In this document: piece by piece, positions 1 through 51,061 of the stretch
Position numbering within the stretch: the stretch's first letter is position 1
Layout: each line of letters opens with the position of its first letter
Source: Bifidobacterium breve
GTDB taxonomy: Bacteria > Actinomycetota > Actinomycetes > Nanopelagicales > Nanopelagicaceae
Direction of reading: 5' to 3'
DNA: 51,061 bases
NCBI GenBank assembly: GCA_945883755.1
Contig: CAMCXX010000006.1
Location: 1 to 51,061 of the forward strand
Translations under genes and position numbers: made by a program
The notes under the pieces: model-generated
The model's input: only the letters and a program-made list of their open reading frames with translations
Told to the model about the DNA's origin: nothing
The model's database searches: none

Positions 1-147
1 TTTGTAGTTATCGCTAATCAAACTGGCAGAACGCGTGGCAGTCAGGATGCGGCTAGAGGTGCAATAGATAAAATGCTGGGAAGTATCACAAAACCTCCTG
101 TTATCCCTGCCACAACAACAACGGATACAAGTACAGTCTCTAATTAG
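1..147 (+). CDS. C-terminal fragment, probable D-alanyl-D-alanine carboxypeptidase (S13 type)
   Basis: The reading frame is open from the first base and ends with TAG at 145-147, so this is the last 48 residues of a gene that begins outside the window. The fragment shows a hydrophobic strand (FVVIANQ), then GSQDAARGAIDKML, then a Thr/Pro-rich tail. A strand plus an Ala-rich 'AAIDR' helix is how many S13 D-Ala-D-Ala carboxypeptidases (DacB/PBP4 type, cell-wall peptidoglycan trimming) end. In Streptomyces-like genomes dacB lies just upstream of tilS, which appears here about 4 kb downstream. The assignment rests on context and a weak C-terminal resemblance; another penicillin-binding protein or secreted hydrolase is possible. 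Confidence 0.4.
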   Translation, partial: FVVIANQTGRTRGSQDAARGAIDKMLGSITKPPVIPATTTTDTSTVSN

Positions 148-164
148 CAAATCAATTTCACCGA

Positions 165-170
165 TAGAGT
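165..170 (+). promoter_or_regulatory. Putative -10 box of ctaB (leaderless)
   Basis: TAGAGT lies seven bases before the ctaB ATG. A TANNNT hexamer at this distance puts the transcript start at or next to the start codon, so the mRNA would be leaderless. No Shine-Dalgarno sequence is visible. The same arrangement recurs at eight other genes in the window. Confidence 0.45.
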
Positions 171-177
171 TAGCAAC

Positions 178-1032
178 ATGCTAGCTAATTACATCGTGCT
201 TATGAAGTTGCGGGTAGTTGAGCTGTTGTTGGTAACAACTGTGCCAGCCTTATTTTTAGCAAGTAATGGTGTGCCAGATCTGAAGATCACAATTGCAACA
301 TTAATTGGTGGCACCCTGGCTGCAGGTGGGGCAAATACTTTAAATATGATTTTGGAAAGTGAATCAGATAAGTTGATGGCTAGAACTGCAGATAGACCGG
401 TGGCAACTGGTGTGATCAGTAAGAGCCACGCTACCTGGTTTGCAATTGCTCTCGTTACTTTATCCCTTTCAACCTTTATTGTTTTTACAAATGTATTGGC
501 AACCTTGCTAACCGCCTTTGCCGTGCTTTTTTATGTTTTTGGATACACCATGATGCTAAAGAAAAATACTTCACAAAATATTGTTTGGGGTGGGATCGCT
601 GGTTGTATGCCAGTTTTAATTGGTCAGGCAGCAGTAACCAACTCCTTAACCTTGACCTCCTTCTTATTTTTCTTGGTTGTGTTTTTCTGGACCCCACCAC
701 ATTTTTGGGCACTGGCAGTTAAGTATCGCGATCAATATAAATCAGCGGATTTTCCAATGTTGCCAGTGGTGGCACCAATGAGTTCAGTGATTAAGCAGAT
801 GTGGTTTCACTCAACATTTATGGTCATTACATCAATTGCGGTACTACTCAGTGCAGATATTTCACTCTGGTTAATCCTTGCTGCATCAGCATTATCGGTG
901 GGTTGGAAGTGGCAATTAATTAGGTTAAGTAAGAGTGAATCTGATATCGATGCCAGTCGATTATTTAACTGGTCGATCACATTTCTCAGCATTTACTCAT
1001 TATTAATTGTATTTGGAGTATTGCTTAAGTAA
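178..1032 (+). CDS. ctaB: Protoheme IX farnesyltransferase (heme O synthase)
   Basis: This UbiA-superfamily membrane enzyme adds a farnesyl group to heme B to make heme O for terminal oxidases. The 284-residue product is close to the usual ~300 and is hydrophobic throughout, with about eight or nine membrane segments. The prenyl-diphosphate-binding region is at residues 53-74 (NMILESESDKLMARTADRP) and the second conserved region follows the PPHFWALA motif (KYRDQYKSADFPMLPVV). The first motif is usually N-x3-D-x-D-x-D; here it reads N56-x3-E60-x-E62-x-D64, so acidic character is kept but two Asp are Glu. The start at 178 follows a -10-like TAGAGT by seven bases. Family assignment is firm. Confidence 0.93.
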   Translation: MLANYIVLMKLRVVELLLVTTVPALFLASNGVPDLKITIATLIGGTLAAGGANTLNMILESESDKLMARTADRPVATGVISKSHATWFAIALVTLSLSTFIVFTNVLATLLTAFAVLFYVFGYTMMLKKNTSQNIVWGGIAGCMPVLIGQAAVTNSLTLTSFLFFLVVFFWTPPHFWALAVKYRDQYKSADFPMLPVVAPMSSVIKQMWFHSTFMVITSIAVLLSADISLWLILAASALSVGWKWQLIRLSKSESDIDASRLFNWSITFLSIYSLLIVFGVLLK

Positions 1033-1066
1033 TTTTTCAAGGTTGATCTGCGACAATAGGCACATA

Positions 1067-1966
1067 ATGAAAACCGCTATTGATGTTCGAGATCTCAGTA
1101 AAAAGTATGGTGATCGGCTAGCGGTTTCGCATGCAAATTTCTCGGTACCAATGCGAAGCATTTGTGGCTTTGTTGGTCCAAACGGTGCGGGCAAGACAAC
1201 CACTATTCGAATGTTGCTTGGTTTAATTACTCCATCTACTGGTGATGGACATGTGTTGGGTGAGGAAATTTCAGAGCCAGAGAATTACCTGCCACGAGTC
1301 GGAGCGATGATTGAAGGGCCAGCTTTTTATCCAGCCCTGACCGGTAAACAAAATTTAATGGTCTTAGCAAAGATTGGCGGCTTTGATACCGATCTAGTTC
1401 AAGGCTTACTTGAAAAGGTTGGCTTGGGCGATCGTGGAGATTCAAAGTACAAAACCTATTCATTAGGTATGAAGCAAAGATTAGGAATTGCAGCTGCCTT
1501 ACTTCCAAATCCAAAGTTGTTAATTTTAGATGAGCCAACAAATGGGTTAGATCCAGCGGGTATTCAAGAGGTGCGTGCACTTCTTAGACAACTAGCAGAT
1601 GATGGCGCAACAATCTTTGTCTCCTCTCACTTACTAAGCGAGCTAGAGATGATCTGTGATCACCTAGTAATGCTGCGCGAAGGAAAGGTGATCTTTGCTG
1701 GCAAGACAACTCAACTTTTAGCTGCGCAACAACCAGTAGTGATAGCAAAGCCCGAGAACAGTAAAGATTTAAGTAAGTTGGCTGAGATTGCAAAATCACT
1801 AGGACATGAGACAAATATTTTAGATGATGCGGTTCATGTAAAGGGTGAGAAGAATTTTGCAGCAGAGTTAAACAAGGCAGCGTTCGCGGCTGGCATTACC
1901 TTGTCATCATTAGCACCAGTTCAAGCCTCACTAGAAGAGACCTTCTTTGAAATGACGGGTGAGTAA
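1067..1966 (+). CDS. ABC transporter ATP-binding protein
   Basis: This is the nucleotide-binding subunit of an ABC-2 type exporter, 299 residues. Visible motifs in order are Walker A GPNGAGKTT, the signature YSLGMKQR (an LSGGQ variant typical of drug/antibiotic exporters), Walker B LLILDEPTNGLDP and the switch His in FVSSHLLSE. The last ~90 residues form the extra C-terminal domain common in this subfamily. I chose ATG 1067 (MKTAIDVRDLSKKYG) because an earlier in-frame start would run into ctaB and add unrelated residues. It is followed two bases later by its permease gene. Mycobacteria keep an ABC pair near ctaB/cox15, so this pair may serve envelope or heme-related export; the substrate cannot be read from sequence. 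Confidence 0.9.
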   Translation: MKTAIDVRDLSKKYGDRLAVSHANFSVPMRSICGFVGPNGAGKTTTIRMLLGLITPSTGDGHVLGEEISEPENYLPRVGAMIEGPAFYPALTGKQNLMVLAKIGGFDTDLVQGLLEKVGLGDRGDSKYKTYSLGMKQRLGIAAALLPNPKLLILDEPTNGLDPAGIQEVRALLRQLADDGATIFVSSHLLSELEMICDHLVMLREGKVIFAGKTTQLLAAQQPVVIAKPENSKDLSKLAEIAKSLGHETNILDDAVHVKGEKNFAAELNKAAFAAGITLSSLAPVQASLEETFFEMTGE

Positions 1967-1968
1967 AG

Positions 1969-2760
1969 ATGTTTAAAGTTTATAAAGCAGAGTTAGTTAA
2001 ATTAAAGCGAGCCTCTCTCTCACTTTCCACCCTAGCCTCAGTTTTATTTATCACTGGTTTATCAACCTCTCTTCTTTTCTTATTAGTTGATTCGCCAGAG
2101 GGAAATGGTCGCGAAGGAGTTCGCATCACTCGAGAAACTCTTGAATTAGCAACTGGCTTATCCTTAAGTTTTAGCAATGCTGCCGGCTTATTAGGAATTG
2201 TTGCTCTATGTATCTTTGCTGCTCAAACCGCGCAGGAGTACACTTACGGAACACTCCGTAATTTATTGGTACGCCAGCCTTCAAGAATGAAGGTTTTGAT
2301 TGGAAAGTTAATGGCAATGAAGTTATTTGCCCTAGTTATAGTGATTTCAGCAGGTTTATTTACCTTCGCACTCTCCTACCTATTTGCTGGCGTGAAGGAT
2401 ATTTCAACGCAAAGTTGGGGATCTACCGATGCTCGGATAGATATCGCTCGCACATTTATAAATGTAACGATTGCAACTATTGGTTATGGCATCTTTGGCA
2501 TGATCTTAGGTCTGCTCTTTAGGTCACCAGTTACTGCAATCTCAATCGGCGTTATCTGGAACTTGATTATCGAGGGCTTGTTATCAATCTTTGTTACCGA
2601 TTTAGCTAGGTACTTTCCAGGTCAATTACTCTCAAATGTTGCCTTTGGTGGTAGCGAGGAGATTTCCTATCAATACTCATTGTTTACCAGTTATGGATTT
2701 TTACTTGTTAGCATGATTATTGTCGCTATTTTGTTTAAACGAAGGGATGTTGCTAACTAA
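1969..2760 (+). CDS. ABC-2 type transporter permease
   Basis: A 263-residue integral membrane protein with roughly six hydrophobic segments: near residue 25, around 70-85, 115-135, 165-190, 195-215 and at the C-terminus. The charged N-terminus (KVYKAELVKLKR) is typical of ABC-2 permeases. It starts two bases after the ATPase gene and its TAA shares one base with the ATG of the next gene, so all three are likely cotranscribed. Residues QEYTYGTLRNLLVRQPSR resemble the conserved cytoplasmic 'EyryGTl+nlL' element of bacitracin/lantibiotic-type exporters. Function is export of an unknown substrate; homodimerisation with two ATPases is the usual assembly. Confidence 0.85.
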   Translation: MFKVYKAELVKLKRASLSLSTLASVLFITGLSTSLLFLLVDSPEGNGREGVRITRETLELATGLSLSFSNAAGLLGIVALCIFAAQTAQEYTYGTLRNLLVRQPSRMKVLIGKLMAMKLFALVIVISAGLFTFALSYLFAGVKDISTQSWGSTDARIDIARTFINVTIATIGYGIFGMILGLLFRSPVTAISIGVIWNLIIEGLLSIFVTDLARYFPGQLLSNVAFGGSEEISYQYSLFTSYGFLLVSMIIVAILFKRRDVAN

Positions 2761-3959
2761 TGAAAAAAATAATTGTGGCCGCGTTGATTGCATCCCTAGT
2801 GCCAACTGTTGCCATTGCAAACCCACCAAGGACACCAAAGCCAACACAAGCGCAGATTGATGCAGCTAAGAAGGCTGAGGCAGCTAAGAAGGCTGAGGCT
2901 GATGCTGCAGCCAAGAAGTTAAGAAGTGCCCAAACAACCCTTCGAACATTGACTGCTGTTTCGGTGGCAAAAACCAAGTTGTATAACCAAGCGGTCGCAG
3001 AATTAAATATGAAGATTAAAGCTGCAAATATTGCAATGAAGCACCTAGAGGCTGCGCAAGCATCAGTCAGTGCGGGCCGAAGAGCTATTGGCAAGATGGC
3101 GATGAATGCTTATGTAATGGGAAGTGGCTTTACAGATTTTGAAACACTTTTAAACTCCGATGGACCACAGGATTTAGCTGATCGGTTAAGTACCTTAGAT
3201 GCACTTGGTGAAAACAACTCAAATGCTTTAGATAGATTTAAGAGTGCAGAGGTAGTTGCTGATGCTGCTCGTAAAGCGGCAGATCTGGCAAAGCAAGCGC
3301 AAGAGAGTGCAACATTAAAAGTGGCTGCTGCGAAGAAGGAAGCAGATATTGCAAAGGCGATGCAACAAGATGAGGTAGATCGCTTACAAGCAATTCAAGA
3401 TAAATTAGCGAAAGAGTTTGCAGTTGCGCAAAAGACTCGTTTAACTTTAGAACAACAGCGACAACTTGCTTTACTTGAAGAGGCAAATGCTGGTATCGCA
3501 AGAACCGTTGTTAATCAATCAAAGGTGTGGCCAGATACTGGTTTTACCGGCAGATTATCTACCCGCTCAACTGAGGCGATGCGAACACAAGCTGTTGCCT
3601 TTGCAAAGAAACAGGTGGAAGCGCGCAAGCCTTATGTTTGGGGAGATGAAGGACCAAATGCATTTGATTGCTCTGGTTTGGTTTACGCCGCATATCGATC
3701 AGCTGGACTTGGTTGGCCAAATTGGGATCGACTCAACTCATCACTTTATTGGGTTGCTACGCAACGGGTGAAGTTAACTGATCTAGTTCCAGGAGATTTA
3801 CTCTTTTACTCATACAAAGGAAATGTCAGCACAATTCACCACATCACTATTTACGCCGGTGGCGGGATGATGTGGGAGGCAAACTCAAAGGATCGTGGCC
3901 TGCTTTACTCAAGCATCTACAGCGTTAAGGGAATGATGCCTTACGGCGGTCGGGTCTAA
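2760..3959 (+). CDS. Secreted NlpC/P60 peptidoglycan hydrolase with coiled coil
   Basis: A 399-residue RipA/CwlO-like cell-wall endopeptidase. A signal peptide spans about residues 1-20 (cleavage after VAIA). A long Ala/Lys/Glu-rich coiled coil covers about residues 27-250, and the NlpC/P60 domain occupies about 275-399. The catalytic Cys is C304 in FDCSGLVYAAY, with the His in the IHHITIYAGG motif (H360/H361). Coiled-coil NlpC/P60 proteins usually split D-iGlu-mDAP bonds at the division septum and are activated by FtsEX-like partners. An exact 18-base duplication encodes AAKKAE twice near the start of the coil. It shares one base (TAATG) with the upstream ABC permease gene. Family is firm; the septal role is inferred. 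Confidence 0.9.
   Translation: MKKIIVAALIASLVPTVAIANPPRTPKPTQAQIDAAKKAEAAKKAEADAAAKKLRSAQTTLRTLTAVSVAKTKLYNQAVAELNMKIKAANIAMKHLEAAQASVSAGRRAIGKMAMNAYVMGSGFTDFETLLNSDGPQDLADRLSTLDALGENNSNALDRFKSAEVVADAARKAADLAKQAQESATLKVAAAKKEADIAKAMQQDEVDRLQAIQDKLAKEFAVAQKTRLTLEQQRQLALLEEANAGIARTVVNQSKVWPDTGFTGRLSTRSTEAMRTQAVAFAKKQVEARKPYVWGDEGPNAFDCSGLVYAAYRSAGLGWPNWDRLNSSLYWVATQRVKLTDLVPGDLLFYSYKGNVSTIHHITIYAGGGMMWEANSKDRGLLYSSIYSVKGMMPYGGRV
2862..2897 (+). repeat. Exact 18-bp tandem duplication within the coiled coil
   Basis: The unit GCAGCTAAGAAGGCTGAG occurs twice in a row (2862-2879 and 2880-2897), adding one AAKKAE hexapeptide to the coiled coil of the NlpC/P60 protein. Identical copies suggest a recent slippage or an unstable copy number. 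Confidence 0.9.
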
Positions 3960-3962
3960 TCT
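3957..3962 (+). promoter_or_regulatory. Putative -10 box of tilS (leaderless)
   Basis: TAATCT lies seven bases before the GTG start of tilS and overlaps the stop codon of the NlpC/P60 gene. The spacing predicts a leaderless transcript. No Shine-Dalgarno sequence is seen in the ten-base gap. Confidence 0.4.
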
Positions 3963-3969
3963 TCTCCTT

Positions 3970-4908
3970 GTGAGCTTATGGGAGATTCGAAAAGCAGTTA
4001 AGCCTTGGATTACTGGTGAGTTAATTTTGTTTGGCTGCTCTGGTGGCACAGATTCAATGGCGATGGCGGCAGCGTTATTAAAAGAGGGTAACAACACAAA
4101 GATAATTCCAGTTGTAGTAGATCATGGTTTACAAGATGGCTCTGGCCAAATTGCAGCTGATACTGTAAGTAAATTAAAGCAGATGGGCTTTCCGGAAGTT
4201 TTAAGTGCAAAAGCAAATGTTGAGATTACCGATGGTCTAGAGGCATCGGCAAGGCGGGCTCGCTACCAAATCTTTAATCAATTTATTGATGCTTACCAAC
4301 CCAAGTATTTTTTATTAGCCCACACATTAAATGATCAGGCTGAGTCTGTTTTATTAGGGCTGGCTCGTGGCTCGGGTGCAAGATCTTTATCAGGCATGGC
4401 AGCAGTTAATAATCTTTTTATTCGACCACTTCTTAAAATTACTCGCGAACAAACAAGTGCAGCTGTTTTAGAAGCGGGATTGGATATCTGGAAGGATCCA
4501 CATAATGATGATCAGAGATTTGCCAGAGTTAAGGTTCGAAAAAACTTACTACCTCAATTAGAAAGTGATCTAGGCCCTGGGGTTACCCAAGCGTTAGCAA
4601 GAAGTGCGGATCTACTGCGCGATGATGCAGATGCCTTAGATGATTTTGCTAATCAATACTTTCAGCAAGCGGATCCAAAAGATTTAGATGTCTTAGAACT
4701 TGAACGGCTGCCAAAGGCGATTCGAACTCGTGTTTTACGGTTGGCGATTTACAAAGCGGGCGCACCCAGTGGGATGCTCAGCGCCGAGCATATTGCGCAG
4801 GCAGAAGCTTTGATTTCAGATTGGCATGGGCAAAAAGAGGTAGCGCTGCCAGGGAATGTGAAGCTTTCACGGATTTCAGGCAGAATTACCCTCTTCAACA
4901 CCAAGTAG
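3970..4908 (+). CDS. tilS: tRNA(Ile)-lysidine synthetase
   Basis: TilS attaches lysine to C34 of the CAU-anticodon tRNA-Ile so that it reads AUA instead of AUG. The N-type ATP pyrophosphatase motif SGGTDS is at residues 24-29, and the HTLNDQAESVLLGLARGSG region that typifies TilS follows around residues 116-135. The 312-residue product is short, matching actinobacterial TilS with little of the C-terminal domain present in E. coli. The start is GTG (MSLWEIRKAV). tilS-hpt-ftsH is a conserved gene order in Actinobacteria and continues here. Assignment is firm. Confidence 0.93.
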   Translation: MSLWEIRKAVKPWITGELILFGCSGGTDSMAMAAALLKEGNNTKIIPVVVDHGLQDGSGQIAADTVSKLKQMGFPEVLSAKANVEITDGLEASARRARYQIFNQFIDAYQPKYFLLAHTLNDQAESVLLGLARGSGARSLSGMAAVNNLFIRPLLKITREQTSAAVLEAGLDIWKDPHNDDQRFARVKVRKNLLPQLESDLGPGVTQALARSADLLRDDADALDDFANQYFQQADPKDLDVLELERLPKAIRTRVLRLAIYKAGAPSGMLSAEHIAQAEALISDWHGQKEVALPGNVKLSRISGRITLFNTK

Positions 4909-4946
4909 GTAACACTTATTCAATACTTATCTATAAAGGAGAAATT

Positions 4947-5498
4947 GTGGATCTAGCAGCAATCAGTAATGATATTGAGAAGATTGTTGTCACAGAGGAG
5001 CAAATTCAAAATCGCCTGAAAGAGATGGCGGCGCAGGTATTAAAAGATTATGAAGGACGGGATTTAATTTTAGTTGGAGTTTTAAAGGGCGCCATCATGG
5101 CGATGGCAGATTTCTCTCGACATCTGCAACGTCATGTTGATATGGATTGGATGGCGGTTTCTTCATATGGTGCCGGAACTAAATCAAGTGGTGTTGTCAG
5201 AATTCTTAAGGATTTAGATAGTGATATTTTAGGAAGAGAGGTTTTAATTATCGAAGATATTTTAGATACTGGATTAACGCTCTCTTGGCTTACTGAAAAT
5301 TTAAACTCTCGTGGTGCTAAATCAGTTACCATTTTGACAGTTCTTCGCAAGCCAGATGCAGCAACGGTAAAGGTTGATGCCAAGTATGTGGGCTTTGATA
5401 TCCCAAGTGAGTTTGTGGTCGGTTATGGCTTAGATTTCAACGAGAAGTATCGGAATCTGCCATTTATTGGCGTTCTTGCAAAACACCTTTATTCTTAA
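4947..5498 (+). CDS. hpt: Hypoxanthine(-guanine) phosphoribosyltransferase
   Basis: This purine salvage enzyme joins PRPP with hypoxanthine or guanine to give IMP or GMP. The 183-residue length matches the family. The PRPP-binding loop is LIIEDILDTGLTL with the acidic pair at E103/D104. VGVLKGAIMAMADF and the C-terminal GYGLDFNEKYRNLPFIGVL are HPRT signatures. I chose GTG 4947 because AAAGGAG lies at 4936-4942 with good spacing; a longer frame opening inside tilS would add unrelated residues. It sits 38 bases after tilS in the tilS-hpt-ftsH series. Confidence 0.94.
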   Translation: MDLAAISNDIEKIVVTEEQIQNRLKEMAAQVLKDYEGRDLILVGVLKGAIMAMADFSRHLQRHVDMDWMAVSSYGAGTKSSGVVRILKDLDSDILGREVLIIEDILDTGLTLSWLTENLNSRGAKSVTILTVLRKPDAATVKVDAKYVGFDIPSEFVVGYGLDFNEKYRNLPFIGVLAKHLYS

Positions 5499-5550
5499 CC
5501 CCCGCACAAGTAGCAAGCTAGCAAAACTTTAAAAGAGAGTGAATTAATCA

Positions 5551-7638
5551 GTGGCGCAAAAGAAGAGTGGTTTTAAACTGCCAAACTTTAAAAGGAGTGG
5601 CAAGGGTAAAAGCGCTGGTGCAAATAAGAAGAGCGCCCCATTAACCTTACGCCGAGTTCTTCGCGGTCCATTATTTTGGATTATCGCTGCCTTATTTGCG
5701 GTAAGTATCTTCGGTCAGATTTCAACTGGCACGAGTAATTACACAGTTGTTGATACATCGGTAATTTTAAATGAGCTCGCCCAAGATAAGGTCCAATCTG
5801 CGATTGTTATCGACCGTGATCAAAAAATTAAGGTTGTTCTAAAGGGTGGCGAATTTGTTGAAGGTTCACAACGCCTTGAGGCCTCATATGTAGTTGGCCA
5901 AGAGCAATTAATTATTGAGTTATTAACCAGCAACCCACCACCAGGAAATTGGAATGTTGAAGTTCCAAGACAATCATTTTTTGTAACTTTAATTTTAAGC
6001 ATTCTGCCTATTTTGTTAATTATCTTTTTACTTCTGTTATTTATGGGTGGCGGTCAAGGTGGCAAGGTCTTTTCATTTGGTCGCTCTCGCGCTAAGTTAA
6101 AAACCAAAGAGACGCCAACTAATACCTTTGCAGATGTTGCTGGCTCTGATGAAGCGGTAGCCGAACTTCGAGAGATTAAAGATTTTCTAGCTGAACCAGC
6201 TAAGTACCAAGCAATTGGCGCAAAGATTCCAAAGGGAGTTTTACTTTACGGCCCACCTGGAACTGGAAAGACATTACTTGCTCGCGCAGTAGCGGGTGAA
6301 GCGAAGGTTCCTTTTTATTCAATCTCTGGCTCTGAGTTTGTAGAGATGTTTGTTGGTGTTGGTGCCTCGCGAGTCCGTGATTTGTTTAACCAAGCAAAAG
6401 CTAACTCACCGGCAATTGTCTTTATCGATGAGATTGATGCGGTTGGTCGCCAACGCGGTGCTGGCTTAGGTGGCGGAAATGATGAACGCGAACAAACATT
6501 AAATCAATTATTAGTTGAGATGGATGGCTTCGAGGCAAATGGCTCAGTTATTTTAATTGCTGCGACCAACCGACCAGATGTTTTAGATCCAGCATTGTTA
6601 CGTCCAGGTAGATTTGACCGACAGATTCCAGTAGATCGTCCCGATCTAAAGGGTCGAGCAGCAATTTTGTCGGTACACGCAAAAAATAAACCGATTGCGA
6701 AAAATGTTGATCTTGCATCATATGCAAAGCGCACACCTGGATTTACTGGTGCTGATTTAGCAAATGTATTAAATGAGGCGGCATTACTTGCAGCACGTGA
6801 AGGAAATAAGGTAATTAGCAACAGTGATTTAGATGAAGCGATTGATCGAGTAATGGCTGGACCACAAAAACAATCACGGTTAATGACAGAGGAAGAGCGC
6901 AGAATTACCGCTTACCACGAGGGTGGTCACGCATTAGTTGCACATGCACTGCCACATACCGATCCAGTTCATAAGGTAACCATCATGCCGCGTGGCCGGG
7001 CCCTTGGTTACACAATGGTTTTACCTGATGAGGATCGTTACGCAGTAACTCGAAATCAGATGTTAGATCAACTTGCCTACACAATGGGTGGACGAGCTGC
7101 TGAAGAGTTAATCTTCCATGATCCAACTACTGGTGCATCAAATGATATCGAGAAGGCGACAAATCTAGCCCGCGCAATGGTTACCCAGTATGGAATGACT
7201 GAAACTCTTGGCGCAATTAAATTAGGAATTTCTGATTCACAACCATTCTTAGGCCGAGATTATGGACACCAACGAGATTACTCTGAAAATGTTGCGGCAA
7301 TTGTTGATACTGAAATTAGATTAATGATTGAGAATGCACACCAAGAGGCCTTTGATATTTTGGTTGCCAACCGGGAAATTTTGGATGAACTTGTTAATGA
7401 GCTGCTCGAGAAAGAGACCTTAAATAAAGAGGAGATTGAAGCGGTATTTAAAAAGGTAAAGAAGGTTAGGAAGCGTGCAGCTTGGACCGGTTCAAAGTTA
7501 CGTGTGCCATCTACTTTGCCGCCGGTTGCATTAAAACCAGCGAAGATTAAAGAGAAGGTTGTTGAAAAGCCAGCTGATAAAGCGGTAGAAAAACCAGCGA
7601 AGAAAGCTGCAGTAAAAAAGCCTGCAACCGATGAGTGA
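5551..7638 (+). CDS. ftsH: ATP-dependent zinc metalloprotease FtsH
   Basis: A membrane-anchored AAA+ protease that degrades misfolded membrane proteins and short-lived regulators. It has 695 residues and a GTG start. Membrane segments lie at about residues 40-57 and 142-165, flanking an extracytoplasmic domain. The AAA domain has Walker A GPPGTGKT at 234-241, Walker [16 protein letters not shown] and the second region of homology [20 protein letters not shown]. The zinc site is HEGGH at 456-460, where HEAGH is usual; both fit HExGH. The tail is a Lys/Ala/Pro-rich low-complexity stretch ([20 protein letters not shown]). The stop overlaps folE by eight bases. A basic N-terminal extension of ~35 residues precedes the first membrane segment. 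Confidence 0.97.
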
Positions 7639-8251
7639 TATCAACTCACTTTCAATGGGGCCACATGATGGTGGTGCTAAGAATGAGTTTGATCAGGCGC
7701 GTGCTGAAAAAGCTATTACGGAATTACTTTTAGCACTTGGTGAGGATCCAAATCGAGATGGTTTAAAAGATACGCCAAAGCGGGTAGCTAAAGCATTTAA
7801 AGAGAACTTCGCGGGCTTGTGGCAAAAACCAGCTGATGTTTTAACAACTACCTTTGATATTGGTCATCAAGAGTTAGTAATTGTGCGCGAGATTGAAGTC
7901 TTCTCTCATTGTGAACATCACCTAACCCCTTTTCATGGTGTTGCTCATATTGGTTACATACCTGGTGAAAGCGGTCGAATCACCGGTTTATCAAAGCTTG
8001 CTCGATTAGTTGATTTATATGCTCGCCGGCCACAAGTACAAGAGCGATTGACCTCTCAAATTGCTGATGCATTGGTTGAAATTTTGCAACCAGGTGGTGT
8101 GATTGTAATTATTGATTGTGAACATCTATGTATGTCAATGCGTGGAGTAAGAAAATCACAGGCAAGAACAACCACCTCTGCTGTTCGAGGTCAATTAATG
8201 AATCCAGCTACCCGTGCTGAAGCGATCTCATTGATTAATCAATCTCGATAA
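7631..8251 (+). CDS. folE: GTP cyclohydrolase I
   Basis: First enzyme of the folate branch: GTP to 7,8-dihydroneopterin triphosphate. The 206-residue product carries the zinc ligands C94 and H97 in [12 protein letters not shown] and C167 in [11 protein letters not shown]. It also has the [23 protein letters not shown]-type substrate-site helix. Its ATG lies eight bases inside the end of ftsH, so the two are translationally coupled. It heads the four-gene folate set folE-folP-folB-folK, a standard actinobacterial order. Confidence 0.97.
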
Positions 8252-8258
8252 AAAAATT

Positions 8259-9056
8259 ATGGAACGCACCTTAGTTCTTGGCGTATTAAATGTAACACCA
8301 GATTCTTTTGCCGATGGTGGAAAGTTTTTAGATCCAAAGGATGCAATAACTCAAGGACGCCGATTAATTGCCGAAGGTGCAGACATTATTGATGTTGGTG
8401 GTGAATCAACTAGACCAGGTGCGGATCGAGTTACAGAGGCTGAGGAGTTAAAGCGGGTAATTCCAGTTATCACTGAGTTAATAAAGGATGGCGCAGTAAT
8501 TAGTGTTGATACAACAAGAGCAGAGGTAGCACGGCAGGCGATTGCAGCGGGAGCTAGCTATGTTAATGATGTCAGTGGCGGCTTAGCTGATGAAAAGATG
8601 GCGCAATTAATTGCCACAAATCCCAAGGTGCAGTACATAGTGATGCACTGGCGTGGTGAGTCAAAGGATATGCAAAGTAAGGCGATCTATAAAGATGTTG
8701 TTAAAGAGGTGAAGGATGAATTGGATGATCGAGTCACCGAGTTAATTAAAGCAGGAGTTCAAGCAGAACAAATTATTTTAGATCCAGGAATTGGATTTGC
8801 TAAAGAGCCAGAACATAATTGGCAGATCTTGCAAAACATTGAGAGATTTCAATTACTTGGCTATCCAATTTTAATTGGCGCTTCTCGCAAACGATTTTTA
8901 GGAGAGCTAGTAAATGCAAAAAATGCTGATGATCGCGAGTCAGCTAGCATCGCATTAACCGCAGAGCTAGCCCGATTAAATATCTGGGGAGTTCGTACTC
9001 ACTCAGTAAAACCACATCGTGATGCGATCGCAGTTATCGATAGGCTTCGTAAATGA
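8259..9056 (+). CDS. folP: Dihydropteroate synthase
   Basis: Joins 6-hydroxymethyl-dihydropterin pyrophosphate with p-aminobenzoate; it is the sulfonamide target. The 265-residue TIM barrel has the expected landmarks: GVLNVTPDSFADGG at the N-terminus, DVGGESTRPGA, VNDVSGG, IILDPGIGFAKEPEHNW, the substrate loop GASRKRFLG and a C-terminal RTHSVKPHRDAI. The ATG lies seven bases after folE in an A-rich gap without a clear Shine-Dalgarno sequence. It overlaps folB by four bases (ATGA). Confidence 0.97.
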   Translation: MERTLVLGVLNVTPDSFADGGKFLDPKDAITQGRRLIAEGADIIDVGGESTRPGADRVTEAEELKRVIPVITELIKDGAVISVDTTRAEVARQAIAAGASYVNDVSGGLADEKMAQLIATNPKVQYIVMHWRGESKDMQSKAIYKDVVKEVKDELDDRVTELIKAGVQAEQIILDPGIGFAKEPEHNWQILQNIERFQLLGYPILIGASRKRFLGELVNAKNADDRESASIALTAELARLNIWGVRTHSVKPHRDAIAVIDRLRK

Positions 9057-9409
9057 GCGATTCCATATCGATAACCGGAATTACCGCAACTGGCTTGCAT
9101 GGTGTTTATACCGAGGAGCGGGCCACCGGACAAAAGTTTGTAGTTGATGTCAAGCTCTCCTTAAATCTGGCGAAGCTAAAGGATGATTTAAGTAAAACAG
9201 TTAATTACGCAGATGTAGCAACCTTGGTTGTCCGTCACATTGAAGCTGAACCAGTGAATTTGATTGAAACAGTTGCTGAATCAATTGCAGCAGAGGTGTT
9301 AAAGGATTTTCCATTGGTTGAAAAAGTTAAGGTAAAGGTGCATAAGCCACAGGCGCCACTAGGAATTGAATTTGATGATGTCATTGTCACAATAAAGCGT
9401 AAACGATGA
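9053..9409 (+). CDS. folB: Dihydroneopterin aldolase
   Basis: Cleaves 7,8-dihydroneopterin to 6-hydroxymethyl-dihydropterin and glycolaldehyde. The 118-residue product shows the family hallmarks GLHGVYTEERATGQKFVVDV near the start, NYADVA, the NLIETVAESIA helix with its conserved Glu, and VKVHKPQAPLG near the end. It overlaps both neighbours by four bases (ATGA junctions), so it is read as part of the folE-P-B-K operon. Confidence 0.96.
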   Translation: MSDSISITGITATGLHGVYTEERATGQKFVVDVKLSLNLAKLKDDLSKTVNYADVATLVVRHIEAEPVNLIETVAESIAAEVLKDFPLVEKVKVKVHKPQAPLGIEFDDVIVTIKRKR

Positions 9410-9861
9410 AGGCGGTAATCGCACTTGGCTCAAACCTGGAAAATCGCAGATTAAATCTAGATATTGCAATTACTAAGTTAGAGGCGATGCTTGGTGAATT
9501 AATTGTTTCACCCTACTTTGAAACTAAACCAGTGGGTGGACCAGCGCAAGATGATTTTATAAATGCAGTTGTAATTGCCCAATCAACATTGCCAGCTGAG
9601 CAATTGTTAAAGGAGTTGCTAGCAATTGAGGATCAGATGGGTCGAGTGCGTGATGTGCGTTGGGGGCCACGAATAATTGATTTAGATCTAATCCTGCTAG
9701 GAGATCAGGTAATCGATACTGTTTTTCTTAAGCTGCCACATCCATTGGCCGCATCACGTGAGTTTGTTTTAGAACCATGGCTTGCGGTTGATCCAACGGG
9801 TGAAATACCTGGAAAGGGTTCAATTAAATCTTTATTGGCAAGTATTCAATCTGCCAGTTAA
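9406..9861 (+). CDS. folK: 2-amino-4-hydroxy-6-hydroxymethyldihydropteridine pyrophosphokinase
   Basis: Transfers pyrophosphate from ATP to 6-hydroxymethyl-dihydropterin, feeding FolP. The 151-residue product has the N-terminal IALGSNLENR motif, the YFETKPVGGPAQDDFINAV element and the signature RWGPRIIDLDLILLG with the Mg-binding DLD. It is the last folate gene here and overlaps folB by four bases. In many Actinobacteria a DUF3180 membrane protein follows; here panC follows after 39 bases. Confidence 0.96.
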   Translation: MKAVIALGSNLENRRLNLDIAITKLEAMLGELIVSPYFETKPVGGPAQDDFINAVVIAQSTLPAEQLLKELLAIEDQMGRVRDVRWGPRIIDLDLILLGDQVIDTVFLKLPHPLAASREFVLEPWLAVDPTGEIPGKGSIKSLLASIQSAS

Positions 9862-9900
9862 ACTTCTGATCTAGCCCGGTACCCGGAAAGGACTGGAGCC

Positions 9901-10689
9901 ATGATTGAGCTAATTAATTCTGAGCGCGATTTAGCGCGCCAAAAATTTGAGGTTCTTGTTCCAACTTTGGGTGCCTTACATGCCGGTCATCAATCTCTAA
10001 TTACATTGGGCAAAACTTTAAGTGACTCAGTATTAACCACAATATTTGTTAATCCCCTGCAATTTGAAAGTAAGGATGATTTAGCTAAGTACCCAAAAAC
10101 ATTAGATCATGATTTGAAGTTGGCAGAGCAAGCAGGAGCCACAGCGGTCTTTGCACCAACTGTTGAGGTGGTTTATCCAACGCAGATCACCAAGATTTCA
10201 GCTGGTGCAGTTGGTGATTTATATGAAGGCGCATCCCGTGCTGGTCACTTCGCCGGTGTGTTAACAGTTGTAAAGCGATTATTTGATCTAACTAAACCAA
10301 AGTACGCCATCTTTGGCGAAAAGGATTTTCAGCAACTTTTCTTGATCAAAGAGATGGTGCAACGATTAGCGCTGCCAATTGAGATTGTTGCCGCACCAAT
10401 TATTCGCGAACCAGATGGTCTGGCTATGTCATCTAGAAATGTTCGGTTAACAGATGCTGATCGAGAATCTGCCTTAATTATTTCAACGGCGTTGCAACAA
10501 TCTAATTTAGAAGAGATGCATAAGGTGTTGGCAACCGAGCCAGGATTTAAATTGGATTATCTAGCCGAAATTGATGAGCAAAATTTTGGTCCAGTAGGCA
10601 GCGATACCCAATACAGACGGGCGATTATCGCCGGTTGGGTAAATGGGGTGCGCTTGCTCGACAATAAGCGCATGGGAAGTGATGCATGA
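9901..10689 (+). CDS. panC: Pantothenate synthetase
   Basis: Condenses pantoate with beta-alanine using ATP to make pantothenate, the CoA precursor. The 262-residue product is slightly short (family ~280-300). The nucleotide site HAGH (27-30) is the HxGH motif and MSSRN is the KMSKS-like element. FGEKDFQQLFLIKEM is also typical. The usual PTMGALH reads PTLGALH here. A good Shine-Dalgarno-like GGAAAGGA precedes ATG 9901. panD, which makes beta-alanine and often follows panC, is absent; nadB follows with a four-base overlap. Confidence 0.94.
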   Translation: MIELINSERDLARQKFEVLVPTLGALHAGHQSLITLGKTLSDSVLTTIFVNPLQFESKDDLAKYPKTLDHDLKLAEQAGATAVFAPTVEVVYPTQITKISAGAVGDLYEGASRAGHFAGVLTVVKRLFDLTKPKYAIFGEKDFQQLFLIKEMVQRLALPIEIVAAPIIREPDGLAMSSRNVRLTDADRESALIISTALQQSNLEEMHKVLATEPGFKLDYLAEIDEQNFGPVGSDTQYRRAIIAGWVNGVRLLDNKRMGSDA

Positions 10690-12290
10690 AGTTATTAAGT
10701 GGTGCACCTGGCTGGACAACAACTGCTGATGTAATTGTGATTGGCTCTGGTGTTGCTGGTTTAACTACTGCGTTAAATCTTCGCTCCCATAATTTATCTG
10801 TTTTATTAGTTACTAAAGCCAGAATTGATGAGGGCTCAACTAAGTGGGCACAGGGCGGAATTGCAGCAGCGCTTGGTCCCGGTGACACACCAGATCAACA
10901 TAAAAAAGATACTTTGGCAGCTGGTGCTGGCTTATGTGATTTAGCAGCAGTAGATGTTTTAGTATCTGAAGGACCTGAAGCGGTTAGAAAATTAATTGCA
11001 CGTGGCGCCGTCTTTGATAAATCTGAAACTGGTGAGATTGCATTAACCCGCGAGGGTGGACATTTACGAAACCGTATTTTGCATGCTGGTGGCGATGCAA
11101 CTGGTGCAGAGGTTTCACGAGCCTTGTTAGCAGCGGTGCAAGAGGATGCTGGTATTGAAATTATTGAACATGCACTTGCCATCGATGCATTAAAAAGTGC
11201 AACTGGACGTGTGTGTGGAGTTACCTTGCATGTAATTGGTCAAGGAAGTTTAGATGGTGTTGGGCGAGCCTTATCTCGCGCAGTTGTCGTTGCAACTGGT
11301 GGTTTAGGTCAGGTTTACTCACAAACTACAAACCCAGCTGTCTCTACTGGTGATGGTGTTGCGCTGGCACTTCGCGCAGGCGCCGATGTTGCAGATGTTG
11401 AGTTTATTCAATTCCATCCAACAGTATTATGGCGAGATTTAGCTAATCGTGGGCAACAACCATTAATTAGTGAAGCAGTACGCGGTGAAGGTGCAATCTT
11501 GTTAAATCATAAAGATGAGCAGTTTATGGTTGGCAAACATCCGCAGGCAGATTTAGCACCTCGAGATGTTGTGGCAAAGGAGATCTTCAACCAAATGCGC
11601 ATCAGTGGACAACCACATGTTTGGTTGGATGCTCGGAAAATTAAAGATTTTGCTAAACGCTTTCCAACAATTTATGCATCTTGTGTTGCAAATGGAATTG
11701 ATCCAACAGTAGAAAAGATTCCAGTTGCCCCAGCATCTCATTACGCATCTGGTGGTGTTCGAGTAGATTTAAATGGTCAATCATCAATTGCTGGCCTTTA
11801 TATATGTGGTGAATCAGCTTGCACCGGTGCGCATGGTGCTAATCGGTTAGCCTCAAATTCATTATTAGAAGGATTGGTCTTTGGCGCCAGAATCGCAGAT
11901 GCACTGGCTAAAGATCTACCACCGCAGGAGCAACCAGTTGAGGATAGTAAAACAACTTTGTTGGATCCAAAGATAGTAATTCCGCTGCAGATTGCGATGA
12001 GTGAGGGTGCTGGTGTGATGCGCTCTGAATCATCATTGCGAAAGACCATGCAAACTTTGCAGGAGTTATCTAAGTTAACAAGTAACCAACCTCGGATTGA
12101 GGCGTGGGAGGCATCTAATCTACATTTATTAGCAACGGCAATTGTTAGATCTGCACTAGAACGGACTGAAACCAGAGGCTCACATTGGCGAAGTGATTTC
12201 CCAGACTTTTCAGATAAGTGGCAGGTTAGAGTTATTGAAAAATTTGATACAGATGGTAATTGGCATAAGAGAGTGGAGCAGATCAAATGA
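10686..12290 (+). CDS. nadB: L-aspartate oxidase
   Basis: FAD enzyme that oxidises L-aspartate to iminoaspartate, the first step of de novo NAD synthesis. The 534-residue product has the dinucleotide-binding GSGVAGL at 20-26 and TKARIDEGSTKWAQGGIAAA, which marks the succinate dehydrogenase/fumarate reductase flavoprotein fold. FIQFHPT, the catalytic Arg region EAVRGEGAIL and GANRLASNSLLEGLVFG are also present. nadA, which condenses the product to quinolinate, is not adjacent and must lie elsewhere. The gene overlaps panC and nadC by four bases each, so pantothenate and NAD genes form one operon. Confidence 0.95.
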   Translation: MKLLSGAPGWTTTADVIVIGSGVAGLTTALNLRSHNLSVLLVTKARIDEGSTKWAQGGIAAALGPGDTPDQHKKDTLAAGAGLCDLAAVDVLVSEGPEAVRKLIARGAVFDKSETGEIALTREGGHLRNRILHAGGDATGAEVSRALLAAVQEDAGIEIIEHALAIDALKSATGRVCGVTLHVIGQGSLDGVGRALSRAVVVATGGLGQVYSQTTNPAVSTGDGVALALRAGADVADVEFIQFHPTVLWRDLANRGQQPLISEAVRGEGAILLNHKDEQFMVGKHPQADLAPRDVVAKEIFNQMRISGQPHVWLDARKIKDFAKRFPTIYASCVANGIDPTVEKIPVAPASHYASGGVRVDLNGQSSIAGLYICGESACTGAHGANRLASNSLLEGLVFGARIADALAKDLPPQEQPVEDSKTTLLDPKIVIPLQIAMSEGAGVMRSESSLRKTMQTLQELSKLTSNQPRIEAWEASNLHLLATAIVRSALERTETRGSHWRSDFPDFSDKWQVRVIEKFDTDGNWHKRVEQIK

Positions 12291-13159
12291 ACTCATTACG
12301 AGAGAACATCAAGACACTTGGTCTTTCGCCAAACCATATCTTTCAACAGGTTAAGGATGCAGTTGCCGAGGATTTAATGGGTGGTGAAGATATAACCTCA
12401 GTTGCCACTATTACTGAATCTCAGGTTTCAACCGCTGATTTTATTGCTCGCAAAGCTGGTGTTGTCTCTGGCTTACATATTGCAGCAGCCGTTCTCGAGT
12501 ACTGCGGCATTAATCATTATGAGGTTTTAGTTGATGAGGGTGCAAAGGTGGAAGCAGGAAAGGTATTAATCACCGCACAAGGAAATACTAGAAAATTACT
12601 GCTAGCAGAGCGCACAGCACTTAATTACTTAACTCATTTAAGTGGCATCTCAACTACGACAAGTAAATGGGTACAAGCAGTTGCTGGCACAAAGTGTGTA
12701 ATCAGAGATTCTCGCAAAACCACACCAGGACTTCGCTCCCTTGAAAAGTTTGCGGTGCGAATGGGTGGCGGAACAAATCACCGCCTATCTTTATCAGCAG
12801 AGGGATTAATTAAAGATAATCACATAGTTGCTAGCGGTGGCATTGCAGCAGCTTTTGAAGCGCTGAAAGATAAGTTTCCAGGTAAACCAATTGAGGTTGA
12901 GGTTGATTCACTTGAACAGTTAAGCCAAGCGATAGCAGCTGGCGCACAATTAATTTTGCTAGACAACATGAGCCCCGATATGTGTAAAGCAGCGGTTGCC
13001 CAAGTTGCTGACAAAGCTAAGTTAGAGGCCTCTGGCGGTATTACCTTAGAAAATGCTAAAGCTTTTGCTGATAGCGGTGTTGATTACTTAGCAATTGGTG
13101 CACTTACTCACTCAGCACCCGCATTAGATATTGCACTTGATTTTAGAAAGGGGAGGTAA
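12287..13159 (+). CDS. nadC: Nicotinate-nucleotide pyrophosphorylase (quinolinate phosphoribosyltransferase)
   Basis: Converts quinolinate and PRPP to nicotinate mononucleotide. The 290-residue product has the N-terminal AVAEDLMGGEDITS, the central LAERTALNYLTHLSGIST helix and RDSRKTTPGLRSLEKFAVRMGGGTNHR spread over two conserved blocks. The barrel end is LLDNMSPD...LEASGGITLENAKAFADSGVDYLAIGALTHS, with Lys/Arg and Asp residues in family positions. It overlaps nadB by four bases and shares one base with coaX. Confidence 0.96.
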   Translation: MNSLRENIKTLGLSPNHIFQQVKDAVAEDLMGGEDITSVATITESQVSTADFIARKAGVVSGLHIAAAVLEYCGINHYEVLVDEGAKVEAGKVLITAQGNTRKLLLAERTALNYLTHLSGISTTTSKWVQAVAGTKCVIRDSRKTTPGLRSLEKFAVRMGGGTNHRLSLSAEGLIKDNHIVASGGIAAAFEALKDKFPGKPIEVEVDSLEQLSQAIAAGAQLILLDNMSPDMCKAAVAQVADKAKLEASGGITLENAKAFADSGVDYLAIGALTHSAPALDIALDFRKGR

Positions 13160-13935
13160 TGTTATTAACTATTGATGTTGGTAATACCAACACTGTATTA
13201 GGAGTATTTAACAAAGATAAGTTAGAAAACTCTTGGCGGGTTAAGACCGATCCCCGTGATACCGCAGATGAGTTATGGCTGCAGTACAGCGCCTTAATTG
13301 ATGGTTACAAATTAACTGGTTTAGCGGTTTGTTCAACTGTGCCGGCGGTTCTTCGTGAGATTAGAACCTTAATTGCTCGCCACTTCAGTGATATTCGCAC
13401 AACAATTATTGAGCCTGGCACAAAGACTGGTGTTCCGTTGTTAGTTGATAATCCCAAAGAGATTGGTGCAGATCGAATTGTTAACACATTAGCTGCGGCA
13501 ACCTTGTATGGTGAGGATGGACCAGCGATTGTCGTTGATTTTGGTACCTCTACCAATCTTGATGTGGTCTCACCAAAGGGTGAGTTTCTTGGCGGCGCAC
13601 TAGCTCCAGGAATTGAAATCTCAGTTGAAGCATTAGCTGCTCGTGCTGCGCAGCTTCGCAAGGTTGAGCTAGTAAAACCTAAAAATGTAATTGGAAAAAA
13701 TACGGTCGAGGCGCTGCAATCAGGAACAATCTATGGTTTTGCCGGACAGGTAGATGGTTTAGTAAACCGCATCATCGATGAACTTGAAGAGCAGTATCCA
13801 GATGCTGGTGAAGTTTCAGTAATCGCAACTGGTGGCTTAGCGCCATTAGTACTTGGAATTAGCGAGAGTATTGAGTTTCATGAACCAGATCTGACTTTAA
13901 TTGGCCTTCGCTTAGTACATGAGCGCAACGGCTAA
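13159..13935 (+). CDS. coaX: Type III pantothenate kinase
   Basis: Phosphorylates pantothenate in the first step of CoA synthesis; the type III enzyme is not inhibited by CoA. The 258-residue product has the ASKHA-fold phosphate loop DVGNTNTVLGVF, the GADRIVN substrate motif, VVDFGTSTNLDVV and GGALAPGIEIS. It begins with the last base of the nadC stop codon. With panC upstream, the operon supplies both pantothenate and its activation. The conserved TGGLAPLVL segment lies near the C-terminus. Confidence 0.96.
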   Translation: MLLTIDVGNTNTVLGVFNKDKLENSWRVKTDPRDTADELWLQYSALIDGYKLTGLAVCSTVPAVLREIRTLIARHFSDIRTTIIEPGTKTGVPLLVDNPKEIGADRIVNTLAAATLYGEDGPAIVVDFGTSTNLDVVSPKGEFLGGALAPGIEISVEALAARAAQLRKVELVKPKNVIGKNTVEALQSGTIYGFAGQVDGLVNRIIDELEEQYPDAGEVSVIATGGLAPLVLGISESIEFHEPDLTLIGLRLVHERNG

Positions 13936-13954
13936 CGATAGGATTTAACTCATT

Positions 13955-15451
13955 ATGGCTGATGAGGATGATCTACCCGAACAACTGCGGATTCGTCGGG
14001 AAAAGCGCGAGGCGATATTAAATCGAGGCGCCCAGGCTTATCCAGTATCGGTTGCTCGCACCTCCTCATTAAAAGATATCCGAGATACATATAAAGATTT
14101 AGCAATTGATGTTGCAACTGGAAAGATCGAATCAGTAACAGGCCGAGTAATTTTTAAGCGCGATACCGGAAAATTATGTTTTGCCAATTTACGCGAGGGC
14201 GATGGCACTGAATTACAAGCGATGTTCTCACTAGATAAAATTGGCGAGGCGCAACTTGAGATCTGGAAATCAGAGATCGATCTTGGTGATTTGGTTTCAG
14301 TAACTGGTGAGGTAATTACCTCAAAGCGTGGTGAGTTATCGATCTTGGCTAACTCCTTTGAGTTAGCAGCTAAAGCGTTACGACCACTTCCAGTAGATCA
14401 CAAACCTTTGTCGGAGGAGACTCGAGTCCGCATGCGATATGTGGATTTAATTGTTAGGCCAGAGGCTCGCTTTAATGCACGGATGCGCCCAACTGTGATG
14501 CGTTCACTTCGCGAGACATTTAACAGCCGGCAATTTATTGAGGTAGAAACTCCAATGTTGCAGGTTATGCATGGTGGCGCTGCGGCCCGACCATTTAAAA
14601 CTTTTAGTAATGCTTATGACATGGATTTATTTTTGCGAATCGCACCTGAGTTGTTTTTAAAGAGGTGTGTTGTTGGCGGTCTTGAAAAGGTATTTGAGAT
14701 CAACCGTAATTTCCGCAACGAGGGCGCTGACTCAAGCCACTCACCAGAGTTTGCCATGATTGAAACATATGAGGCTTATGGTGATTGGAACACCATGGCA
14801 GATTTAACTCGCACCCTTGTTCAAGATGCGGCCAAAGCGGTATTCGGTTCACATGTCGTCAAACATCATGATGGTCGTGAATTAGATCTTGGTGGCAAGT
14901 GGTCGGAGATCTCCTTATTTGACGCGATCTCAGATGGTGTTGGCGAGCAAGTAACACCACAAAGCACACTGGATGATTTAAAGAAGATTGCTACAAAGCT
15001 AGGCATGAAGGTTGATCCAAAGTGGATCACTGGAAAGTTAGCGGAAGAGATCTTTGAACATGTTGCAGTAGATAAATTAAGCGGCCCGATCTTTGTTAAG
15101 GGTTTTCCAATTGATACATCACCACTTGTTCGTGCGCATCGTGATATTGCTGGTATCGCCGAGAAATGGGATTTATATGTTGAGGGCTTTGAATTAGCAA
15201 CTGGCTACTCTGAATTAGTTGATCCAGTAATTCAACGTGAGCGGTTAGTTGAGCAAGCAAAGTTGGGTGCTAAAGGTGATTTAGAGGCGATGGGATTGGA
15301 TGAGGATTTCTTGCGGGCAATGGAACATGGCATGCCGCCAATGGGTGGAATGGGAATGGGCGCTGATCGATTGTTAATGGCGCTTACTGGGTTGGGAATT
15401 CGAGAGACGATTTTATTTCCACTTGTTAAGCCAACTACCGGAGATGAGTAA
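13955..15451 (+). CDS. lysS: Lysyl-tRNA synthetase, class II
   Basis: Charges tRNA-Lys. The 498-residue product has an N-terminal OB-fold anticodon domain (about residues 50-150, with VTGRVIFKRDTGKLCFANLR) and a class II catalytic domain. Motif 2 is FRNEGADSSHSPEFAMIETYEAYGD (quoted as two adjoining blocks: FRNEGADSSHSPEF and AMIETYEAYGD), and motif 3 is GMGADRLLMALTG near the C-terminus. ATG 13955 follows coaX by 19 bases. The coaX-lysS-argA order is common in Actinobacteria. It shares one base with the downstream acetyltransferase gene. Confidence 0.95.
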   Translation: MADEDDLPEQLRIRREKREAILNRGAQAYPVSVARTSSLKDIRDTYKDLAIDVATGKIESVTGRVIFKRDTGKLCFANLREGDGTELQAMFSLDKIGEAQLEIWKSEIDLGDLVSVTGEVITSKRGELSILANSFELAAKALRPLPVDHKPLSEETRVRMRYVDLIVRPEARFNARMRPTVMRSLRETFNSRQFIEVETPMLQVMHGGAAARPFKTFSNAYDMDLFLRIAPELFLKRCVVGGLEKVFEINRNFRNEGADSSHSPEFAMIETYEAYGDWNTMADLTRTLVQDAAKAVFGSHVVKHHDGRELDLGGKWSEISLFDAISDGVGEQVTPQSTLDDLKKIATKLGMKVDPKWITGKLAEEIFEHVAVDKLSGPIFVKGFPIDTSPLVRAHRDIAGIAEKWDLYVEGFELATGYSELVDPVIQRERLVEQAKLGAKGDLEAMGLDEDFLRAMEHGMPPMGGMGMGADRLLMALTGLGIRETILFPLVKPTTGDE

Positions 15452-15948
15452 TGGCCTTAGTTGTCAGAGCTGCTAAAACTGGTGATGTAAAGAGGATTCG
15501 TAAGATTGTTGATGGCTACACCGATGAGCGTCGCCTACTCTTCAAAGCAACTGTTACCTTATTTGAAGCGGTACAAGAGTTTGTTGTTGCTGAATTAGAT
15601 GGTGAAGTTGTTGGTTGTGGCGCTCTTCATGTGCTTTGGGAGGATCTTGCTGAGGTACGAACTGTTGCAGTGCTGGAAGAAATGCATGGCAAAGGAATTG
15701 GCAAACAAATAATGGTCAAAATTTTAGAGAATGCAAAGGAGATCGGTGTTAAAAAGGTTTTTTGTCTAACCTTTGAAACTAAGTTTTTTGGTGCACATGG
15801 TTTTAAAGAGATTGAGGGAACCCCAGTTTCCCCTGAGGTTTATCAGGAGATGATTCGCTCCTACGATGCCGGTGTCGCAGAGTTCCTAGATTTAGAATCA
15901 GCTAAGCCCAATACCTTGGGCAATACCCGCATGCTCAAGATTCTCTAA
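15451..15948 (+). CDS. argA: Amino-acid N-acetyltransferase (short ArgA, GNAT)
   Basis: A single-domain GNAT protein of 165 residues that resembles the actinobacterial short N-acetylglutamate synthase (Rv2747 type), the first enzyme of arginine synthesis. Landmarks along its length match that family: LYEAVQEF-like LFEAVQEF, VVGCGALHVLWEDLAEVRTVAV, GKGIGKQI for acetyl-CoA, VFCLTFETKFFGAHGF, EIEGTPVSPE and YDAGVAEFLDL...GNTRML. In Streptomyces this gene lies next to lysS and close to lsr2 and clpC. Here it follows lysS with a one-base overlap, but a transporter island comes before clpC. Confidence 0.88.
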   Translation: MALVVRAAKTGDVKRIRKIVDGYTDERRLLFKATVTLFEAVQEFVVAELDGEVVGCGALHVLWEDLAEVRTVAVLEEMHGKGIGKQIMVKILENAKEIGVKKVFCLTFETKFFGAHGFKEIEGTPVSPEVYQEMIRSYDAGVAEFLDLESAKPNTLGNTRMLKIL

Positions 15949-15958
15949 GTATTTCGGG

Positions 15959-16070
15959 TATAAATTACAAAACTTTAATTGTGGCCCCCTCATGGGCTTT
16001 ATTGCTAAAGCGACTGAACCCCACTACTTTTACCACAACTAAATCATCAGGTACTAGGACCTGTGAGAGG
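15959..16070 (+). promoter_or_regulatory. Leader/promoter region of the tctCBA operon
   Basis: The 127-base gap between argA and tctC is one of the two longest here. A -10-like TAAATT lies at 15961-15966, giving a leader of about 100 bases. A small inverted repeat GCCC-N6-GGGC (15984-15997) is followed by TTTATT, and a 5-bp stem CAGGT-N6-ACCTG (16048-16063) sits directly before the Shine-Dalgarno GAGAGG. The leader could host attenuation or protein binding; no known riboswitch motif is recognisable. Confidence 0.3.
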
Positions 16071-16075
16071 AATAT

Positions 16076-17188
16076 ATGCGCAAATCAATCAAGATCACGG
16101 TAGCAGTTGTAGCTAGTGCATTCTTAGTTTTATCTGGAACGCAATATGCATCTGCAGTACCAGCAGCTAAGGCAGTAGCCGGAACTCAATGCGATAAATT
16201 AAATCAAGTCGCAAAAGGTAAAGGCATTAACGGCACTGACCTAACTTGCTTAAAGATCACAACTGGAACATTCAAAGGCATCACATATTGGACATACAAG
16301 AATATAAAGCCATTAGACTCAATTGAATTTGTTTCATCCTCAAATATTGGCGGTGGCTATGGCCTGACTGCTATTGCGGTAGGTGAAGCACTTAAGGCTG
16401 AAGGCTTACTAAAATCTTACACAGTTAAGTACAACTCAAATGCGGCACTTGGACTTGGCTACTTTTCAGGTCAAAAGAATCGCAAAGATATGTTGTTAGT
16501 AACTGGCTTTGCAATGCCAGCTGGATTAATCAACAATAAATCCACATTAAGTATGTTGGACACAAAACCTTTAATTGGTTTCCTTCGCGAAGCTAATGCG
16601 ATTGTCGTACCTACAAACTCTAAATACAAGAACATTAAAGAGCTTCTAGCTGACGTCAAGAAATCACCAAAGACTGTTGCGCTAGGTGGCGGAAATGTTG
16701 GTGGAGCTGACCATGTAACTTTGGCAGAACTCGTCAAGACCGTCGGAGTAGCCGCAACTGATTTGAACTATGTTTCATACTCAGGTGGAGGCTCACTAAT
16801 TCCAGATATCGTTTCAGGCCGCTTAGCTGCTGCAGTTTCTGGAACTTCTGAGTTTGATAAGTATGTAGAGGCAGGCCAGCTTCGCGCACTTGCAGTTACA
16901 TCACCACTTCCATTGAAGACAATTAAGGGTCAAACATTGATTCAACAAGGAATCAAAATGACATTTGGTAACTGGCGTGGATTGTTAGCTCCACAAGATC
17001 TACCAGCTGCTGATTACTTAAACATGTTGCAAGTATTGGATTTCGCGCACAACACGATCTCCTGGCAGGCCATGTTGGTTGATAACTCATGGATTGATGA
17101 GTACCGTGGCGGAAAAGCATTCACTTCTTGGATCGCAAAAGAGGTTGATGCAATCATCGCAAACCTAAAAGCTTTCAAATTAGCTTAA
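16076..17188 (+). CDS. tctC: Tripartite tricarboxylate transporter substrate-binding protein (TctC/Bug family)
   Basis: Extracytoplasmic solute receptor of a TTT uptake system, 370 residues. The signal peptide covers residues 1-27 (cleavage after ASA); no lipobox is seen. Residues ~36-75 form a short module with two cysteines (C39, C58) not found in classic Bug proteins. The Bug domain then shows NIGGGYGLTA, ANAIVVP, LGGGNVGGADH and a YVSYSGGGSLIPDIVSGRLAAAVSG ligand segment (two adjoining blocks). The likely substrate is a carboxylate such as citrate or another organic acid, but specificity cannot be read. Strong Shine-Dalgarno GAGAGG precedes ATG 16076. tctB and tctA follow immediately. Confidence 0.9.
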   Translation: MRKSIKITVAVVASAFLVLSGTQYASAVPAAKAVAGTQCDKLNQVAKGKGINGTDLTCLKITTGTFKGITYWTYKNIKPLDSIEFVSSSNIGGGYGLTAIAVGEALKAEGLLKSYTVKYNSNAALGLGYFSGQKNRKDMLLVTGFAMPAGLINNKSTLSMLDTKPLIGFLREANAIVVPTNSKYKNIKELLADVKKSPKTVALGGGNVGGADHVTLAELVKTVGVAATDLNYVSYSGGGSLIPDIVSGRLAAAVSGTSEFDKYVEAGQLRALAVTSPLPLKTIKGQTLIQQGIKMTFGNWRGLLAPQDLPAADYLNMLQVLDFAHNTISWQAMLVDNSWIDEYRGGKAFTSWIAKEVDAIIANLKAFKLA

Positions 17189-17216
17189 TTAGTTTGGATC
17201 AATAGGTTATCTAGGT

Positions 17217-17699
17217 ATGAAGAATGAGGTTAAGAGTGAGTTCGCATTTGCGAGCTCACTCTTGCTCATTTCATTGTTGGTTTTATGGGATACCAATAGG
17301 GCAGAGGATCCAGCTATTACTGTTTCAGTTTCGCCTAAAATCTTCCCATATATTGTTGGATGCTTTCTCCTTTTATTATCGCTAGCACTAATGATTCAAA
17401 TTCTGCGGGGAAAAATTGCGACCCCCGAGGGAGAGGTGGAAGGTGCGCCAATTCTTAGATCAGATTTCCGCTCCTTTGCCATGGTAATTGGTTCAATTAT
17501 TGCCTTTGTATTACTTGTACAAAGAGCTGGTTTTGTTATTTCCACAGCATTAACATTTTTTGGGATAACTTTGGCCTTTGGTGTCACAAGTAAATTAAAG
17601 TCACTTGGTATTGCTTTAGCATTTTCATTAATTGTTTACGAGTCTTTCACTAGATTCTTAAATGTTGATTTACCGGCAGGTTGGTTGAGCTTCTTATGA
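17217..17699 (+). CDS. tctB: Tripartite tricarboxylate transporter small membrane subunit (TctB)
   Basis: A 160-residue membrane protein with about four hydrophobic segments (near residues 12-22, 41-60, 85-100 and 110-150) and a charged loop around residues 62-75. Size, position between tctC and tctA, and the PRAxx-like [21 protein letters not shown] segment ([10 protein letters not shown] at its start) fit TctB, which is poorly conserved in sequence. It forms the transmembrane part of the secondary transporter with TctA. It overlaps tctA by four bases (ATGA). Confidence 0.85.
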
Positions 17700-19201
17700 T
17701 GAATAACTTTGAATCACTGCTTAATGGTTTTGCCAGCGCGATAACACCCGTAAATATTGCTTTTGGTTTGCTCGGAACATTGCTCGGAACATTAGTTGGA
17801 GTTCTTCCTGGAATCGGGCCGGCATTGGCGATTGCGCTGCTGCTTCCAATTACCTTTACTGTCTCGCCAGCTTCAGCATTAATTATGTTCGCTGCTATTT
17901 ATTACGGAGCTATGTACGGCGGATCAACTACCTCAATTTTGTTAAATACACCTGGCGAAAGCGGTTCGGTAATGACCGCAGTCGAAGGAAATCAGATGGC
18001 GCGCAGAGGCCGTGCTGGTGCCGCCTTAGCAACTGCAGCGATTGGGTCCTTTATAGCAGGAACGATCGCCACCTTAATTTTGGCGCTCGCAGCACCTTCA
18101 GTTGCTACATTAGCGATTGAAATTGGTTCAGCAGATTATGTAGCTTTAATGTTGCTTGCATTCACAACTGTAGGCTCCCTGCTTGGATCATCGCAATTAC
18201 GAGGTTTTGTAGCATTAACTCTGGGGTTAGTTTTTGGATTAATTGGAGCAGATCTACAAACTGGATTGACACGCTTAACATTTGGAAATGGTTCTGCTTC
18301 AGATGGACTTGAAACCGTCACGGTAATTGTTGCAATTTTTGCTATCGGTGAAGCTCTATACATTGCAAGTAGATTTAAGAACTCTGGTTGGTCAGTAATT
18401 CCAATTCAAGGAAAAGCGCTGATGAGTAAATCGGATTGGCGTAGATCATGGAAGCCGTGGCTAAGAGGCACAGCTATTGGATTCCCACTAGGAGTAATTC
18501 CAGCAGGCGGATCTGAAATTCCAACTTTTATGAGTTATTCGCTCGAGAAAAAACTTTCTAAGAATAAAGATGAATGGGGTAAAGGTGCCATTGAAGGAGT
18601 GGCTGGTCCAGAGGCAGCCAATAACTCTAATGCGGCTGGTGCGTTAGTTCCATTGTTAGCACTTGGTTTACCAACAACCGCAACCGCCGCAGTAATTTTG
18701 GTGGCATTTCAGAGTTATCAAATACAAGCTGGTCCGCTTTTGTTTACAACTAATCCGGAGTTGATTTGGGCATTAATTGCAAGCTTGTTTATCGGAAATA
18801 CACTTCTATTGATTTTGAATCTACCTTTGGTCAGAGTTTGGGTGAAATTACTGAAAATTCCTCGACCATACCTCTTTGCGGGAATTGTTTGCTTTGCTCT
18901 ACTGGGTGCGTACGCCCTAAACGGAAATATCTTTGATTTACAAGTAGCAGTAGTCATCGGAGTAATTGGCTTCTTATTCCGTAGATTTGGCTTACCAATT
19001 ACTCCATTGATTCTGGGTTTAATACTTGGTCCAAATATTGAGTTGCAATTCAGACGAACTTTGCAGATTAGCGCTGGTGATTATGGCGCATTATTTGCGA
19101 CACCATTGACCAAGGTTTTATACCTAACCATGATAATAGTTTTACTTGCTCCAGCTATCTATAGGTTAATAACTAGATCAAAACTACGCGTTAAAAAGTA
19201 A
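17696..19201 (+). CDS. tctA: Tripartite tricarboxylate transporter large membrane subunit (TctA)
   Basis: The main permease of the TTT system: 501 residues and about 11-12 membrane segments. Signature blocks are [18 protein letters not shown] near residue 45, [19 protein letters not shown] near 80, then [12 protein letters not shown]. The repeated half carries [20 protein letters not shown] and [15 protein letters not shown] placed the start at ATG 17696, which overlaps the tctB stop as ATGA; a TTG 15 bases earlier is in frame but unlikely. TTT transporters are driven by ion gradients and take up carboxylates with a high-affinity receptor. Confidence 0.93.
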
Positions 19202-19203
19202 AA

Positions 19204-20388
19204 GTGAAGGTCGTAATTCAGCGGTGGGTTTTACTCACTCTTTTTAATTCCGCGTTACTTCAAGCAAGTATTTACGTAATCCGTCCAATGATTACCTACC
19301 GAGGTTTAGAGTTAGAAGCGGATGCCCAAATGATTGGCATTCTGGGTGCGATTTATGCATTGCTTCCAGTTTTGCTAGCTGTACTTTTCGGACGTGCAGT
19401 AGATAAGTATGGGGAGAGAACATTTCTGCTAGTTGGTGGCCTAGGTATTTTGCTATCTGCAGTGTTTTTAAGGAACGCTAACTCAATAACCGAGCTAGCA
19501 ATTTTCACCGCAACAGCTGGTACTGCTCATTTAGCTGTGATGGTTGGCGGTCAAACGATGATGGCTAAGCGGAGTCCGGCAGACCTCTATGACACTTACT
19601 TTGGTTATTACACATTTTCTGCATCATTAGGTCAGATGATTGGTCCTCTACTTGGTGGAGTAGTTGCGGGTTCAGCTGGGGCACTACCAAAATCAACTAG
19701 TAATGCATTTCTTGCCGCCGCACTCTTAGCAGTGATTGGATTAATTCCACTAGTTATCTCTTCTAAGTCAAGTAATTTATTAAATCAGAAAAAAGACGCC
19801 TCTTCAGAGAAGGTAAGAATTAAACCGTTATTACAAAACAAAGGAATTAGCTCTGCGATTTTTACTTCACTAATTATTTCTTCTACTTCCGATATTTTAG
19901 TTGTGTTCCTGCCGTTATTTGGACAGGAGAAGAATTTCACTCCTACAGCAGTTGGCTTATTACTTTCTCTGCGCGCTGCGATGGCGATGCTATCAAGGTT
20001 TTTCCTTGGAAGACTTTCCTCGAGATTTACTGCAAGAAATGTAATGATCATAAGTGGCGCCATTTCGGCAGTAAGTTGTGGCGTAATATTTTTAGGGGAT
20101 ACTTTGTTGGTTTCTGCTCTTATTATTGCAATTGCTGGTTTTGCTTTAGGTATAGGGCAACCATTAACTATGGCTTGGGTTTCTAGAAGTTCGTTACCAG
20201 AGGAGAGAGCTATGGCGATTTCACTTCGATTAACTGGGAATCGTTTAGGACAATTTATACTTCCTTTAGTTGCAGGAGTAACTGCTGGCTCTTTGGGGGT
20301 TGGCTCAGTATTTTTGGTGCTCTCGGGAATGCTGGGAGTTTCCACAGCGGTAAGTGTCAAGAATTTTCAGAGCTCGGATCGGGCATAA
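19204..20388 (+). CDS. MFS transporter
   Basis: A 394-residue major facilitator with 12 predicted membrane segments. The loop 2-3 motif GRAVDKYGERT is the classic MFS signature (GxxxDRxGRR type) and its mirror in the second half is LGRLSSRFTARN. The start is GTG two bases after tctA, so it is probably cotranscribed with the TTT operon. Overall it resembles sugar/drug exporter-like MFS proteins. The cargo is unknown; linkage suggests it handles the same compound as the TTT system or a product of it. Confidence 0.85.
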   Translation: MKVVIQRWVLLTLFNSALLQASIYVIRPMITYRGLELEADAQMIGILGAIYALLPVLLAVLFGRAVDKYGERTFLLVGGLGILLSAVFLRNANSITELAIFTATAGTAHLAVMVGGQTMMAKRSPADLYDTYFGYYTFSASLGQMIGPLLGGVVAGSAGALPKSTSNAFLAAALLAVIGLIPLVISSKSSNLLNQKKDASSEKVRIKPLLQNKGISSAIFTSLIISSTSDILVVFLPLFGQEKNFTPTAVGLLLSLRAAMAMLSRFFLGRLSSRFTARNVMIISGAISAVSCGVIFLGDTLLVSALIIAIAGFALGIGQPLTMAWVSRSSLPEERAMAISLRLTGNRLGQFILPLVAGVTAGSLGVGSVFLVLSGMLGVSTAVSVKNFQSSDRA

Positions 20389-20402
20389 ATCCCCGATATT
20401 TG

Positions 20403-20423
20403 GGGTTATAGGCTGTGTAACCG
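20403..20423. promoter_or_regulatory. Upstream operator-like dyad of clpC (site 1)
   Basis: GGGTTAT-N7-GTAACCG, an imperfect 7-7-7 dyad. Its spacer contains a -10-like TAGGCT (20409-20414 overlaps the arm edge). It has the same arm and spacer lengths as site 2, 36 bases downstream. A protein bound here would cover the upstream -10 box. Confidence 0.5.
20409..20414 (+). promoter_or_regulatory. Putative upstream -10 box of clpC
   Basis: TAGGCT within the 10-base sequence GTTATAGGCT, which recurs exactly 77 bases downstream. It lies inside operator-like site 1, so this promoter could be occluded by a regulator. Confidence 0.35.
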
Positions 20424-20438
20424 CTCTATATCTAGATC

Positions 20439-20459
20439 CGGTTATACACGAAATAACCG
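20439..20459. promoter_or_regulatory. Perfect operator-like dyad of clpC (site 2)
   Basis: CGGTTAT-ACACGAA-ATAACCG, a perfect 7-bp inverted repeat with a seven-base spacer. It matches none of the operators I know for chaperone/protease genes (CIRCE, HAIR/HspR, ClgR). Together with site 1 it forms a tandem pair with 36-base centre spacing, lying between the two TAGGCT boxes. Confidence 0.6.
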
Positions 20460-20485
20460 ATGTGCGTTAAGTCGTACTGAAGTTA

Positions 20486-20491
20486 TAGGCT
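20486..20491 (+). promoter_or_regulatory. Putative proximal -10 box of clpC
   Basis: TAGGCT in a second copy of GTTATAGGCT (20482-20491). It predicts a transcript start near 20498 and a leader of about 29 bases. The same hexamer precedes proC. Confidence 0.45.
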
Positions 20492-20502
20492 AAGTACATA
20501 AG

Positions 20503-20515
20503 TTCCCATAGGGAA
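20503..20515 (+). promoter_or_regulatory. Small hairpin over the clpC Shine-Dalgarno
   Basis: TTCCC-ATA-GGGAA forms a perfect 5-bp stem with a three-base loop. Its 3' arm includes the GGGAAAGG that would bind the ribosome before ATG 20527, so folding could mask the site in a temperature-dependent way. The stem is short and this is an inference. Confidence 0.3.
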
Positions 20516-20526
20516 AGGCAGATTCG

Positions 20527-23025
20527 ATGTTTGAACGGTTTACCGATCGTGCTCGACGTGTTGTTGTGCTTGCACAAGAGGAAGCACGCATGCTCAATCA
20601 CAATTACATCGGTACTGAACACATCCTGCTTGGTTTAATTCATGAGGGCGAGGGTGTTGCTGCAAAGGGTCTTGAATCCCTTGGTATCTCACTAGAAGCG
20701 GTTCGCGCACAGGTTGAAGAGATTATTGGTCAAGGACAACAAGCACCATCTGGACATATTCCATTTACACCACGTGCTAAAAAAGTTCTCGAGCTCTCAC
20801 TTCGCGAGGCTTTGCAATTAGGCCATAACTACATCGGTACTGAACATATTCTTTTAGGTTTAATTCGCGAGGGTGAAGGAGTTGCTGCACAGGTTCTCGT
20901 AAAGCTTGGTGCGGATCTATCTCGCGTTCGCCAACAGGTAATTCAATTACTCTCTGGCTATCAAGGCAAAGAGGCGGTTGCAGCTGGTGGACCAGCTGAA
21001 GGACAAGCTTCTACCTCATTAATCTTGGATCAATTTGGTCGCAATCTAACTCAAGCAGCACGCGAGGGAAGATTAGATCCAGTAATTGGTCGCGAGAAAG
21101 AGATCGAGCGCGTAATGCAGGTGCTCTCTCGTCGTACAAAAAATAACCCAGTATTAATTGGCGAACCAGGTGTTGGAAAGACAGCGGTTGTTGAAGGTTT
21201 AGCACAAGCGATTGTGAAGAATGATGTTCCTGAAACATTAAAGGATAAACAACTTTACTCACTTGATCTTGGTGCACTAGTTGCTGGCTCTCGCTACCGC
21301 GGTGATTTTGAGGAGCGATTGAAGAAGGTATTAAAGGAAATCCGCACGCGTGGGGATATTGTTTTGTTTATCGATGAGATTCACACCTTGGTTGGCGCAG
21401 GAGCGGCTGAAGGTGCAATTGATGCCGCCTCAATTTTAAAGCCGATGCTAGCTCGCGGTGAGTTACAGACAATTGGTGCAACCACACTTGATGAGTATCG
21501 CAAGCATTTAGAAAAAGATGCAGCGCTCGAGCGTCGCTTCCAACCAATTCAGGTTGCTGCGCCGACGGTTGCGCACACTATCGAGATTCTTAAGGGATTA
21601 CGTGATCGCTACGAGTCACACCATAAGGTCTCCATCTCTGATGGCGCATTAGTTTCTGCTGCAACCCTGGCAGATCGTTATGTTTCAGATCGCCAATTGC
21701 CAGATAAGGCGATTGATTTAATTGATGAGGCTGGCTCTCGCTTGCGCATCCGTCGCATGACTGTGCCACCTGAAATTCGCGAGTATGACGAAAAGATCGC
21801 CGATGCTCGTAAAGAGAAAGAGTCTGCAATTGATGGACAGGATTTTGAGAAAGCTGCTTCACTTCGTGACAAAGAGAAATCTTTAATCACTGAAAAATCT
21901 GACAAAGAGAAGAGCTGGAAGGCGGGGGATCTAGATGTTGTCGCCGAGGTTGATGAAGAGTTAATTGCTGAGGTTCTATCAATTGCAACTGGTATTCCAG
22001 TATTTAAATTAACTGAGGCCGAGACCGCTCGTTTACTTCGCATGGAGGATGAGCTTCACAAACGTGTTATTGGACAGGATCAAGCGATCAAGGCTTTATC
22101 TCAAGCAATTCGTCGTACACGTGCTGGCTTAAAAGATCCAAAGCGTCCTGGCGGATCATTTATCTTTGCTGGACCTTCTGGTGTTGGAAAGACAGAACTC
22201 TCTCGCACACTTGCACAATTTTTATTTGGTGATGCTGATGCATTAATTCAATTAGATATGTCTGAGTACTCCGAGAAGCACACCGCATCTCGTTTATTTG
22301 GTGCACCTCCTGGTTATGTTGGTTATGACGAGGGTGGTCAATTAACTGAGAAGGTACGTCGTCGTCCATTCTCTGTTGTTCTATTTGATGAGGTTGAAAA
22401 AGCTCACCCAGATATCTTTAACTCACTACTTCAGGTACTAGAAGATGGTCGCCTAACCGACTCACAAGGTCGCGTTGTAGATTTCAAAAACACCATCATC
22501 ATCATGACTACCAACCTTGGTACTCGCGATATCTCTAAATCACTCTCACTTGGCTTTGCCAATGTCGAGGATGCAATGGGCAATTACGAGCGCATGAAGG
22601 CAAAGGTTGGCGATGAGCTAAAGACTCACTTCCGCCCCGAGTTCTTAAACCGTATTGATGACATCGTTGTCTTCCATCAATTAACTGAGAATGAGATTAT
22701 TCAGATCGTTGATTTGATGATCGCTAACTTAGATGAGCGTCTGCGTGCTAAAGATATGGGAATTGAGTTAACACCTGCGGCAAAGATTCTGCTTGCAAAG
22801 CGTGGTTACGATCCAGTTCTTGGTGCACGTCCACTTCGTCGAACAATTCAACGCGAGCTAGAGGATGCGCTATCTGAGAAGATGTTATTTGGTGATTTAA
22901 AGGCGGGCGAGATTGTTTTGGTAGATGTTTCAGATGACACTGCTGATGCCACCTTTACCTTCAAGGGTGCTGTTAAAGCTACCTTGCCTGATACACCTGG
23001 TGATTTAGCAGAGGCTACTAATTAA
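20527..23025 (+). CDS. clpC: ATP-dependent Clp protease ATP-binding subunit ClpC
   Basis: An 832-residue class I Hsp100 unfoldase that feeds substrates to ClpP. In order: two N-terminal Clp repeats (about residues 1-145, each with [14 protein letters not shown]), AAA-1 with Walker A GEPGVGKT at 212-219, a middle region with a UVR-like segment (about 415-460, [18 protein letters not shown]), and AAA-2 with Walker A GPSGVGKT at 549-556. The C-terminal D2-small domain has [14 protein letters not shown]. Length and layout match actinobacterial ClpC1. It has its own control region with tandem dyads. Its last eight bases overlap the end of convergent radA. Confidence 0.97.
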
Positions 23026-24388
23026 TCTTTAATTTAGTAATCGCTTGTTCTAACCGAGCCGCTTCTAAAATCTCCATCCCGGCAATCTTTAAATCACTGC
23101 CCATTGGCACAATTGCGCGTTTGAATCCAAGGCGTGCAGCTTCTTGAACTCGTTGCGTAACACCAGTTACCTTGCGAATTTCACCAGCTAAACCAACCTC
23201 ACCAATTGCAACTAGGTCGGCGGGTAATGCCAAACCTTTTGCAGCAGATGCCACAGATAGGGCAACTGCTAGATCTGCTGATGGTTCAGTGATTTTCATA
23301 CCGCCAACAGTTGCAACATATACATCGCGGCCAGAGATCTTTATGCCAGCGCGAAGTTCAAGAACTGCAAGTGTCATTGATGTGCGGGCATTATCTAAAC
23401 CGCTGGTTACCCGACGGGCATTTCCCCAATCGCGGCCATCGGCGTTACCGGCGCTTACAAGTGATTGCACCTCGGCAAGTAATGCGCGGCGTCCTTCAAG
23501 TGCAACAGTTACACATGTACCTGGAACTGGATCGGTATGACGAGAGGTGAATAAACCGGTTGGATCGGGAAGTCCAACAATTCCGGAGTCATTTAAATCA
23601 AAACAACCAACCTCATCAGAGGCACCAAAGCGATTTTTAATTGCACGGATTAAGCGAAGTCTGGAGTGGCGCTCGCCCTCAAAGTTAAGAACAACATCAA
23701 CTAAATGTTCCAGCAGACGTGGACCTGCAATTGATCCATCCTTAGTTACATGGCCAACTAGAACTAAGGTAATTGCCCGCTCCTTTGCGATGCGGATTAA
23801 GGCAGCTGCAATCTCGCGAACTTGGGTAACACCACCTGGTGCGCCATCAACGGTGGAGCTAGAGATTGTTTGAATTGAATCAATAATTAAGAGATCTGGT
23901 TTAACCGCATCGATGTGTGCAATTACTGCGCCAAGATCTGATTCGGCAGCTAGCCATAAGTTTTTATCAATTGCATTTAATCGCTCTGCTCGTAAGCGAA
24001 CTTGAGAGGCGGACTCTTCGCCAGATATATAAAGTGAGAGCATTCCTTGTTTAGCGGTCTCGGCGGCAACTGTTAAAAGTAAGGTGGATTTACCAACACC
24101 TGGTTCACCAGCTAGCAAAATTGCCGCCCCTGGTACTAATCCGCCACCAAGAACTCGATCTAATTCACCGACGCCACTAGTGCGCGCCTTTGCACTTGCT
24201 AGATCAACATCACCAATTGGTTTTGCAGCTGTTGTTACATGACCGGCAACTAATGAAAGTTTTTTAGGTGCTGCCATCTCTTCAACTGTGCCCCATGCTT
24301 GGCACTCACCACAACGACCAACCCATTTAGTTGCGGTCCAACCACACTCGACACAACGGAATGGATCTTTTGCAGGTGCTTTAGCCAT
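23018..24388 (-). CDS. radA: DNA repair protein RadA
   Basis: RecA-like ATPase that drives branch migration during recombination and repair; 456 residues, the usual length. The N-terminal zinc finger has C12, C15, C26 and C29. Walker [10 protein letters not shown] is at 94-102, LLIIDSIQT is Walker B, the RadA-specific KNRFG is at 251-255, and the C-terminal ~180 residues form the Lon-protease-like domain. ATG 24388 is preceded by TAGATT at a six-base distance, so the mRNA is probably leaderless. In mycobacteria radA also lies near clpC. Confidence 0.96.
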
Positions 24389-24394
24389 GAGGGA

Positions 24395-24400
24395 AATCTA
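24395..24400 (-). promoter_or_regulatory. Putative -10 box of radA (leaderless)
   Basis: On the minus strand TAGATT is followed by six bases (TCCCTC) and then ATG. The spacing predicts transcription starting at the start codon. The preceding minus-strand gene ends only 26 bases upstream, so this promoter would be internal to a possible operon. Confidence 0.45.
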
Positions 24401-24414
24401 ATGCTTATGGCTGA

Positions 24415-25257
24415 CTATCGCTGTTTTTGAACAGCCTTACTGGCTGGGTGGATAACAAATAATGGTAATTCCCGCTTTTTCTGTTGCTTCGCGGTTAATG
24501 CGATGGCCTGCATGCGAGCATCGCAGTGCTTAGCAAGTTCGGCGTAACCCTCATTGCCCATCATTGCAATTAATTCATTTTTGCTTGAGACATAAACTGG
24601 ATCGCGACCAGTGTGTGCTTCAGTGTTACTTGTGCAGTACCAATTGAAATCATTTCCACCTTCGCCCCATGCCAGACGTTCATACTCACCAATCACAGTT
24701 ACTGAAATTTCAGCATCACCCATCTCGCGCTTTTCAAAGGTGCGACGAAGTGGAAGTTGCCAACATACATCTGGTTTTGTTTCTACAAAGTGAATACCCT
24801 CTTTAAGCGCAAGGCCGTGAAGTGCGCAACCAGGACCTGCTGCAAAATCTTTACGGTTTAAAAAGATACAAGAATCTTTTACCTTTCTGGTTTTGCGATC
24901 CTTATCTAAACCAATCTCAGAAATTCTTAACTTGCCACCTTTTTTAGTTGGTCGAGCCTCATCATAAAATTGCCACATATCCTTGGTTAATCGCTTAGCC
25001 GCTTTAAGAGTTCGCGCTTCATCATCTCTATCAGAGTAATAAGCACCATCGGAGCAACAGCCAGCATCGGGCTTTCCCTCATCAATGCCACAGCAGCCAT
25101 TTCCATAAATACATTGCCAGTATGAGGTCAGCCAAGTCAGGTCACATTTATAGATATTTTCTGAATCAGCTGGATCTTCAAACTCCAACCAATCACGGGC
25201 AAAGCCCGGGGCTACTTCATTTTTTGATAATTTAGATTTAATTCCCTTGGTAGCCAT
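24415..25257 (-). CDS. Conserved cysteine-rich protein, function unknown
   Basis: A 280-residue cytosolic protein without signal peptide or membrane segments. It has eleven cysteines: C38, C49, C55/C56, C67/C68, C130, C144, C165, C208 and C245. The dense early set (CDLTWLTSYWQCIYGNGCCG, then CCSDGAYYSD) resembles actinobacterial hypothetical proteins and loosely the YkgJ/DUF3109 metal-chelating style. A zinc or iron-sulfur site is plausible. The Trp-rich segment (WLTSYWQC) and the HGLAL...CWQLPLRR core look like conserved blocks. It probably shares a transcript with radA. I cannot assign a reaction. Confidence 0.75.
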   Translation of the reverse strand: MATKGIKSKLSKNEVAPGFARDWLEFEDPADSENIYKCDLTWLTSYWQCIYGNGCCGIDEGKPDAGCCSDGAYYSDRDDEARTLKAAKRLTKDMWQFYDEARPTKKGGKLRISEIGLDKDRKTRKVKDSCIFLNRKDFAAGPGCALHGLALKEGIHFVETKPDVCWQLPLRRTFEKREMGDAEISVTVIGEYERLAWGEGGNDFNWYCTSNTEAHTGRDPVYVSSKNELIAMMGNEGYAELAKHCDARMQAIALTAKQQKKRELPLFVIHPASKAVQKQR

Positions 25258-25265
25258 AGCCCGTA

Positions 25266-25271
25266 AGGATA
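25266..25271 (-). promoter_or_regulatory. Putative -10 box of the cysteine-rich gene (leaderless)
   Basis: TATCCT on the minus strand lies eight bases before ATG 25257. No Shine-Dalgarno sequence is present between them. The gap is shared with the divergent proC promoter. Confidence 0.4.
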
Positions 25272-25301
25272 AGCCCTCAGGATGGTTTAAGAGTAATTGG
25301 G

Positions 25302-25307
25302 TAGGCT
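25302..25307 (+). promoter_or_regulatory. Putative -10 box of proC (leaderless)
   Basis: TAGGCT is followed by six bases (AGGTAA) and ATG 25314. The identical hexamer appears twice before clpC. Divergent promoters for proC and the cysteine-rich gene share a 56-base gap. Confidence 0.45.
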
Positions 25308-25313
25308 AGGTAA

Positions 25314-26138
25314 ATGGGCATAGATGCAGCTAATAATAAATTCAGTGGCTGTGTTGGCTTTATTGGCGCAGGTGTTATGGGCACAGCCTTAATCAAAAGC
25401 TTTATTAGCATTGGTATTAGCAGCAAACAGATCTGTATCTCAGAGAAAGTGGCTGAAAAATCTAAGCAGTTAAGTAGCAGCTTAGGTGTTAATGAGAAGA
25501 GCATTACCGAGATTGCCAATGAGTGTGATTTGATCTTTCTAGCGGTAAAGCCACAAGATCTGGCAGATTCATTAATTGAGCTATCAAAAACATTGCCAGC
25601 AAAAACACTTTTAATCTCAATTGCAGCGGGTAAGACCACCTCATTTATCGAGCAACAAATTGGAGGAGATAATCCAGTAATTCGAGTAATGCCAAATACA
25701 CCCGCCCAGGTTGGTAAGGGAGTATCGGCAATCTCAGCTGGCAAATTTGCTACTGCAGCTGATTTAGCAATCGCAACCCAACTGCTCTCCGCCAGTGGTT
25801 TAGTAGTTGAAATTGCAGAGTCACAACAAGATGCAGTTACAGCGCTAAGTGGTTCAGGTCCGGCCTACTTCTTTAAGTTTGTAGAAGAGATGATTAAAAG
25901 TGGTGTTGCACTTGGTTTGTCTGAAGAAATTGCAACAAAGCTAGCAGTCGGAACTATTGCTGGTTCAGCGGCGATGTTGCAAGAGAGTGGATTGGATGCA
26001 GCCACTTTGCGCGAAAATGTAACTAGCCCAAATGGAACAACCGCTGCTGCATTAAATGAGTTTGAAAAAGCCGATCTTGCACAAATAATTAACAATGCGA
26101 TGGCTGCTGCGAAAAAAAGGGCCCAGGAGTTAGCTTGA
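25314..26138 (+). CDS. proC: Pyrroline-5-carboxylate reductase
   Basis: Reduces pyrroline-5-carboxylate to proline with NAD(P)H, the last step of proline synthesis. The 274-residue product has the Rossmann loop GFIGAGVMGTALI near the N-terminus, FLAVKPQDL, IRVMPNTPAQVGKGVSAIS and the dimer-domain signature ALSGSGPAYFFKFVEEM. The C-terminal TLRENVTSPNGTTAAAL block completes the ProC pattern. Its stop overlaps the TTG start of the next gene (TTGA), so the two are coupled. Confidence 0.96.
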   Translation: MGIDAANNKFSGCVGFIGAGVMGTALIKSFISIGISSKQICISEKVAEKSKQLSSSLGVNEKSITEIANECDLIFLAVKPQDLADSLIELSKTLPAKTLLISIAAGKTTSFIEQQIGGDNPVIRVMPNTPAQVGKGVSAISAGKFATAADLAIATQLLSASGLVVEIAESQQDAVTALSGSGPAYFFKFVEEMIKSGVALGLSEEIATKLAVGTIAGSAAMLQESGLDAATLRENVTSPNGTTAAALNEFEKADLAQIINNAMAAAKKRAQELA

Positions 26139-27370
26139 AGTTAAAGTTTTTTACAATCTTTTCTCTGATTTTCGCAATGAGTTTTACAATTATCTCACCG
26201 GTAAATGCCGCGACTATGATCGCAATAAAGCCCGTTGTTGAAATTCCTTACACCGGCAATGAACAGGTTAGTGATTTATTGTTGACGCCAAGTGCAATTG
26301 CATTAATTGGCACAACCGAGGCGGCAACTTCTAATCCAATTCCAGGAAACTTAGGTGGTTCAAGTGATGGATTTATCTCAATTTATACAAAGAGCGGAAG
26401 TTTAGTAGCCAGCACCAGATTGGGAGGCGGCGCTAATGAGATTGCAACTGCAGCTGCACTTGATGCTGATGGCAGTATTTGGATTGTCGGTGCATCAACT
26501 GTTGTAAGCGCAATAACTCCAGCACCAACACCAACAAAATTACTCAATCCAGATAATGTTCCGTTGACGCCAAGTGTTCCAATTAGCTCTGCCTTAACAA
26601 AGTTAAATCTGTGGCAGATTAGCAGTGTCGGTCAATTGATTAATTCCTATGAAACCCAAACCGCAGCTGTGATCTCACCACAAGATCTAGTAATGACAAA
26701 AACCGGCTTAGTAATCTTTGGTGATATTTACGAGGGTGCAAATGTCAGAGGATTTTATACATCTTTTAATCAAGCAACCCTCTTTACGCCAGTTATTCGG
26801 TACGGCAATAAATCAACTCAACTTACTGAGGCAATAGCAAACTCTGATGGCAGCTTCACGGTAGTTGGAAGAAGCAGTGATCTACTTTTAAAATCTAGAG
26901 CTGTTACAAAAAGTGATGCTATAACTTTAAAGATTTCAGCCACGGGTTCATTGCAAGTAGTAGCACGGGCGGTGTTAAGGAATACATCACGAGGCTGGAG
27001 TTCAATTGGTACAGGTTTGCTGCAAGGTGGAATTGTCAGATACTCAAACAAAACCGAGGCGGCTATAACAAAGTATTCATCATTAAATAAACCAAGTTGG
27101 AACACCAGGTATCTTTCTAGATCAACTGCGTTGGTAGCAACCGGTACAAACTCATGGGTGACATTTATTTCAGCTGGTGCTATTCCTGGTCTGCGTACTT
27201 GGAAAGGTAAGCCGGCAGCTCCAGTTTTATTGCAATTGGGCAAAAAGGGTGAAGTTATTTCAGCTGCGTCATTTACCGGTACCCCAGTAGCAATCGCTAG
27301 AAATAATGAAATGGGAACGGTAGTAATCACCGATTCGGGCACAAGTTTTGGATTACTTCAGGTTAACTAG
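26135..27370 (+). CDS. Secreted protein of unknown function, propeller-like repeats
   Basis: A 411-residue protein starting with TTG, four bases inside proC and preceded by AGGAG at 26125-26129. A signal peptide covers about residues 1-25 (cleavage after VNA). The rest is rich in Ser, Thr, Ala, Gly and beta-branched residues, with repeated blocks of the form 'DGFISIYTKSG...ATAAALDADGSIWIVG'. These resemble SBBP/delta-60 beta-propeller repeats that alternate with G-x-I-x-x-G turns. No catalytic motif or membrane anchor is visible. It could bind a surface polymer or another secreted protein. Function is unknown. Confidence 0.7.
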   Translation: MKLKFFTIFSLIFAMSFTIISPVNAATMIAIKPVVEIPYTGNEQVSDLLLTPSAIALIGTTEAATSNPIPGNLGGSSDGFISIYTKSGSLVASTRLGGGANEIATAAALDADGSIWIVGASTVVSAITPAPTPTKLLNPDNVPLTPSVPISSALTKLNLWQISSVGQLINSYETQTAAVISPQDLVMTKTGLVIFGDIYEGANVRGFYTSFNQATLFTPVIRYGNKSTQLTEAIANSDGSFTVVGRSSDLLLKSRAVTKSDAITLKISATGSLQVVARAVLRNTSRGWSSIGTGLLQGGIVRYSNKTEAAITKYSSLNKPSWNTRYLSRSTALVATGTNSWVTFISAGAIPGLRTWKGKPAAPVLLQLGKKGEVISAASFTGTPVAIARNNEMGTVVITDSGTSFGLLQVN

Positions 27371-27408
27371 TAATCTTTGACAATTGTTAACAAAACTAAA
27401 GGAGCAAA

Positions 27409-27507
27409 ATGGGTTCAGTAATTAAGAAGCGCCGTAAACGTATGGCGAAGAAAAAGCATAAAAAACTTCTTAAGAAAACCAGAATTCAACGTCGTAACGC
27501 GAAGTAA
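27409..27507 (+). CDS. 30S ribosomal protein bS22 (AURKAIP1/COX24 family)
   Basis: A 32-residue, extremely basic peptide ([19 protein letters not shown] at its start, ending RRNAK) with the highly conserved actinobacterial bS22 sequence. bS22 is a tiny small-subunit protein first seen in mycobacterial ribosome structures and homologous to mitoribosomal mS38. A strong Shine-Dalgarno AAGGAG lies at 27399-27404, eight bases or fewer before ATG 27409. A TTGACA at 27377-27382 could be a -35 element. Such short genes are often missed in annotation; the sequence match is distinctive. Confidence 0.9.
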
Positions 27508-27518
27508 TTAGTTTTACC

Positions 27519-27551
27519 TAAGGTCTAATTAAGGTCTAATTAAGGTCTAAA
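27519..27551. repeat. Three tandem copies of an 11-bp repeat
   Basis: The unit TAAGGTCTAAT occurs at 27519-27529 and 27530-27540, then once more with a last-base change (27541-27551). The array lies between convergent bS22 and the metalloprotease gene, and its last copy spans the metalloprotease stop codon region. On the minus strand each copy carries an in-phase or near-phase TTAGA/TAA. It is a likely slippage site. Confidence 0.9.
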
Positions 27552-29885
27552 TAAAGTTAACTTCCCAGATACGCCGGCAAGTGCGTATCTGATCTTGTTT
27601 AAAGTAATCCAAGAGCTAGCGGAATTCTTAGCTAATTGATTTCTCGAAACCAAAGAGATTGATTTAGTGGTTCGGTTTACTTCACACAATCTAAGTTCGC
27701 AGCCAAATAAAATTGATCTGTCATCAATGGCCATCGATGAGTTTGGAATACCAAAATTACCTGATGTAAATGTGGTGCTAGAGCTTGCAGTTACAACTTT
27801 ACTTCTAAGTTGATTTGGGTTTGGGTAGGTAAGACCACTGCCGGTGTACCAAGTTGCAACAACTCCACGTACGCTATTGAAGATACTTACATCATAACCA
27901 GCGACAGATACACCATCGCTGGGTGTATCAAGGGTTTGAAATAGCCAATCTTCAACTAAACCGCTACTTCTGCTGGCGTATCTAACCTCACCTCTAGTTA
28001 CATTTTTATCAAGGTCAAAACCATTTACACTGTCGTAAATTAAGTGAATTCGATTGCCAACAGTTATAGATTTCATATGAAAGCCAACATCACCAGTTGT
28101 TCTGCCTTCTGTGTCCTTATCACCATCAACAATTTCATAACGCCAGGTAGATCCGCTCTTTACTGCACCTAGAACAATTCCTTGGCTTTCATCTCGATAG
28201 AAAACCTGAACCCCAGCTGCATTAACTTCACATGCATTTGATACTGAAACATCAGAGGCGGTTCTAACTCTATCCGCCTCTTTGTAATCCTGAATTTTTG
28301 GACCATCACCATCAACAACTTCATATCGCCAGCTCTTACCATTAAATACCGCATAGCGAAGATCTAAATCCTTAAGATCGGTATAAAAAAGATGTAGGTA
28401 ATTGACTTTGGCAGCGGTTGAGGTGCACATTGAAATGTAACCACTTACATCATTAAGGGTTCTGCCATTTGTAGTTGAGTTTCCATCAACAGTTGTAATC
28501 CGCCATTTACCAGCGGTTTGAGTTGCGAGTTTTAAATCGCCATTCTTGCTATCGGTATAGGCGATTACCGGCTTTCCGCCATATGTTGTTGATGCTAGGT
28601 GCTGAGCATCAGCTGCTGGATCAATGATTGTGGTTTTCCACGCAGCCTGCGGAGTTACTACATTGGTGTTTACGGCAGTAGAGCTACCTAATGAGTTTCT
28701 GGCGGTAATCGCAAATGTATATTTGGTGCCATTTCTTAAATTACGAATTATTACCGGACTTTCTGTAACTGTGATTGAATCACCAGTACTGATATTTTTA
28801 ATCTCATAATCGGTAATTTGTGCGGCTCTAGCATTAATTGGCGGTGAAAATTGAATTATTGCAGCTTGGTCAGAGACCAATGCTTTTTGATTTTGTACTA
28901 CCTGAGGTAGCGCATATGAAACACCAACTGGTGGCTTGGTTCGCATATCCTCAAACATGGCGAGCAGTATTGGACCTGGTAAATGAAAGACTTCACCTGA
29001 TTCTAAATTTGGTGTCATAACCGCATCTTGTGGCGAATCCTTAAAAGTAGCTTCATCTAAATGGCTAACTGATGAGCCTGGTTCATAAACTGTGGGTGTA
29101 TAAAGTTTTGGTTTTATACTGTTATTAGCTTTAATTGCATTTTCACCAGACCAAACAAGCGAGGTGGTTAAAGCTTTGCCAGTCTCCAGTGATGGCGATG
29201 GCATATCGGATAAACGGCGACCATCAGGTAATTGGGCAAATGCATCAAATGGAGTGGGTTGATCAACTCGTGCCGCACCACTAAAGGTGTCGAAATAACT
29301 TCCGCTGATAAATCCCAAGCCGTGTGCCATCTCATGCAGAATTACAGATTGCAGATCATAAAGATTTTTAGGGCAGTTACCATCTGTACCTAAGTACCAA
29401 GGAGCGGTTGAAGTAATTGTAATTTCCATCTCGGGTTTATTTCTATCTAGATCTCGGCCAGCGATTGAGTTTGCTAATGCAGATGGGTAGTACAAGGTGC
29501 GATCGGGCGCTTCTGGAAATACAAAATTACTGACCGAGCTAGCTGCTGCCAGCACACCGTAATTAGATGAACGTGCCCAAGTAATATTTACTTTAACATC
29601 AACCTTTGATGAGAAATTCTCTGACCAAGTATTTACTGCCGCTTGAATTGCTGGCTTAGCACTCTCTGGAACAGTATTGAAATCAACGATAAAATTTGAT
29701 TTCTTTTCTAGATTTGCCGATGGTGTTCTTGGTTGTTGCTTTACATAATTTGCATTTGTGCCGGCGTAGATTGAAACCCAGGGCGCCGGAACAGAGATAA
29801 CTGTTACTGCAGAAGCTGCTGGTGCGGGGATAACAAGCAGGGATAGAAATAAGCCGATCGTTAGCAGTATCGACTTTCTTCGCAT
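27540..29885 (-). CDS. Secreted zinc metalloprotease with Fn3 and propeller-like repeats
   Basis: A 781-residue exported protein. The signal peptide covers residues 1-26 (cleavage after ASA). The protease domain (about 55-320) carries HEMAHGLGF, with H184, E185 and H188 as zinc site and catalytic Glu. Downstream SSVSHLDE and a Met-turn-like DAVMTPN (M290) point to a metzincin-like fold. A fibronectin type III domain spans about 335-412. Residues ~420-781 hold at least four blade-like repeats of the form 'YxDxxxxxLxxA...WR(Y/I)..VDG', resembling sialidase/BNR-type propellers. It may degrade extracellular or surface protein while the propeller binds substrate. It has its own -10 box and no operon partner. 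Confidence 0.82.
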   Translation of the reverse strand: MRRKSILLTIGLFLSLLVIPAPAASAVTVISVPAPWVSIYAGTNANYVKQQPRTPSANLEKKSNFIVDFNTVPESAKPAIQAAVNTWSENFSSKVDVKVNITWARSSNYGVLAAASSVSNFVFPEAPDRTLYYPSALANSIAGRDLDRNKPEMEITITSTAPWYLGTDGNCPKNLYDLQSVILHEMAHGLGFISGSYFDTFSGAARVDQPTPFDAFAQLPDGRRLSDMPSPSLETGKALTTSLVWSGENAIKANNSIKPKLYTPTVYEPGSSVSHLDEATFKDSPQDAVMTPNLESGEVFHLPGPILLAMFEDMRTKPPVGVSYALPQVVQNQKALVSDQAAIIQFSPPINARAAQITDYEIKNISTGDSITVTESPVIIRNLRNGTKYTFAITARNSLGSSTAVNTNVVTPQAAWKTTIIDPAADAQHLASTTYGGKPVIAYTDSKNGDLKLATQTAGKWRITTVDGNSTTNGRTLNDVSGYISMCTSTAAKVNYLHLFYTDLKDLDLRYAVFNGKSWRYEVVDGDGPKIQDYKEADRVRTASDVSVSNACEVNAAGVQVFYRDESQGIVLGAVKSGSTWRYEIVDGDKDTEGRTTGDVGFHMKSITVGNRIHLIYDSVNGFDLDKNVTRGEVRYASRSSGLVEDWLFQTLDTPSDGVSVAGYDVSIFNSVRGVVATWYTGSGLTYPNPNQLRSKVVTASSSTTFTSGNFGIPNSSMAIDDRSILFGCELRLCEVNRTTKSISLVSRNQLAKNSASSWITLNKIRYALAGVSGKLTLFRP
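27566..27591. terminator. Nine-bp hairpin at the 3' end of convergent genes
   Basis: CAGATACGC-N8-GCGTATCTG is a perfect 9-bp inverted repeat about 60 bases after the bS22 stop, inside the last codons of the metalloprotease gene. On the plus strand it is followed by ATCTTGTTT, a weak T-run, so it may end bS22/proC transcripts. On the minus strand it is followed by a mixed A/T stretch. Confidence 0.45.
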
Positions 29886-29892
29886 AGCGGCA

Positions 29893-29898
29893 AGGTTA
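29893..29898 (-). promoter_or_regulatory. Putative -10 box of the metalloprotease gene (leaderless)
   Basis: TAACCT on the minus strand lies seven bases before ATG 29885. No Shine-Dalgarno sequence is seen. The 34-base gap is shared with the divergent gene starting at 29920. Confidence 0.4.
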
Positions 29899-29919
29899 AC
29901 AGTCTGAGATGATTCGACT

Positions 29920-30249
29920 ATGGAAGAAGAGAATTTATCAGGAAGAATTCAGGAAAATTATCTTCGTGCTCGTCGCGAGCAACCAAATGCATCAATTGCA
30001 AACACAAAGGCACCGGAACCAACACTTGATGAGGCCCGAGCTGATTTAGCAAAAGCGGTGGGAAAGCTTGCAGATCAATTTTTGGCGAAAAGGTATGGCC
30101 CATTAATTGGCACAATTGCAGAGACGACAACAATTGCGACCTTGCAACAATTTGAGAGTAATTTAACCCGTGCTAAGGGTGATATTACTTTGGTGGTTCA
30201 AGAGTTTAGTGATCGAATATTTTCAACAGGTAAATTACGTCGCGAATGA
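29920..30249 (+). CDS. Small hypothetical protein
   Basis: A 109-residue soluble, acidic-to-basic helical protein, rich in Ala, Leu, Glu and Arg, with no cysteines, signal peptide or membrane segment. The first ~40 residues look unstructured (Glu/Asn/Pro rich), and the rest is predicted mainly helical (DEARADLAKAVGKLADQFL, then ATLQQFESNLTRAKGDITL). It overlaps the glutaredoxin-like gene by four bases (ATGA), so the two are made together. I do not recognise a family. Coupling to a thiol protein and the nearby HAD-IB gene recall the actinobacterial rex/hemA neighbourhood, where small unknown genes occur. Confidence 0.65.
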   Translation: MEEENLSGRIQENYLRARREQPNASIANTKAPEPTLDEARADLAKAVGKLADQFLAKRYGPLIGTIAETTTIATLQQFESNLTRAKGDITLVVQEFSDRIFSTGKLRRE

Positions 30250-30482
30250 AAACAGTAACAATTTTCTCGCGAACCGGCTGCCACCTATGCGAGAGTGCAA
30301 TTGAACAGGTTGAATCGGTAAAATCCAATTTAAATTTTAAGTTAGAGATAAAGTTAATTGATAATAACCCGCAACTTGAAAAAATGTATGGCGAGCAGGT
30401 GCCGGTAATTTTGATTGATCAACAACCGCATGATTATTGGCGGGTAGATCTGAATAGATTTACCGCAGCTATTAAAGCTTAA
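30246..30482 (+). CDS. Glutaredoxin family protein
   Basis: A 78-residue thioredoxin-fold protein with the redox motif C12-H-L-C15 (SRTGCHLCESA) and the cis-Pro segment GEQVPVILIDQ. The size and DYWRVDLNRF-like ending match the short glutaredoxin-like (DUF836) proteins of Actinobacteria, which usually sit next to rex and hemA. It would reduce disulfides using mycothiol or thioredoxin reductase; the partner is unknown. It overlaps the preceding small gene by four bases, and its stop overlaps the end of the convergent helicase gene by four bases. Confidence 0.87.
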   Translation: MKTVTIFSRTGCHLCESAIEQVESVKSNLNFKLEIKLIDNNPQLEKMYGEQVPVILIDQQPHDYWRVDLNRFTAAIKA

Positions 30483-32125
30483 TTTTTATTTAAAACCTCA
30501 TCGGCATCGATGATGCGGTAGGCATAACCTTGTTCGGCAAGAAAGCGTTGCCGGTTTTGGGCAAAATCTTGATCAATGGTGTCACGTGCAACTAATGAGT
30601 AAAAGCGCGCACCACGGCCATCTGCCTTAGGACGAAGGATTCGACCTAAACGTTGCGCCTCCTCCTGTCTTGAACCAAATGTTCCGGAAACTTGAATGGC
30701 GATAGATGCTTCAGGTAGATCAATCGAGAAGTTAGCAACCTTTGATACAACTAAACATTTAATCTCGCCAGTTCTAAATTTTGCAAATAAAATCTCTCGC
30801 TCCTTGATTGGGGTGGCACCTTTAATTATTGGTACACCTAAAGCTGCACTTAACTCATCTAACTGCTCGAGATACTGACCGATTACCAATACCTGATCAT
30901 CAGCATGTTGTTTGGCAAGTGCGATTGCAACAGCTTTCTTTGTCTGGGTAGTGGCACAAAACTTGTATCGATCCTCTTGTTCAGCGGTTGCATAATTTAA
31001 TCGTTCTGCATCGGTCAGAGTTACCCGAACTTCAACACAATCAGCCGGTGCAATGTATCCCTGCGCCTCAATCTCTTTCCATGGAACATCAAATCGCTTT
31101 GGTCCAATTAAGGAGAAGACCTCTCCCTCCATGCCATCTTCACGTACTAATGTGGCGGTTAACCCAAGTCGGCGACGCGATTGAATATCTGCAGTAAATC
31201 TAAAGATTGGTGCGGGCAATAAGTGCACCTCATCATAAATAATTAAGCCCCAATCAATCGCATCAAATAGATCAAGGTGGGCATACAAACCCTGCTTCTT
31301 CGTCGTCATAACTTGGTAGGTCGCAATTGTTACTGGTCGGATCTCTTTTTTAGAACCGCTGTATTCGCCAATATCATCCTCATTTAAATCAGTTCTGCGC
31401 AGCAGCTCTTCCCGCCATTGTCTGGCAGCAACGGTGTTGGTAACTAAAATTAAAGTGGTCGCCTTTGCATGTGCCATGGCAGCTGCACCAACAATTGTTT
31501 TTCCAGCACCACATGGCAGTACAACTACACCTGAGCCACCATGCCAAAAACCTTCGGCAGCTAACTCTTGGTATTTACGAATCTGCCAACCATCTTGGCG
31601 CAGTGCAATCTCATGGTGCTCACCATCAACATAGCCAGCAAAATCCTCAGCTGGCCAACCTAACTTCAACAATGCTTGCTTTAAAAAACCACGTTGGCCA
31701 GGATGTACAACAATTGTTTCAGCATCTAATTGCAGCCCCAACATTGGCGCAACCTTTTTGCCACGTGTTACCTCTTTTAAAACAGCTGGATCATTAGAAA
31801 CCAAAATCAAACCATGGACTGGATGTGCTTCTAGTCGCAATCGACCGTAGCGAGACATTGTCTCTGCAATATCAACTAATAATGAGTGCGGAACAGCGAA
31901 ACGAGAGTACTTAAGTAGTACATCAATAACTTGTTCAGCATCATGACCAGCTGCACGTGCATTCCATAACCCCAGTGGCGTTAGCCGGTAGGTATGAATA
32001 TGTTCTGGCGATTTTTCTAATTCAGCAAAGGCGGCGATTGCTCTGCGGCACTCATCTGAAAGAATATGGTCGATATCTAGTAAAAGTGTTTTATCACTTT
32101 GAACAATTAATGGGCCATCACTCAT
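30479..32125 (-). CDS. XPB/Ssl2-type DNA helicase
   Basis: A 548-residue superfamily 2 helicase of the bacterial XPB group (mycobacterial Rv0861c type). An N-terminal damage-recognition-like domain is followed by Walker A PCGAGKT at 204-210, the DEVH box at 298-301, the motif III GLTATLVREDG and a C-terminal helicase domain with motif VI EEAQRLGRILRP. Bacterial XPB unwinds 3'-5' and is thought to act in DNA repair. It starts with a four-base overlap (ATGA) after the M20 peptidase gene. Its usual partner gene is two genes upstream rather than adjacent. Confidence 0.93.
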   Translation of the reverse strand: MSDGPLIVQSDKTLLLDIDHILSDECRRAIAAFAELEKSPEHIHTYRLTPLGLWNARAAGHDAEQVIDVLLKYSRFAVPHSLLVDIAETMSRYGRLRLEAHPVHGLILVSNDPAVLKEVTRGKKVAPMLGLQLDAETIVVHPGQRGFLKQALLKLGWPAEDFAGYVDGEHHEIALRQDGWQIRKYQELAAEGFWHGGSGVVVLPCGAGKTIVGAAAMAHAKATTLILVTNTVAARQWREELLRRTDLNEDDIGEYSGSKKEIRPVTIATYQVMTTKKQGLYAHLDLFDAIDWGLIIYDEVHLLPAPIFRFTADIQSRRRLGLTATLVREDGMEGEVFSLIGPKRFDVPWKEIEAQGYIAPADCVEVRVTLTDAERLNYATAEQEDRYKFCATTQTKKAVAIALAKQHADDQVLVIGQYLEQLDELSAALGVPIIKGATPIKEREILFAKFRTGEIKCLVVSKVANFSIDLPEASIAIQVSGTFGSRQEEAQRLGRILRPKADGRGARFYSLVARDTIDQDFAQNRQRFLAEQGYAYRIIDADEVLNKN

Positions 32126-33195
32126 TTTATGAGCTCGGTAATAAAGGCAGAGATCAATTTAATTCTTGGTTCGATGGCAGAAATTAAGATTGATTCAGTT
32201 GGTGCATGTGCACCAACACCGACTGCACCTAGTCCATCCAATACCTTTGCACCGGCAGCTGCTGCAAAGTTTCCATCGCTAGCACCACCAACACTTGCAT
32301 GACCAATCTCTGGCATACCTAATCGCTTTGCTACAACCTCTAATTTTTCATACAGCTCTTTAGTACTGGCAAGCTCAAGTGGCGGACGATTAATCCCACC
32401 AGTTACATCAACCTTTGCAACTGTGCTGCTTAAGGATTTAATTGCAGTATCAACACGTTGTAGCTCAGCCATCGTAAATGATCTAATATCAATATCTAAT
32501 TTTGCTTCAGCTGGCACAGTGTTTGTAGTAGTGCCGGCTTGCATAACAGTCGGGACAACAGTTGTGCCAAGTGCTGGATTGGCAAGCTCTGAGATTTGCA
32601 AGACTAACTTTGCTAGTTCAGTAGTTGCATTAATACCTTTTTCTGGTTCAAGGCCGGCGTGCGCTGCCTTACCGGTAACAGCTATTTGGTACATAGCGGT
32701 GCCTTTACGACCAGTCTTAACCTTGCCATCAATTGCTGATTCAAAAACTAAAACCGCATCTGCATCCTTTGCTAACCGCTCGATTAATCCTTTTGAGGTT
32801 GCACTACCAGTTTCTTCATCTGTTGTTGCGATTAAGGCCACCTTGCTTTGCGCACCAGAAATACCTTTTAACGCATACATCGCTTGGATAAATCCAGTCT
32901 TCATATCAAAGATGCCAGGACCTTTAGCGTTATCACCATCAACCTGCCAGGTTGGCGTAAATGAGTTATGTGGCCAAACTGTATCTAAATGACAAAGTAA
33001 GACAATCTTTGGCTTTTCAGCTCCCCACCAAAATACTGGTCGGCCATTTTCAGTTACCAATTTGGCAGGTATATCTAAAACTTGTGCAGATATTTCAACT
33101 GCAAGTTCAACAACCTTTACACATGCGGCTAAATCTTCAGTTGGCGATTGGCACTCAACTAAGCGCCGAATATCCTTTATCGCAGTTGCGCTCAT
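32122..33195 (-). CDS. M20 family metallopeptidase (glutamate carboxypeptidase/ArgE-like)
   Basis: A 357-residue zinc amidohydrolase without signal peptide. Metal ligands are visible in order: H69 in LLCHLDTVWP (with D71), D97 in GIFDMKTG, E127/E128 in TTDEETGSATS, the FESA segment and the late H in GVGAHAPTESI. A dimerisation domain with the conserved His region GKAAHAGLEPEKG lies in the middle. Closest styles are carboxypeptidase G2, ArgE/DapE or dipeptidases; the substrate could be an N-acyl amino acid, dipeptide or folyl-glutamate. It lies between the XPB helicase and its partner in one apparent operon. Confidence 0.88.
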   Translation of the reverse strand: MSATAIKDIRRLVECQSPTEDLAACVKVVELAVEISAQVLDIPAKLVTENGRPVFWWGAEKPKIVLLCHLDTVWPHNSFTPTWQVDGDNAKGPGIFDMKTGFIQAMYALKGISGAQSKVALIATTDEETGSATSKGLIERLAKDADAVLVFESAIDGKVKTGRKGTAMYQIAVTGKAAHAGLEPEKGINATTELAKLVLQISELANPALGTTVVPTVMQAGTTTNTVPAEAKLDIDIRSFTMAELQRVDTAIKSLSSTVAKVDVTGGINRPPLELASTKELYEKLEVVAKRLGMPEIGHASVGGASDGNFAAAAGAKVLDGLGAVGVGAHAPTESILISAIEPRIKLISAFITELIK

Positions 33196-33228
33196 GGGTT
33201 AATTCTGCCTTATTTTCATAATTGGCGC

Positions 33229-35394
33229 TTACTCTGCCGGAGCTGGTGCTACGCCGTTGATACGTGGAATTCTAAATTGGGTTAACTCACCAGTTACATG
33301 ATCTCGGGCAGTTAAAGTGCCAAGTGAAATGGAGATTGGTGCAACTATCCGGTTTGTAACCCCACCATTTGTATCTGCATAAGAGATCATTAATGAACTT
33401 TGCTCTTCAATGTATTGATTAATCAAAGCTAAAGTTTCATTAGCGGTTGTGCCAGGCACAATTGGTGTTATCTTTTTTGATCTATCTCCAGTTTTAACTG
33501 TTTTAACAGCGGATAAAACAATTGAATCCTTTGGGGTAGTGAAATCACTAATAATTCTTGGTGGCTTAGGTCTTGATTTTGCTCTCCGAAGATTTGGCTG
33601 TGAAAGTAGAACACCACCTGCATTCTCTGCTGCTGGCAGGTAACCAAACTCTCGCAGCTCACCAATTACCTCTGTTAACTCAAACTCAGAGATTAAAACT
33701 GTTGGCGCGATCTTTCTAAATCTTAAATGTTCACATTTTTTATCATGCAAAATTTGAGAGACGATAGATTCATCTTCACACCGAATGTAAGAGTGAGATT
33801 GTCCGACTCGCAATCGACCATGGCGTTTTGCAATATCTGCAATTAGATAATCAAGTGGCTGTGGCATTGGTGTCTTTGAAATCTTGGTTAAAAATGTTTT
33901 TATCTGATCACCAGTCTTGCCATGATCCAAGCCACGTCTAACTGATGCTTCACTAAAGCGATAAACAGTTGCACCACCACGGCTTTCAATATCGGCCAGA
34001 GTTCCCATTTCAGCAGCTAACTCAGCGGTTAGTGGACCTGGGGCAACAGCGCTGTTATCTGCCTGAATTAAAATGTGATCTACTGGTTTTGGAAGTGCAC
34101 TTTCAATCTGTAATACCTCTTGATTAGTAATTAGATTTTTACCATAAGTTGAAATTCCACCTTGGCCAGTAATTCCTAACCACTCCGCCTCACGGATATT
34201 CCACTCAATAAAATCATTGTTAGCTCGTTGCGGATTTAACCATTTAACAATTGATTGTAAGGAGGAGATATCTGGTGCGATCTCTGGATTTTCTAAAAGA
34301 ACTTTTAAGGTGCTTTGTTTAACTAATCCAACTCCGGCTCGATCAAGTTCAGGACCTAACGGGGCAATACTCTTCTCTGAGTTTTTACCAATCAAGCCAG
34401 CAACTCGTGAACTTTCTAGCCAAAGTACAGTTAAGGAGTACCAACGCTCCTCTGGATCTTTGGTTAGCCATAAATCAAAGGCAGATGTTGGCAGGATTTG
34501 ATCATCTGGATCAATCACTAATAAACCACCCAGATAGCAAAGCTCTGCGATAAAGCCAGCGCAACTCTCATCAACACCAATATGTTCTGCGATTCTCTTT
34601 AAATCTCTAACACCGATGCCGCCGGTTCGCAGCGCAGTTGGTGGTTCATCGGAGAGGTTATGAAGTAACTCTTCACACCATCGCAAAATAGTTGAGATAT
34701 TTGCGATCGCTGCTAAATCAATCTGTTTTTGAGAGAGCTTTTTACCAATTAATTTTGGTGGACTGACACTTAACTCTTTATGCACCTTGCCACCACGCAA
34801 CTTAATTCCAAACTCTCGCGGTAGAGCAACGGTGTGTGAATCCATCGGAATTAAAATATTATTTTCTAACAACCAACCAATTGCAGCACCTGGTTTTTTT
34901 ATATCAGTTATCTGGCCACGTGGTGGACCCCAAGTTAATTTTGCAAGCACCGGCTCTGAGCTTTTTGGTACCGCAGTTAACATACTTAAATCAGCTTTAC
35001 CTGGAAAGATAGGACCGAGCCCAGCTGGTTCATCACCAATCAATAACTTTAGATTTGTCGGAGCGCGATACTTTTCACCATCTTTATAAATCAATCCCAA
35101 CTGCCACAGATGCTCAAGTGCAAAGGTGGTTTCAGCGCTGGTCACTGCTACTAACTCAGATTTCTTAAATGAATCAGAGATGGCGCAGATCGCTTCAACA
35201 ATTTGATACTGCCAAAGATTTAAGGAGTCTAAGGCGCGAACCAATGATGGTGTTGAATTTGCTCTTGCCGCTAGCGCTGAAAAATCATTTGGTACTGGAG
35301 TTAATAAATCTGGGCGCAATCTAAATAACGCAGCTAGATCCTGCTCTGAACGAGAACGTAACTCATCAGCAAAAGAGGGGATGATAGTTAACAT
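33229..35394 (-). CDS. Helicase-associated protein, partner of XPB (Rv0862c type)
   Basis: A 721-residue protein of the actinobacterial 'XPB/Ssl2-like helicase-associated domain' family, which in mycobacteria sits directly beside the XPB helicase gene. The middle (about residues 390-560) holds the conserved IQADNSAVAPGPL and DIESRGGATVYRFSEASVRR blocks. The stretch around 525-545 (DIAKRHGRLRVGQSHSYIRC) resembles the XPB N-terminal domain. The C-terminus has a WYL-like element (SSLMISYADTNGGVTNRIVAP), a sensor fold for ligand or nucleic acid. No Walker motifs are seen, so it is an accessory factor, not a helicase. Here an M20 peptidase gene intervenes. Confidence 0.82.
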   Translation of the reverse strand: MLTIIPSFADELRSRSEQDLAALFRLRPDLLTPVPNDFSALAARANSTPSLVRALDSLNLWQYQIVEAICAISDSFKKSELVAVTSAETTFALEHLWQLGLIYKDGEKYRAPTNLKLLIGDEPAGLGPIFPGKADLSMLTAVPKSSEPVLAKLTWGPPRGQITDIKKPGAAIGWLLENNILIPMDSHTVALPREFGIKLRGGKVHKELSVSPPKLIGKKLSQKQIDLAAIANISTILRWCEELLHNLSDEPPTALRTGGIGVRDLKRIAEHIGVDESCAGFIAELCYLGGLLVIDPDDQILPTSAFDLWLTKDPEERWYSLTVLWLESSRVAGLIGKNSEKSIAPLGPELDRAGVGLVKQSTLKVLLENPEIAPDISSLQSIVKWLNPQRANNDFIEWNIREAEWLGITGQGGISTYGKNLITNQEVLQIESALPKPVDHILIQADNSAVAPGPLTAELAAEMGTLADIESRGGATVYRFSEASVRRGLDHGKTGDQIKTFLTKISKTPMPQPLDYLIADIAKRHGRLRVGQSHSYIRCEDESIVSQILHDKKCEHLRFRKIAPTVLISEFELTEVIGELREFGYLPAAENAGGVLLSQPNLRRAKSRPKPPRIISDFTTPKDSIVLSAVKTVKTGDRSKKITPIVPGTTANETLALINQYIEEQSSLMISYADTNGGVTNRIVAPISISLGTLTARDHVTGELTQFRIPRINGVAPAPAE

Positions 35395-35437
35395 AACTGG
35401 CTTACTTTACTCGGGTTTTAGATGTGCAATTACTGCT

Positions 35438-36208
35438 TTACTTGCCAGAGCGCTTTCGTGGAGAGAGCAACATTGCGCTAGCGGCGATTCGGCCTGCGAT
35501 TGGTCCAAAAAATTTCTTGATTTTGCGGGCCTTACGAAAATCATAAACTGGCCAATTATCTCGATACGCCCGGATCTCTAACAAGGTATCGGGATTTATT
35601 GCACATGGATTTCCCACACTTTCCAGTAATGGAAAATCATGGTGGGAGTCAGAGTAGGCGAAGGAGTTTTTCAAATCGATATTTCGATCTTTGGCTAACT
35701 CTTTAATTGCGGTTGCTTTAGCCGCTCCATGTAAAAGTGAGCCAATAATTTTTCCAGTGTACTTTCCATTTTTTATCTCAGCTTTTGTTCCTAGGGCGCC
35801 AGTAAATCCCAATCGCTTTGCGATTAAGTTAGCCATATCAACTGGGGTGGCGGTTACTAACCAAACCTCCTCGCTTTGCGCAAGATGGCGTAGTGCGATT
35901 TCAACAGTGCCCTGCCAAATTGCAGGTGAGACATACTCTTCATAGATTTCATTTCCGATTACTTCGATCTTTTTAACATCATGGCCTTTAATAAATTCAC
36001 AGGCAGCATTCTGAAATCTTTCAATCTCTGATTTATTCTCTTTTCCCGTAAGGCGATACCTTAAATTTGCCAGCACAAAGGCGGAAACATCTCGCTTGGA
36101 GAAGAAGCCTCGTTGATACATGCCTCGACCTAAGAAAAAGAGGGTAGATCCTTTTAATAAGGTGTTATCGACATCAAAGAAGGCAACACCTTTTTTAGTG
36201 AGCGCCAT
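35438..36208 (-). CDS. HAD-IB family hydrolase (SerB-like phosphatase)
   Basis: A 256-residue HAD-superfamily phosphatase. Motif I is FFDVDNTLLKGST with nucleophile D12 and acid D14. Motif II Thr/Ser is in WLVTATP, and motifs III/IV are in AYSDSHHDFPLLESVGNP. The Mycobacterium/Streptomyces homologues (SerB/CicA type) lie next to the glutaredoxin-rex-hemA genes; a glutaredoxin-like gene is 5 kb away here. It may dephosphorylate phosphoserine or a lipid/sugar phosphate. The C-terminal hydrophobic-basic tail could touch the membrane. ATG 36208 is preceded by TAGGGT at six bases. Confidence 0.9.
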   Translation of the reverse strand: MALTKKGVAFFDVDNTLLKGSTLFFLGRGMYQRGFFSKRDVSAFVLANLRYRLTGKENKSEIERFQNAACEFIKGHDVKKIEVIGNEIYEEYVSPAIWQGTVEIALRHLAQSEEVWLVTATPVDMANLIAKRLGFTGALGTKAEIKNGKYTGKIIGSLLHGAAKATAIKELAKDRNIDLKNSFAYSDSHHDFPLLESVGNPCAINPDTLLEIRAYRDNWPVYDFRKARKIKKFFGPIAGRIAASAMLLSPRKRSGK

Positions 36209-36214
36209 ATCACT

Positions 36215-36220
36215 ACCCTA
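36215..36220 (-). promoter_or_regulatory. Putative -10 box of the HAD-IB gene (leaderless)
   Basis: TAGGGT on the minus strand lies six bases (AGTGAT) before ATG 36208. It shares a 50-base gap with the divergent phosphatase/cytochrome c operon promoter. Confidence 0.45.
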
Positions 36221-36246
36221 GCGATAAGAGCTTAATTAACCCGCTT

Positions 36247-36252
36247 TATACT
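36247..36252 (+). promoter_or_regulatory. Putative -10 box of the cytochrome c maturation operon (leaderless)
   Basis: TATACT, close to the consensus TATAAT, lies six bases before ATG 36259. This is the best-formed of the leaderless-type boxes in the window. Confidence 0.5.
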
Positions 36253-36258
36253 TATGCA

Positions 36259-36882
36259 ATGGCACAAACAATTCACTTTGTCAGGCATGGTGAAGTATTT
36301 AATCCAGAGAAAATACTTTATGGCCGGCAGCCTGGTTGGCGATTAAGTGAACGTGGTCAAGAGATGGCGCAGGTAATCGGAGATTGGTCCGCCGCATTAT
36401 CACTTGGTGCAATTCACTCCTCACCAATGCAAAGAGCAAAAGAGACTGTGGCACCGATTATTGCTAAACATAATTTGCCATTAGCGATAGATGATAATTT
36501 GATTGAAGCTGGAAATATTTTTGAGGGTAAGAAATTTGAATTAGGAAATGGTCTACTCAAACATCCACAAATGTGGCGCTACTTATGGAACCCATGGCGG
36601 CCATCTTGGGGAGAACCTTATGAAGAGTTGATCTCTCGAATGTTGAAGGCATTATTTTTCGCCAGAGATAATGCAGGGGATAAGGATGCAATCTGCGTCT
36701 CGCATCAATTACCAATTTGGATTTTAAGATCTGCGGTCGAAGGTCGGCGCTTACTGCATGATCCAAGAAAGCGTGAGTGCACATTGGCCTCGGTAACCTC
36801 CTTTCATTTAGATAAAGAGGGCATGATCGAATCTGTCTCATACTCCGAGCCGGCCAGACATTTACTACCGGCAAAAAAATGA
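36259..36882 (+). CDS. Histidine phosphatase family protein (phosphoglycerate mutase-like)
   Basis: A 207-residue member of the histidine phosphatase superfamily with the N-terminal catalytic FVRHGE (H10) and the second-shell HSSPMQRAKET. The late His block is CVSHQLPI. It is not glycolytic mutase by context: in mycobacteria the same gene (Rv0525) leads the cytochrome c maturation genes resA-ccdA-resB-ccsA, exactly as here. It may be a regulatory or metabolite phosphatase; no substrate is known. It overlaps the thioredoxin-like gene by four bases (ATGA). Confidence 0.9.
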   Translation: MAQTIHFVRHGEVFNPEKILYGRQPGWRLSERGQEMAQVIGDWSAALSLGAIHSSPMQRAKETVAPIIAKHNLPLAIDDNLIEAGNIFEGKKFELGNGLLKHPQMWRYLWNPWRPSWGEPYEELISRMLKALFFARDNAGDKDAICVSHQLPIWILRSAVEGRRLLHDPRKRECTLASVTSFHLDKEGMIESVSYSEPARHLLPAKK

Positions 36883-37418
36883 GATTCATTACCTTACTTC
36901 TTTCAACCGTCTTATTAGCTGGTTGCAGCACAGGTGGTATTGCAGCACCAGATGAGATCTCATTTGTTGGCGGAAGTGGTAACTCAACCTTTATTGATAT
37001 TGATGATCGACAAGAAGCACCAGTAATTTCAGGTGAGCTCTTAGATGGCACAAATAAAACATTGGTGAAGGATCAAGTAAAGGTAATAAATGTATGGGCA
37101 TCATGGTGTGCACCATGTCGAGCAGAAGCACCATTGCTTCAAGAGTTTTCAATTCAATATCCAGGGGTGCAATTTGCCGGAATCTTAACTAGAGATAATC
37201 TCTCATCAGCTCGAGTTTTTTATGAGAATTTTGGTCTAACCTATCCAACCTTTGTAGATGATGCTTTATTAATTGGTTTCAGAGGCTCCTTAATTCCAAA
37301 TGCAATCCCAACAACTATAATTATTGATAAAAATAATATGGTAGCTGTAAGAATTAGTGGTCTGGTAACAGTCGGTGCTTTTCGTGATTTACTAAATAAA
37401 ATATTGGCAGAGAAGTAA
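36879..37418 (+). CDS. TlpA/ResA-type thioredoxin-like lipoprotein
   Basis: A 179-residue extracytoplasmic thiol-disulfide protein. The lipobox LLAGC ends at C16, so it is probably lipid-anchored outside. The thioredoxin motif is WASWCAPC (C77, C80) and the cis-Pro lies in NAIPTTIIID. In system II cytochrome c maturation this protein reduces the heme-binding CxxCH cysteines of apocytochromes, using electrons from CcdA. It overlaps the phosphatase gene by four bases and ccdA by one (TAATG). Confidence 0.93.
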   Translation: MRFITLLLSTVLLAGCSTGGIAAPDEISFVGGSGNSTFIDIDDRQEAPVISGELLDGTNKTLVKDQVKVINVWASWCAPCRAEAPLLQEFSIQYPGVQFAGILTRDNLSSARVFYENFGLTYPTFVDDALLIGFRGSLIPNAIPTTIIIDKNNMVAVRISGLVTVGAFRDLLNKILAEK

Positions 37419-38149
37419 TGCGCGATTTCTTTATTACCCAGGTCTTCCAGGGAAATTTATTAAGCGCCATGTTGGTCTCGATGATTGCCGGCGTTATCTC
37501 CTTCTTCTCCCCATGTGTTATTCCATTAGTTCCTGGGTATCTCTCATATGCATCGGGCATGAGTGCAACTAAATCACGCAGTCGAGTCTTGCTCGGTTCA
37601 ATTCTCTTTGTCTCTGGCTTCACCATCTTATTTATCTCCTATGGTGTTTTATTTGGTGGGCTTGGTTCGCAAATTGCGCAAAATAGTAGATTGTTATCAA
37701 TCTTTCTTGGTATCTTCACAATCGGTCTAGGTATTGTCTTTTTATTTACTGAGAAGTTCTACCGATCATTTAAACCAAACTTTAAAACCCGCACCGGGTT
37801 GCTAAGTGCACCATTACTTGGTTTAGCTTTTGGACTTGGGTGGACGCCATGTATTGGGCCGACACTAGGCGCAGTACAAGTTCTGGCATTTCAAAGTGCG
37901 ACCGCTCAACGAGGTGCGATTTTGTCCGCTGCCTACTGTGTTGGTTTAGGCGCCCCATTTATTTTATTAGGTTGGTTTATGGACAGAGCAGAACCATTTA
38001 GAAGATTTATTGCTAAGCGCGGAAATGTAATTACTAAAATTGGTGGCAGTTTATTAATTTTAATTGGTGTGCTGCAGGTTAGCGATGCTTGGGATTATTT
38101 AATGAGTTTAATTAGAGGTTTAATTGATGGCTTTATTCCGGTTTTATAA
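37418..38149 (+). CDS. ccdA: Cytochrome c biogenesis protein CcdA
   Basis: A 243-residue membrane protein with six predicted helices that moves electrons from cytoplasmic thioredoxin to ResA-type proteins. The two active cysteines are C33 in SFFSPCVIPLVPGYLSY and C145 in LGWTPCIGPTLG, the mirrored repeat typical of the DsbD/CcdA family. It shares one base with the upstream gene and abuts resB with no gap. Confidence 0.95.
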   Translation: MRDFFITQVFQGNLLSAMLVSMIAGVISFFSPCVIPLVPGYLSYASGMSATKSRSRVLLGSILFVSGFTILFISYGVLFGGLGSQIAQNSRLLSIFLGIFTIGLGIVFLFTEKFYRSFKPNFKTRTGLLSAPLLGLAFGLGWTPCIGPTLGAVQVLAFQSATAQRGAILSAAYCVGLGAPFILLGWFMDRAEPFRRFIAKRGNVITKIGGSLLILIGVLQVSDAWDYLMSLIRGLIDGFIPVL

Positions 38150-39598
38150 ATGAGCACCTACTTAGATAGTCGATCTTTTTTGCGATGGGGCTGGCGCCAG
38201 TTAACCAGCATGCGTACTGCGTTAATCCTGTTATTACTGCTGGGTGTAGCCGCAATTCCTGGCTCATTATTTCCGCAACGTACACAAAACCCAATGCAGG
38301 TGCGTCAATACTTCATTGATAATCCAGAGCTAGCACCATGGCTAGATCGTTTAAAACTGTTCGAGGTATTTAGCTCTCCATGGTTTAGTGCTATTTACCT
38401 ACTGCTGTTTATCTCACTCATTGGGTGTGTTTTGCCAAGAAGTATTGATCATGCAAAAAATATCTTTGCTAAACCACCACTTACGCCAAAGTATTTAGAT
38501 CGGATGGAACACTTTACTGAGATTAAAAAGGTTGATCTAGATTTAGTTGAAGCTTATTTACGGAAAAAACATTATCGAATTAGGCGAGATAGCAATTCAA
38601 TATCTGCTGAAAAGGGGTATTTGCGCGAGAGCGGAAATCTCTTATTTCACCTCTCGTTAGTACTTATTTTAATTGCAGTTGGTGTGGGCTCACTCTTTGG
38701 CATGAGAGGTGACTCAATAATTAATGTGGGAGAGCGGTTTGTGAATACCCCAACCTCTTATGATTCAGTTGGATTTGGAAAGTATCAATCAGAGAGTACT
38801 TTAAAACCATTTTCGATAACAGCCACCAAATTTGTGGCAACTTATGATCCAGCTACAAATGCGCCAATTGATTACGAGTTAACGGTAAAAGTGGCATATC
38901 CCTTTGGCGGTACAGAGCGAAGTGAAGTTATTAAGGTAAACCAACCACTTTCATTTGGCAGTACAAATGTTTACTTACAAGCTAATGGCTATTCACCAAC
39001 GGTAATTGTGCGAGATAAGAGTGGCAAGGTTGTCTTTGATGGACCAACTACATTTTTGCCGCAGGATGGAAATTTAACTTCAATTGGATCAATTAAGGTG
39101 CCAGATATGTCACCACAAATAGGTTTTGTTTCATCATTTTTACCAACAGCTGATCGAGATGAGATTCGTGGCGGCTTCTCTTCATATCCAGAGGTGTTAG
39201 ATCCCAGATTGCTCTTTGCAGTTTGGAAGGGAGATTTAGGTTTAAACACCGGAGTTCCACAATCAGTTTATCGAATTGATACAAGTGAGATGGAGCGAAT
39301 TGGATTGAAGGCGTTAGTACTTAATGAAACATATGATTTTGGTGAGGGCAGCATCACATTTACTGGCTGGAAATCCTGGGTTAATCTACAAATCGTAGAT
39401 GATCCCGGAAAGGGTTTTGCATTACTTGGTGCAATACTTGCGATACTTGGATTACTTATCTCTTTGTTCACCAGACAACGTCGAGTTTGGATTAAACAAG
39501 GAAGAAAAACACAGGTAGCAGGATTAGCAAAAAATGGAATACCAGGGTTAGAAGAAGAGATAGCAGCGCTGATTAAGGGAGTAAGTAATGACAAGTAG
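38150..39598 (+). CDS. resB: Cytochrome c biogenesis protein ResB
   Basis: A 482-residue heme-handling protein of the system II synthase. Membrane segments lie near residues 23-38, 76-95, 165-185 and 425-445, with a large extracytoplasmic domain between the third and the last. N-terminal SMRTALILLLLLGVAAIPGS (start and end of the block) and PQRTQNP are ResB signatures. The heme-binding His pattern in the helices is not obvious by eye. It overlaps ccsA by 11 bases, supporting coupled synthesis of the ResB-CcsA complex. Confidence 0.93.
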   Translation: MSTYLDSRSFLRWGWRQLTSMRTALILLLLLGVAAIPGSLFPQRTQNPMQVRQYFIDNPELAPWLDRLKLFEVFSSPWFSAIYLLLFISLIGCVLPRSIDHAKNIFAKPPLTPKYLDRMEHFTEIKKVDLDLVEAYLRKKHYRIRRDSNSISAEKGYLRESGNLLFHLSLVLILIAVGVGSLFGMRGDSIINVGERFVNTPTSYDSVGFGKYQSESTLKPFSITATKFVATYDPATNAPIDYELTVKVAYPFGGTERSEVIKVNQPLSFGSTNVYLQANGYSPTVIVRDKSGKVVFDGPTTFLPQDGNLTSIGSIKVPDMSPQIGFVSSFLPTADRDEIRGGFSSYPEVLDPRLLFAVWKGDLGLNTGVPQSVYRIDTSEMERIGLKALVLNETYDFGEGSITFTGWKSWVNLQIVDDPGKGFALLGAILAILGLLISLFTRQRRVWIKQGRKTQVAGLAKNGIPGLEEEIAALIKGVSNDK

Positions 39599-40487
39599 GA
39601 CAGCAGCTCTACTCTCAAATGATTTAGTTTATGCATCGATGGCGATATTTGCGCTCGCCTTTCTTGCTCATGCAATTGAGGTTGCTTGGTCGGTTAAGGC
39701 GCCAGTTAAAGGAAGTAATAAAACTAAATTAGATTTTAACCGCACCGCACGAGCTGGACGCATTGGTAGCGCCATGATGATTTTGGCTTTTCTCTTATTA
39801 TTTGTTGGCGTAGTACTTCGAGGCATCTCTGCAGATCGCGTGCCGTGGGGAAATATGTATGAGTTCTCAATTACCGGTGCGCTGGCATTTACCGCTGCCT
39901 ACTTATTTGTGTTAAAGAAGTACGAGTTAAGGTGGCTTGGACTACCAGTTTCAATCTCAGTCTTATTAACCCTCGGAACCGCAGTCACGATTTTATATGT
40001 TCCAAGCGCACCATTAGTTCCCGCCTTGAAATCTATTTGGTTAACAATTCACGTATCTACTGCGATTATTTCTGGCGGAGTTTTTTTACTGGCAAACTGT
40101 ATTGCCGCAGCGTATTTAATTATTGAGAAGTATGAAAAAAGTACTGGTCGACCACGGTGGGCAATTAAATTACCAACACTAGAAGTCTTAGACACTTTGT
40201 CATACCGATTAGTTGCCTTAGTTTTTCCACTTTGGACCTTCTCTGTAATCGCAGGTGCAATCTGGGCAGAGGCAGCCTGGGGTAGATACTGGGGTTGGGA
40301 TCCAAAAGAGACTTGGGCATTTATTACTTGGGTTGCCTACGCCGCTTACCTGCATGCCCGTGTAACAGTTGGTTGGCGAGGCCGAAAAGCAGCTTGGCTA
40401 TGTTTATTTGCGGGATCAACCTTTTTATTTAATTATGTTTATATAAATATTTGGGGAACAGGTAAACACACCTACAGCGGACTTTAA
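39588..40487 (+). CDS. Cytochrome c biogenesis protein CcsA/CcsB (heme exporter-ligase)
   Basis: A 299-residue membrane protein with about eight helices. The tryptophan-rich WWD-type motif is WGRYWGWDPKETWAFITW (around residues 228-246), which binds heme outside the membrane. External ligand histidines lie in the LTIHVSTAI segment, in YLHARV and in GTGKHTYSG. With ResB it delivers heme and ligates it to apocytochrome c. The gene starts inside resB. Its stop abuts the stop of the convergent PLDc_N gene with no intervening base. Confidence 0.94.
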   Translation: MTSRTAALLSNDLVYASMAIFALAFLAHAIEVAWSVKAPVKGSNKTKLDFNRTARAGRIGSAMMILAFLLLFVGVVLRGISADRVPWGNMYEFSITGALAFTAAYLFVLKKYELRWLGLPVSISVLLTLGTAVTILYVPSAPLVPALKSIWLTIHVSTAIISGGVFLLANCIAAAYLIIEKYEKSTGRPRWAIKLPTLEVLDTLSYRLVALVFPLWTFSVIAGAIWAEAAWGRYWGWDPKETWAFITWVAYAAYLHARVTVGWRGRKAAWLCLFAGSTFLFNYVYINIWGTGKHTYSGL

Positions 40488-40745
40488 TTAAAGTTTGCGC
40501 AAGAAATCTGGATCATCATCTGGCGGGATTATCCGACGTGGCGGCCTTCTGCCATTTCCAGATCTTTTTGGTCTACCGATAACAAACCAAAGTATTGCTG
40601 CAATTGGGGGGATCGGAACAAAAAACATTCCTAATAAGTACGCCCACTTTGGACCTTTTCGAATTTTCTCTTGCGGCGTTACTGCACAATCAACAAAGGC
40701 GTAGATCACAAAGATAATTACCGCAATTAATAAAAACCGAAGCAT
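40488..40745 (-). CDS. Small PLDc_N-domain membrane protein
   Basis: An 85-residue protein with two membrane helices (about residues 3-21 and 34-56) and a basic, Pro/Arg-rich tail. The pattern AFVDCAVTPQEKIR...KWAYLLGMFFVPIPPIAAILWFVIGRP is the phospholipase D nuclease N-terminal (cardiolipase-N) domain (quoted as AFVDCAVTP then ILWFVIGRP). Such proteins lie near men genes in many Actinobacteria. Function is unknown; no catalytic HKD motif is present. Confidence 0.85.
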   Translation of the reverse strand: MLRFLLIAVIIFVIYAFVDCAVTPQEKIRKGPKWAYLLGMFFVPIPPIAAILWFVIGRPKRSGNGRRPPRRIIPPDDDPDFLRKL

Positions 40746-40762
40746 GGCTTAATTCTAACTTG

Positions 40763-41611
40763 TTAAAGAAAAAGCGCCAGACCAAGTGTGAAGGAGAGCA
40801 GAAGTTGCAGGCGGGCGGTACGAATTAGCATCGGAATCAGATCAAGGCCCGTCAAGCCCTGCAGGACACGGCGGATATTACTTATGGTCAGTGGCAACCA
40901 AATCAGGGTTAGAAGTGCAAATGAGTTAAAGGTGTAGGCGTAGACACAGATTATCTGTGCGATTACCATCAATCCCACATAAAAGTATCTGGTTTTTCTA
41001 TCCCCGATTCGAACCGCCATGGTTCGCTTGTTGGCTAATTTATCTAGAGGTAGATCACGTAGATTATTCATTACCAATATCGCACAAGCTAAAGCACCAA
41101 TTGGTATGGATAACAAAATAGCCTGGGTATTTATTTCACCGCTTTGCACATAATTGCTACCAACAGTTGCGATAACGCCAAAGAAAATAAAGACAGATAA
41201 TTCGCCAAAGCCAAAGTAGCCGTATGGTTTAGCACCACCTGTGTATCCCCAGGCGGCCAAAATTGAGATCGCACCAATTGGGATCAACCAAAGAGTTGTT
41301 TGTAATGCCAGTACCAAACCAGCAACCGCTGCGATGGCTAAACAAATTAAAGCTGCAATCTTTACTGCTTTAGCGGTAGCTAGCTCACTGCCAACTAATC
41401 TAGTTGGGCCAACTCGATTTTTATCTGTACCTCGAACACCATCGCTGTAATCATTTGCATAATTAACCGCAATTTGAAGTGAGAGTGAGACGGTTAAGGC
41501 AAGTGCAGCTTTCAGCCAATTAATTTCAGTAGCTAGTGCGGTTCCGACAAGCACAGGTGAAATTGCAGCAGGTAAAGTTTTAGGGCGAGTACCCATTATC
41601 CATTTATTCAT
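40763..41611 (-). CDS. menA: 1,4-dihydroxy-2-naphthoate polyprenyltransferase
   Basis: UbiA-superfamily membrane enzyme that prenylates 1,4-dihydroxy-2-naphthoate to demethylmenaquinone. It has 282 residues and about eight or nine helices. The first Asp motif is NYANDYSDGVRGTDKNRVGP and the second NNLRDLPLDKLANKRT. The N-terminal RPKTLPAAISPVLVGTA is a MenA hallmark. It begins immediately after the menE stop with no gap, so both are cotranscribed. Confidence 0.95.
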   Translation of the reverse strand: MNKWIMGTRPKTLPAAISPVLVGTALATEINWLKAALALTVSLSLQIAVNYANDYSDGVRGTDKNRVGPTRLVGSELATAKAVKIAALICLAIAAVAGLVLALQTTLWLIPIGAISILAAWGYTGGAKPYGYFGFGELSVFIFFGVIATVGSNYVQSGEINTQAILLSIPIGALACAILVMNNLRDLPLDKLANKRTMAVRIGDRKTRYFYVGLMVIAQIICVYAYTFNSFALLTLIWLPLTISNIRRVLQGLTGLDLIPMLIRTARLQLLLSFTLGLALFL

Positions 41612-42679
41612 TTACTTTCCTAACGCTAACCTGATTGCTGCTTTGCGATCAACCTTACCTAATACACTCTTTGGCATCTCTTTAAAGATGTAAATTTCCT
41701 TAGGTGAGTTAATACCAGTTAACTTTTGTTGAGCATCGGCAAGAGAGATATTGGCGGTAACACCAAGACACAATCGCTCACCCCACTCTGCATCTGGTAA
41801 GCCAAAGGCGACCACCTCTTGTTCAGGAAAGTGCGAATTAAACAACCTTTCAATATTTACAAGTGAGATCTTCTCACCCCCAGAATTAATTACATCATCC
41901 ATCCGGCCCAGTACTTTTAATTTTCCATCGATCAACTCACCGATATCACTTGTTTGAAACCAACCATCAGCTGTCAATGATTGCCACAGTGCTGGATTGT
42001 TTAGGTAATTACTTGCCATCATCGGCGCCTTTAACTTAATCAAACCGGTTGCGTCAATATCGACTTCAACCCCATCCAATGGTTTTTGGTTATAGACACA
42101 ACCACCACACATCTCCGTCATGCCGTAGGTAGTTACCACCTTTACATGTTTATCAGCAGCAGCTTTTCTTAATGATTCAGTAATTGGCCCACCGCCAACT
42201 AAAACCGCCTCCGCTGCAGTTAGATGTTCAAGTAACTTTGGATCATTGTTCAGCGCTCGGTGTAGTTGAGTTGGAACAATTGAAATAAAATCAGCATCAA
42301 CATACTCAGCAACATTTCGATTATCAATAACCTTTGTTCCCAGCGCAGTAGCGCGAGCGATCACATTTAAGCCAGCGATGTGATTAGTTGGAATAAGTAA
42401 TGACCAGGAATCACCAGGGACGGCACCTAAGTATTTATGTGCTGCATTTGTTGATGCAATAAGTGCAGTGGTTGAAATTGCAACTGAGTTTGGTTGGCCA
42501 GTAGAGCCGGAAGTGTTAACAACTAAACAGGTATCGGCAGATAGATTTTTGTACTGCGTTGGGGTGGTGGAAAGTGCTGGCCCATCGCCAGTTATTGCAT
42601 CTGCGATTTTTTCTTGAAGTTGTGGGATTGACCACTCAGGAGTGATCGAGATTAAATCCCGCTTTTCAGTTTCTTCCAT
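41612..42679 (-). CDS. menE: o-Succinylbenzoate--CoA ligase (short form)
   Basis: Acyl-adenylating enzyme that activates o-succinylbenzoate for MenB. The 355-residue product is the compact actinobacterial form. Motifs are the P-loop-like [15 protein letters not shown], the adenylation [32 protein letters not shown] (core TSDIGEL) and the catalytic C-terminal Lys in [11 protein letters not shown]. It heads menE-menA on the minus strand, divergent from menB across 55 bases. Confidence 0.93.
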
Positions 42680-42734
42680 AATCTGCGTAGGCTATCTCTT
42701 ATATAAATCTCTAGCCCAACCCAGGAGTGTAATT

Positions 42735-43613
42735 TTGAGCAAGCCAATAAAGCGTGAGCCGGGTGATCGCACTATCCCTGACTGGAAGTTGGCCGCCGGC
42801 GGTGAAAAATTTACTGATGTGATTTATGAGGTTGCTGATGGCATGGCAAAAATTACAATTAATCGACCTGAGGTTAGAAATGCATTTCGACCACAAACCC
42901 TCTTTGAGTTAGCAGAGGCTTTTAATTTAGCTAGAGATAATGATCAAGTTGGCGTAATTATCTTTACCGGTTCCGGTACCGAAGCATTTTGTTCTGGTGG
43001 AGATATTAATGTTCGCGGTGATGATGGATATTTAGGCAGTGATGCACTTGGTAAAAAAGGTATTGGCCGATTAAATGTTTTAGATTTACAGGTTCAAATT
43101 CGCAGAACACCAAAACCAGTAGTAGCGATGGTTGCTGGGTGGGCTATCGGTGGCGGCCATGTATTACATGTTGTTTGTGATTTAACTATTGCAGCAGAGA
43201 ATGCAAAGTTTGGGCAGACCGGACCAATGGTTGGATCCTTTGATGGCGGATATGGTGCAGGCTTATTGGCAGCACATGTTGGACAGAAGAAGGCACGTGA
43301 AATTTGGTTTTTATGTCGTCAATATGATGCAGCCGAAGCGTTAGATATGGGATTGGTAAATACCGTTGTTCCAGTTGCTGAACTAGAAGCAGAGACAGTT
43401 TCTTGGGCCAGAGAGATGTTGCGTCATTCTCCAATGGCGCTTCGATTATTAAAAGCTGGACTTAATGCAGCAGATGATGGATTAGCTGGCGTACAACAAT
43501 TAGCCGGAGATGCCACACTCCTTTTCTATTTAACAGAAGAAGGTCAGGAAGGTCGCAACGCTTACCAAGAAAAGCGCGAGCCTAATTTTAATAAATTCCC
43601 AAAACGACCTTAA
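42735..43613 (+). CDS. menB: 1,4-dihydroxy-2-naphthoyl-CoA synthase
   Basis: Crotonase-family ring-closing enzyme of menaquinone synthesis, 292 residues. The signature blocks are [33 protein letters not shown] (oxyanion region), [20 protein letters not shown] and [16 protein letters not shown], followed by [21 protein letters not shown] chose the TTG at 42735 because AGGAG lies at 42723-42727 at proper spacing; a longer frame would run back into menE. menC follows after four bases. Confidence 0.95.
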
Positions 43614-43617
43614 TTAA

Positions 43618-44565
43618 ATGTTGCCAGAGTTGCTGGAGAGTATGCGTGTTATTGCGCTACCAACCAAAACAGATTTTCGTGGCGTCACAAGCAGAGAGAT
43701 CGCCTTATTTAAAGGCGCAACTGGTTGGGCTGAGTTCTCACCATTTTTAGAGTACTCACCAGCGGAGTGTGTTCCTTGGTTGCAATCAATGATAGCTGCA
43801 GCAACACAAGCTCCACCCAAGATGTACCAGGAAAAGATTAAAGTCAATGGAACTATTCCAGAGTTAAATAATGCAGCAGAAATTGAAGAGATTGTTAAAT
43901 TATTTCCCGGCGTATCAACCTTTAAAGTAAAGGTTGGTGCAGATCTTGTCGCAGATATCGCTCGTCTTAAAGTTATTCGCAGGTTGGCACCCGAAGCTAA
44001 ATTAAGGATTGATGTAAATGGCACTTGGTCGGTAGCCACTGCAGTAGAGAATTTAACTGCAATTTATGATCAGGTTGGCTCACTTGAGTATGTTGAGCAG
44101 CCATGTGCCACGATAGATGAGTTGTATAAGTTAAAAGAGATGATCAAGTTTCCACTTTTGATCGCTGGCGATGAGATTATTCGCAAAGCATATGATCCAT
44201 TCGCCGTAAATTTGCAAGGAGCGGTTGATATTTTAGTTTTAAAGGTGGCGCCACTTGGCGGAATTGAACGAGCTCATCAAATTGCAGAGCATTTCCAATT
44301 ACCTATCGTGATTTCTAGTGCATTAGAAAGTGCGGTTGGAATCTCATATGGTTTAAAACTTGCTGCCTCATTTCAGGATTTAACCTTTGATTGTGGTCTT
44401 GGAACCGGCTCATTATTAAGCAAAGATGTTGCTAATCTGCCAATAATTGATGGTGCAATAACAGTAGTTGATGTTGAACCACAATTTGAAGATTTCGAAG
44501 TATCGCCAGAACGGCAACAATGGTGGAAGAATCGACTCCTACAAACAATCGAGAAAAGCAGATGA
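43618..44565 (+). CDS. menC: o-Succinylbenzoate synthase
   Basis: Enolase-superfamily dehydratase forming o-succinylbenzoate, 315 residues. Visible features are the KVKVG catalytic Lys motif, the metal-binding LRIDVNGTW, EYVEQPC and GDEIIR, and the second catalytic Lys in DILVLKVAPLGG. The actinobacterial start PELLESMRVIALP fits ATG 43618. Its TGA overlaps menD as ATGA. Confidence 0.93.
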   Translation: MLPELLESMRVIALPTKTDFRGVTSREIALFKGATGWAEFSPFLEYSPAECVPWLQSMIAAATQAPPKMYQEKIKVNGTIPELNNAAEIEEIVKLFPGVSTFKVKVGADLVADIARLKVIRRLAPEAKLRIDVNGTWSVATAVENLTAIYDQVGSLEYVEQPCATIDELYKLKEMIKFPLLIAGDEIIRKAYDPFAVNLQGAVDILVLKVAPLGGIERAHQIAEHFQLPIVISSALESAVGISYGLKLAASFQDLTFDCGLGTGSLLSKDVANLPIIDGAITVVDVEPQFEDFEVSPERQQWWKNRLLQTIEKSR

Positions 44566-46124
44566 TCTCCTCAACCAAATTAGCTCATTCAATTATCCGA
44601 GAGTTAATTGAGTGCGGCGTAAATCAATTTGTACTATCACCAGGTTCACGAAATGCCCCGCTTGCTATCGCATTACATGAAGCGGCAAGTAAAAATTTAA
44701 TTGATCTGCATGTAAAAATTGATGAACGTGGCGCTGCCTTTTTCGCACTTGGTATGGCAAAAGCTGCCAACAATTATGTAGCGGTTATTTGTACTAGCGG
44801 AACGGCGGCAGCTAATTTTCAGCCAGCAGCCCTTGAGGCCTTTCATTCGCAATCTAAATTGATCATCATTACCGCTGATCGACCAGCGAGATTACGTAAG
44901 ACGGGTGCCAATCAAACCACCGATCAAGTTGGTATTTACCAATCAATTTCAACCCATGATTTTGCAACAAGTATTGCAATTCGACCATTTCTAACAAATG
45001 GACCAATTCACTTAAATCCTCAATTTGATGAGCCACTACTTTCAGCTGAGAGCGCGAATTGGCTGGATGGATTACAGATAAACGCCATCGTCGATCAGGT
45101 TCAGCACGGTTCAAAATTAAATTTAACTGATGGTGTCTTGATTATTGGGCATGATCGTGGTGGCTTCTCTGTTGCCCAAGTTATGAGCTTTGCCCAAAAA
45201 CTGAATTGGCCAATAATCGCTGAAGATCCAATCTCCTTTCCAAATTCAGTTGTACATGCCAGCTTGTTTCTTACCGATGAGGAAATTCGAAGTAAATTGG
45301 CGCCAGATACGGCAATTGTGATCGGTCGAACCACATTATCTAGAAGTACTAATTCATTTGTAGCTACTGCGAAGAAAGTAATTGTGATTGATCCACGTTC
45401 GGCTTTAGTTGATACCGCTCGAACCGCCGATCAAATACTGACCGCACTTCCAATTGAAGTGACTAGCACAGGTGGCCAAAATTTAATTTGGGAGAGCGCA
45501 GCGACAGCTGCAGCAGCAGCATTAGAAGATATCCAATGGTCAGAACAACGAGTAATAACTGAGCTCATTGATTTAATCCCAGATGAATCAGCAATTTATA
45601 TTGGTTCATCTAGGCCGGTCAGAGATATCGAGGCATTTGCTCATCCGCGCAGTGGCGTATCAGTATTTGCCAATCGTGGCTTAGCTGGAATTGATGGAAA
45701 TATTTCAACTGTATTTGGAGTCGCCGAAAACTTTGAAACTACCTTTGCCATTCTTGGTGATCTCACCTACCTGCATGATATTTCCGCGTTAATCAATAAA
45801 TCCACCAGAAATGTTCGCCTCTATGTAATTGATAACAATGGCGGCGGAATTTTCTCTACCTTATCGCAGGCAAATGTTGAAGGTTTTGAGCAATTATTTG
45901 GCACACCACATAATTTAGATCTAGTTAGAGTAACTCAAGGATTTGGCGTAGAAAGCAGTTTGGTTACAAATCTAGTTGAGCTTCATTCTGCAATTAGTAA
46001 GCCGATCAATGGATTAGATGTTGTAATTATCAAAACACCAGATCGTGCACAGAATGCAGTACTGCTAAAGGAGTTAACTTACAAAGTTTCTAAAGCGGTT
46101 CGCATCGGCATTAACTTAGCCTGA
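44562..46124 (+). CDS. menD: SEPHCHC synthase (2-succinyl-5-enolpyruvyl-6-hydroxy-3-cyclohexene-1-carboxylate synthase)
   Basis: Thiamine diphosphate enzyme joining isochorismate and 2-oxoglutarate, about 520 residues. N-terminal VLSPGSRNAPLAIALHEA and DERGAAFFALGMAKA mark the substrate and TPP domains, with ICTSGTAAANF following. The C-terminal TPP/Mg motif is in the GDLTYLHD region and DNNGGGIFSTL. ATG 44562 overlaps the menC stop (ATGA). Its last 46 bases lie opposite the end of menF on the other strand. Confidence 0.95.
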   Translation: MISSTKLAHSIIRELIECGVNQFVLSPGSRNAPLAIALHEAASKNLIDLHVKIDERGAAFFALGMAKAANNYVAVICTSGTAAANFQPAALEAFHSQSKLIIITADRPARLRKTGANQTTDQVGIYQSISTHDFATSIAIRPFLTNGPIHLNPQFDEPLLSAESANWLDGLQINAIVDQVQHGSKLNLTDGVLIIGHDRGGFSVAQVMSFAQKLNWPIIAEDPISFPNSVVHASLFLTDEEIRSKLAPDTAIVIGRTTLSRSTNSFVATAKKVIVIDPRSALVDTARTADQILTALPIEVTSTGGQNLIWESAATAAAAALEDIQWSEQRVITELIDLIPDESAIYIGSSRPVRDIEAFAHPRSGVSVFANRGLAGIDGNISTVFGVAENFETTFAILGDLTYLHDISALINKSTRNVRLYVIDNNGGGIFSTLSQANVEGFEQLFGTPHNLDLVRVTQGFGVESSLVTNLVELHSAISKPINGLDVVIIKTPDRAQNAVLLKELTYKVSKAVRIGINLA

Positions 46125-47308
46125 CTTTCGGCAAACTCTTTCTCTGGATCTGAACCAGCAACAACACCACAACCAGCATAAATTTGAATCTTTAATTTAT
46201 CCTGACTTATCTGACCACACCGAAGTGCAATCGCGATCTCACCATCACCATGAATATCAATCCAACCAACTGGTCCGGCGTAGCGCCCACGATTCATCTG
46301 CTCTAACTCAGTAATTAATTCATTAGCTTTCTTAGTTGGTGTGCCACAAACAGCTGCAGATGGGTGAAGCTCAGAGATCAAGGTAAAGATATCTGTTGGT
46401 TTTGCACTGTCATTTAAAACTCAAGTCACATCAGTGGCTAGATGCATAACATTTGAAAGGTGTAAGACGAATGGTGAATCTGGCACATTTGTTGAAGAAC
46501 AAAATGGTGCAAGTGCATCGGCAACTGAACGCACTGCATACTCATGCTCTTCTAAATCTTTAGATGATTTTGCAAGGGATGCGGCAAGTGTTAAATCCCT
46601 ATCTTCATCTCCAGTCTTCCGAATGGTTCCTGCCAAAACTCGAGAGGTGACCAATGATTTACTTAGGCGAACTAATAACTCAGGAGTTGCGCCAACTAAA
46701 CCATCAACTAAAAACAACCAGGTTGAGGGGTACTCAATTTCTAATCGCTTTAATAATTGACGAGCATCAATTGCAGTAGTTGAGGTAGCGGTTAGATCTC
46801 GGGCCAATACCACTTTCTCGAGCTCACCAGCATTTATATACTTAATTGCTGCTGCCACTTGATTACGCCATTTATCCTCAGAGATCGAACCATCTGCCCA
46901 TTTAATTTCACCACTAACAACTGAGTTTTTTAATTGGGATATTTCAGGTTGGGCGGTATCGCCAATCCAAGTGATCCAAGATTTACCATTTTTCTGACCA
47001 ATCACAATTTGTGGAATTATCAATTTAGATGGTGCACTCTCATCAAATGCAAAGGAGGTAAAGAGAATTGGACCGGTTCCACCACCATGCACATTGTTTT
47101 TAATTGTGAAATTAGCAACCTCTTTATCCCACCAATTTCGAGCTAATGTAAATCGCTCTGGCCCAGTAATCTCTAACTCTTTATAAACTCCAAATCCAAT
47201 TAAGCCATCACCACTTCTAATCCATGCAGTTGATAAATTTTCGGCAGTACTAATCGAGGAGAGCAGTGGATGCTCACCCAGCAATTCGGTGGTGATTAGT
47301 TGCGACAT
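46079..47308 (-). pseudogene. menF: Isochorismate synthase menF interrupted by one in-frame TGA
   Basis: The frame from ATG 47308 to TAA 46079 would encode about 409 residues of a chorismate-utilising isochorismate synthase, the entry enzyme of the pathway. It is broken only by TGA at 46423-46421, right after NVMHLATDVT. The same frame resumes at once with VLNDSAKPTDIF, then ELHPSAAVCGTPTKKA, GRYAGPVGW, ALRCGQI and YAGCGVVAGSDPEKEFAE, all normal active-site blocks. Relatives have Gly (or Trp) at the TGA position, and one base change (GGA or TGG to TGA) explains it. A 295-residue product would lack the catalytic C-terminal third. TGA is a normal stop elsewhere in the window. It could be a sequencing error, a true nonsense mutation or a readthrough site. 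It overlaps menD by 46 bases. Confidence 0.85.
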
Positions 47309-47371
47309 GTTTTTATGCTGCCCATCAAGTTTGGATTTGTCTGTAAAGCCTACTCCTTAGAGAATAAGCCC

Positions 47372-48073
47372 GTGGTCAGAGCCAATTTAAATAAAGATCC
47401 AGATGATGTCTCCAAGATGTTTGATGGTGTGGCTAATCGATATGATTTTTTAAATGATCTCCTAAGTCTTGGTCGAACCAAGGCATGGCGCAAGGTTGTG
47501 ACAGCGATCATTGCACCTAAAGCTGGAATGAAGATTCTAGATATTGCTGCAGGAACCGGCTCATCAAGTGAACCCTTGGTGAAAAAGGGTGCGGATGTTA
47601 TCGCGCTAGATTTTTCAGAGGGGATGTTAGCTGCCGGACGTAAACGTCATAGCGGCATTAAGTTTCAACATGGTGATGCTTTAAAATTACCATTTGAAGA
47701 AAATACCTTTGATGTTACAACTATTTCATTTGGTCTTCGCAATACCAATGACACGACGTTGGCATTGAAAGAGGCGCTGCGAGTTACAAAAGAGAGTGGC
47801 CGAATTGTTATTTGTGAATTCTCCCATCCAACAAATAAAATTTTCCGAGTTATTTACTTAAAGTATTTAATGCGTGCATTACCAGTGATTGCCAAGCGCA
47901 TCTCTAAAAATCCGGCTGCATATATTTATTTGGCAGAGTCGATACAGGCCTGGCCTAACCAGAGCGCTCTGGCCCAAGTAATGAGACAGTCAGGCTGGGA
48001 ATCGGTCAGTTGGCAGGATTTAACCTTTGGAATTGTCGCAGTTCACATTGGCTACAAAGGGCAAGTGGCATAA
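47372..48073 (+). CDS. menG: Demethylmenaquinone methyltransferase
   Basis: SAM-dependent C-methyltransferase of the UbiE/MenG family for the last step of menaquinone synthesis; 233 residues. Signatures are MFDGVANRYDFLNDLLSLG at the start, the SAM loop ILDIAAGTGSSSEPL, FGLRNTNDTTLALKEALRVTK and the C-terminal WQDLTFGIVAVHIGYK. GTG 47372 (VVRANLNKDPDDVS) matches the usual actinobacterial start. The plus-strand frame also stays open further upstream into menF, which I judge a chance extension. It ends 31 bases before nuoA, linking quinone synthesis to complex I. Confidence 0.94.
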   Translation: MVRANLNKDPDDVSKMFDGVANRYDFLNDLLSLGRTKAWRKVVTAIIAPKAGMKILDIAAGTGSSSEPLVKKGADVIALDFSEGMLAAGRKRHSGIKFQHGDALKLPFEENTFDVTTISFGLRNTNDTTLALKEALRVTKESGRIVICEFSHPTNKIFRVIYLKYLMRALPVIAKRISKNPAAYIYLAESIQAWPNQSALAQVMRQSGWESVSWQDLTFGIVAVHIGYKGQVA

Positions 48074-48091
48074 GCCCTCACTGGCTACGCC

Positions 48092-48097
48092 TAAGAT
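48092..48097 (+). promoter_or_regulatory. Putative -10 box of the nuo operon (leaderless)
   Basis: TAAGAT lies seven bases before the nuoA ATG at 48105. No Shine-Dalgarno sequence occurs in the 31-base gap. This would be the operon promoter for complex I. Confidence 0.45.
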
Positions 48098-48104
48098 TTG
48101 AGAT

Positions 48105-48464
48105 ATGAATCCATACGTTCCAATTCTTGCGATTGGCGCAATTGGCCTAGGTTTTGGACTCTTCTCAATAATTGCCGCAGCGGTGACTGGTCCGAAAAGA
48201 TACAACCGAGCCAAAGCAGATGCTTATGAGTGTGGCATCGAACCATCACCACAAGCTACCGGCGGTGGCAGGTTTCCGGTTAAGTACTTTTTAACTGCGA
48301 TGCTATTTATCATCTTTGATATTGAAATTGTCTTTTTATATCCATGGGCGGTTGCATTTGATCAATTAGGAATCTTTGGTTTAGTAGAGATGGCCTTATT
48401 TATTGGAACTGTTTTTGTGGCCTTTGCTTATGTTTGGCGCCGCGGCGGATTGGAGTGGGATTAA
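48105..48464 (+). CDS. nuoA: NADH-quinone oxidoreductase subunit A
   Basis: A 119-residue membrane subunit of complex I with three helices (about residues 5-28, 62-82 and 90-110). The conserved loop [27 protein letters not shown] (core YECGIEPSP with its Cys) and the helix [17 protein letters not shown] are NuoA hallmarks. It opens the operon nuoA-B-C-D-E, whose product passes NADH electrons to menaquinone. Confidence 0.96.
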
Positions 48465-48466
48465 AA

Positions 48467-49021
48467 ATGGGTTTAGAAGAGAAGTTACCAAGTGGGTTTT
48501 TACTAACCACAGTTGAAAAATTAGCTGGTTACATGCGAAAGAACTCATTATGGCCAGCAACCTTTGGTTTGGCTTGTTGCGCTATTGAGATGATGGCTGC
48601 TGGTGCTGGTCGCTATGACTTAGCTAGATTTGGAATGGAAGTTTTCCGCGCATCCCCTCGCCAAGCAGATCTAATGATCGTAGCGGGAAGAGTAAGCAAC
48701 AAGATGGCGCCAGTTGTACGGCAGATTTATGATCAAATGGCTGGACCAAAATGGGTATTAGCGATGGGTGCATGTGCATCATCTGGTGGAATGTTTAACA
48801 ATTATGCGATTGTGCAAGGTGTTGATCACATAGTTCCAGTTGATATTTATCTGCCGGGTTGCCCACCACGTCCTGAGATGTTGATGGATGCAATTTTGAA
48901 GTTACATGATCAAATTGGTGAGAGCAAGCTAGGACCAAATCGCGAAAAAATTATTAAAGAGGTTGAAGCAGCAGCGCTCGCTGCAACACCAACCCATCAA
49001 TTAAAGGGTCTACTGGCATGA
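48467..49021 (+). CDS. nuoB: NADH-quinone oxidoreductase subunit B
   Basis: Carries the terminal 4Fe-4S cluster N2 of complex I; 184 residues. Ligand cysteines are the tandem pair C37/C38 in [12 protein letters not shown]103 in [10 protein letters not shown] and C132 in [11 protein letters not shown] 48467 lies two bases after nuoA; a longer in-frame start inside nuoA is unlikely. It overlaps nuoC by four bases. Confidence 0.97.
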
Positions 49022-49656
49022 GTACCGATACCAATAATGGAATGTTTGGTGTAACTGGATCTGGCGATACCTCTGGATTTGGTGGCTTGGTTAAATCAGT
49101 TCAAAGTATTGGTTCAACCCAACGGCCATTTGGTGGTTACTTTGATCAGGTTGCAGATGAATTAGAGCGGGCCTTTCCAGCATTTAGTGATGCGATTGAA
49201 AAGGTAGTTGTTGATCGAGGCGAGTTAACTTTGTTTGTAAAACGTGAGCGATTATTTGAAGTAGCAAAAATTCTGCGCGACCAGCTTCGCTTTGAGATGT
49301 GTGTTTCGGTAAGTGGTGCTCACTATCCGACAGAGGTAGGCCGCGAACTACATGTTGTTATCGCCTTACTTTCAATTACAAATAATCAAAGAATTAGATT
49401 AGAGGTTTGTGTACCTGATTCAGATCCACATCTGCCTTCATTGGTAGAGGTATGGGCTGGCACAAATTGGCACGAGCGCGAAACTTATGACATGTTTGGA
49501 ATTATTTTTGATAACCACCCAGGATTAACTCGCATCTTGATGCCAGATGATTGGGATGGATTCCCACAACGAAAAGATTATCCACTTGGTGGAATTCCAA
49601 TTGAGTACAAAGGTGCAACTGTGCCAGCTCCTTCAGAGCGACGGAGTTATCAATGA
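49018..49656 (+). CDS. nuoC: NADH-quinone oxidoreductase subunit C
   Basis: The 30-kDa-type peripheral subunit of complex I, 212 residues. The conserved signature [20 protein letters not shown] is followed by [21 protein letters not shown], both diagnostic. The first ~35 residues (Gly/Ser/Thr-rich) resemble the extended N-terminus of actinobacterial NuoC. It overlaps nuoB and nuoD by four bases each (ATGA). Confidence 0.96.
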
Positions 49657-50993
49657 GTACCTTCACCGATCCATACGCATCATCACGTGAAACCACAGAA
49701 GGTCGCGTCTATTCAGTTACTGGCGGCGATTGGGATTCAATGGTTACCGAGATTGGCGCAACTAAAGAGGAGCGCGTAGTTGTAAATATGGGACCACAAC
49801 ATCCATCTACTCATGGTGTGTTGCGATTAGTTCTTGAACTTGAGGGCGAAACTATTACCGAAACCCGTTGTGGAATTGGATATCTGCACACTGGAATTGA
49901 GAAAAATACTGAGTACCGATCATGGACACAAGGTGTCACCTTTGTAACTCGAATGGATTACCTCGCACCATTATTTAATGAGACTGCATATTGCTTAGGT
50001 GTAGAAAAGTTATTAGGAATTACCAATGACATAACGGAGCGAGCCACTGTAATTCGCGTAATGATGATGGAGTTCAACCGAATCTCATCTCACATGGTTG
50101 CACTTGGAACTGGCGCACTCGAGCTAGGTGCTCTTTCACCAATGATCTTCGCCTTCCGCGAACGCGAGAAAGTACTTGATGTATTTGAAATGGTCGCCGG
50201 GTTGCGTATGAATATGGCGTATGTCAGACCAGGTGGAGTCGCACAAGATCTACCAGCTGGAGCGCTAACAAAAATTAAAGAGACGGTCAAAGAGTTACGT
50301 AAAAACTTTAAGGATAATGAGAAGTTATTAGTTGGAAACTCAATCTGGATAAAGCGCACTCAAGGAATTGGCTACCTAGATCTAGCTGGTTGCACCACAT
50401 TAGGAATTACTGGACCAGTTTTGCGTTCAACTGGTTTGCCATGGGATCTCCGTAAAGCACAGCCTTACTGCGGCTACGAGGATTACCAATTTGATATTCC
50501 AACAACTGATACCTGTGATGTGTATGGAAGATTTTTAATCAGAATGCAAGAGCTAGAGCAATCACTTCGAATCATCGAACAGTGTGTAACTAAGTTAGAG
50601 AAGTTAGAGGGTCAACCGGTAATGGTGGCGGATAAGAAGATTGCTTGGCCATCTCAGCTATCAATTGGTGGCGATGGTATGGGTAACTCGTTAAATCATA
50701 TTCGTGAAATTATGGGTGAATCAATGGAGGCGTTAATTCATCACTTTAAATTGGTTACTGAAGGCTTCCGGGTTCCAGCTGGTCAGGTTTACACAACTGT
50801 TGAATCACCACGTGGCGAGCTAGGTGTTCACCTAATCTCCGATGGCGGCACACGTCCTTACCGTGTCCACTTCCGCGAACCATCATTTAATAATTTACAA
50901 GCAACAGCTGCAATGTGTGATGGTGGCCAGATCTCTGATGTGGTTGCAGCGGTAGCATCAATCGATCCAGTTATGGGTGGTGTTGATCGCTAA
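49653..50993 (+). CDS. nuoD: NADH-quinone oxidoreductase subunit D
   Basis: The 49-kDa-type subunit that shapes the quinone pocket next to cluster N2; 446 residues. Landmarks are [19 protein letters not shown] (quinone His), [45 protein letters not shown] and the C-terminal [15 protein letters not shown] and DPVMGGVDR. The last base of its TAA is the first base of nuoE. Confidence 0.97.
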
Positions 50994-51061
50994 TGAAATT
51001 TACAACTGAGCAAATCGCAATTATGGATGCAATCATTACCCGTTATCCGCGCAAGCGCTCT
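50993..51061 (+). CDS. nuoE: NADH-quinone oxidoreductase subunit E, N-terminal fragment
   Basis: Twenty-three codons from ATG 50993 to the window edge ([19 protein letters not shown] then RKRS). The helical start with a 'RYPxKRS' element matches actinobacterial NuoE, the 2Fe-2S thioredoxin-like subunit, and the gene order nuoD-nuoE is universal. The stop lies outside the window. Confidence 0.85.
   Translation, partial: MKFTTEQIAIMDAIITRYPRKRS

Follow-up and report, generated by a model that had tools for sequence, protein, structure and literature searches.

The gene for isochorismate synthase, menF, is interrupted in this draft genome of a freshwater actinobacterium by a single in-frame TGA, and we consider it highly probable (about 0.93) that this is an ordinary single-base nonsense lesion in an otherwise functional gene and not a programmed element. 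The window analyzed here is the whole of contig C6 (51,061 bases), from a draft genome of 998 kb in 38 contigs that is estimated to be 80.8% complete with 0.04% contamination. The features of the interrupted gene are as follows.

46079 to 47308, minus strand: menF, isochorismate synthase, 409 codons plus stop, with one interruption
46424 to 47308, minus strand: N-terminal 295 codons, the product if the stop is real
46421 to 46423, minus strand: in-frame TGA at codon 296, replacing a conserved glycine codon (GGN in relatives)
46082 to 46420, minus strand: the 113 codons past the stop, encoding the C-terminal part of the chorismate-binding domain, still conserved

The interrupted gene and its neighborhood

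The menF frame runs from an ATG at 47308 to a terminal TAA at 46079-46081, with the residues NVMHLATDVT preceding the TGA and VLNDSAKP following it in the same frame. With the TGA translated as X, the 409-residue product matched the NCBIfam isochorismate synthase model TIGR00543 at 267.1 bits (curated cut-off, 224.75 bits), while the pieces before and after the stop scored 129.8 and 128.2 bits, respectively, each below the cut-off on its own. A chance origin of the frame is excluded because the downstream part stays in register when aligned with 29 relatives. The read-through product aligns over the whole domain with the MenF/DhbC/EntC isochorismate synthases (TIGR00543; Pfam chorismate-binding domain PF00425); its best match among solved structures was DhbC 3os6 (1.2e-47), followed by EntC 5jxz and 3hwo, and E. 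coli MenF (2eua) was also among the matches. By these similarities the read-through frame is an isochorismate synthase, which differs from the known members in carrying TGA in place of the conserved glycine codon, so that the assembled sequence specifies no more than a truncated protein. A sequence-only reading of the same DNA had already named the gene, placed it at these coordinates and counted one internal stop; the 409-codon frame, the above-threshold match and the absence of any other stop within the menF frame all agree with it.

The surrounding genes place menF in a menaquinone-synthesis context, with six further men genes and, beyond menG, the nuo genes.

40763 to 41611, minus strand: menA, intact (NF004751, 351 bits, cut-off 264)
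41612 to 42679, minus strand: menE, frame intact
42642 to 43613, plus strand: menB, intact, with translation probably starting downstream of 42642
43618 to 44565, plus strand: menC, intact
44520 to 46124, plus strand: menD, intact, its 3' end overlapping the convergent 3' end of menF
47300 to 48073, plus strand: menG/ubiE, demethylmenaquinone methyltransferase, intact, nuo genes next

MenA, MenB, MenC, MenD and MenG each exceeded the NCBIfam equivalog cut-offs. MenE matched the o-succinylbenzoate-CoA ligase models below their cut-offs and aligned over its full length with relatives. The earlier statement that the remaining men genes are intact thus holds for all six in the window. Two minor observations concern these genes. 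menC (plus strand) is approximately 41-43% identical to its congeners, compared to 60-94% for its neighbors, which suggests that it either evolves much faster or has been replaced. ARAGORN called a tRNA-Ala inside menA (41252-41339, minus strand); Rfam detected no tRNA anywhere in the window, and the call is probably false.

Codon 296 in relatives and selection past the stop

In a family-level alignment spanning the same genus, the family and beyond, codon 296 encoded glycine in all 29 relatives (GGA, GGT, GGC or GGG). A scan across GTDB species gave glycine (GGN) at 75 of 80 loci and alanine (GCN) at the remaining five, and no aligned menF from either the 29 relatives or the 80 GTDB-species loci had a stop at this position. 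The lesion is one first-position change, most simply GGA to TGA (a coding-strand G-to-T substitution). The sequence-only reading had proposed GGA or TGG as the source codon; the glycine option stands, while tryptophan as the ancestral residue is rejected, with 104 of 109 aligned loci (summed over two partly overlapping sets) encoding glycine and five alanine. Nor did the aligned relatives show the situation named there as a refutation, in which homologues would all end at this point and be followed by a separate C-terminal protein.

Conservation is no lower in the 113 codons past the stop than in the preceding ones. In comparison with the nearest full-length relative (G015; 88% protein and 80% DNA identity), dN/dS was 0.075 over the 295 codons before the stop and 0.051 over the 113 codons after it. 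Besides the stop, only E277D departs from the columns that are invariant in the other 18 sequences of equal length. Neither relaxed selection nor any further lesion was detected past the stop. As a long-dead gene would look otherwise, this pattern of conservation indicates that the lesion either arose very recently or is absent from the cell.

Decoding, gene division and pathway decay as explanations

An open, conserved frame past the stop, in a gene that should matter to a menaquinone user, might suggest that full-length MenF is made by programmed or efficient readthrough, whether by selenocysteine insertion, a suppressor tRNA or a leaky UGA. However, the stop, which a readthrough gene would be expected to share with its relatives, occurs at codon 296 in no relative, and the residue there is a conserved glycine (rarely alanine) rather than cysteine or tryptophan; selenocysteine and cysteine were both absent from the homologues at this position. 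No match above the cut-offs was found in the 81%-complete genome for SelB (TIGR00475) or tRNA-Sec (RF01852). The sub-threshold SelB matches lay within long open frames elsewhere, the pattern that translation GTPases would give, and nearly all of the sub-threshold tRNA-Sec matches coincided with ordinary tRNAs. None of the 26 tRNAs recovered by family search of the same 81% reads a stop codon, and the 70 bases around the TGA folded no better than shuffled sequences (z -0.44). prfB, encoding RF2, is intact, which fits TGA as a normal stop and, together with TGA terminating other genes, rejects a recoded genetic code, as had been argued from the sequence at the outset. Programmed readthrough, kept open at that stage, gained no support from the stop-free relatives or from the searches for SelB, tRNA-Sec and suppressor tRNAs, and we regard it as very improbable. 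Even less probable is a real TGA bypassed by a readthrough or suppression device encoded in the fifth of the genome that is missing from the assembly.

The 100-codon frame that opens at a TTG (46381) after the stop raises the idea that menF is now two genes, with a 295-residue product and a C-terminal piece assembling into one enzyme. This is hardly credible: the TTG lies 13 codons past the stop and would skip conserved residues, the break would divide a single compact domain, and no relative is split at the same place.

Early decay of menaquinone synthesis in the lineage, with menF as the first gene lost, would accord with the need of streamlined freshwater actinobacteria to obtain several cofactors from other organisms (PMC7527133, in which menaquinone is not covered) and with a one-base frameshift in the menF of another genome of the genus (G016). 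That lesion (locus L026, G016:C3, around codons 104-109) sits at a run of eight A, a typical error site that is shorter in relatives (seven in G015), and is probably a homopolymer error or slippage. Moreover, all other men genes are intact in the present genome, its menF shows no other decay, and a menF match was found in 23 of 25 genomes of the genus, the other two being incomplete drafts (71% and 62%). Decay is accordingly given about as little weight as readthrough.

Consequences of a real stop

If the stop is real, translation would end after 295 residues, and the truncated MenF would lack the final quarter of its chorismate-binding domain. In isochorismate synthases, catalysis is of the general acid and general base type and is assisted by Mg, which coordinates two essential glutamates (PMC11444293). 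The missing part would include the stretch that aligns with the Mg-binding glutamate region of EntC. In this alignment EntC E376, which we take to be one of the Mg ligands, pairs with menF E394, past the stop, and the truncated product should on this basis be inactive.

Other sources of the activity were sought within the 80.8%-complete genome. The search for PF00425 returned three proteins, namely menF, a TrpE (beside trpC) and a PabB (beside an aminotransferase-like gene), and thus no second isochorismate synthase; the second menF/entC suggested earlier as a way out was not recovered. The futalosine route, for which MqnA was the sole gene searched, gave no match in the same assembly. The missing fifth of the genome could hold another isochorismate synthase gene or a tRNA that suppresses the stop. 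Under a real stop no isochorismate would be made, and menaquinone could be synthesized only from an imported precursor or after reversion of the locus. A real stop would offer a view of a menaquinone-pathway null as it occurs in nature, in a freshwater bacterium that is aerobic and streamlined, and would prompt the question of whether quinone precursors are taken up, whereas an erroneous one would illustrate that a single base of a draft assembly can delete a pathway step from a metabolic reconstruction. Our literature search returned no paper dealing with both Nanopelagicus and menaquinone.

Assembly error or fresh mutation

An ordinary nonsense lesion could have arisen in two ways: as a consensus, amplification or DNA-damage error in the draft assembly, or as a genuine mutation that very recently abolished gene function in the cell or population sampled. 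Both had been listed as live options in the sequence-only reading, and both are sustained by the conserved frame past the stop and by relatives that lack it. On priors, we put error slightly ahead and hold it to be somewhat probable, while a real mutation is a serious but less favored possibility. The slight lean arises because a fixed null in the only isochorismate synthase found, in an otherwise intact pathway, would be under strong counter-selection, and because G-to-T changes are a common oxidation artefact. Pseudogenes with a single nonsense codon, and consensus errors of draft genomes, likewise show one base change, no other damage, and intact neighbors and relatives; nothing distinguishes the menF case from them. 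In either case the lesion is of an ordinary kind, with no sign of special biology.

The sampled genes speak against a generally error-prone assembly. Among 138 genes (44 in the window and 94 on contig C3; approximately 44,600 codons) compared with the complete congener G013, menF had the sole convincing interior stop or frameshift. The other flags in this survey were dismissed: one reflects a start (at 8984) that had been extended too far, the other a frame that covers the tRNA pair on contig C3 and is not a gene. Further stops flagged in a less strict comparison preceded the start codons or belonged to antisense frames. As the stricter survey leaves only menF, general assembly damage is rejected; the assembly appears generally sound in the sampled part, although one single error genome-wide is still quite possible.

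The nearest relative, G018, is 97.6% identical at the DNA level over 4,399 bases, and it cannot decide between error and mutation because its contig ends at window position 46663, 240 bases short of the TGA. At its other end this contig (L151, G018:C66, 1-2412) runs beyond the right end of the window (51061) and would extend the nuo operon side. Elsewhere in the draft, tRNA-Ser genes that share the anticodon GGA are present on two separate contigs, C15 (13862-13946) and C34 (2809-2893), representing either a genuine duplication or redundancy at a contig end.
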